A stretch of 35,709 bases of DNA from Chloroflexota bacterium (GTDB taxonomy: Bacteria; Chloroflexota; Anaerolineae; Aggregatilineales; Phototrophicaceae): contig JAPOYT010000110.1 of NCBI GenBank assembly GCA_026706445.1, forward strand, positions 17,578 to 53,286, written 5' to 3'. Shown piece after piece: positions 1 through 35,709 of the stretch. The stretch's first letter is position 1, and each line of letters opens with the position of its first letter. The translations under genes and the position numbers were made by a program. Below the pieces are notes generated by a model. It did no database searches. It worked only from the letters and a program-made list of their open reading frames with translations, and was not told the DNA's origin.

Positions 1-652
1 CCAGCATCCAACTGCCGGCCGCGCCGCCAGTGACAGCGCTCAGCATCTTGTCCAGATCGACGCCGCCGGCCTGCGCGAAGAGCAGCGCTTCGCTCGCCGC
101 CAGCATGTTGACGACGCAAAGTATCTGATTCGACAGCTTGACCGTCTGCCCGGCGCCAGCCTCGCCGACGTGGGTGATGGTGCTGCCCATCGCCTCGAAG
201 CATGGCATGGCGCGGACGACATCCGTTTCGCTCCCGCCGATCATGATGCTGAGCGTGCCATTGGCTGCGCCCTCGCTGCCGCCGCTGATGGGCGCGTCGA
301 GCATAGATACGCCCTTCGCTTTGAGCTGCGCGCCGATCTCGACCGTGTTGACTGGATTGATCGTGCTCATATCGATCACCAGGTCGCCGGCGGAGGCGCC
401 GTGGATCACGCCGTCCTCGCCCAGGACGACCGCCTCGACATCGGGCGTGTCGCTGACGCAGATGATGATGATATCGCTGGCTTCCGCGGCCGCGCGCGGG
501 GAAGCGGCTGCGCCGGCGCCGCGTTCCACAAATGGGCCCATGCGGCTGGCCGTTCGGTTCCAGACTGTCACATCAAAGCCGGCTTTCATCAGGTTGTCGA
601 CCATGCCGCGGCCCATGATGCCCAAGCCGATAAATCCGATTTTCTCGCTCAT
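1..652 (-). CDS. 3-hydroxyisobutyrate dehydrogenase-family NAD(P)-dependent oxidoreductase (C-terminus cut by window edge)
   Basis: Beta-hydroxyacid dehydrogenase family (3-hydroxyisobutyrate / tartronate semialdehyde reductase type), which oxidises or reduces 3-hydroxy acids in the cytoplasm. The 217 visible residues start with the Rossmann dinucleotide motif GFIGLGIMGRGM at residues 5-16, the family signature. The substrate-binding segment DAPISGGSEGA lies near residue 120, and GQTVKLSNQ near residue 168 carries the expected catalytic lysine. The frame is open to base 1, so roughly the last quarter (the C-terminal helical domain) is outside the window. The ATG at 652-650 is preceded by AAGGA at good spacing. 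The exact substrate cannot be told from this fragment. No pathway partner is adjacent: the next gene is divergent. Confidence 0.9.
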   Translation of the reverse strand, partial: MSEKIGFIGLGIMGRGMVDNLMKAGFDVTVWNRTASRMGPFVERGAGAAASPRAAAEASDIIIICVSDTPDVEAVVLGEDGVIHGASAGDLVIDMSTINPVNTVEIGAQLKAKGVSMLDAPISGGSEGAANGTLSIMIGGSETDVVRAMPCFEAMGSTITHVGEAGAGQTVKLSNQILCVVNMLAASEALLFAQAGGVDLDKMLSAVTGGAAGSWML

Positions 653-754
653 ATTGCTTGTCCTTTTTTGCTTGCGCTCGTCTGAGTATTTGCGGGCAAT
701 GGTAACGCGAATGCGTGATGGGGTACAGGTCGAGAGCCTGGTTCAAATGTTCTA

Positions 755-783
755 TTGAGTTCGGCGGTGAAACAATTTATGCT
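755..783 (+). promoter_or_regulatory. Candidate sigma70-like promoter for the small membrane protein gene
   Basis: TTGAGT (755-760), 17 nt spacer, TATGCT (778-783). It lies in the divergent gap upstream of the gene at 841. Each box matches the consensus at about 4 of 6 positions, so this is a weak prediction. Confidence 0.3.
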
Positions 784-840
784 GAGACTACAACTAATGC
801 TGGCGTCCAAAAGCAATTGTCGATTCGATGGAGGCGGACC

Positions 841-1017
841 ATGCCCGAACTTGGAATAAACGAACTGGCAATAGTCGTACAGATTTTGCTCGGAATGATC
901 GTGCCCCTGGCCCTGCTTTACTGGATCATTCGCCGGGCCGTGCTTTCTGCCCTGCGCAAGTATCATCGCGAGCTTGACGAGGCGGGCGGCAAGAAAAAAG
1001 TGAATGCGGTGATCTAA
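841..1017 (+). CDS. Small single-pass membrane protein of unknown function
   Basis: 58-residue protein. One strongly hydrophobic segment (residues 8-28, rich in I, V, L) is followed by a basic stretch RRAVLSALRKYHR and an acidic/basic tail ending in KKK, giving the layout of a membrane-anchored peptide with a cytoplasmic tail. The ATG at 841 was chosen because GGAGG sits 7 nt upstream; an earlier in-frame ATG at 715 has no comparable site and would add an unconvincing polar stretch. I do not recognise a family. It is followed after 60 nt by another small gene on the same strand and may be cotranscribed with it. Confidence 0.6.
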   Translation: MPELGINELAIVVQILLGMIVPLALLYWIIRRAVLSALRKYHRELDEAGGKKKVNAVI

Positions 1018-1077
1018 GTGTTGGCGGCGGCTTGTGATAGCATAGACGCGTCGCCAATGTTGTCCTGAGGTTTTCGT

Positions 1078-1275
1078 ATGACTAATGAAGACATCCCGGT
1101 CGGCCGCATTGAACTTGAGAGGCGGGACATTGGGAGAACCGTAAACTTTGTCAGTGACCGTCAAGCCATCGAGGAAAACCGCCGGGCGATTGAAGAACTC
1201 CGGCAGGTGCTGCAGGCCATCATCGACCACTTGGGCGTACCGTACGCGCCGGCTGATCCCGCACCGGTAGAATAG
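1078..1275 (+). CDS. Small hypothetical protein with a helical core
   Basis: 65 residues, no recognised family. The N-terminal half is polar; residues 27-52 (beginning DRQAIEENRRAIEEL) look like a charged amphipathic helix able to form a short coiled coil, followed by a Pro-rich end. A GAGG sequence lies about 9 nt before the ATG. It is separated by 11 nt from the convergent oxidoreductase gene. Being short and without a known relative, it could be a chance frame, but the codon choice and ribosome site favour a real gene. Confidence 0.5.
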   Translation: MTNEDIPVGRIELERRDIGRTVNFVSDRQAIEENRRAIEELRQVLQAIIDHLGVPYAPADPAPVE

Positions 1276-1286
1276 TCAAACCGGAA

Positions 1287-4200
1287 CTAATCGCCAAGCG
1301 GAGCATATCCCAGCGCCCGAACCGCCTCCCAAAAGCGCTCGACATTGCCCAGTTTGACCTCGTCGTAACCGCGTATCATATCGGGCAGCGCCGCCAGCTT
1401 CGTGACCTGCGCGTAGTTTTCCTGGTTTAGCGTTTCCAGCGCGTCGAACACAAGCCGCCGATACTGGACGATCAACTCCCGTTCGGTCCGCCGCACACGA
1501 TCATAGCCGAAGAGGTCGAATGGCGTCCCGCGCAGGAAACGCAGCTGATGCAGCGCGCGATAGACCAGATCAAAAGAAGGCCCGACCTTGATCTTGCGCT
1601 TGAGCCCGAGCGCTTTCAAAATCGGCGGCTGGAGGTGGTAGCTCATCTTCGCGCGCGCGCCAAATTGCTCCGCCAGCGCCGTCCGCACTTCGCGCTTCAG
1701 GCTTAAGCGCGCCACTTCGTATTCGTCCTTGTACGCCATCAGCTTGAAGAGGTAGCGCGCAAAGGCTTCGCTCAAGTCGGTGGTAGCGGGGTTGAGGGCT
1801 TGTTCGGCCGCAATTACCCGCTGCACATCTTCGAGGTAGCGGCGCGCGTAGGTTTCGTTTTGGTAGGCGATCAGTTCCGGCACGCGAACCTCGAGCAGAC
1901 GCCTCAATTCGCCCCGCGCCTTCAGGGAGTCAATTTGCTTTTGCGCGGCTGCGGAAGCCTTTGGAACCGCCGCAACTGCGCCTGGCCGATTCAGCTGAAG
2001 GCTTTCCAGCCAGGCAGGATCAGCGACAGCCAGGCGGCCCGCGCGAAAGGCGTGCTGATTGTCTTTGGCTTTGACGCCGTTGAGCTCAATGGCGCGTTCG
2101 ATGGCGGCCGCCGACATTGGCAGCGTCCCCGCTTGATAGGCGGCGCCGATGACGATCATATTCGCCATCATGTGATCGTCAAACAGCGCTTCCGCCAAGC
2201 CGATGGCATCAAAGAAAACGTTGTCGCCAGCCAGGGTCTGGCGATTGATCAGCTCCAGCACGCGATCCGCTTCCGGGTACTCCACGGTGGTATCGCGCAC
2301 CATGGCGCCGGTCGGCACTTTGCTGGTGCTGACGATGGCGACGCTGCGCAGCGGATGAGCGCGGACCAAGTTCTTGCTTTCGGTCGCGGTCAGCGCATCA
2401 AAGACGAGGAAGGCGTCGGCGGAGGCCGCCCCTATCTTGGGCGCGATATCGATCGGGTCGTTGGTGATTTTCAAGTTGGAGACGACTGGTCCGCCTTTTT
2501 GGCTCAATCCGGTTTGATCCAGCGAGCGCACATGGAAACCATCCAAAGCCGCCGCTGTGCCCAGTACTTGATTCGAGGTGACGACGCCGGTGCCGCCGAT
2601 GCCCATGAAGAGAATATTGGCGCTACCGTTGACGCGGCGCTGCGGCTCGGCGATTTCGCGCGCTACCCGATAGCTTGGCTTTGCATCAGCGGCGCGCTGC
2701 TCGTCTGGAATCACGCTCATGAAGGCGGGGCAATTGCCTTCGAGGCAGGTGTAATCTTTATTGCAGGACGACTGATGGATCTGCGTCTTGCGCCCGAACT
2801 CGGTTTCGACTGGTTGTACGCTCAAGCAATTCGACACCGAGCCACAGTCGCCGCAGCCTTCGCAGATGGCTTCGTTGATGACGATGCGCAGCGCAGGATC
2901 GGGCGCGAATCCCCGCCGGCGTTTGCGCCGCAGATTGGCCGCGCATTCCTGGTCATAGACGAGCGCGGTAACACCGGGACTATCACGCAGGAGCAGTTGC
3001 GCTTCTTCCATCTGGTCGCGCGCCCAGACTTCCGCCCCCGGCGCCCAGGATGCGTCGGCTGGATAGCTATCCGGATCAGCTGAGACGACAATCGTCTTTT
3101 TGACCCCTTCAGCGTAAAGCAGGTGCGTAAGCTCAGGCACGGGCATCAAACCGTCAGCTGCTTGCCCGCCGGTCATCGCCACCGCCGAGTTGTAAAGGAT
3201 CTTATAGGTCATCTTGGTACCGGCGGCGGTCGCCTGTCGGATCGAAAGAGAACCGCTATGGGCGAAGGTGCCGTCGCCGATGTTTTGGAAGATGTGATCG
3301 ATATCGGTGAAGGTTTCGGCGCCGACCCAATTGGCGCCCTCGCCGCCCATCTGCGTGACGCCAGCCGTTTCTCGGTCCATCAAAATCGCCAGCGTATGAC
3401 AGCCGATCCCCGCGGCCGCCATCGAGCCTTCCGGCACTTTGGTCGAGCGATTGTGCGGGCAGCCTGAACAGAAATAGGGCGAACGCGCCACAATCGGTAT
3501 CGTGCCCAGGTCGGGCGCTCGGTTGATCTCGCGTAGCCGGCGCGCCAAAAGCGGCGCATCGACGCGTCCATTCAAACGCCGCGCCAATATGCGCGCAATT
3601 TCATCTGCGTCCAGTTCATTGTCGGCTTTGACCAGCTTATTGCCGTCTTCGTCCTTCTTGCCGACAATGCGCGGATGATGACTGCTGCCGTAGAGCGCTT
3701 CCTTGCAGAACGTTTCGATGAAGGAGCGCTTCTCTTCGATGACCAGGATTTCTTCCAAGCCCGCGGCGAATTCGCGAACGATAGCGGGCTCGAGTGGAAA
3801 GATCATGCCGAGTTTCAGCAGGCGGATGCCGGCGCGACCCAGCGCATCGTCATCTAAGCCAATCTCGAGCAAGGCGCTGCGCAGGTCGTACCAGGTTTTG
3901 CCGGCCGCGACGATGCCCAGCCAGGCATCGGCTGTGGGGACGGCGATCTCGTTGATGCGATTCGCCCGCGCGAAAGCCAAAGCCGCATCCAGCCGCGCGT
4001 CGTGGACCTCTTGCTCTTGCTGCAAGCTGTACGGCGCCAGCAAGTCCGGGTTTTGTCTCGGTCGCCAGCGCTGCCCGTTCAGCTTGAATTCGGGCTCGAT
4101 GATTTGGACGCGATCGAGACCGACTTCGACGCTGCTGTATTCATCGGCGACATCGGAGACGATCTTGAAGCCAACCCAAAGACCGCTGAAGCGCGACAAT

Positions 4201-4805
4201 GCGAAACCCTGCAAACCCATATCGAGGATCTCCTGCGCGCTCCCCGGATATAGAATTGGCATCAACGCATCGTAAAGGGCGACTTCCGAGTGCGAGGGGA
4301 TGGTGGACGATTTGCAAGAGGGGTCGTCACCGGCCAGCGCCAGCACACCGCCATGCTCGCCGACGCCGGCCAGGTTGGCGTGTTTGAAGGCGTCGCCGCT
4401 GCGGTCGACGCCGGGTCCCTTGCCGTACCAGATGCCGCAGACGCCGTCGTATTTGGGAGCGGGCAGCAGATTAACCGTCTGGCTGCCCATGATGGCGGTG
4501 GCGGCCAGCTCTTCATTCACCGCCGGCACGAAGCGGATGTGATGCTTTTCCAATAGCTTGGGAATGCGCTCCAGCACGAAATCCAGCGCGCCCAGGGGCG
4601 AGCCGCGATAACCGGTGATCAAGCTGGCGGTTCGCAATCCGCGCGCTTTGTCGGCTCGATGCTGGTCCATGGGCAGCCGCGCCAAGGCTTGCGTCCCGCT
4701 CATGATGATGGTTCCGCGAGCGGCGGTATAGCGATCTTCCAGCGTGAAGTCCGCACTTTTGCGCGGTTTTGTGATCGTCTCAGGCGGCGCCTGTTTTTCG
4801 AGCAT
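1287..4805 (-). CDS. Fused indolepyruvate:ferredoxin oxidoreductase (IorA-IorB type, single polypeptide)
   Basis: Oxidative decarboxylation of aryl (possibly branched-chain) 2-oxo acids to acyl-CoA in amino-acid catabolism. 1172 residues, as usual for the one-chain enzyme. The N-terminal half is the IorA-like TPP enzyme with FCSGCPHNRS near residue 445 and the TPP segment GGEGANWVGAE followed by NIGDGTFAHSG. Around residue 645 comes CEGCGDCGSVSNC and at about 680 CNKDYTCLEGNC, cysteines suited to an iron-sulfur cluster. From about 725 (FMGIGGTGVVTSNQVLG, SQKGGPVVSNL) it is the gamma/IorB domain, followed by a C-terminal domain of the kind found in these fusions. The ATG at 4805 has AGGA 6 nt upstream. 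A GTG 39 nt further up is in frame, but a TATAAA box at 4855-4850 would put the transcript start on top of it. No ferredoxin gene is adjacent. Confidence 0.93.
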   Translation of the reverse strand: MLEKQAPPETITKPRKSADFTLEDRYTAARGTIIMSGTQALARLPMDQHRADKARGLRTASLITGYRGSPLGALDFVLERIPKLLEKHHIRFVPAVNEELAATAIMGSQTVNLLPAPKYDGVCGIWYGKGPGVDRSGDAFKHANLAGVGEHGGVLALAGDDPSCKSSTIPSHSEVALYDALMPILYPGSAQEILDMGLQGFALSRFSGLWVGFKIVSDVADEYSSVEVGLDRVQIIEPEFKLNGQRWRPRQNPDLLAPYSLQQEQEVHDARLDAALAFARANRINEIAVPTADAWLGIVAAGKTWYDLRSALLEIGLDDDALGRAGIRLLKLGMIFPLEPAIVREFAAGLEEILVIEEKRSFIETFCKEALYGSSHHPRIVGKKDEDGNKLVKADNELDADEIARILARRLNGRVDAPLLARRLREINRAPDLGTIPIVARSPYFCSGCPHNRSTKVPEGSMAAAGIGCHTLAILMDRETAGVTQMGGEGANWVGAETFTDIDHIFQNIGDGTFAHSGSLSIRQATAAGTKMTYKILYNSAVAMTGGQAADGLMPVPELTHLLYAEGVKKTIVVSADPDSYPADASWAPGAEVWARDQMEEAQLLLRDSPGVTALVYDQECAANLRRKRRRGFAPDPALRIVINEAICEGCGDCGSVSNCLSVQPVETEFGRKTQIHQSSCNKDYTCLEGNCPAFMSVIPDEQRAADAKPSYRVAREIAEPQRRVNGSANILFMGIGGTGVVTSNQVLGTAAALDGFHVRSLDQTGLSQKGGPVVSNLKITNDPIDIAPKIGAASADAFLVFDALTATESKNLVRAHPLRSVAIVSTSKVPTGAMVRDTTVEYPEADRVLELINRQTLAGDNVFFDAIGLAEALFDDHMMANMIVIGAAYQAGTLPMSAAAIERAIELNGVKAKDNQHAFRAGRLAVADPAWLESLQLNRPGAVAAVPKASAAAQKQIDSLKARGELRRLLEVRVPELIAYQNETYARRYLEDVQRVIAAEQALNPATTDLSEAFARYLFKLMAYKDEYEVARLSLKREVRTALAEQFGARAKMSYHLQPPILKALGLKRKIKVGPSFDLVYRALHQLRFLRGTPFDLFGYDRVRRTERELIVQYRRLVFDALETLNQENYAQVTKLAALPDMIRGYDEVKLGNVERFWEAVRALGYAPLGD

Positions 4806-4849
4806 AGATGTCCTGACTGCCGCTGCGTATGCGGATTGTTTCACCTTCT

Positions 4850-4855
4850 TTTATA
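4850..4855 (-). promoter_or_regulatory. Candidate -10 box (TATAAA) of the indolepyruvate oxidoreductase gene
   Basis: TATAAA on the minus strand, about 45 nt before the preferred ATG at 4805, predicting a start of transcription near 4843. No good -35 at 16-18 nt was found, so support is partial. It matters mainly because it argues against the upstream GTG start. Confidence 0.3.
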
Positions 4856-4927
4856 ACAGATTACGCGGCGGATGGCATGAAAGTTGACGTATTGCCACTC
4901 GACGCCCAGCTAAAGCGCCCATTGCAG

Positions 4928-4992
4928 GGGCGGCCGGCGGTCAGTGTCGGCGGTCAGTGTCTGCGCGACCTACGCGCCCTATCAGGTCGCCC
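4928..4992. repeat. Hairpin repeat, 65 nt, carrying two nested 22 nt units
   Basis: Outer arms GGGCGGCC (4928-4935) and GGTCGCCC (4985-4992) pair with one G-T wobble. Between them lies one 22 nt unit split into 4936-4948 and 4971-4979, and inside it a second complete unit at 4949-4970. Removing both leaves a 21 nt hairpin like the simple copies elsewhere in the window. Length 65 = 21 + 2 x 22. It lies between the oxidoreductase start and the 3' end of the CopD-like gene. Confidence 0.85.
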
Positions 4993-5014
4993 GAATTCAA
5001 ATTTGCATTTCGGA

Positions 5015-5057
5015 GGGCGAGTCACCGCCGTCGGTCAGTGTCTGCGCGACCTCGCCC
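5015..5057. repeat. Hairpin repeat, 43 nt, carrying one 22 nt unit
   Basis: Arms GGGCGAG and CTCGCCC with the flank CTACA. The 22 nt unit occupies 5030-5051. Removing it gives exactly the 21 nt sequence present at 10994-11014 and 16571-16591, so those are empty sites of the same hairpin. The unit here is in the opposite orientation, relative to the hairpin, to the one at 31991-32012. Confidence 0.9.
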
Positions 5058-5082
5058 CTACAAGATCACATGGTATTGACCG

Positions 5083-5589
5083 TTAAATCGCCGTCAGCCA
5101 GGCGCTCGCCGCCAGGATCGAGATGGCGAGAACAGTAATTGTGAGTGTCAGGCGCCGTTCACGCCGCTGCAATCGCCGCCATTCATCAGCATCGCCAATC
5201 CCCCGTTCGCGCAGCAGGCTGTTTCGTTCCAGCGCCGGCGCCACCCCAAATTGCAAGATCAAGCCACATAGCGCCATCACGATGATCAAAATGTGCTTGA
5301 GCAGAAGCGCCTGGCTCCAGCGATTGCTGAAGCGCAGCAGGCCTTCGTAATTCGGATCGGTCGACATCTGCAGTAAGCCCGTGACGATGAGGACCGCCAG
5401 CGCCAGATTGCCGAGCAGCATGAAGCGTTTTCGCAGGCGCGTGAGAATCCGATAGAGGGCGGGCTGCTCGGCCAGCGCGCGATTCAACTCGGGCACGACG
5501 AGGAAAGTAATCAGCAGGATGCCGCCGATCCAAATCACCGTCGCGGCGATGTGGAAAAAAAGACTGAGCGCCAGCGCCGCTCCCGACAT
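5083..5589 (-). CDS. CopD-like four-helix integral membrane protein
   Basis: 168 residues with about four membrane segments: residues 4-34 (ALALSLFFHIAATVIWIGGI and on), 57-77, 99-118 and 147-167. The early FHIAATVIWIGG, with a His in the first helix and a W-x-GG turn, and a second His in KHILIIVMALCG resemble the CopD / copper-resistance-D family of membrane proteins, which may bind copper or haem. The ATG at 5589 has GGAGA just upstream; an earlier in-frame start at 5634 lacks a ribosome site and would put a polar leader before helix 1. Function beyond a membrane protein of this fold is uncertain. Hairpin repeats lie on both sides of the gene. Confidence 0.7.
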   Translation of the reverse strand: MSGAALALSLFFHIAATVIWIGGILLITFLVVPELNRALAEQPALYRILTRLRKRFMLLGNLALAVLIVTGLLQMSTDPNYEGLLRFSNRWSQALLLKHILIIVMALCGLILQFGVAPALERNSLLRERGIGDADEWRRLQRRERRLTLTITVLAISILAASAWLTAI

Positions 5590-5623
5590 GCTGTCTCCAA
5601 TATAGTAATGATAGGCGCTACGC

Positions 5624-5644
5624 GGGCGAGCCACCGGCTCGCCC
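5624..5644. repeat. Simple 21 nt hairpin repeat
   Basis: Perfect 9 bp stem GGGCGAGCC / GGCTCGCCC with a 3 nt loop, followed by TTACAG. It is identical to what remains of the 43 nt copy at 31978-32020 when its 22 nt insert is removed. It lies just upstream of the CopD-like gene. Confidence 0.85.
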
Positions 5645-5674
5645 TTACAGAATGCAATAAAATGATGCCTGTAG

Positions 5675-5695
5675 GGGTCAGCCGGTGGCTGACCC
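5675..5695. repeat. Simple 21 nt hairpin repeat, reversed, with compensated stem
   Basis: Stem GGGTCAGCC / GGCTGACCC, 9 perfect pairs, preceded by CTGTAG. Compared with the copy at 5624 it differs at two stem positions, and both changes are matched on the other arm. It lies 3' of the RraA-like gene (minus strand). Confidence 0.85.
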
Positions 5696-5724
5696 GTTGC
5701 AAGTGTTACGATCGGTCCCAGACG

Positions 5725-6486
5725 TCAGTATGCATCTGGCTGTGGGGTAGACCCCTTCCGCAGCCAGGCTTCGTATTCCTTCTGCGCTTCGTCGTTCAAG
5801 GGATAATACTTGTCCAGGCGACCGCCTTCTTCCAGCTTCATGCGGGAGAAAACTTCCCATTCCGCTTTTGCCGAGGCCGCCTCCGCCATTTCTTCGGCGA
5901 GCGCGAGGGGCAGGACCACCGCGCCGTCATCATCGGCTACGATGATATCGCCGGGCGCGACAAAGCAACCGGCGCAGGCGATCGGGACATTGACCGCATG
6001 GGGGAAGATATCGGTCTGCGTGTGGAAATTGGGCGTAACGCCGCGCAGCCACAAGCCCAGGTCGAGTTGTTGGACTTCCGGAAAATCACGGATGCAGCCG
6101 TCAATGACTACGCCTTTTCCGCCTTGGGCTTGGAATGAGGTCAGCATCATTTCGCCGAAGACGCCGCTGCTCATGCTGCCGCGCGCATCGACAACGATGA
6201 TGTCGCCCGGCTGGCAAGCCATGATGGCGCGGCGATGCAATTCGCGCTCGGGCGCGGCGGCGTATTCATCGCCCCAATGCAGATCTTCGCGCTTGGGCAT
6301 GAATTGCAGCGTCACCGCTTGCCCGCAGGCGGTAGCGCCCGGATTGAAGGGCGTCAAGCCGACCAGATGCGGATTGCGGATGCCCGCCTGCTTGGACAGC
6401 GCGCCGGCGATGGTGGCGGCGCCGATCTCGCGCAGCTTGTTCAGCGTCGCCCCTTCGATGCGATTGAAGTCGGCGAAATCTGTCAT
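5725..6486 (-). CDS. RraA-family protein (4-hydroxy-4-methyl-2-oxoglutarate aldolase-like)
   Basis: 253 residues of the RraA / HMG-aldolase / former dimethylmenaquinone methyltransferase family. Members either cleave 4-hydroxy-4-methyl-2-oxoglutarate or related 2-oxo acids with a divalent metal, or bind RNase E. The core motif is present: GEMMLTSFQAQGGKGVVIDG followed at once by CIRD, giving the conserved Gly, the substrate Arg and the metal-binding Asp. The body is longer than E. coli RraA (about 160 residues), with N- and C-terminal extensions typical of the catabolic enzymes, so an aldolase or decarboxylase role is more likely than RNase regulation. Start ATG at 6486. The gene is divergent from ychF, and the intergenic region holds a TATAAT box facing this gene. 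Confidence 0.85.
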   Translation of the reverse strand: MTDFADFNRIEGATLNKLREIGAATIAGALSKQAGIRNPHLVGLTPFNPGATACGQAVTLQFMPKREDLHWGDEYAAAPERELHRRAIMACQPGDIIVVDARGSMSSGVFGEMMLTSFQAQGGKGVVIDGCIRDFPEVQQLDLGLWLRGVTPNFHTQTDIFPHAVNVPIACAGCFVAPGDIIVADDDGAVVLPLALAEEMAEAASAKAEWEVFSRMKLEEGGRLDKYYPLNDEAQKEYEAWLRKGSTPQPDAY

Positions 6487-6525
6487 GGAAAGCCTTCAAC
6501 TCGTTATCACGTTCGTCAGTCGGCG

Positions 6526-6531
6526 ATTATA
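6526..6531 (-). promoter_or_regulatory. Candidate -10 box (TATAAT) for the RraA-like gene
   Basis: A perfect TATAAT on the minus strand, 40 nt before the start codon at 6486. The -35 region at the expected distance matches poorly. Confidence 0.35.
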
Positions 6532-6627
6532 CCATCTGCGCGCCGATGAAACGATGTCGCTGGCGGTTACACTTTCGCTCCTTTTGCCGTAAGATAGCGC
6601 GCATGCTGATTGTACGAGGAATGTCTC

Positions 6628-7728
6628 ATGAGCTTGAGCATCGGCATTGTTGGCTTGCCCAATGTCGGCAAGAGCACCCTATTCAACGCCTTGACCCGCG
6701 CCCAGAATGCCGTCGCCGCCAATTATCCGTTCAGCACCATTGAATCCAACCACGCGGTCGTGCCATTGCCCGATGGGCGCTTGACGCGCCTGCAGGGATG
6801 GGTCGGCGTCGAGCGGGCGATACCAGCCCGCGTTGACTTTGTTGATGTGGCCGGTCTGGTCAAGGGCGCGCACAAGGGCGAGGGCTTGGGCAACCGTTTC
6901 CTGGGGCATATCCGTCATGCAGACGCCATCGCCCACGTCGTGCGCTGCTTCGACGATGATAACGTGGTTCATGTCAACGAGGCGCCGCGCCCGGCTGACG
7001 ACATTGCCGTGATCAAAACGGAACTGGCGCTGGCTGACCTGCAGCAGTTGGAGCGGCGCCTGGAGAAGTTGGAGCGCGAGGTGAAAAGCGACCGCAGGCT
7101 GCAGGGTCAGCTGGACGTGGCGCGGCAGGTGGAAGCCTTCGTTGGCGAGGGGGCGCCGCTGCGAGAATTTGAAGGCAGCGATGAGCCGGCTTTTGTCGAG
7201 CTCGATTCCGAGATGCGCTTCCTCACAGCAAAACCGGTCATCTATGTCGCCAATGTCGACGAAGATGGATTGCAATATGGCAATGACTATTTGACAGCGA
7301 CGCGCGAGATTGCGGCCGCTGAGGGCGCCCTCGTACTCACTGTATGCGCCGGGCTGGAGCAAGAATTGGCTGTTCTTGGCGATGAGGAGCGGGCTGAATA
7401 TCTGAGTATGTACGGCTTGAGCGGCAGCAGCCTGGATCGATTGATCGCGGAGAGTTATCGCTTGCTTGGTTTGATTAGCTACTTCACCTACAACGAAAAT
7501 GAAACGCGCGCCTGGACGATTGGCCGCGGCTGGACGGCGCCGCAAGCGGCCGGCGTTGTGCACACTGATATGGAGCGAGGCTTCATCCGCGCCGAGGTGG
7601 CGCCCTTCGCCGTCTTCGAGCAGCATCAGGATCGCGGCGCGATTAGAGCGGCTGGCTTGCTGCAAGTCGAGGGTCGCGATTATGTCGTGCAGGACGGCGA
7701 TGTGATACTGTTTCGCTTCAACGTTTGA
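6628..7728 (+). CDS. ychF: YchF/Obg-family ribosome-associated P-loop ATPase
   Basis: 366 residues, the normal length of YchF (about 363). G1 is GLPNVGKST at residues 9-17; the YPFSTIE segment follows; G3 is DVAGLVKGAHKGEGLGNRFL. The G4 position reads NVDE in place of NKxD, the known YchF feature that relaxes guanine specificity so that ATP is used. The C-terminal part (YFTYNENETRAWTIGRG, GFIRAEV) is the TGS-like domain. It is a cytoplasmic protein that associates with ribosomes and is linked to translation and stress. The ATG at 6628 was chosen over an upstream TTG because GAGGA lies 7 nt before it and the protein then starts at the family's usual point. Confidence 0.97.
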   Translation: MSLSIGIVGLPNVGKSTLFNALTRAQNAVAANYPFSTIESNHAVVPLPDGRLTRLQGWVGVERAIPARVDFVDVAGLVKGAHKGEGLGNRFLGHIRHADAIAHVVRCFDDDNVVHVNEAPRPADDIAVIKTELALADLQQLERRLEKLEREVKSDRRLQGQLDVARQVEAFVGEGAPLREFEGSDEPAFVELDSEMRFLTAKPVIYVANVDEDGLQYGNDYLTATREIAAAEGALVLTVCAGLEQELAVLGDEERAEYLSMYGLSGSSLDRLIAESYRLLGLISYFTYNENETRAWTIGRGWTAPQAAGVVHTDMERGFIRAEVAPFAVFEQHQDRGAIRAAGLLQVEGRDYVVQDGDVILFRFNV

Positions 7729-7733
7729 GCGCG

Positions 7734-8897
7734 CTACTGGCAGAAGTCGGCGATTAGATCGCTGTAGATTGCCTGACAGCGCTCGACTGAGGCCAGATCC
7801 ACCCATTCTTCGACCGCATGGGCGCCGGCGCCGGCCGGACCGAGGACGACCGTCGGGATGCCATAGTCGCCGAAAAGGGCGGAGTCCATCCACCAACTGC
7901 TGCCGACAAGCGCAACTACATTGCCCAGGCGCGCTTCGGCGATGCGCTTCAACTGCCGGACAAGCGGATGATCCGCCGCGATGTTATATGGACTGCGGGC
8001 GAAGGTCGCCTTTGCTTCAGCTTTGAAGTCGGGGTCGCTCGCGGATAACTCAGCGAGGATTTCCCGCGCTTGCGCTTCGACGCTGGCGGAGGTTTCGCCC
8101 GGGATGGTGCGCCGCTCGACTTGCAGCTTGCAATGAGCGGGGTACATCGAGATCTCCTCGCCGCCGCTGATGAGCGAGGCGTGCAGCGAGCCGCTGCCCA
8201 GCAGATCGTGGGTCGGGTCGGCGCGCATCGCCCGGTCATGGGCGTCGAGCGCAACCAGCGCTTTGCCCATTTTTGCGATGGCGTCTACGCCGAGGCGGGG
8301 CCGCGAACCATGGGCGGCGACGCCGAAGGTCTGGATAGCTAGCCAGACGAAGCCGCGGTGGGCGATGCTGATATCCAATTCGGTCGGCTCGGAAATCAGC
8401 ACAGCATCGGCGCCCCAGCGCGCCCATTCGGCGAGCAGCGCTTCCGTTCCAATGCTGCCGTACTCCTCATCAGCAACGGCGCTGAGCATGACATCGCCGC
8501 GCAGATTCATGCTCTTGGCCGCTTCGACCGCCAGCATGCAGGCGGCCAGTCCGCTTTTCATGTCGTAGGCGCCGCGCCCATAGAGGCGACCGTCGCGGAT
8601 GATTGGCTCAAAGGGCGCGTCCATGCCAGATACGCCGACGGTATCGGTATGCGCATTCAGCATCAATGATGCCCCGCCGCCGCTGCGCGTAGACGAAGCA
8701 GATCGGCCGCGCGCGATCAATATGACGTTGGGGCGGTCCCGGCCCGCTTCCTGCACATGGACTTCGAGATCCCGTTCGCGTCCCCAGCCGGCGATGAAGT
8801 CGGCGATGTCGCCTTCGCCGGCGCCGCCTGGCGCGAGGTCGGGATTCACTGAGTTGATGGAGACGAGGTCGGATATGAGTTTGCTGAGTTCGGTCAT
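7734..8897 (-). CDS. M20-family metallopeptidase/deacylase (ArgE/DapE/CPG2 type) with a repeat-encoded insertion
   Basis: 387 residues. Two-zinc amidohydrolase that removes acyl or aminoacyl groups from small substrates. The metal-site motifs are present: LNAHTDTV (His, Asp), the Gly-rich YGRGAYDMKSG with the bridging Asp, ADEEYGS with the catalytic Glu-Glu, and a C-terminal Gly-Ala-His (PAGAGAHAVEEW). The dimerisation domain lies between about residues 175 and 290. Start ATG at 8897 has GGAGA upstream; a longer frame upstream has no ribosome site. Just before the first metal motif the chain carries RSASSTRS, encoded by a 22 nt dispersed repeat unit (8683-8704) plus two bases; without it the segment reads VILIARGGGGASLML, as expected for the family. 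The substrate is unknown. Confidence 0.9.
   Translation of the reverse strand: MTELSKLISDLVSINSVNPDLAPGGAGEGDIADFIAGWGRERDLEVHVQEAGRDRPNVILIARGRSASSTRSGGGASLMLNAHTDTVGVSGMDAPFEPIIRDGRLYGRGAYDMKSGLAACMLAVEAAKSMNLRGDVMLSAVADEEYGSIGTEALLAEWARWGADAVLISEPTELDISIAHRGFVWLAIQTFGVAAHGSRPRLGVDAIAKMGKALVALDAHDRAMRADPTHDLLGSGSLHASLISGGEEISMYPAHCKLQVERRTIPGETSASVEAQAREILAELSASDPDFKAEAKATFARSPYNIAADHPLVRQLKRIAEARLGNVVALVGSSWWMDSALFGDYGIPTVVLGPAGAGAHAVEEWVDLASVERCQAIYSDLIADFCQ
8683..8704. repeat. 22 nt dispersed unit inside the M20 coding sequence
   Basis: It matches the unit at 31991-32012 at 18 of 22 positions, sharing the first twelve bases CTGCGCGTAGAC, and keeps the 4 bp stem CTGC/GCAG. Together with two neighbouring bases it adds eight in-frame residues to the peptidase. 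Confidence 0.75.
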
Positions 8898-9144
8898 GTT
8901 TCCGGTCTCCTGCGGCAATGGAATGAGAGGCGATAATGGCGCATTTGCGCAATATGCGCAAATCATTTTGCGGGCGGCGCAAAGGGACCAATCCCAGTGG
9001 CTGCAAGGGCTTTAGGCGATCAGGCTAGGCCTTTTGCGTTTGCGCGGCGGTCTAAATTTTGCGCCAATATGCCAGCGTGAATTTAATTTTACGAGCGAGC
9101 TTATCCCGATAGCAGGTTGAGCAAGCCGGTCGGCGACCAGAATC

Positions 9145-10689
9145 TCACGCGCCCCGAATCCGCCGCTTCACATCGAGCAAGTCAAGCAGGAAAGCGCGCG
9201 GATCAGCCGGTTGGGGCAGGGGCAGCTGGCGCAGCGGCTCGATGAAGTCAACGGCGAGATCGCCCTCGCTGATGATGCGATTGATCAGTTTGCCGACTTC
9301 GTTGTATTGCATGATGATGGCGTTGAGGTAGTGGTCATTCGCGGTGACTTTCCAGAGCTCGACCGCGGAGAGCAGCGCTTCCAGATTATGCACGAGCATG
9401 CCGATTTTGTAGCGATACTCGGGTTCGTTGGTGAGGCCGCGGGCTTGGATGGCGTCCATGATGCCTTCCCCTGCGCTGATGAGTCGCGCTGCGTCCAGCG
9501 CTATCGGCAGGGCGCATTGATTAATGTAGTCGGCATAGTCGAAGAAGGGCGGGTGGCGGGTCGCGCGGCTGCTGTTGAGGATCTGCTTGCCTTCGCGCGG
9601 CAGGTAGACGTTCTCGCGCAGCAGGCGCATCCGCTCGGCGACATCTCCCGGCGGCTTCGCGCCTAGATAGCGGCGCGTGTGCTTGTAGGTAAGCAGGGTA
9701 TTCAGGGTGTAGTGGCCATCAAAAACGGGATAGACGAAGGAATCGATGGCGTTGCCGCCGATATTGGATTCTTTGAGGAAACCTTTGGAACCGGTGACCA
9801 GCAGATTCTCCGACAGAATGTCGTTGCATTTGAGCAGCAGCCAGGACTTCAGCATGATGCCGTGAAATTGCAGGAAGGGGCTGTCGCTGAAGGCAAGGGC
9901 GCGGAAGAAGGTGAAATTGATATGCGCCGCCTGAAGCGTCAGATTGTAAAGCTGGCGGAAGACATTGCTGAAGCGGATCGGATTATCGCCGAAGATATTC
10001 TTGCTAGACAGATGCTCAATGGCGGCCGGCAGCGAGTCATCGACCATTTTTACGCCCATATAGGCGCAGTGGTATTTGGAAGGGAGCGCCATGCGCTGCA
10101 AGATTTCCAGCCCGCGCCCCACTTGGCCGATGAGCGTGCCGGGTCCGTCAATGTCGAATTTGGTCAGGACCATGCTGCGCAGGACGTGCGTCTCCAAGCG
10201 CTGCCAGTTTTTGGTGCTGCTGTGGGGCACGGCGAAGAGCGAGAGCGAGCGCGGACCGTCCGCGGCCGGGTCCACCTTGGCGATGACGGAATGATAATCG
10301 GCATGGTAGGAATTGTTGATCAGCCACTTCTGACCGCTGATGTGGAAGTTCTTCTCGTCCGGATCGTCGGAGCAGGGCGTGGCGCCCGTCCGCACGCTGA
10401 GCAAATCGGTGCCGGTATGTTCTTCGGTCCAGCTCAGGGTGAAGATCTTGCCTTTGAGTTGTGCCGCCAATTCGTATTCTTCGGCGGCGACCAGCATCAT
10501 ATAGGCGAGGCCGCTGGCGGCGCAGGCGGTCATATAGCTGGGATTGTTGTTGAAATGCTTGGTGGCTTCCAACATCGAGCCCATGAGATTGAATTTGGGG
10601 TAGACGTTATCCAGCACATCCATCATGCCAGCGCGCAGGCGCTGATAATCGAGAATGTCGCCGAAATGCGGGTCTTTTATGGTGTCCAT
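9145..10689 (-). CDS. Acyl-CoA dehydrogenase-family flavoprotein (paralogue 1)
   Basis: 514 residues, longer than a standard acyl-CoA dehydrogenase (about 380) because of a C-terminal helical extension. Recognisable family segments are FTLSWTEEHTGTDLLSVRTGATP (FAD/substrate strand, equivalent to the T-E-x-x-G-S-D motif), SGQKWLINNSYHADY, and LVTGSKGFLKESNIGGNAID leading into PVFDGHYTLNTLL. In ordinary members the last motif is Y-E-G-T with the catalytic Glu; here, near residue 321, it is F-D-G-H. ATG at 10689 was preferred to an upstream TTG; the ribosome site is weak. The gene follows its paralogue (start 12577) on the same strand after 325 nt, so the two may form a heteromeric enzyme. Fatty-acid-like CoA ester oxidation is likely but not certain. 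Confidence 0.85.
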   Translation of the reverse strand: MDTIKDPHFGDILDYQRLRAGMMDVLDNVYPKFNLMGSMLEATKHFNNNPSYMTACAASGLAYMMLVAAEEYELAAQLKGKIFTLSWTEEHTGTDLLSVRTGATPCSDDPDEKNFHISGQKWLINNSYHADYHSVIAKVDPAADGPRSLSLFAVPHSSTKNWQRLETHVLRSMVLTKFDIDGPGTLIGQVGRGLEILQRMALPSKYHCAYMGVKMVDDSLPAAIEHLSSKNIFGDNPIRFSNVFRQLYNLTLQAAHINFTFFRALAFSDSPFLQFHGIMLKSWLLLKCNDILSENLLVTGSKGFLKESNIGGNAIDSFVYPVFDGHYTLNTLLTYKHTRRYLGAKPPGDVAERMRLLRENVYLPREGKQILNSSRATRHPPFFDYADYINQCALPIALDAARLISAGEGIMDAIQARGLTNEPEYRYKIGMLVHNLEALLSAVELWKVTANDHYLNAIIMQYNEVGKLINRIISEGDLAVDFIEPLRQLPLPQPADPRAFLLDLLDVKRRIRGA

Positions 10690-10764
10690 GGCGGTTGGCG
10701 CTGTCCTCAAGCAGTGCGGAAAATCACTGACATTTCCCTTTAGGCGAATGCTGTACAGGCTTTA

Positions 10765-10929
10765 CCACAGAGGACACCGAGGATACACAGAGGTCGCAGA
10801 GTTTACTCTTTGCTTAGCGAAATTCTCATGTAATCGGAGTTTAGCGCTTCTGCTGGAGAGGGCGCCGCCGAACCGATAAATAGGACTGAAAGTTGGCGCT
10901 GAGCCCTCCGTGTTCTCTGTGTTGCCTCC
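10765..10929. repeat. Imperfect long inverted repeat of the CACAGAG type
   Basis: Left arm at 10765-10793 (CCACAGAGGACACC, then ACACAGAGG) and right arm at 10904-10929 (reverse complement begins GGAGGCAACACAGAG) surround about 110 nt without a convincing gene. Repeats rich in CACAGAG occur between genes in many environmental bacteria and can resemble non-autonomous mobile palindromes. A short related fragment (CCACCGAGTTCACCGAG) lies near 34652. This accounts for most of the gap between the two acyl-CoA dehydrogenase genes. Confidence 0.6.
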
Positions 10930-10940
10930 TTTCCTCACAG

Positions 10941-11020
10941 GCTTACGATTGGCGTGCGAGTCACCGCCACGCCCCTACAGGCTTACAATTGGCGGGCGAG
11001 TCACCGCCTCGCCCCTACAT
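10941..11020. repeat. 40 nt tandem duplication including a simple hairpin repeat
   Basis: 10941-10980 and 10981-11020 are the same 40 nt with four differences. The second copy contains the 21 nt hairpin GGGCGAG / CTCGCCC at 10994-11014, an exact empty site for the filled copy at 5015-5057. The first copy forms an alternative stem GGCGTG / CACGCC. The flank CTACA at 11015 supplies the TAG stop of the acyl-CoA dehydrogenase paralogue 2 gene on the minus strand. Confidence 0.85.
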
Positions 11021-12577
11021 ATTCGTAATCGCCTCGCGCGGAGACGAAAACTGCTGCGCGACCCGGTAGAGGCGGAGCAGGAAGTCGCGCGGGGCTTCCA
11101 AGCAGCGCAGGGGCTGTTGGCGCATCAGTGGCAGGAAGTCGATTCGCAGGGCGCTCTCGCTAATGACTTGGTTGAATTGATTGACGAAAGCGTTGTGCTG
11201 CATCACGACGGCGTTGAGATATTCGTCTTCTTCGGTCGCCTTCCACAGTTCGCAGGCGGCTAGCAGCGCTTCCATCCAGTGCAGCAGGGCGCCGAGTTTG
11301 TAGCGGTGCTCCGGATCGGTGGTCAGCTCGCGGTGATTCAACTCGTCGGTCAGCGACTGCATTGCGGCGACAATGCGGCGCGCATCGAGGTCGATCGGCA
11401 GCGCAAGGTCCTCGATGTATCCGGCGTAGTCGAAGAAATCGGGATTGCGCAGCACCCGCGAATTGGCGCGGATTGGGTCTCCGCTGGAGGACCCGGCGAG
11501 ACCGTGCCGCAAGGTCGCCATACGTTCCGCCACATTGGCGCGGCGGCTCGCCCCCAGGTATCGTTTGGCGTGCTTGGCGGTCATCAGCGTGTTGATGGTG
11601 TAATGCCCATCGAAGACGGGCAAGACGAAGGAGTCGATGGCGTTGCGCCCGATGACCGAGTCCGCCAGAAAGCCCTTGGAGCCGACGACCAGCAGATTCT
11701 GCCCCAGCAATTCATTGGCGCGCAGCAGCAGCCAGGACTTGAGCATGACGCCGTGGAATTGGAGGAAGTTGCTCGCGCTCAAGGCGAGGGCGCGATAATA
11801 GATGAAGTTGAGCACGGCCGCGCCCATGACGATGTTGTACATTTGGCGCAGCACGTTGCTGAAATTGATTGGATTCTCGTTGAAGATGCGTTTTTTGGAG
11901 AGGTGCTCGATGCTGGCGGGGATGGCTTCGTTGAGCAGGTTGATGCCGACGTAGGCGCACTGGTATTTGCTGGGCATGGCCATGCGCTGCAGGATTTGCA
12001 AGCCGTGCCCCACTTTGCCCAGCAGGCGGCCTGGACCATCAATGTCGAAGCTGGTCAGGACCATGCGCCGCAGGACGTGCGTCTCCAGCCGCTGCCAATT
12101 CTTGCAGCTGCTCTGTGGCACAAGGAAGATCGAGAGCGAACGCGGTCCGCTGGAATCGGGATCGGTCTTGGCGACGATGGTATGATAATCGGCATGATAG
12201 GAATTGTTAATCAGCCACTTGCGCCCTTTGAGATGGTAGTCGACGCAGTCGGGGTCATCGTTCAGCGGCGCAGCGCGGGTGGAAGCGCTTAACAGATCGG
12301 AGCCGATTTCTTCTTCGGTCCAACCGAGCGTGAAGAGGCTGTCCTTGAGCTCTTCGGCGATTTCGTCTTCGCCAGCGGCGATGATGGTCATCCAGGCGAG
12401 CATGCTGGCGCCGGCGGCGATCATGACATCGGGTTCGTCGCCGTAGAGTTCGGTCCCGACTTGCAGCGACCGATGCATGTCGAAATCGGGCAGGAGCGCA
12501 TTGTAGAGATGCAGTATCGACTGGCGCAGTTGGTCGAAGTCGACGATATTGCCGAATTGGGGGTCGTTTATGTACAT
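11015..12577 (-). CDS. Acyl-CoA dehydrogenase-family flavoprotein (paralogue 2)
   Basis: 520 residues, clearly paralogous to the gene at 9145-10689 along the whole length: FTLGWTEEEIGSDLL, GRKWLINNSYHADYH, NWQRLETHVLRRMVLT and LVVGSKGFLADSVIGRNAID are nearly shared. It has the same replacement of the usual Y-E-G-T by F-D-G-H (near residue 320) and the same long C-terminal extension. The start ATG at 12577 has only a weak ribosome site. A good promoter (TTGAGC, 17 nt, TATACT) lies at 12619-12647 and could serve both genes. The TAG stop is part of a hairpin repeat. A two-subunit enzyme, as known for some heteromeric acyl-CoA dehydrogenases, is a reasonable inference. The substrate is unknown. 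Confidence 0.85.
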   Translation of the reverse strand: MYINDPQFGNIVDFDQLRQSILHLYNALLPDFDMHRSLQVGTELYGDEPDVMIAAGASMLAWMTIIAAGEDEIAEELKDSLFTLGWTEEEIGSDLLSASTRAAPLNDDPDCVDYHLKGRKWLINNSYHADYHTIVAKTDPDSSGPRSLSIFLVPQSSCKNWQRLETHVLRRMVLTSFDIDGPGRLLGKVGHGLQILQRMAMPSKYQCAYVGINLLNEAIPASIEHLSKKRIFNENPINFSNVLRQMYNIVMGAAVLNFIYYRALALSASNFLQFHGVMLKSWLLLRANELLGQNLLVVGSKGFLADSVIGRNAIDSFVLPVFDGHYTINTLMTAKHAKRYLGASRRANVAERMATLRHGLAGSSSGDPIRANSRVLRNPDFFDYAGYIEDLALPIDLDARRIVAAMQSLTDELNHRELTTDPEHRYKLGALLHWMEALLAACELWKATEEDEYLNAVVMQHNAFVNQFNQVISESALRIDFLPLMRQQPLRCLEAPRDFLLRLYRVAQQFSSPREAITNM

Positions 12578-12618
12578 GCCAGCCAGTCCAAACGGTCAGC
12601 GCGCGTATCAAGCAGCAT

Positions 12619-12647
12619 AGTATACGCGAACAGCGCCCATCGCTCAA
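12619..12647 (-). promoter_or_regulatory. Sigma70-like promoter for the acyl-CoA dehydrogenase pair
   Basis: On the minus strand TTGAGC (12647-12642), a 17 nt spacer, then TATACT (12624-12619), 42 nt before the ATG at 12577. Box quality and spacing are good. Confidence 0.55.
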
Positions 12648-12672
12648 GAGGGCGCTGCGCGCGCGACAATGC

Positions 12673-12801
12673 GAAATATTTCACAAACTATCAATTGCTG
12701 AAACACCGTCGGCGGGCGAAAGCTACGAATTGATTCAGGCTCTTGCACGATTAGGCTACGATCAGGAGGAAGTAATTCTTAGGTTTATGGACAGTCGGTG
12801 A
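12673..12801 (+). pseudogene. Possible 3' remnant of a broken gene
   Basis: A frame of 42 codons ending in TGA at 12799 reads like real protein, especially GESYELIQALARLGYDQEEV, then ILRFMDSR. There is no ATG, GTG or TTG in this frame for at least 100 nt upstream, so if real it is a decayed tail. It sits at the edge of the AT-richer restriction-modification island, where an insertion could have cut a resident gene. Chance is not excluded. Confidence 0.22.
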
Positions 12802-12828
12802 AAGTTCTTGTCCAGTTTCTAATGTTTG

Positions 12829-13542
12829 CTATTTCTTGATTGCCTCATTCAGTTTTTCACGCCACTGCGCAAAATCATACCATCCGCAACCAACGCAACC
12901 TGAAGCGTCTTTCTTGTCTGTGGGACCCCACTTAGGCCCACCCTCGTAGAAGAAATCTATTCCGAACGGCTTTCCGCGTCTCCCAGTTCTGAAACAATCT
13001 TCGCAAGTTCTACTCTTCAGGAGATTGTGGCTTACGCTTCCATTTGACTTCTTGAGAAGTTGGAAATGTTCTTTTATGAACTCTTCATCCATATTTGAGT
13101 AGTCTATGAGTTTTCTGTTTGATTCTGTATCCCACCGTAATCTCGGCAGTTTGTGATCAATTGTAAGCTGATTATGAGGACGCTCTGTGTGCTCAATAAT
13201 GTCGCGACTACCAAATATTCTCATGACTTTTTTGACGAACGACTTAGGCATGGATCCACTTTGAACGGCAGTCCTGAATGCTCCTTGCCATCGGTCATGT
13301 CGAGTCGTTTTTTCGCAGATCACACATAGATGATTGTTGCTCTCTATGATCATTCCAGGTCGCGATCTTGTTCCTCGTTCTAGTCCCTGAATTCCGGAAC
13401 CCCCAGCGATTTGAGTAATGCCCGTATGTTTGTATTCGCATTCTCTGCAATGCCATTGTTGATCCTTTAGCACCAGAAAAGCCTTATAGTTTTTCTTTGA
13501 CTTGTCAAACGTGCCTTCAAATTCTTCCAACGTCATAGACAT
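12829..13542 (-). CDS. HNH-type restriction endonuclease (putative, paired with methyltransferase)
   Basis: 237 residues. Four cysteine pairs (C32/C35, C73/C76, C180/C183, C216/C219) suggest two structural zinc sites. A beta-beta-alpha-metal (HNH) core is suggested by LTIDHKLPRLRW (Asp129-His130) followed by SHNLLKSRTCEDCFRTGRRG with Asn173 and a CxxC, where HNH nucleases have N-x-x-x-L-C-x-x-C. The stretch IAGGSGIQGLERGTRSRPGM is distinctive but I cannot tie it to a named enzyme. The gene starts 6 nt after the methyltransferase stop, without a clear ribosome site, so it is probably translationally coupled and made at a lower level, a usual way to protect the host. Base composition is clearly more AT-rich than the flanks. 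It would cut unmethylated DNA at an undetermined site. Confidence 0.75.
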   Translation of the reverse strand: MSMTLEEFEGTFDKSKKNYKAFLVLKDQQWHCRECEYKHTGITQIAGGSGIQGLERGTRSRPGMIIESNNHLCVICEKTTRHDRWQGAFRTAVQSGSMPKSFVKKVMRIFGSRDIIEHTERPHNQLTIDHKLPRLRWDTESNRKLIDYSNMDEEFIKEHFQLLKKSNGSVSHNLLKSRTCEDCFRTGRRGKPFGIDFFYEGGPKWGPTDKKDASGCVGCGWYDFAQWREKLNEAIKK

Positions 13543-13548
13543 TATACG

Positions 13549-14601
13549 TTAACCACCCACTGACATAATTCGCTCACACGCTGCCTGATAAATTGCACGA
13601 TCCTTTTCGTATGCCACTACTCTTCGTTGCAATTCTATGGCAGCAACTACTGTGGTAGCACTTCCCGCAAAAGGATCGTAAACGAAATCTCCTTCGTCGC
13701 TGAATAATGCAATGAACTCCTTAATGAGAGGTAGCGGCTTTTGAGTTGAATGAATTCTTTGCTGAGGCGAGGGCGACTTGCATACGAATACATTGTGTAC
13801 TACGTGTCCATTGAATTTCGTTCCTGGGCGCTTGCCAATGACGACAGCTTCCCAAGCGTTTATAGGCTTGTACTTATGGTTAAACGGAACTGGATTGGTC
13901 TTTTGCCAAACTAGAGTTCCTACCGCTACGAATTTGTGACGTTCAAGAATTTCGCAATACTCGCCAATTTGCGCTTGGGCGCAGAATGTCACAAACCATC
14001 CGCGTACTTTTGGGAGAACATGACCTGTCCATTCGGCGGGAGATATCGGCTCATCCCAGTCACCGAAATTCCCTTTCGGCATTATGAAGTCCGTGCCATC
14101 TTTGCGAAGACGCCTAGGTACCTGTCGTTCACATGTGTACTCCTTGCTTATGCCGTAAGGAGGGTCGGTTAGAAGCAAGTCTATAGAATAGTCATGGATC
14201 AGGTGTGTTCCTGTAATGCCATCACCAAGTCTAAATTCATAATTGCAGCCTACAAGCGCTTCTTCAAAGTTAGCCGTAGTCACCTTCTGGTTAAGCAGAT
14301 TCGTTATTTCGCTGCGTATAGTTGCTGGGTGCTCTGCCTGCAATATGTTTGCGTCGGAGTCAAACAGGAGTCGTCCCAAATTGAGAGAATGCCCATTGAG
14401 ATTCTGGGTTTGTATGTCTGTCTCCCATGCCCTATCGGCAATACTGTATTGTGGGTTACTGTGAGACAGATATTTGCGATGTCTAGGGAAATTGGAAGAA
14501 ATCCACTGGTTGGCCGTAGCTCTCAACTTTAGCTTTTGCTCGACCGTCAGTTCGTTTTGGCTCTCGTCGGCATGAACAAAAACCAGCGATTGCTGTTTCA
14601 T
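13549..14601 (-). CDS. Type II DNA methyltransferase (amino-methyltransferase, beta-type motif order)
   Basis: 350 residues. S-adenosylmethionine-dependent methylation of an exocyclic amino group (N6-adenine or N4-cytosine). Motif IV LLLTDPPYGI lies at residues 142-151 and motif I, FVYDPFAGSATT, near 300, so the order IV...I is that of the beta group. The region between (about 155-290) contains the target-recognition part and HSTQKPLPLIKEFI just before motif I, typical of the N4/N6 class. The first 120 residues are an extra N-terminal domain I do not recognise. A strong ribosome site AAGGAG lies 6 nt before the ATG at 14601. It is the first gene of a two-gene restriction-modification operon, and its promoter overlaps an inverted repeat suited to autoregulation. 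Confidence 0.88.
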   Translation of the reverse strand: MKQQSLVFVHADESQNELTVEQKLKLRATANQWISSNFPRHRKYLSHSNPQYSIADRAWETDIQTQNLNGHSLNLGRLLFDSDANILQAEHPATIRSEITNLLNQKVTTANFEEALVGCNYEFRLGDGITGTHLIHDYSIDLLLTDPPYGISKEYTCERQVPRRLRKDGTDFIMPKGNFGDWDEPISPAEWTGHVLPKVRGWFVTFCAQAQIGEYCEILERHKFVAVGTLVWQKTNPVPFNHKYKPINAWEAVVIGKRPGTKFNGHVVHNVFVCKSPSPQQRIHSTQKPLPLIKEFIALFSDEGDFVYDPFAGSATTVVAAIELQRRVVAYEKDRAIYQAACERIMSVGG

Positions 14602-14627
14602 GAGATTCTCCTTGCGCCGCTAACTTA

Positions 14628-14656
14628 ATCATATCGTGTATACGATATCAAGGCAA
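14628..14656 (-). promoter_or_regulatory. Restriction-modification promoter with overlapping operator-like palindrome
   Basis: On the minus strand TTGCCT (14656-14651), 17 nt, TATGAT (14633-14628), 27 nt before the methyltransferase ATG. The spacer contains the inverted repeat ATATCGT-GTAT-ACGATAT (14631-14648). No separate controller-protein gene is seen, so repression by the methyltransferase itself or by a host factor is possible. Confidence 0.6.
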
Positions 14657-14735
14657 AATCGCGTATATCAGGTAGAAACGTTAGATTGATTTGGCGTGGC
14701 AAAACCCAATTCGGGCAAGGATCAAATCACTTACA

Positions 14736-15404
14736 TCAAGCCTCGCGCACGGACTTGACGATATCGCGCAGCTGCCGGTCGAAATTGGGGTCGGCCGCTT
14801 TGAATTCTTGCCCGCTGATGACCAGGGGCGCGCCGAATACGACGATCTCGGCGCCCAGCGCCAGCGTTTCGATCGCTTGCGGCACGCTCAAGCCGCCGAC
14901 CGCTTGCACCGGGATATCGACGGCGGCGAGCACATCTTCCAGATCATCGAGCGGGCTGAGGCCGGGGATCATGTTGCGCTCGTCGAAGCCGGTGTGCACG
15001 ATGATGTAATCGACGCCCATGTCCTGCGCCTGGCGCGCGCGGCCTGGTTTATCGGGGCAGAGCATGACATCGCACATGACCTCTTTGCCGTAGCGTTTCG
15101 CCATTTTGACCTGTTCGATGATGCTGGCGTCATGAGCCTGGCCCATAACGACGACCATATCGCCGCCGGCTTTGAACATCATCTCGGCTTCCAGCCCGGC
15201 GCCGTCCATCGTCTTGAGGTCGACGACTATGGGCGTATCGGGGAAGGCGGAGCGGAAGGCGCGCACCGAATGCAGGCCTTCGGCGAGCAGCAACGGCGTG
15301 CCGACTTCGAGCCAGTCGACGCCGGCTTTGACCGAGGCGCGGGCGAGGTCGAGCGCTTCACCCAGGTCGATGACATCGATTGAGATTTGGATTTTGGCGT
15401 CCAT
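14736..15404 (-). CDS. 3-hexulose-6-phosphate synthase / 3-keto-L-gulonate-6-phosphate decarboxylase-like protein (OMP decarboxylase suprafamily)
   Basis: 222 residues of the (beta/alpha)8 OMPDC suprafamily. ISIDVIDLGEALDLA and especially IVVDLKTMDGAGLEAEMMFKAGGDMVVVMG carry the D-x-K-T-x-D catalytic/metal motif shared by hexulose-6-phosphate synthase and ketogulonate-6-phosphate decarboxylase. The phosphate-binding end is AVGGLSVPQAIETLALGAEIVVFGAPL. GGAGG lies 8 nt before the ATG at 15404. It is the last gene of the isomerase-dehydrogenase-synthase operon (17497 to 14736), so it probably cleaves or decarboxylates a keto-sugar phosphate made by the two upstream enzymes. No phosphohexuloisomerase gene is near, so formaldehyde fixation is not indicated. 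Confidence 0.83.
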   Translation of the reverse strand: MDAKIQISIDVIDLGEALDLARASVKAGVDWLEVGTPLLLAEGLHSVRAFRSAFPDTPIVVDLKTMDGAGLEAEMMFKAGGDMVVVMGQAHDASIIEQVKMAKRYGKEVMCDVMLCPDKPGRARQAQDMGVDYIIVHTGFDERNMIPGLSPLDDLEDVLAAVDIPVQAVGGLSVPQAIETLALGAEIVVFGAPLVISGQEFKAADPNFDRQLRDIVKSVREA

Positions 15405-15432
15405 TGTTCGGCCCTCCGTAATTTGCGATTGC

Positions 15433-15452
15433 GGGCGACCCAAGGGTCGCCC
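15433..15452. repeat. Simple 20 nt hairpin repeat
   Basis: Stem GGGCGACCC / GGGTCGCCC, 9 perfect pairs, followed by CCTACAG. It lies between the dehydrogenase 3' end and the synthase-like gene start, inside the operon. The stem differs from the copy at 16532 by one compensated pair. Confidence 0.85.
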
Positions 15453-15464
15453 CTACAGTCTGCG

Positions 15465-16508
15465 CTATGCAGGAACGAGCACCGACTTGACATTGACCCC
15501 GGCTTCCATCTCTTCGAAGGCTTCTTCCCATTCGCCCAGCGGATAGACGCCGCCGATGATTGGCTTGAGGTCGATCTGGCCGCTGGAGAGCAGCGCCAGC
15601 GCCCGCTCCCAGGTCGAATGCAAATGGCTGAAGCAGCCTTGCAGCGTGACGGCTTTTTGCACGAGCGGATCGAGGTTGAAGTCCATGGGCTGCGGTCCCC
15701 AGCCGATTTTGGTGATGATGCCGTTGGGGCGGACCATTTCCATAGCCGACTTGAGGGCGATGCTGACGCCGCTGCAATCGACGACCAGGTCCGCGCCGTA
15801 ACCATCGCCCAGTGATCGGACCAGTTCCAGCGGGTCGTCTTCGTTGATATTGAGCGTCTTGGTCGCGCCGATGTCGGCGGCTACAGCCAGGCGCTGTTTG
15901 TCGACTTTGGTACCAAGCATGACGATCTCGCTGGCGCCGCGCAGTTTGGCCACGAAGAGCGCCATCATGCCGATGGGACCGGGTCCCTGGATGACGACGG
16001 TATCGCCCGGGCGGATGACGGGCGTCTTCTCCACCAGGGCGTTGTAGGCGACGCAGATCGGCTCGGTCAGCGAGGCCTGCTCGAAGGACACGTTGTCGGG
16101 GATGTGATGCAGGATCGCCTGACGCGCGGTGACGTATTGGGTGAATGAGCCGTCAATCAGGGCGCCGTATCCCAAGCGATGCGGGCACTGATTGTAATCG
16201 CCGGAGTGACAGTAGGCGCAGTTGCCGCAGACTTCCGCCGCCGTCTCCACCGCCACGCGATCGCCGACCTTGAAATTTTCCACGTCCGCGCCGAGGGCGG
16301 CGATCGTCCCGCAGAATTCGTGACCGAGGACGAGCGGCAAGGTAATCGCCCAGCTCTGTTGATTGCGCCACATGTGGATGTCGCTGCCGCAGACGCCGCC
16401 GGCGCGCACTTCGACCACGACATCGCCCGGCTTGGGATCGGGCGGCTGCGGGATATCGCGCAGTTCGACGTTTTTGTCTTCGCGTCCGTATTTGATGAGA
16501 GCGTGCAT
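15465..16508 (-). CDS. Zinc-dependent medium-chain (sorbitol/threonine-type) dehydrogenase
   Basis: 347 residues, standard length. NAD(P)-dependent oxidation of a polyol or sugar alcohol. Catalytic zinc ligands: Cys40 in AGGVCGSDIH, then His63-Glu64 in LVLGHEFCG. Structural zinc: Cys94, Cys97, Cys100 and Cys108 (C-x2-C-x2-C-x7-C). The nucleotide-binding site is VIQGPGPIGMMAL. GAGGA lies upstream of the ATG at 16508. It sits between the TIM-barrel isomerase (start 17497) and the hexulose-phosphate-synthase-like gene, with hairpin repeats on both sides, so it likely makes a keto-sugar intermediate in that pathway. L-iditol or galactitol-phosphate type activity is possible; sequence alone does not decide. 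Confidence 0.9.
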   Translation of the reverse strand: MHALIKYGREDKNVELRDIPQPPDPKPGDVVVEVRAGGVCGSDIHMWRNQQSWAITLPLVLGHEFCGTIAALGADVENFKVGDRVAVETAAEVCGNCAYCHSGDYNQCPHRLGYGALIDGSFTQYVTARQAILHHIPDNVSFEQASLTEPICVAYNALVEKTPVIRPGDTVVIQGPGPIGMMALFVAKLRGASEIVMLGTKVDKQRLAVAADIGATKTLNINEDDPLELVRSLGDGYGADLVVDCSGVSIALKSAMEMVRPNGIITKIGWGPQPMDFNLDPLVQKAVTLQGCFSHLHSTWERALALLSSGQIDLKPIIGGVYPLGEWEEAFEEMEAGVNVKSVLVPA

Positions 16509-16531
16509 TGAGTTTGTCCTCGCTGGTTCGA

Positions 16532-16551
16532 GGGCGACACAAGTGTCGCCC
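16532..16551. repeat. Simple 20 nt hairpin repeat
   Basis: Stem GGGCGACAC / GTGTCGCCC with an AA loop, followed by CCTACAG. Relative to the copy at 15433 the middle C-G pair is an A-T pair on both arms, a compensated change. Confidence 0.85.
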
Positions 16552-16570
16552 CTACAGATCTTGACGCGGC

Positions 16571-16591
16571 GGGCGAGTCACCGCCTCGCCC
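16571..16591. repeat. Simple 21 nt hairpin repeat supplying a stop codon
   Basis: GGGCGAG / CTCGCCC arms, identical to 10994-11014. The following CTACAG contains, on the minus strand, the TAG stop codon (16594-16592) of the isomerase gene. Confidence 0.85.
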
Positions 16592-17497
16592 CTACAGTTC
16601 GGCTTCGTCGGTAAAGTATTTGGCGCGCATCCGATGCAGGAATTCGAGCGAGGATTGCATCTCCTCCATGCCGTTCATGCCGTCTTCAATGCTTACCCAG
16701 CCTTCGTAGCCGACATCGCGCAGGATCTGGAATATCGTGTCGTAGTCGTTTAGCCCGCGGCCGGTGACGCCGTGCTGCAGCCCGTCCGCATAGCCGACGG
16801 CGCCATCGCTGTCGCCCAAATCAGCAAGGGAATAACCCTCGGCCAAGAAGCGGTCGCTGGCGTGCATGCTGACGACGCGGTCGGCGACTGCCCGCAGCAA
16901 TTCGATGGGATCATCACCGGCGACAATGGCGTTCGACGGGTCATATTGCACGCCGAAGCACTCGCGCTCCGGGATGGCATTCAGCAGCTCGAGGAAGACA
17001 TCCATTTTCTGGGCGAATTCGGGATAGCGCCAGAAGCCGTCTTTGTAGTGGTTTTCCAAGCCAAGGATGATCTTGTGCTCGCGCGCGACCGGCAGCACCT
17101 GCTCAATGCACTCGGCGACCCATTCTATGCCTTGCTCGCGGCTGACCTGCGGGTAGCGCTGACCGCTGAGCGCGCGGCAGACGGCGCCGTCGCCGCCTAG
17201 CAGTTTGGTGACGCGGATCATCTTCGCCTCGTGCTCAATCGCGCGCGCTCGTTCATTCGGGTCGGGGTTGGTGAAATCCGGCGAGCAGCAGAGCATCGGC
17301 ATTTCGAAGCCGGCCTCCTGGATAGCGTCGCGGACGCTAAGGATATAGTCGTCATCGAGGCTGGTGAAGAAGCCCTCATACATTTCTAAGCCATCGGCAT
17401 CGAGCGCGCGCGCCATATCGATCCAGTCGAAGACGGACATCGAGCGGCGGCCCGCGATGTCATCGAGATAGCACTTGGGGAAAGCGGCGATTTTCAT
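16592..17497 (-). CDS. Sugar phosphate isomerase/epimerase-like TIM-barrel protein
   Basis: 301 residues, xylose-isomerase-like (AP endonuclease 2 fold) family. Metal-binding residues are visible as Glu in IILGLENHYKDG, Asp in VQYDPSNA, His in VVSMHASDRF and Glu in WVSIEDGMNG. Such proteins isomerise, epimerise or dehydrate sugars, inositols or hydroxypyruvate. Start ATG at 17497; a GGAGG lies 15 nt upstream, somewhat far. It is the first gene of the operon that continues with the zinc dehydrogenase and the synthase-like gene. The C-terminal ELStop lies at the edge of a hairpin repeat, which provides its TAG. Precise substrate unknown. Confidence 0.85.
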   Translation of the reverse strand: MKIAAFPKCYLDDIAGRRSMSVFDWIDMARALDADGLEMYEGFFTSLDDDYILSVRDAIQEAGFEMPMLCCSPDFTNPDPNERARAIEHEAKMIRVTKLLGGDGAVCRALSGQRYPQVSREQGIEWVAECIEQVLPVAREHKIILGLENHYKDGFWRYPEFAQKMDVFLELLNAIPERECFGVQYDPSNAIVAGDDPIELLRAVADRVVSMHASDRFLAEGYSLADLGDSDGAVGYADGLQHGVTGRGLNDYDTIFQILRDVGYEGWVSIEDGMNGMEEMQSSLEFLHRMRAKYFTDEAEL

Positions 17498-17518
17498 AGC
17501 AATAAACTCGCGCCTCCG

Positions 17519-18043
17519 CTAAATGCCGCAAACGCTGAGGAGGATGATGCGGCTGCGCTGGCCCGCCGCCAGCAGCTGAAGGAGCGTTGAGAGCCAGGCT
17601 TCTTCCCGCTCAATATCAGCCGCCCGCTCATCAATCTCGGCTTCTGGCGCATTTTCAAAATCATTGACGAGTGAATTCAGACGAGATTCAGCAGCTTCAA
17701 CAGCCTGTTCCAGCGACAGTACATTGGATTCCCCCCAAGCGAGACCGCGGGTTTTGTTCTTCAGCGTGAACAGGCGCGTGTCGCGGTAGAATTGCTTAAC
17801 CGTTTCGACATCATCGGTGGTGGTCATGATCCAAGTGGTTGTGCCCCAGGCGCGGGGACGAAACATATCATACTGGACATCAACCGTCTCGCCATTGGGA
17901 TAGAGCGGCATCCACCATTCTTCGACATCATGGGCGCATTTTAAGTCCCCGATCAGAATGATGGCGCCGATGAACGCGATCGCAGTGCCGACCAGGATCA
18001 GCGTTGTCTTTAAGCAGCCCGTTTGATTACGACTGGCTTCCAC
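17519..18043 (-). CDS. Membrane-anchored hypothetical protein
   Basis: 174 residues with a single hydrophobic segment at 13-32 (TLILVGTAIAFIGAIILIGD). The remainder is probably outside the membrane: a compact region with WWMPLYPNGETV and TTTDDVETVKQFYRD, a pattern seen in small secreted proteins that compare time-series or repeat units, then an acidic helix at about 105-150. No family recognised. GTG start with GGAAGAG about 10 nt upstream. It is divergent from the GntR/LacI regulator and ends 21 nt before the sugar operon, so it may share a transcript with it. Confidence 0.6.
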   Translation of the reverse strand: MEASRNQTGCLKTTLILVGTAIAFIGAIILIGDLKCAHDVEEWWMPLYPNGETVDVQYDMFRPRAWGTTTWIMTTTDDVETVKQFYRDTRLFTLKNKTRGLAWGESNVLSLEQAVEAAESRLNSLVNDFENAPEAEIDERAADIEREEAWLSTLLQLLAAGQRSRIILLSVCGI

Positions 18044-18218
18044 AGCGTTGATTCTCTTCCTTTACAACCAATATTTGACTTCTTAGCGCTCGTTTGTGAG
18101 GCGCCGGTCGCGGCGCCTGGCAGTGGCAGGCTGCATCTTATCACATTGCGGGCTGGATTTGGCGCGCGATATTCCGCAGTCATCAATTGAAACAAGAAAT
18201 GTCATGAGAATTCGTCCA

Positions 18219-18247
18219 TTGCATACAGGGAAAGACCGTGTTATATT
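18219..18247 (+). promoter_or_regulatory. Sigma70-like promoter of the GntR/LacI regulator gene
   Basis: TTGCAT (18219-18224), 17 nt, TATATT (18242-18247). The predicted start of transcription, about 18254, abuts the palindrome at 18255-18274. Confidence 0.6.
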
Positions 18248-18254
18248 CGCGCAT

Positions 18255-18274
18255 TGTACATACATTTATGTACA
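18255..18274 (+). promoter_or_regulatory. Operator-like inverted repeat (TGTACAT half-sites)
   Basis: TGTACAT, 6 nt, ATGTACA, perfectly symmetric. It lies right after the -10 box and 33 nt before the regulator ATG, ideal for autorepression. The half-site resembles the TTGTAC/GTACAA words bound by AraR-type GntR/LacI regulators. Confidence 0.65.
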
Positions 18275-18307
18275 TTTGAAAATGGTTCTTAGCATGCGCC
18301 AGGCTTT

Positions 18308-19492
18308 ATGCCGGAAAAACTCGATAAGATCCGACTCGACCACAACAGTTATATTTCACTGCATGTGCAGTTGCATAACCAGTTGCGCCGGCTGATTGTC
18401 TCCGGTCGCTGGCGGAATGGCGAGCGCATCCCCACCGAGATGCAACTTTCGCGCCATCTCGACATCAGCCGTACGACAGTGCGCATCGCTACCCAGCGGC
18501 TTGAGGTTGAAGGCTTAATCAAACGCAGCGCGGGCCGTGGCACCTTTGTCATCTATCAAGCGCAGGAGCACGCGGCGAATCGCTCCATTGGTTATCTCAC
18601 TTGCAGTTTTCATAACGAAATACACACCAATATTCTCAGCAGCGCCCAGACCGAGCTGCGCTCCGCTGGTTATCAAGTGATATTCAGCAATTCCCAGGAT
18701 CGAGAAGACGAAGCGCGAATACTGCGGCAGCTGCTGGATGACGACGTAGCCGGTCTGATGCTGTGGGCAAATGCTGAGCCGACCGATGAAACCCTGTCTA
18801 TCCTGGCGGAGTATGACCGGCGCGAGATTCCAATAGTTTTCATGGATCGTCCGATCGAAGGGATACGGGCGGATTATGTCGCGAGCGACAATTTTCGCGG
18901 TTCCTATGATTTGGTTTGCTATCTCATTCAGTTAGGGCATCGGCATATCGTGCAACTCATGCCCAATTTCGACGACTTGCTTCCGGTCAACGAGAGGCGG
19001 CGTGGCTATCGGACGGCGATGGAGGAGCATGGGATTGTAGTCCATGCGCCTTGGCGTATCAGTCAGCCGGGACGTCATGAATTCCATGAGACCGACATTT
19101 ACAGCCTGGTCGGTTCACAGAGCCAGCAAATCATCCGGCAGGTGGAGCAATTCACCGATGCCGAGGAGCCTATGCCGACGGCGATCGTCTGCATTAATGA
19201 CATTCTGGCGATTATCGCAATCAGCGCCTTGCGCAATATGGGTTTCGCCGTGCCCGAGGATGTTTCGGTTGTGGGCTTTGATGACATCAGCATGGCTTCG
19301 CATATCGGCGTGCCGCTGACGACCGCATCGCAAGACGCCTATGAACTGGGCAAGGCGGGTTCACAAATGTTGCTGGACAGGCTGGTCGGTGGCGATTTGC
19401 CGCCGCGCAGTTATACTGTGCCGACACAGTTGCGAGTCCGAGCATCTACAGCGGCGCCCTTGGTTGGCGTCGAGGACGCGTTACAGACCTAG
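18308..19492 (+). CDS. GntR/LacI hybrid transcriptional regulator (AraR-like)
   Basis: 394 residues. The N-terminal winged helix of the GntR class spans about residues 15-82: LHVQLHNQLRRLIVSGRW, NGERIPTEMQLSRHL, SRTTVRIATQRLEVEGLI, then GRGTFVI. From about 92 the chain is a periplasmic-binding/LacI-type effector domain (SIGYLTCSFHNEIHTNIL; PIVFMDRPIEG; ADYVASDNFRGSYD; VPEDVSVVGFDDISMASHIGVPLTT). This architecture, as in AraR, normally represses sugar uptake and catabolic genes and is released by a sugar. The promoter and palindrome upstream suggest autoregulation. The importer genes follow on the same strand 163 nt later, and the divergent side leads to a sugar operon; both are plausible targets. 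Start ATG 18308, weak AGG upstream. Confidence 0.93.
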   Translation: MPEKLDKIRLDHNSYISLHVQLHNQLRRLIVSGRWRNGERIPTEMQLSRHLDISRTTVRIATQRLEVEGLIKRSAGRGTFVIYQAQEHAANRSIGYLTCSFHNEIHTNILSSAQTELRSAGYQVIFSNSQDREDEARILRQLLDDDVAGLMLWANAEPTDETLSILAEYDRREIPIVFMDRPIEGIRADYVASDNFRGSYDLVCYLIQLGHRHIVQLMPNFDDLLPVNERRRGYRTAMEEHGIVVHAPWRISQPGRHEFHETDIYSLVGSQSQQIIRQVEQFTDAEEPMPTAIVCINDILAIIAISALRNMGFAVPEDVSVVGFDDISMASHIGVPLTTASQDAYELGKAGSQMLLDRLVGGDLPPRSYTVPTQLRVRASTAAPLVGVEDALQT

Positions 19493-19655
19493 GGAGAGGA
19501 GGCCGCTATCGAAGGGCAGTGAACGATCCAAGCTTTGGAAACCCTGGGCGCCGCTGACGCGCCCGTCATTCGGCAGGCGCGCGCCGCTGGATGACAAACC
19601 AATATCGGAGTCGGCGAACGCAAATCTCTATTCAATAGTTGTAGGAGTACAACGC

Positions 19656-21350
19656 ATGAATGCAAGAATCGTACTTTTCGTCCTTCTCGCCGTCGTCGTA
19701 GCGTCCTTTAGCTTCACGGCTATGGCGCAAGATGTCGCGCGCGAAGACACCGCGATCTTCGACCGCGATGGTCGCGTCGGTCCCCAACCCGCCTTTGACA
19801 ACTACAATCCCTTCGTGCCCAACAATCTGAGCAATGGCGGTCTGGGTCAAGCTGTATTTGAGCCGCTGTTCATCCTGAACTACGAAACCGGCGAGGTCAT
19901 GCCTTGGTTGGCGGCGGGCGCTTCCAGCAATGATTCGCTCGATGTCTGGACTTTGAACCTGCGCGAAGGTTCGGCCTGGTCCGATGGCGAAGCCTTGGAT
20001 GCCGATGATGTCGTCTTTACCTTTGAGCTGCTCGGTAAAGAAGAAAACGCCGGGCTCTCGCGCGCCGGCAACGTCCAGACCTGGATTGACAGCGTCGAAG
20101 CGGTTGACGCCACCACAGTTCAGTTCAACCTGAAGGCGCCCAACCCGCGCTTCCAGCTGGACTTCCTGACGGTCAAGATCGGCGGCAACACGCTGGTTAT
20201 GCCGGAGCACGTTTGGGCGGATGAAGATCCCTTCACCTTCAAGAACTTCCCGCCTGTTGGTTCCGGTCCGTACACGCTGACCCACGCCGATGAGACCAAC
20301 TGGATCTACGACCGCAACGACGATTGGTGGGGCGCTGCGACTGGCGCTTTGAGTATGCCTGAGCCGCTGCGTCTGATCTGGATCATCACCGGCAACGACC
20401 AGATCCGCCTGGGCGCCTTCGAGGCGATGCAGGCGCAGAACGACAATATCTTCGCCTGGGTTGATGGCATGCCTTTCGTATGGTTGGATCCCTGCCCGCG
20501 GCAGCTGTCCTTCCAGACGGATGTCGCGCCCTGGGACAATGCCGACATGCGCTGGGCGATCAACCACATCGTCGACCGCGACAACATCATCGAGGTTGCC
20601 TACGAAGGCGTCACGATACCGTCGCGCACGATGTTCGTTGAATACGGCGCCATGTTCCCCTTCATTGACGCGATTGAAGACGCCGGCATGGGCCTCAGCT
20701 CGACATCGAATCACATGGCGGCTGAGGAATTGCTGACGGCAAATGGCTACACCCGCGGTGGCGATGGCTTGTGGCAGAATGCCGATGGTCAAGTCTTGAG
20801 CTTGGCGATTCAGGTACACGAAGGCTTCATTGAGAAGCGCCGTATCACCTCGGTTTTGGTTGAGCAGCTGCGCGCCTTTGGCGTAAACGCTAGCGCCGCC
20901 GTTATCGCTGGACCGACCTGGGGCGACAACAAGCGCTTCGGCAATTACGAAGCGACGACGGACTGGGACGCCTGCGGTTCGGTCAACGAGCCTTGGGCTT
21001 CGATGGACCGTTACACCGCCCGTCACTATGTTGAGATTGGCGAGCGCTCGTCCGGCAGCAATCACGTGCGCTGGTCTGGCATGAACAACGAAGCGTACAG
21101 CGAAATCGTCGCGCAAATCGGTTCGCTTCCGCTGGGTGATCCAGAGGTCATCCCGATGGTATTGGACGCGTACCAGTACTTCTATGAAGACCTGCCGATC
21201 CTGCCGCTGAACCAGGCGACCAAGCTGATTCCCTTCAACAGCACCTACTGGGAAGGCTGGCCCACGTCCGAGAACAACTTCAACCATCCGGCCACCTGGT
21301 GGCAATCGACGCATCAGATCATCTCCGAGCTGCGCAAGGCTGGCATGTAA
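19656..21350 (+). CDS. Extracellular solute-binding protein, family 5 (Opp/Dpp type)
   Basis: 564 residues. ABC-importer binding protein for oligopeptides, oligosaccharides or nickel-type ligands. A signal peptide fills residues 1-24 (MNARIVLFVLLAVVVASFSF, then TAMA before Q), ending in an A-M-A cleavage site; no lipobox cysteine is present, unlike most binding proteins of single-membrane cells. SBP family-5 features: WTLNLREGSAWSDGEALDADDV near residue 100 and a later WDNADMRWAINHIVDRDNI. AGGAG sits 8 nt before the ATG at 19656; the frame is open further upstream, but that stretch is not protein-like. It is the first gene of the importer operon and lies downstream of the GntR/LacI regulator, which with the sugar genes around favours a carbohydrate ligand. 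Confidence 0.93.
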   Translation: MNARIVLFVLLAVVVASFSFTAMAQDVAREDTAIFDRDGRVGPQPAFDNYNPFVPNNLSNGGLGQAVFEPLFILNYETGEVMPWLAAGASSNDSLDVWTLNLREGSAWSDGEALDADDVVFTFELLGKEENAGLSRAGNVQTWIDSVEAVDATTVQFNLKAPNPRFQLDFLTVKIGGNTLVMPEHVWADEDPFTFKNFPPVGSGPYTLTHADETNWIYDRNDDWWGAATGALSMPEPLRLIWIITGNDQIRLGAFEAMQAQNDNIFAWVDGMPFVWLDPCPRQLSFQTDVAPWDNADMRWAINHIVDRDNIIEVAYEGVTIPSRTMFVEYGAMFPFIDAIEDAGMGLSSTSNHMAAEELLTANGYTRGGDGLWQNADGQVLSLAIQVHEGFIEKRRITSVLVEQLRAFGVNASAAVIAGPTWGDNKRFGNYEATTDWDACGSVNEPWASMDRYTARHYVEIGERSSGSNHVRWSGMNNEAYSEIVAQIGSLPLGDPEVIPMVLDAYQYFYEDLPILPLNQATKLIPFNSTYWEGWPTSENNFNHPATWWQSTHQIISELRKAGM

Positions 21351-21365
21351 GGGACGATTTGATTT

Positions 21366-21482
21366 CCCCCATCCCCCAACCCCTTCCCCCACGAGGAGGG
21401 AAGGGGCGAACGGAGTGCCGGGACCAGTCGTAACGGCAGAATTCCCCTCCCTCTTTATGGGGGAGGGGTCAGGGGTGGGGGG
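21366..21482. repeat. Long G/C-run palindromic repeat (intergenic copy)
   Basis: Left arm CCCCCATCCCCCAACCCC and right arm GGGGAGGGGTCAGGGGTGG are complementary over most of their length. The interior has CACGAGGAGGGAAGGGG and CCCTCCCTCTTTATGG. A second, inverted copy sits inside the ATPase gene at 23541-23656 and shares these blocks. It lies between the binding protein and first permease and could weaken transcription into the permease genes. Confidence 0.85.
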
Positions 21483-21556
21483 ACTTTATGAAAAAAACCA
21501 TTTTTGCGACACGCCAATGACACAGCGACGGACGCTTCATAGAGAAGGGCGCTGAT

Positions 21557-22567
21557 ATGGGAGTTTTTTCATTCAACTATTTGCTGCGCCGGCTCTTGGT
21601 GTTTTTCTTAACCATTTGGGTGGCCGCGACTCTCATCTTCATCATCCCGCGGCTGGCGCCGGGCGATCCGATTGGGGCGATGATCGCGCGCATGTCCCGC
21701 CAAGAGGGCTTTGTCGAAAACGCCGACTTGATCATTGAAGCCTGGCGCAAACGCTTCGGACTTGATGACCCGCTTTATGTTCAATATTTCCGTTTCATTG
21801 GGAATACACTGCGTCTCGATCTCGGTTATTCGCTGGCGAATTTCCCGGCAAAGGTGTCCGAATTGGTGGGGCGGGCGCTGCCCTGGACGATCGGCTTGGT
21901 CGGCATCGCCACCGCCATCTTCTTCACAGTGGGCAATCTCTGCGGCGCCTTGCTGGCTTGGAGGCGAACGCCGAGGCTGTTGAAGATCATGATACCGATA
22001 TCAATGACCTTTACGTCGGTGCCGCCGGCTCTCTTCAGTTTGCTGCTTGTTTATATTTTCGGCTTTTTGTTGCCGATCTTTCCTCAGGTGGGCGCATACG
22101 GGCGCGGCATGGTGCCCGAGTTTACGCTGGAATTCTTCGGCAGCGTGCTCTATCACGGCTTCCTGCCGGCCATGTCCATCGTCTTGGTCACCTTCGGTTT
22201 TTGGGCGCTGGGCATGCGCGGCATGATGGTCACCATCGAGGGCGAGGATTATATGATCCTGGCGCAGGCCAAGGGCTTGAAGCCATTCTACGTTTTGTAT
22301 CGCTATATGATCCGCAACGCCATTCTGCCGCAGATGACGGCGCTGGCGGTGTCGATTGGCACACTGGTCAACGGCTCGGTGCTGGTGGAGATCATGTTCA
22401 CCTACAACGGCATGGGCTCGCTGATTTATTCTGGCATCGCCAATCAGGACTTTGGGCTGATACAAGGGACATCCTTCATTTTGATTGTGACCAGCGCGCT
22501 GGCGGTGCTGATCATTGACCTGACCTACCCGCTGATTGATCCTCGGATTAGCCTGGAGGGGAGGTAG
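21557..22567 (+). CDS. ABC importer permease, DppB/OppB type
   Basis: 336 residues, six predicted membrane helices starting at residues 10-31. The N-terminal LLRRLLVFFLTIWVAATLIF and the LAPGDPI signature are typical of OppB/DppB. The cytoplasmic EAA loop that docks on the ATPases is GEDYMILAQAKGLKPFYVLY followed by RYMIRNAILP. Start ATG 21557 with AAGGG upstream. It forms the transmembrane channel with the next gene, whose start lies 2 nt beyond this stop, indicating translational coupling. Confidence 0.93.
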   Translation: MGVFSFNYLLRRLLVFFLTIWVAATLIFIIPRLAPGDPIGAMIARMSRQEGFVENADLIIEAWRKRFGLDDPLYVQYFRFIGNTLRLDLGYSLANFPAKVSELVGRALPWTIGLVGIATAIFFTVGNLCGALLAWRRTPRLLKIMIPISMTFTSVPPALFSLLLVYIFGFLLPIFPQVGAYGRGMVPEFTLEFFGSVLYHGFLPAMSIVLVTFGFWALGMRGMMVTIEGEDYMILAQAKGLKPFYVLYRYMIRNAILPQMTALAVSIGTLVNGSVLVEIMFTYNGMGSLIYSGIANQDFGLIQGTSFILIVTSALAVLIIDLTYPLIDPRISLEGR

Positions 22568-22569
22568 AC

Positions 22570-23502
22570 ATGGCGGAACAGAGCAAAGACGCCGCCGTCG
22601 CCGGCGGCACCAAGAAGGCTGGGCTGCTCAATCGCTTTGACAACCCCTGGCTGAATTGGAAATTCCTCAGCGGCGCGTCTATTATGGGATTCATCTTTTT
22701 CTTGATCTTCCTGGGCAATCAATTTTGGGATACCGAATTGGCGCTGGCCGGCAGTTCTCCCTTGAATATGCCGCCTCTGGGCTTCACCAACTGGCGCGAT
22801 CAGGAAGGCATACCTGAACACCCTCTAGGCACCGAAAACAGCGGGCGCGACATGCTGGCGCTGCTTATAGTCGGCACGCCGCGCACGATCGGTGTTGGAT
22901 TTATCGCCGCGACCGTCGGCATGGGCGTCGGCATCTTCCTGGGTTTTTTGGCCGGTTTCGTTGGCGGTTTGGTCGATGATGTCATCCGGCTGGCGACCGA
23001 TGTGACCATCACGATTCCCTCCCTCCTGGTGCTCATTGTTATTCAATCGGTCTTGCCCTATATCGACCTGGTGACGATGGCGCTCTTGATTTCGATGTTC
23101 GCCTGGGCGACGCCGACGCGCTACATTCGGGCGCAGGTTTTGAGCATGAGGGAGAGCGGCTATGTGCAGATGGCGCGGCTTTCGGGCGTGCCGACGCGCG
23201 ATATCATGTACCGCGAGATCATGCCCAACTTGCTGCCCTACCTGGCGGCCAGTTATATCGGCAATATGACCGGCGCGATTCTGTCGGCGGTTGGTCTGGA
23301 GCTGCTCGGTTTTGGTCCCCAGCGCATCCCATCGCTGGGCGTCTCGATCTTCTTCTCCATTGAAGCAGCCGCCCTGCTGCGCAATATGTGGTGGTGGTGG
23401 GGCATCCCGACGGTGATTCTCGCCATCGTCTTCATCGCGCTGCTGCTGATCAACCTGGGCCTGGACGAGATCGCCAACCCGCGTTTGCGCAAAGCGAACT
23501 AG
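22570..23502 (+). CDS. ABC importer permease, DppC/OppC type
   Basis: 310 residues. An N-terminal cytoplasmic stretch and first helix near residues 37-49, then a periplasmic segment containing HPLGTENSGRDMLALLI, the usual OppC/DppC signature, then five helices. The EAA loop is MRESGYVQMARLSGVPTRDI, then MYREIMPNL. A strong GGGGAGG ribosome site overlaps the end of the preceding gene. It pairs with the DppB-type permease. The following ATPase starts 21 nt downstream. Confidence 0.93.
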   Translation: MAEQSKDAAVAGGTKKAGLLNRFDNPWLNWKFLSGASIMGFIFFLIFLGNQFWDTELALAGSSPLNMPPLGFTNWRDQEGIPEHPLGTENSGRDMLALLIVGTPRTIGVGFIAATVGMGVGIFLGFLAGFVGGLVDDVIRLATDVTITIPSLLVLIVIQSVLPYIDLVTMALLISMFAWATPTRYIRAQVLSMRESGYVQMARLSGVPTRDIMYREIMPNLLPYLAASYIGNMTGAILSAVGLELLGFGPQRIPSLGVSIFFSIEAAALLRNMWWWWGIPTVILAIVFIALLLINLGLDEIANPRLRKAN

Positions 23503-23523
23503 CGGGGTCTGGAGCGAAGAGAC

Positions 23524-24669
23524 ATGGCCGAGCGGAAAAACCCCCACCCTAAATCCCTCCCCGGCGGGTCTGTGTCTACGCGATCCCATAAAGAGGGAGG
23601 GACTTCAACGCTCCCCTTCCCTCCTCGTGGGGGAAAGGGGCTGGGGGATGGGGGGGCAGACCGCGTCGTCCTCAGCGTTGACAAGCTGCGCATTCATTAC
23701 GCGACGCCGCAGGGCGACGTCATCGCCGTCAGCGATATCAGCTTTGATCTGTACGAAGGCGAGACGCTGGGTTTGGTTGGCGAGAGCGGCTGCGGCAAGT
23801 CGACCACGGCTTACGGCATCCTGCAGTTGGTGCAGCCGCCCGGTTACATCGTGAACGGCAGTATTGAAGTCGACGGCACCGAGGTGCTGAACCTGACGGA
23901 AGAAGAGCTGCGCAAGTTCCGCTGGACCGGGCTGTCGCTGATCCCGCAAGGCGCGATGAACTCGCTGAATCCGACGATGCGCGTCAAAGACCAGATCATT
24001 GATGTGATCGAATCGCACGAGGGCAAGCAGAACGACAAAGAGGCTTTGCGCAAGCGCATCTTCGAGTTATTCCAGAACGTTGGCTTGCCCAATCGCATTT
24101 ACAATATGTACCCGCACGAGCTCAGCGGCGGCATGAAGCAGCGCGTCTGCATCGCCATGGGCGTGGCGCTGCATCCGACCGTCGTCATCGCCGACGAAGC
24201 GACCAGCGCGCTGGATGTCGTCGTGCAGCGCATCGTGGCGCAGACCTTGGTCAAGGTGAAGGACGAGATCGGCGTTTCGCTTATCGTCATCGGCCACGAT
24301 ATGGGGTTGCTGGCGCAAATCGTCGACCGCATCGCCGTGATGTACGCCGGCAAAATGGTCGAGATCGCGCCCGTGGAAAATGTCTATGCCAATCCGCTGC
24401 ATCCCTACACGCAGCTGCTTATCGATTCGATACCGTCCATCAAAGAGCGGAAGCCGCTGAAGATCACCGAGGGCATCACGCATGACCCGCGCAACCCGCC
24501 CTCGGGCTGCATCTTTCGGCTGCGCTGCCCCTTCGCCTGGGAGCATTGCGCCGAGGTCGAACCGCCTCCGATCTACGTAGAAGACAAACACGAGGTTGCT
24601 TGTCACTTATACGCCGAGCAATTTGAAGAGAGGAGGACGGATGCCCTCGCCACTCTTGCAAATCCGTGA
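23524..24669 (+). CDS. ABC importer ATPase, DppD/OppD type, with repeat-encoded N-terminal extension
   Basis: 381 residues; the family usually has about 330. Walker A GESGCGKST at residues 86-94, Q-loop SLIPQGAMNSL, signature LSGGMKQR near 200, Walker B VVIADEAT, His-switch VIGHDMG, and the C-terminal oligopeptide-type Cys segment GCIFRLRCPFAWEHC. The ABC domain proper begins only at VLSVDKLRIHYATP (about residue 49). The first 48 codons after the normal start are the inverted copy of the palindromic repeat (23541-23656), itself interrupted by a 22 nt unit at 23564-23585. No ATG, GTG or TTG lies between the repeat and the ABC domain, so the repeat must be translated. The original start and ribosome-site region, 21 nt after the permease, is kept. 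Confidence 0.92.
   Translation: MAERKNPHPKSLPGGSVSTRSHKEGGTSTLPFPPRGGKGLGDGGADRVVLSVDKLRIHYATPQGDVIAVSDISFDLYEGETLGLVGESGCGKSTTAYGILQLVQPPGYIVNGSIEVDGTEVLNLTEEELRKFRWTGLSLIPQGAMNSLNPTMRVKDQIIDVIESHEGKQNDKEALRKRIFELFQNVGLPNRIYNMYPHELSGGMKQRVCIAMGVALHPTVVIADEATSALDVVVQRIVAQTLVKVKDEIGVSLIVIGHDMGLLAQIVDRIAVMYAGKMVEIAPVENVYANPLHPYTQLLIDSIPSIKERKPLKITEGITHDPRNPPSGCIFRLRCPFAWEHCAEVEPPPIYVEDKHEVACHLYAEQFEERRTDALATLANP
23541..23656. repeat. Long palindromic repeat inserted in the ATPase coding region
   Basis: Inverted copy of 21366-21482. Shared blocks include CCCCCATCCCCCA, CACGAGGAGGGAAGGGG and CCCTCCCTCTTTATGGG on the minus strand. The central part is shorter than in the other copy, and after TTTATGGG it holds a 22 nt dispersed unit (23564-23585) absent from the intergenic copy. 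The whole element keeps the reading frame open. Confidence 0.85.
23564..23585. repeat. 22 nt dispersed unit nested in the palindromic repeat
   Basis: Contains TGTGTCTACGCGATC; the reverse complement carries the conserved loop GCGTAGACAC. Its translation, GSVSTRS, ends like that of the unit in the M20 gene (SASSTRS). Runs of G at the junction make the insert length ambiguous between 22 and 24 nt. Confidence 0.7.
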
Positions 24670-27208
24670 CGCCACCAAGATATTCTCGACCGGCGGCTTT
24701 CTAGGCGGCGGCAAGAAGACGGTCGTCGCCCTCGACCACTTCAACTTGACGATCGACGAGTCGCCGGCGACGATCACCACGATCGCCGGCGAAAGCGGCA
24801 GCGGCAAGACGACGCTGGCGAATCTCGTGCTGGGCTTCATCAAGCTGACATCGGGTCATATCATATTTGATGGCGAAGACATCACCGACATGACTGACGC
24901 CCAGCTCAAAGCCTACCGCCGCAATGTGCAAGCCGTCTTTCAGGATCCCTTCGGCGTTTACAATCCCTTCTATCGCATTGACCACGTCTTTGACCTGGTC
25001 AACAAGCACTTCAGCCTGTCAGACAACCAAAGTGAATATCGCGACATGGTCGAAGCCGGCTTGAATGTGGTCGGCTTATACGGCGAGGACGTGCTGCGCA
25101 AATACCCGCATCAACTGAGCGGCGGGCAGCGGCAGCGCATTATGATGGCGCGCGCTTATATGATCAAGCCGCGGCTGATTGTGGCGGACGAGCCGGTCTC
25201 AATGGTGGACGCCTCGCTGCGCGCCTCGATTCTGGACGCCATGCTGCGCCTGCGGGACGACCACAATATCTCCTTCTTGTATATCACGCATGACTTGAGC
25301 ACGGCTTACCAAATCGGCGATCAGATTTATATGCTCTATCAGGGCACAACAGCCGAGCGCGGCGCGGCGATGGATGTCATTGACGCGCCCCAACACCCCT
25401 ACGTGCAACTGCTGATTGACTCGGTGCCCGTGCCCGACCCGACCGATAAATGGGATGTCAATATCAGCCTGCCCAGCGAAGAGGAGATGCGCACAGCCGC
25501 CTCGGTCGGCTGCCGTTATTATCCGCGCTGCCCGCATCGCATGGATAAATGCCTGGAAGAACAGCCGCCGCTATTCAAGATGGACAAACCGAAGCATGAA
25601 GCAGCCTGCTACCTCTATGAAGAGCGCGAGATCGCGCCGATTGAAGCGCCTATCCTCTATAGCAAGCCCAAGACCGATGAGCTGCGACAGCCGGAGCGCC
25701 GCAGGCGAGCGCCGCTGGCAGCGGCTGTGATCCTGCTGGTCGCCGCGGCGGCCGTCGCCATTTACGCGATCAATCAGAACAACGCCGCCATCGCCGCCGA
25801 AGCGACGGCGGCAGCGCGCGCGGCCGAAGCGACTGAAGCGGCCATCGCCGCCGCGACCGCCTCAGCCGCTGCCGAAGAATTCGCCGCCGTCACCGCGCAG
25901 GCAGAATCGGAAGCGCGCGAACCAACGCCAATCCCGGAGCAGGAATTCAAAGTGCCGCTCGAGGGCGCGGTTGACAAAGGCGCGCTGGCGCTGAATGTTG
26001 TGACGCTGGACGAAATCGCCAACGCGGACGATAGGCACCGATACACTTTTGACGGCGCGGCCGGTCAGGAAGTCACCGTCAAGATTCGGACGGGCGGCGG
26101 CGGCTTAAGCGGCGGCAATCTCAATTCGCCCTACGGCACCATCTATGGACCCGATGGCGGATTCGCAGCGCCGCTCGGCGATACAGCCATGCGCCCGCGC
26201 CGAAGCTACAACGCGCCGCTTACGCTGAGGGCCGGAACCTATAGCATCGTCGTCGCGGCGGCACAAGTCGACCGTTACGGCTTGGTCGGCGACGCGCCCT
26301 ATCAGATTGAAATCGAAGGCGACGAACCCGAAATCGAGCCGACGCCTGAGCCAAGGCCAATCCCGGAGCAAGACTTCAAGCTGTCGCCGGAAGGCGCGGT
26401 TGACAAGGGCGCGCTCGCGCTCAATGTTGTGACGCTGGACGAAATCAGCGGCGCGGGCGATGTGCATCGCTACACCTTTGCTGGCGCTGCGGGACAGGAA
26501 GTCACCGTCAAGATTCGGACGGGCGGCGGCGGCTTAAGCGGCGGCAATCTCAATTCGCCCTACGGCACCATCTATGGACCCGATGGCGAATTCCTGGCGC
26601 CGCTCGGCGATACGGCGGTGCGCCCGCGCCGCAGCTACAACGCGCCGCTTACGCTAAGAGCTGGAATCTATACGATCATCATCGGGGCGGCTGAAGTCGA
26701 CCGTTATGGTTTGGTCGGCGACGCGCCTTATCAGGTGGAAGTCGAAGGCGACGAACCGGCGCCGCTACCGACCGCTATTCCCGAGCCGGCGATCGAGCCA
26801 ACGCCCTATCCGCAGCCGGACTTCATCCTGTCGCCCGAGGGCGCGACCGATAAAGGCGCGCTGACGATCGAGGTGGTAACCCTGGACGAAATCGTCGATG
26901 AGGCGGACAAGCACAGCTACCAATTTGAAGCGACTGCGGGCCAAACGGTGTCGGTCAAGATTCGGACCGGCGGCGGCGGCTTGAGTGGCGGCAACCTCAA
27001 CTCGCCCTATGGCACGATTTATGCTCCCGACGGCGCTTTCGCAGCGCCGCTTGGCGACACCGGCGTCCGCCCGCGGCGCAGCTACAACGCCCTGCTAACC
27101 TTGAAACCAGGCGTCTATACGATCATCGTCGGATCGGCGCAGGTGGATCGCTATGGCTTGGTCGGCGATGCGCCCTATCAACTGGTGGTGGAAAGCGCGG
27201 ACGGTTAA
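24641..27208 (+). CDS. ABC importer ATPase (DppF/OppF type) fused to a membrane anchor and three extracytoplasmic PPC-like domains
   Basis: 855 residues, against about 330 for the family. Residues 1-330 are a complete ATPase: Walker A GESGSGKTT (50-58), Q-loop VFQDPFG, signature LSGGQRQR (159-166), Walker B LIVADEP, His-switch ITHDLS, and a C-terminal cysteine segment (CRYYPRCPHRMDKC). Then come a basic stretch (PERRRR, 351-356), one membrane helix (about 357-377), an Ala/Glu-rich helix to about 425, and three repeats of about 140 residues (from 431, 574 and 723) separated by Pro/Glu/Thr linkers. Each repeat has a beta-rich pattern (HRYTFDGAAGQEVTVKI; LRAGTYSIVV; DRYGLVGDAPYQIE) resembling bacterial pre-peptidase C-terminal domains. 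RRRR before the helix predicts the repeats face outside. AGGAGG precedes the ATG, which overlaps the previous gene by 29 nt. Confidence 0.92.
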   Translation: MPSPLLQIRDATKIFSTGGFLGGGKKTVVALDHFNLTIDESPATITTIAGESGSGKTTLANLVLGFIKLTSGHIIFDGEDITDMTDAQLKAYRRNVQAVFQDPFGVYNPFYRIDHVFDLVNKHFSLSDNQSEYRDMVEAGLNVVGLYGEDVLRKYPHQLSGGQRQRIMMARAYMIKPRLIVADEPVSMVDASLRASILDAMLRLRDDHNISFLYITHDLSTAYQIGDQIYMLYQGTTAERGAAMDVIDAPQHPYVQLLIDSVPVPDPTDKWDVNISLPSEEEMRTAASVGCRYYPRCPHRMDKCLEEQPPLFKMDKPKHEAACYLYEEREIAPIEAPILYSKPKTDELRQPERRRRAPLAAAVILLVAAAAVAIYAINQNNAAIAAEATAAARAAEATEAAIAAATASAAAEEFAAVTAQAESEAREPTPIPEQEFKVPLEGAVDKGALALNVVTLDEIANADDRHRYTFDGAAGQEVTVKIRTGGGGLSGGNLNSPYGTIYGPDGGFAAPLGDTAMRPRRSYNAPLTLRAGTYSIVVAAAQVDRYGLVGDAPYQIEIEGDEPEIEPTPEPRPIPEQDFKLSPEGAVDKGALALNVVTLDEISGAGDVHRYTFAGAAGQEVTVKIRTGGGGLSGGNLNSPYGTIYGPDGEFLAPLGDTAVRPRRSYNAPLTLRAGIYTIIIGAAEVDRYGLVGDAPYQVEVEGDEPAPLPTAIPEPAIEPTPYPQPDFILSPEGATDKGALTIEVVTLDEIVDEADKHSYQFEATAGQTVSVKIRTGGGGLSGGNLNSPYGTIYAPDGAFAAPLGDTGVRPRRSYNALLTLKPGVYTIIVGSAQVDRYGLVGDAPYQLVVESADG
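25931..27205 (+). repeat. Three internal domain repeats in the fused ATPase gene
   Basis: Period about 430-445 nt. Repeats 1 and 2 share 94 identical consecutive bases (26066-26159 and 26495-26588), including synonymous positions; repeat 3 is the same in protein over much of this stretch but differs in codons. This indicates recent duplication or gene conversion between repeats 1 and 2. Confidence 0.85.
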
Positions 27209-27253
27209 CGCGCCAATGTCAAATATGTAGAGTAGCGCCGTCTGCAACGACTG

Positions 27254-27279
27254 CCCCTCCCCGGTGACTCGCGGAGGGG
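27254..27279 (+). terminator. Candidate terminator hairpin after the importer operon
   Basis: CCCCTCC and GGAGGGG form a 7 bp stem around a 12 nt loop, followed by TGATTTT. It lies 45 nt after the fused ATPase stop and before the PhyH gene. The T run is short, so termination may be partial. Confidence 0.45.
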
Positions 27280-27336
27280 TGATTTTGTGGAGGAGCAGCA
27301 TCGTTGGGATGGGAAGGACTGAAGGAGAGGGTAGAA

Positions 27337-28128
27337 ATGTTAACGCAGGAGCAAATTGATTTCTTTCACGAGAATGGCTATTTGCGCATTCCGCAAGTCT
27401 TTGATGAAGCCGAGGTCGCGGAACTGTCTGATAGCCTGGATCGACTGATTGAGGATTGGTCAATCACCAGCCCGGGCTGGTCGGGACCTTGGCGCGATGT
27501 GTATCTGGACGCGGAAGTGGAAAAGCAGGTCAAGCTGACGGCCATGCACGACCTGCACCTGTACTCCGACGCCTGGATGCGCGCCGTGACCAACCCCAAG
27601 CTGGCGAAATGCCTGTCGCAGCTGCTGGATTCCAGCGTCGAGCTGCATCACACGACCATGCACATCAAGCCGCCGCAGACCGGGCACCCCTTCCCGATGC
27701 ATCAAGATTCGCCCTTCTATGAACATAGCGACGGGCGCTTCCTTGATACGCTTGTACACCTGGACGATACTTTCCACGAAAACGGCGAGATCCGCTTCCT
27801 GGCGCGGTCGCACAAGATGGGCAAGCTGTCGCATATCTTGGAATATCCGGACGGAACCAAGTGCGCGCCGCATCTGAATACGGACGAATTCAAGCTGGAA
27901 GACACGGTGCCCGTGCCAGCCAAACGCGGCGATGTCGTCGTCTTTCACATCTACTGCATACACGGCTCCTACATCAACCAGACGCAAGAGCCGCGCCGCA
28001 TGGTGCGCATGGGCTTCCGCGATCCGCACAATGATCAGTTGGCTGGGCAGAGTAAGGGCCGCCCGGGCTTGATCGTGCATGGCTATCGCGAGCGGCGCGG
28101 CGCCGAAGAACTGCTCAAGCAGACCTAG
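27337..28128 (+). CDS. Phytanoyl-CoA dioxygenase (PhyH) family Fe(II)/2-oxoglutarate oxygenase
   Basis: 263 residues. Non-haem iron, 2-oxoglutarate-dependent hydroxylase of small molecules. Iron triad: His122 and Asp124 in PMHQDSPF, distal His209 in YCIHGSYINQ; Arg220-221 fit the 2-oxoglutarate carboxylate. The N-terminal EQIDFFHENGYLRIPQVF is the standard PhyH opening. Start ATG 27337, preceded by GGAGAGG; an upstream TTG is less likely. It is followed after 14 nt by the ROK gene, so likely cotranscribed with it. The substrate cannot be inferred; in this setting it may be a modified sugar or sugar-linked natural product. Confidence 0.9.
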   Translation: MLTQEQIDFFHENGYLRIPQVFDEAEVAELSDSLDRLIEDWSITSPGWSGPWRDVYLDAEVEKQVKLTAMHDLHLYSDAWMRAVTNPKLAKCLSQLLDSSVELHHTTMHIKPPQTGHPFPMHQDSPFYEHSDGRFLDTLVHLDDTFHENGEIRFLARSHKMGKLSHILEYPDGTKCAPHLNTDEFKLEDTVPVPAKRGDVVVFHIYCIHGSYINQTQEPRRMVRMGFRDPHNDQLAGQSKGRPGLIVHGYRERRGAEELLKQT

Positions 28129-28142
28129 CCCTGGCGATTCCT

Positions 28143-29048
28143 TTGCCAACGCGAGAGGCGCAGGTCATCGGCCTGGATATCGGCGGGAGCAAGACGCTGG
28201 CCGGTCTGGTTACCCGCGCCGGCGAAGTCGACTCTACAAAACAAGTGGAGACGGCGCCAACGCCAGCGGCGATCCTGGCGGCCGCGCGCTCGCTGTGTCA
28301 ATCCTTGCTTGATGAGGCTGATAGGCCAGTCCTCGGCATCGGCATTGGCAGCGCCGGCATCATCGATGCGAAAGCGGGCCGGGTCGTCTTCGCCAATGAG
28401 AACATGCCGGGCTGGTCAGGCACGCGCTTGGCTGAGCTCGAGATCGGCGGCGGATTGCCGATCAGCGCTGAGAATGATGTGCGCGCGCTGGCTTATGGCG
28501 AAGCGCTTGTTGGCGCGGGTGCGGACTTCGATTCGCTGCTTTGCGTCACGGTTGGCACTGGCATCGGCGGCGCGCTGATTTTGAATGGCGAGGTCTGGCA
28601 TGGCGCCGATTACAGCGGCGGCGAAATCGGCTATCTGGTGGTCGATTGGGAGCGCGGCGAGCCGGTGATCTTGGATCAGTACGCTTCCGGACCGGCGATT
28701 GAGCGCGCCTATCAAATTGCGAGCGCGAGCGAGAATCGGCTGCCGCTGCCGAAAGTTGGTCAACTTGCCGCCGCCGGCGATACGCTGGCGCGGGGCGCCA
28801 TTGAGACGGGGGCGGGAAAACTGGGGGCTATTTTGGCCGGCTGCGCCACCGCGATCAATCCGGCCGCGGTGATAGTCGGCGGCGGCGTGCCGCAAGTGGG
28901 GGCGCTCTGGTGGAAGGCCTTAGAAGCCGTCTTTCGCGATCGCCTGCCGCCGCCAGTCGCCGCGACGCCGCTGTTGCCGGCGACGCTGGGCGCCAACGCG
29001 GTCATGCTGGGCGCGGCGATGTTGGCTTGGCGGAAGGTCGACGCATGA
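28143..29048 (+). CDS. ROK-family sugar kinase (ManNAc kinase-like) lacking the zinc motif
   Basis: 301 residues. ATP-binding GLDIGGSKTLAGLV near the N-terminus, catalytic Asp in ISAENDVRALAYGEAL, and VGTGIGGALILNGEVWHGA typical of ROK kinases; GGGVPQVG lies near the C-terminus. After GGEIGYLVVD, most ROK proteins have a C-x-C-G-x-x-G-C zinc motif; here WERGEPVILDQYASGPAIE follows directly, so the motif is missing. TTG at 28143 is the only reasonable start close to the family's beginning; the ribosome site is poor and coupling to PhyH is likely. The stop overlaps the next gene's start (ATGA). The neighbour is a NanE-like epimerase, suggesting phosphorylation of N-acetylmannosamine, by inference from context. 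Confidence 0.87.
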   Translation: MPTREAQVIGLDIGGSKTLAGLVTRAGEVDSTKQVETAPTPAAILAAARSLCQSLLDEADRPVLGIGIGSAGIIDAKAGRVVFANENMPGWSGTRLAELEIGGGLPISAENDVRALAYGEALVGAGADFDSLLCVTVGTGIGGALILNGEVWHGADYSGGEIGYLVVDWERGEPVILDQYASGPAIERAYQIASASENRLPLPKVGQLAAAGDTLARGAIETGAGKLGAILAGCATAINPAAVIVGGGVPQVGALWWKALEAVFRDRLPPPVAATPLLPATLGANAVMLGAAMLAWRKVDA

Positions 29049-29728
29049 AGCCCGACGCATTCCTCGCCGCCGTCAAAGGCAAGCTGATTGTGTCCTGCCA
29101 AGCACTTGAGGACGAGCCGTTGCACGGACCCGACGTGATGGCGATGATGGCGCGGGCGGCGAAGATCGGCGGCGCGGCCGCCATCCGCGCCAACGGACCG
29201 GCTGACATCCGCGCGATAAAGGCGGCGGTCGATTTGCCGGTCATCGGTCTGTTCAAGCAGGGCGATAGTGGCGTCTACATCACGCCGACCTTTGAGGCCG
29301 CTTCCGCGATCGCCGATGCGGGCGCCGATGTCATCGCGCTGGATTGCACCGATCGGCCACGTCCCGATGGCGCGCTCATGGGCGACTTGCTAGAGCGCAT
29401 CCAGCGCGAGCTCAAGCGGCCGATCTTCGCTGACGTCTCCACGCTGGCGGAAGCCCGGAGAGCCGCCGATCTGGGCGTGGCAATGGTTGCTCCGACGCTC
29501 GCCGGATATACGGAGAGCGGCCCGGCGCAGGAGGGGCCGGACTTTGAATTGCTCGCGCGGATGATCGAAGATTTGTCGATACCGGTGATCGCCGAAGGCC
29601 GCATCCACAGTCCGGAGCAGGCGCGGCGGGCGCTGGATTTGGGCGCTTGGACCGTCGTCGTTGGCTCGGCCATCACGCGCCCGCGCACGATCACGGCTCG
29701 CTTTGTTCAGGCGCTAACTGATGTGTAG
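29045..29728 (+). CDS. nanE: N-acetylmannosamine-6-phosphate 2-epimerase (NanE)
   Basis: 227 residues, normal for NanE. It converts ManNAc-6-P to GlcNAc-6-P in sialic acid or ManNAc use. Family features: LIVSCQALEDEPLHGPDVMA, AAAIRANGPADIRAIK, LPVIGLFKQ, ITPTFEAAS, VIALDCTDRPRPDG, ADVSTLAEA, IPVIAEGRIHSPEQARRALD and VVVGSAITRP, with Lys in LFKQ and the acidic residues in place. The start ATG overlaps the ROK stop by 4 nt (ATGA), so the two are coupled. The TAG stop is part of a hairpin repeat. Neither sialate lyase nor sialidase is visible in this window, so the source of ManNAc-6-P is open. Confidence 0.9.
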   Translation: MKPDAFLAAVKGKLIVSCQALEDEPLHGPDVMAMMARAAKIGGAAAIRANGPADIRAIKAAVDLPVIGLFKQGDSGVYITPTFEAASAIADAGADVIALDCTDRPRPDGALMGDLLERIQRELKRPIFADVSTLAEARRAADLGVAMVAPTLAGYTESGPAQEGPDFELLARMIEDLSIPVIAEGRIHSPEQARRALDLGAWTVVVGSAITRPRTITARFVQALTDV

Positions 29729-29749
29729 GGGTGAGCCGGTGGCTCGCCC
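29729..29749. repeat. Simple 21 nt hairpin repeat following nanE
   Basis: Arms GGGTGAGCC / GGCTCGCCC with one G-T wobble. The preceding TGTAG includes the nanE stop codon (29726-29728). Confidence 0.8.
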
Positions 29750-29816
29750 GCTCTTGCTGTAATTTACCAAGCATGATTCGCATGACTAACGTGGAAATAC
29801 GCGGGTAGGAGAAAAC

Positions 29817-30836
29817 ATGAAAACAATCGCATTCCTCGGCGCCGCCCATATCCACAGTCCTGGCTTCATCAAGCGCGTCAAAGAACGCGCGGGACAATTT
29901 GCGGTGAAGGCGGTCTGGGACAGCCAGCCGGCGCGCGCGCGCATCGCCGCCCAGCAGCTTTCCTGCGTGAGCGCGGCCGGTTACAAGGAGCTGCTGGCGG
30001 ACGCGGAAATCGAAGCCGTCATCATCTGCTCGGAGACCTCGCTACATCGTGAACTGGTTGAGGCGACCGCGGCGGCGGGGAAGGATGTCTTCGTTGAGAA
30101 GCCGCTGGGCATGGGCGCGAGCGACGCCTACGCCATGCAGCGCGCCATTGACGAAGCCGGCCTAATCTTTCAGACCGGGCACTTTATGCGCAGCCTGCCG
30201 GTGTACCGTCAGTTGAAAGCCTGGATCGAGGCGGGGACGCTGGGCCGGATCACGCGCGTTCGGCATTCAAATGTGCATCAGGGCGCCATCGCCGCCATAT
30301 TCGATCCTGGCCGCGGACCCTACGCCGATGGCTGGCTCTGGATGACCGATCCGGCTCTTTCCGGCTGCGGCGGCTTTGGCGATTTAGGCGCGCACTCGCT
30401 CGATATCCTGATGTGGCTGCTGGGCGATGTCGAAAGCGTCACGGCGCAAGTGGACCGCCTGCTGGGAAAATACGACTGCGATGAATATGGCGAGGGCTTG
30501 CTGCGCTTTGCCAATGGCGCCATCGGGTCAATCGCCGCCGGCTGGGCCGATGTATTGCGCCCGCAGGAGATTCTGGTCAGCGGAACTGAGGGCGTCGCCT
30601 ATGTTGACGCTGGGGCGCTCTATGTACAATCGGCGAATCTGCCGGGGACGGACGGCGGCCAATGGACGGATTTGCCGGAAGCCTTGCCGCACGCCTTTGA
30701 TCTCTTCCTCGACGCGATTACTGGCGCAGAAGTCCCCTTGATTTCAGCGAAAGAAGCGGCTCGCCGCAGCGCCGTGATGGAAGCCTTTTACCAAGCTGCG
30801 GCTACGAATTCCTGGGTTCAACCCAAATCAGCTTAA
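29817..30836 (+). CDS. Gfo/Idh/MocA-family oxidoreductase (1)
   Basis: 339 residues. NAD(P)-dependent sugar or cyclitol dehydrogenase. N-terminal Rossmann fold (FLGAAHIHSPGFI, with histidines in place of the usual Gly-rich turn), then the family motif DVFVEKPLGMG with the catalytic Lys near residue 95. The second domain contains GGFGDLGAHSLDILMWLLG, the substrate-binding Asp/His helix. AGGAG lies 7 nt before the ATG. It is followed 15 nt later by a second member of the family; such pairs often act in successive steps. The region after NanE suggests a role in an aminosugar or related route, by context only. Confidence 0.9.
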   Translation: MKTIAFLGAAHIHSPGFIKRVKERAGQFAVKAVWDSQPARARIAAQQLSCVSAAGYKELLADAEIEAVIICSETSLHRELVEATAAAGKDVFVEKPLGMGASDAYAMQRAIDEAGLIFQTGHFMRSLPVYRQLKAWIEAGTLGRITRVRHSNVHQGAIAAIFDPGRGPYADGWLWMTDPALSGCGGFGDLGAHSLDILMWLLGDVESVTAQVDRLLGKYDCDEYGEGLLRFANGAIGSIAAGWADVLRPQEILVSGTEGVAYVDAGALYVQSANLPGTDGGQWTDLPEALPHAFDLFLDAITGAEVPLISAKEAARRSAVMEAFYQAAATNSWVQPKSA

Positions 30837-30851
30837 GAAGGAGCAGCCAGA

Positions 30852-31907
30852 ATGAGCACATTGAAGGTGGGTGTCATCGGCGTCGGCGGGATCGCCCGCA
30901 CGCACATGCCGGGTTGGGAAGCCTCGCCCCATGCCGAAGTGGTCACGGGCGCGGATCTGGTTCCGGCAGCGCTGGAACAATGGGGGCAGCAGTGGAATAT
31001 CGACAAGCTGGAGACGGACAGCGCCGCGGTCATCAACGATCCGGATATCGATATCATTGATGTCTGCACGCCCAATATGTATCACGCGCCCTTGTCGATC
31101 GCCGCGCTGGAGGCGGGCAAGCACGTGATCTGCGAAAAGCCGCTGGCGCCGACCCCGGCCGATGTCCAGCGCATGATCGAGGCGCGCGACAAATCGGGCA
31201 AAATGCTGATGACCGCGCAGCATTTCCGCTTCGCTGGCACTTCCAAGGCGCTGAAGGCGGAGATTGAAGGCGGTGCGCTGGGCGATATCTATCACGCCCG
31301 CAGTTGGATGCTGCGCCGTTCCGGCATTCCCACCAGCCTGGCTTTCCTCTCCCGCCAACATGCGGGCGGCGGCGCCTGCATCGACATCGGCGTGCACATC
31401 CTCGATTTGACGCTCTGGATGATGGGCAATCCCGAACCCGTCTTGGTCACTGGCGTCGCGCGTAAAGAGATCGCCAGTAACCCGATGGCTTTCGGGCGCT
31501 GGCCCCGTTTCGGGCGTATTCCGGATGGCATGGATGTCGAGGAAATGGCGATGGCTTTCGTCCGCTTCGCAACCGGCGCCACGCTCGTCTTCGAGATCTC
31601 CTGGCTGCTGCATCACGATATCGAGGGCGAAGATATGCAGATGTGGCTCTATGGCACGGGCGGCGGCTCGCATTGGCCCAAATGCGAGATTTACGACACC
31701 AACTACGAAAGCATGCAACTATACAACCGCCAGCTGAAACTGACCCAGAACTTATCCGAGCCGCACGCGCAGGAGTGCGTCGAGTTCGCGCAGGCGATTG
31801 TCGATGGCGCGCCTTCGCCGGTGCCGGCCGAGCAGTCGCTGCAGGTGATGAAGATCCTGAACGGCATCTATGAGAGCCAGAAGACCGGCGGCGAGGTGAA
31901 GCTGTAA
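30852..31907 (+). CDS. Gfo/Idh/MocA-family oxidoreductase (2)
   Basis: 351 residues. Typical GVIGVGGIARTHMPGW nucleotide motif, DVCTPNMYHAPLSIAALEAGK and HVICEKPLAPT with the catalytic Lys, and GGGACIDIGVHILDLTLWMMG in the C-terminal domain. AAGGAG is 9 nt before the ATG. Same operon as the preceding dehydrogenase. Substrate unknown. The gene is followed by two hairpin repeats and then by an unrelated lipoprotein gene. Confidence 0.92.
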   Translation: MSTLKVGVIGVGGIARTHMPGWEASPHAEVVTGADLVPAALEQWGQQWNIDKLETDSAAVINDPDIDIIDVCTPNMYHAPLSIAALEAGKHVICEKPLAPTPADVQRMIEARDKSGKMLMTAQHFRFAGTSKALKAEIEGGALGDIYHARSWMLRRSGIPTSLAFLSRQHAGGGACIDIGVHILDLTLWMMGNPEPVLVTGVARKEIASNPMAFGRWPRFGRIPDGMDVEEMAMAFVRFATGATLVFEISWLLHHDIEGEDMQMWLYGTGGGSHWPKCEIYDTNYESMQLYNRQLKLTQNLSEPHAQECVEFAQAIVDGAPSPVPAEQSLQVMKILNGIYESQKTGGEVKL

Positions 31908-31930
31908 TCTCGCCAAATTGGGAATTGTAG

Positions 31931-31951
31931 GGGCGACTCGCCGAGGCGCCC
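31931..31951. repeat. Simple 21 nt hairpin repeat
   Basis: Preceded by TGTAG. Arms GGGCG-A-CTC and GAG-G-CGCCC with one A/G mismatch. The copy at 34705 has the same mismatch but CTT/AAG in place of CTC/GAG, a compensated change. Confidence 0.8.
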
Positions 31952-31977
31952 GCGCCCAAGATCTGGTTGAAATCAAT

Positions 31978-32020
31978 GGGCGAGCCACCGCTGCGCGTAG
32001 ACACTGCAGTTCGCTCGCCC
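31978..32020. repeat. Hairpin repeat, 43 nt, carrying one 22 nt unit
   Basis: Outer arms GGGCGAGC and GCTCGCCC, then CTACAG. The unit is 31991-32012 (begins CTGCGCGTAGACACTGCAG). Removing it gives exactly the 21 nt found at 5624-5644. Confidence 0.9.
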
Positions 32021-32066
32021 CTACAGACATGATGTTTTTTGTGATTGGCGCAAACGAACTATTGCT

Positions 32067-32486
32067 ATGCGGCCGATAGTCATGATTTTGATGCTGATTG
32101 CTTTATTTTTATTGCTGAGCGCCTGCGGCACGTTAGCGCCGGCGCCCGAATCCAAAGCGGAGATGCCGCGCGCCGGCATCTGGTCGCAGGCTTACACGGA
32201 CGAATGCGCCGGGCGCGCAGCCGAGAGCCTGCTGATCACGCGCTTGGATGAAACAGAGATTGCCTTCGACGATTTCCGCTTGCTGCGGGACGGCGCCGGC
32301 GACTACAGCGGCAGCGCCAACTTTACAGCGCCAATGCCTGTTGATGGGCGCGACATCCCCTATGAGATCAGCTATGCGCTGCGCGCCTCAGAGGATGGCC
32401 GCTTCATAGGGACGGAGACCGTCACCGAAGGCGGCGGTCATGGCATCGCCTGCCCGATTGAGCTAACCTACGCGGACGCCGAGTAG
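32067..32486 (+). CDS. Putative small lipoprotein
   Basis: 139 residues. A hydrophobic leader (residues 5-18) ends in LLSAC, a signal peptidase II lipobox with Cys20, so the mature protein would be lipid-anchored outside the membrane. The remainder is a compact, mostly beta-like domain with only two further cysteines (in TDECAGR and GIACPIEL) that could form a disulfide. No family recognised. There is no good ribosome site before the ATG at 32067; the in-frame ATG at 32082 is an alternative. Confidence 0.65.
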   Translation: MRPIVMILMLIALFLLLSACGTLAPAPESKAEMPRAGIWSQAYTDECAGRAAESLLITRLDETEIAFDDFRLLRDGAGDYSGSANFTAPMPVDGRDIPYEISYALRASEDGRFIGTETVTEGGGHGIACPIELTYADAE

Positions 32487-32508
32487 TTGTGGCGGTTGCG
32501 CGCCGAGC

Positions 32509-32889
32509 CTATTCCACCGGATAGGCGATCGTTGTGATCAAGCTCTCGATTTTTCCGCCGCTGGCGTACATGCGCGAGTACTGCACCGATATCGGCACAT
32601 CGCTGCGCACGCGAATGCCGTAGGGCACATCAAAAGGAATCTCGTAGCCGGCTATCTGCTCGGGCTTGTCGAGGCGGATGTGCGGGCAGCGCTTGGCTGG
32701 CACCGTGATGGCGATGCCCTCGACGGCTTCCCGATCTTCAAAGTAGAAATCGAATATGACATTGGCGTCGTCGGGCGTGACGTTGAGGATGCAGATTGAT
32801 TCGTGATTCTTATTGACCGGATCATCATCCGCCGGCGCCGCCAGGTAGGCGTCCGGGATCAGCCAGGTCAACGCGCCATTGGTGGGCAT
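32509..32889 (-). CDS. Anabaena sensory rhodopsin transducer (ASRT)-family protein
   Basis: 126 residues, the normal ASRT length. It matches the family along its whole length: WLIPDAYLAAP near the start, HESICILNVTPDDANVIF, DREAVEGIAITVPAKRCPHI, DVPYGIRVRSDVPISVQYSR and a final LITTIAYPVE. In Anabaena this soluble tetrameric beta-protein interacts with sensory rhodopsin, but many bacteria without rhodopsin have relatives, which have been proposed to bind small molecules such as sugars. AGGA lies 6 nt before the ATG at 32889. No rhodopsin is present here, so a carbohydrate-linked role near these sugar genes is possible, but inferred. Confidence 0.88.
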   Translation of the reverse strand: MPTNGALTWLIPDAYLAAPADDDPVNKNHESICILNVTPDDANVIFDFYFEDREAVEGIAITVPAKRCPHIRLDKPEQIAGYEIPFDVPYGIRVRSDVPISVQYSRMYASGGKIESLITTIAYPVE

Positions 32890-33055
32890 GTTATTCCTCT
32901 GTTGGAAAATTATTTCCCTAGAATCAGAGCCGTCGAGCTTTCCCTGCCAAAGAGTTTAGCACAACTTCGCTGGCGTTGCCCGCGCCGTGCCAATAAGCAA
33001 AATGCAGGGGGACGACCCTAGAGCCGCCGCCCGGCCTGCATAATGATTTCGCTTT

Positions 33056-33120
33056 GGGCGACTCACAGGATCGCGCAGGTCGCGTAGACACTGACCGCCG
33101 ACACTGACCGTCAGTCGCCC
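33056..33120. repeat. Hairpin repeat, 65 nt, carrying two nested 22 nt units
   Basis: Arms GGGCGACT and AGTCGCCC, then CTACA. The outer unit is split into 33069-33077 and 33100-33112; the inner complete unit is 33078-33099. Removing both leaves a 21 nt hairpin. The break point inside the outer unit is the same as in the copy at 4928-4992. Confidence 0.88.
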
Positions 33121-33147
33121 CTACAAATTTGCGCGGGGCTGCGGCGC

Positions 33148-34544
<1,397 letters not shown>

Positions 34545-34581
34545 TATAAATCCTCCTGTACAGAATATCCTGACAGGCTGG

Positions 34582-34609
34582 ATAATAACTTGCTTTGCAA
34601 TAATGTCAA
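34582..34609 (-). promoter_or_regulatory. Strong sigma70-like promoter for the FN3/poly-Gln gene
   Basis: Minus strand TTGACA (34609-34604, perfect), 16 nt, TATTAT (34587-34582, 5 of 6), 37 nt before the ATG at 34544 with its AGGAGGA site. It supports 34544 as the intended start in spite of the frame problem. Confidence 0.65.
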
Positions 34610-34704
34610 GTTGGATCTCCCCCAGAGCAGTCGCGCCAGATTTTTCTTAACCACCGAGTTCACCGAGATTTAATCGCATGCCTGCAAAATAGGAGGCAAT
34701 GTAG

Positions 34705-34725
34705 GGGCGACTTTGTAAGGCGCCC
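34705..34725. repeat. Simple 21 nt hairpin repeat
   Basis: Preceded by TGTAG. Arms GGGCG-A-CTT and AAG-G-CGCCC; compare 31931-31951. The stretch 34610-34871 otherwise holds only a short CACCGAG-type repeat fragment near 34652, this hairpin and the one at 34749; no gene is seen. Confidence 0.8.
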
Positions 34726-34748
34726 GCAATTTCCAGGCCATTTTTCAC

Positions 34749-34790
34749 GGGCGTTTCAGCGCCGCGCGAAGACGCTAGGGTCAAACGCCC
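34749..34790. repeat. Hairpin repeat, 42 nt, with a diverged 22 nt unit
   Basis: Outer arms GGGCGTTT and AAACGCCC, 8 perfect pairs. Inside, GCGCGAAGACGCT resembles the conserved core GCGCGTAGACACT; the best 22 nt alignment matches 14 positions. Length 42 = 20 + 22. Confidence 0.6.
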
Positions 34791-34871
34791 TAGAGATTAT
34801 GAAGTGTGAGAAGGAACTGTCATTATCAGCGCAATTTTATTCTGATGCGATTGCCTTGGGATCGCCCAGAC

Positions 34872-35636
34872 TCATTCTGCGAACAAATTGCGCCGATAAA
34901 CCTCGTCGGGCCGCCGATATATATGCTGGGCTTCTTCATCGGGCAGGTAGGTTGGCTTGCCGGTCAGCAGCGCGCCGAGATGAATCCGCGCCGCCTTGAC
35001 CGCCATCGCTGTGATGTTCAGGATTTCCGCCGGGCTATCGCCGAGGGCGATCAAGCCGTGATTCTCCAGCAGGATCAGTTTTGGCGCTTCGCCAAATTCT
35101 TCCATGTAGGCGCGCGCGCGTTCGCGCATGAGTATCGCCAGCGGCAAGCCCGGATCGGCATAAGGCACGAGCGCCGACCGCGGACCGCAGAGCACCACCT
35201 CGTCGGGAAAGCGCCGCTTAAAGGCGAAGTCAGCGGCTTGTTCGCTGCATAAGATCTGATTGATGGCGGTGGGGTGGGTGTGCCCGATGAAGGCGACATC
35301 GCATTCGCGCAGCAGCATGGCGTGGAAGCTGACCTCGATGGACGGGCTCGGCCCGTCGCCCGAGAAATTCGATGGAAGGACTGCCGATGCTGTAATTCGC
35401 TTCTGCTCGCTGAGCGTATGGGGCGGGTCGTCCAGCATGGCGAGCATGGGCGCGAGACGCACGGCGACAAAACCAGCCTCGCTGATATTGCGCATCTGGT
35501 GACCGCTGGCTTTGACATAGAAACTCTCATCATCAATGCGCATGGAGGTGTTGCCCTCGCCGATGATGACGTAGTCCAGAGCCGGCTCGCCAAGGGCGCG
35601 GGTCATGCTGAGGAGGCTGTCGAGGGTGTTGGTCAT
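34872..35636 (-). CDS. Class II aldolase/adducin-family protein
   Basis: 254 residues. Zinc-dependent aldolase or decarboxylase/epimerase acting on sugar phosphates or related hydroxy-keto acids (fuculose-1-P aldolase, ribulose-5-P 4-epimerase relatives). Motifs: VIIGEGNTSMRI (substrate phosphate loop), YVKASGHQM, SIEVSFHAMLL with the catalytic Glu, FIGHTHPTAIN with the zinc His pair, and LLENHGLIALGDSP with the third His. ATG at 35636 is preferred to an upstream in-frame codon at 35678, which would run into an insertion-sequence-like end. The ribosome site is weak (GGAAAG). Its promoter region may have been replaced by the element that begins about 22 nt upstream. Confidence 0.9.
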   Translation of the reverse strand: MTNTLDSLLSMTRALGEPALDYVIIGEGNTSMRIDDESFYVKASGHQMRNISEAGFVAVRLAPMLAMLDDPPHTLSEQKRITASAVLPSNFSGDGPSPSIEVSFHAMLLRECDVAFIGHTHPTAINQILCSEQAADFAFKRRFPDEVVLCGPRSALVPYADPGLPLAILMRERARAYMEEFGEAPKLILLENHGLIALGDSPAEILNITAMAVKAARIHLGALLTGKPTYLPDEEAQHIYRRPDEVYRRNLFAE

Positions 35637-35657
35637 GGCAAGTCTTTCCCCGTATAG

Positions 35658-35709
35658 TGGTCCCGAAAAACTGGACACCTAGTAAAGAGAGTATACTAGA
35701 TGCTCAGTG
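35658..35709 (+). mobile_element. Probable end of an IS3-like insertion sequence (runs off the window)
   Basis: TGGTCCCGAAAAACTGGACA at 35658-35677 resembles the terminal inverted repeats of many IS3-family elements. It is followed by AAAGAGAG and an ATG at 35699 that could open the first transposase gene. Only the end is present, so neither the second terminal repeat nor a target duplication can be checked. Confidence 0.4.

Follow-up and report, generated by a model that had tools for sequence, protein, structure and literature searches.

We put at roughly 80% the probability that the intergenic hairpins of this Chloroflexota genome harbour a family of very small insertion elements: a hairpin unit is copied and inserted precisely into other hairpins, with a trans-acting enzyme working on single-stranded DNA hairpins as the favoured route. 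On this model the 22-nt hairpin unit would be copied and inserted precisely after a purine, with no target duplication. Insertion would favour other hairpins, at the 3′ edge of their apical loop, whether in a RAYT-type REP, in another palindromic repeat or in the unit itself; insertion into its own loop would yield nests of at least 65 nt. Since the unit has no coding content, its mover must act in trans, putatively as an enzyme encoded elsewhere that would recognise the hairpin and its loop. Such a unit would rank among the smallest mobile elements known, and it lets the question of how such elements move be tested.

The window, that is the whole stretch of 35,709 nt that was analysed, belongs to a draft MAG (4.26 Mb in 276 contigs, 93% complete) from which 1.19 Mb was sampled in stretches. 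A sequence-only reading of the window had proposed a 22-nt mobile unit from two sets of filled and empty hairpins, and its letters are correct (Table 1). Removing 31991-32012 from the hairpin at 31978-32020 leaves 5624-5644 letter for letter, and 5015-5057 without 5030-5051 matches 10994-11014 and 16571-16591 exactly. Both inserts are 22 nt long, share the core GCGyAGACACT and lie in opposite orientations, all as described. No extra target bases had been seen, and indeed none are duplicated at the exact filled and empty sites, which separates the unit from a MITE with its terminal inverted repeats and target-site duplication. The size classes listed for the window (20/21, 42/43 and 65 nt) are all found. 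The reading had further held that drift poorly explains the two exact pairs. Nor is the pattern due to chance: the 1.19 Mb contains 186 REP-like hairpins against 2 in a reversed-sequence control, and 98 matches to the loop motif GCG[TC]AGACAC against 6.6 expected.

Table 1 Filled, empty and nested hairpins located in the window
Feature	Position	Strand	Basis
Filled REP host hairpin, 43 nt, second half of REPIN	31978..32020	+	letter check; orthologues empty or differently filled
22-nt unit CTGC-GCGTAGACACT-GCAG-TTC within host 31978-32020	31991..32012	+	letter check
First REP of the REPIN shared with 31978-32020; GTAG at foot, insert-free	31931..31951	.	sequence; pair kept in orthologues
Empty 21-nt host hairpin, equal to 31978-32020 minus unit	5624..5644	+	letter check
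Filled host hairpin, 43 nt	5015..5057	+	letter check
22-nt unit GGTC-GCGCAGACACT-GACC-GAC, reverse orientation, within 5015-5057	5030..5051	-	letter check
Empty host hairpin, equal to 5015-5057 minus unit	10994..11014	+	letter check
Empty host hairpin, equal to 5015-5057 minus unit	16571..16591	+	letter check
Nested 65-nt hairpin: host 33056-33068 + 33113-33120; outer unit 33069-33077 + 33100-33112	33056..33120	+	
Inner 22-nt unit GGTCGCGTAGACACTGACCGCC, splitting outer unit at GCGCA^GACAC	33078..33099	+	
Second nested 65-nt host; GGGC-type outer unit	4928..4992	-	
Inner 22-nt unit of the 4928-4992 nest	4949..4970	-	
Unit with single stem mismatch (GATC/GACC); host is a CCCTCCC...GGGAGGG hairpin repeat, non-REP	23564..23585	-	
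Degenerate 42-nt filled hairpin; mutated unit CCGCGCGAAGACGCTAGGGTC	34749..34790	+	
Empty host hairpin, 20 nt	15433..15452	+	
Empty host hairpin, 20 nt	16532..16551	+	

The proposal of a mobile unit is supported as regards mobility and has to be amended as regards identity: the unit is not a fixed sequence and is defined by its structure, in forms of 22 or 24 nt. The 22-nt form comprises a 4-bp stem, a near-invariant 11-nt loop GCGTAGACACW and a 3-nt 3′ tail, mostly GCC, GTC or TTC. The 24-nt form has a 5-bp stem and is seen in genes. A search of the genome for the exact 13-mer GACACTGACCGCC gives 76 matches, and one for its reversed pattern gives none. Around the 98 loops from the motif search, four Watson–Crick stem pairs are present in 71 and three in 24. 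For the 61 distinct units, chosen by loop only, stem pairing is 88.5% compared with 59.3% after shuffling; the stem covariation score is 0.58 compared with 0.14, none of 500 shuffles reaches it and no slid-register control exceeds 0.19. The predicted RNA fold of the unit places AGAC as the apical loop. Single stem mispairs are A.C more often than G.T (18 versus 5, p 0.011) which, given the tolerance of G-U pairs, hints that the complementary strand of the unit is the folded one. We note a further genomic repeat, GTAGACACACGCGC...CCGCCCACGCAAAATACCTTGCGTCC (L040:6497, L028:1051, L034:2860, L031:3917 and L051:11744), that has GTAGACAC in common with the unit but is without a unit-type stem.

Host hairpins, counted in the 1.19 Mb as those with CTACA at one foot, increase in length by steps. 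There are 126 of 20/21 nt, 26 entries at 24 sites of 42-44 nt and 14 true nests of 64/65 nt (chance pairings of two REPs excluded), and none of 22-41 nt. The length distribution thus has the peaks at +22 and +44 that a mobile unit had been predicted to give, with nothing between. Hairpins of the +44 class carry one unit inserted within another, not two inserts side by side. In the 64/65-nt nests the inner unit interrupts the outer one after its ninth base, at GTA^GAC, and the remaining 13 bases follow; the split point A^GAC falls in the predicted AGAC apical loop. Nests three deep also occur. A tiny unit thereby explains the length steps of bacterial intergenic hairpins. The master sequence GGTCGCGTAGACACTGACCGCC (GGTC..GCC) accounts for 54 of 73 nested and 50 of 227 non-nested units in a set partly enriched for GGTC, its loci having been fetched by a GGTC pattern. 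In the sample from the genome itself, unselected on stem, the figures are 9 of 17 and 11 of 76. This enrichment is what would be expected if the inner copies are younger.

Many nests are uneven (12 of 28, with 9 or 13 nt missing), so slippage also acts. That deletions and slippage occur lends something to the opposite polarity, in which the long hairpins are ancestral and lost their inner hairpin to become the short ones, or in which slippage lengthened the long ones. The unit is not flanked by direct repeats that could direct a precise loss of 22 nt, most hairpins in the genome are empty, and one orthologous site, described next, carries different units and both orientations. This explanation is already contradicted and we regard it as highly improbable.

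The interval between the two genes flanking 31978-32020 was recovered from 29 congeners and holds a REPIN, a pair of REPs in inverted orientation. In G010, G009 and G018 the sequence of the second REP is GGGCGAGCCACCGGCTCGCCC, exactly the empty 21-mer; in G023, G028, G004 and G017 this REP is empty with different stems. It is filled in G026 with a unit nearly identical to 31991-32012 and in G001 with a different unit, of GGTA type; in G011 the unit has the opposite orientation. In several other species the second REP is missing. The different units and both orientations point to at least three separate insertions at one place. At a second orthologous site G026 and G028 are filled, reading GGGCGAGACAAG[CCGCGCGTAGACACTGCGGTTC]TCTCGCCC, and the G023 sequence is exactly the empty 20-mer. 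Two additional orthologous filled and empty pairs were found, each with one further base changed. Orthologous sites of related species that differ by the insert alone, the comparison recommended with the original claim, therefore exist.

The host at these sites is a hairpin of the GTAG-tagged REP/REPIN kind, with 8-bp arms, GTAG at the foot, inverted pairs and many copies. It is a palindrome within the 20-40 nt range with a GTAG foot, and a RAYT gene flanked by REPs is present. The hairpin that had been named as host is not the only one: units also sit in CCCTCCC...GGGAGGG hairpins, in CACAGAG-/CACCGAG-type repeats and in a few genes. Filled and empty pairs are likewise found in the CACAGAG and GGAGGG repeats and in genes. 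On the strand that gives the unit forward, 89 of 96 units with a hairpin host are found at the loop's 3′ edge, and a purine precedes the unit at 220 of 227 non-nested sites. The exception to the edge rule is the host GGGCGAGTCACCGCCTCGCCC (for example 5015-5057), where the unit occupies the opposite edge of the loop, still after a purine. One tiny element would thus parasitise another, the REP, as well as itself.

Only 17 of the 198 placeable units fall in predicted genes, in sequence that is 80% coding; the preference for hairpins may therefore be partly apparent, with selection removing insertions into genes. Three genes with a unit are longer than a relative's by 24, 45 and 36 nt. All are multiples of three, so the gene-borne unit is probably translated, often as V-S-T-R. 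Units were located inside protein genes at L051:11152, L030:2761, L030:12888 and L043:10595.

Some copies of the unit are spread as passengers of larger repeats, and the copies are not all independent. A 65-nt CTGC composite recurs, with similar flanks, at six or more places. In G014 most units lie within one amplified CCCTCCC...GGGAGGG repeat (L296-L325), and the unit type of that genome seems to spread as its passenger. Both cases suit an explanation in which the unit cannot move by itself and the filled and empty forms are two REP alleles that spread through gene conversion and the RAYT-driven transposition of REPs. REPs and a RAYT do coexist in the genome, the RAYT of L035 is flanked by REPs, and the numbers of units and REPs are moderately correlated (rho 0.47). 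Alleles of a REP would not account for units in unrelated hosts that have empty counterparts too (CACAGAG and GGAGGG repeats, genes), for units nested in units or for both orientations at one orthologous REP. Nor do the counts agree, since G018 has 408 REPs and 3 units, and G008 has 86 units without a RAYT match. The other hosts and the nesting largely refute this explanation, which we consider improbable.

A 20-mer pattern for the unit matches 30 of the 34 genomes of the genus (0 to 144 copies each) and none of 27 genomes from other genera in the family and order; a 17-mer pattern matches none of 294 genomes from other genera in the class, all genomes compared being drafts (MAGs). On the sequences compared, the unit is restricted to a single genus, of uncultured Chloroflexota. 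G014 scores 0 by the 20-mer pattern, yet a covariance model finds units there, mostly of one other stem type. The same model finds no units in G031, and two weak matches each in G022 and G033. Named records with the unit are Chloroflexota/Anaerolineae MAGs, and viral contigs gave no exact match. The one match outside the Chloroflexota, L110 (Rhizobiaceae), was set aside as chance: it falls within a permease-like gene, and its surroundings contain neither a second unit nor a REP.

In another explanation the hairpin is kept as an RNA or DNA signal (for protein binding, as a terminator or for mRNA stability) and its copying is incidental. Strong loop conservation, stem covariation and the mostly intergenic location of the units are all compatible with such a role. 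Against it, the orthologous positions are not conserved between species, congeners range from 0 to more than 140 copies and an Rfam search of the window gave no match. We think a retained signal a poor candidate beside the insertion of a mobile unit.

What might move the unit was sought among the genes of the genus. A RAYT-like transposase, which the sequence-only reading had suggested looking for, is indeed in the genome (L035:1034-1681, MPNHLHG motif, with flanking REPs at 1098 (-) and 1693 (+)) but goes with the host REP. Gene and repeats are probably a REPtron serving the host hairpins: a RAYT that is present and REP-flanked explains the REPs. A role for RAYT as mover of the unit was not accepted. 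Unit number correlates with RAYT number at rho 0.43 and with REP number at rho 0.47, RNA-model counts over the genus (at least 150 candidates) being left out of these correlations, so copy number tracks RAYT loosely. Such a role is contradicted by G008, a draft genome with 86 units and no RAYT match, and by G031, with four RAYTs, 140 REPs and zero units. We also observed another RAYT-like gene at L255:11812-12432, with 87-95% identity to G011, G026, G028 and G010 and partly masked letters. Around ten congeners have open frames of ~640-660 aa with a weak Y1_Tnp match (for example G031:C16:183391-183717 and G009:C74:11167-11469).

An RNA-level element, as proposed for the Nostoc SDRs, would have a 22-nt RNA enter transcripts and be copied back into DNA. 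The compensatory changes, which conserve structure, fit this route, as does the surplus of A.C mispairs relative to G.T, which would suit folding of the complementary strand with G-U pairs tolerated. The orientation of the units relative to transcription (sense/antisense) is 52 to 68 (p 0.17), no significant bias. RVT_1 was found in 7 of the 34 genomes of the genus and in none of the other 27, among them the unit's own genome and several unit-rich ones, although missing reverse transcriptases or RAYTs are uncertain in draft MAGs (93% complete for the own genome). We therefore judge the RNA route rather unlikely. With no significant orientation bias, and with reverse transcriptase missing from the own genome and most carriers, it is somewhat more probable that the putative mover works on hairpins of single-stranded DNA and not on transcripts. 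With 34 genomes spanning 0 to more than 140 copies, exact interspecies before and after sites and a clear target rule, a search for the enzyme is tractable.

To our knowledge, very small dispersed repeats have come only from cyanobacteria so far, and how a sequence of ~22 nt moves is a standing question for repeats of the Nostoc type. In 2008 Elhai et al. reportedly described Nostoc SDR elements of 21-27 nt that are dispersed, show compensatory changes, insert precisely, nest in themselves and are limited to one clade; they are also said to lie within tandem repeats and small repeats. The unit is like these in size and dispersal, in a covarying structure with compensatory changes, in the precision of filled and empty sites, in self-nesting and in its restriction to one clade; it is likened by description and homology is not claimed. 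It differs in its phylum, in a loop of its own (GCGTAGACAC), in the preference for the 3′ edge of loops after a purine and in the 24-nt form in genes. Unlike what was proposed for the Nostoc SDRs, an RNA route has no good evidence here. SDR5 is reported, in a passage of PMC4390886, to interrupt HIP1 between its third and fourth bases. The Chloroflexota unit is an apparently independent case of very small dispersed repeats, in a second phylum. We suggest, tentatively and at less than even odds, that these are single-hairpin micro-transposons of ~22 nt whose putative trans enzyme opens apical loops after a purine, a so far undescribed chemistry that would have evolved separately from the cyanobacterial SDRs.

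GTAG-tagged REPs, REPINs and RAYT transposases have been described (PMC3733652, PMC3116915). Unlike them, the unit has no GTAG foot (it begins at the stem, and GTAG occurs only within the loop), a different fold, other targets and a loose tie to RAYT. RPE-1 and most families of Rickettsia palindromic elements (RPE) are much longer, ~100 nt or more, and we know of no RPE that nests in itself at a fixed point. RPE are palindromic repeats whose insertion into genes is tolerated when in frame (PMC3733652). The unit is similarly a palindromic repeat tolerated in frame within genes, and is unlike RPE in being far shorter and in nesting in itself at a fixed point. IS200/IS605 transposition uses single-stranded hairpins without target duplication; an element of this type has a hairpin at each end and enters a fixed target of 4-5 nt. 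Neither paired end hairpins nor a fixed 4-5 nt target is seen in the unit; in place of a constant left tetra- or pentanucleotide, only the purine at -1 is near-constant. We also note that the gene at 32509-32889, next to the hairpin at 31978-32020, belongs to the Anabaena sensory rhodopsin transducer family (ASRT, PF07100).
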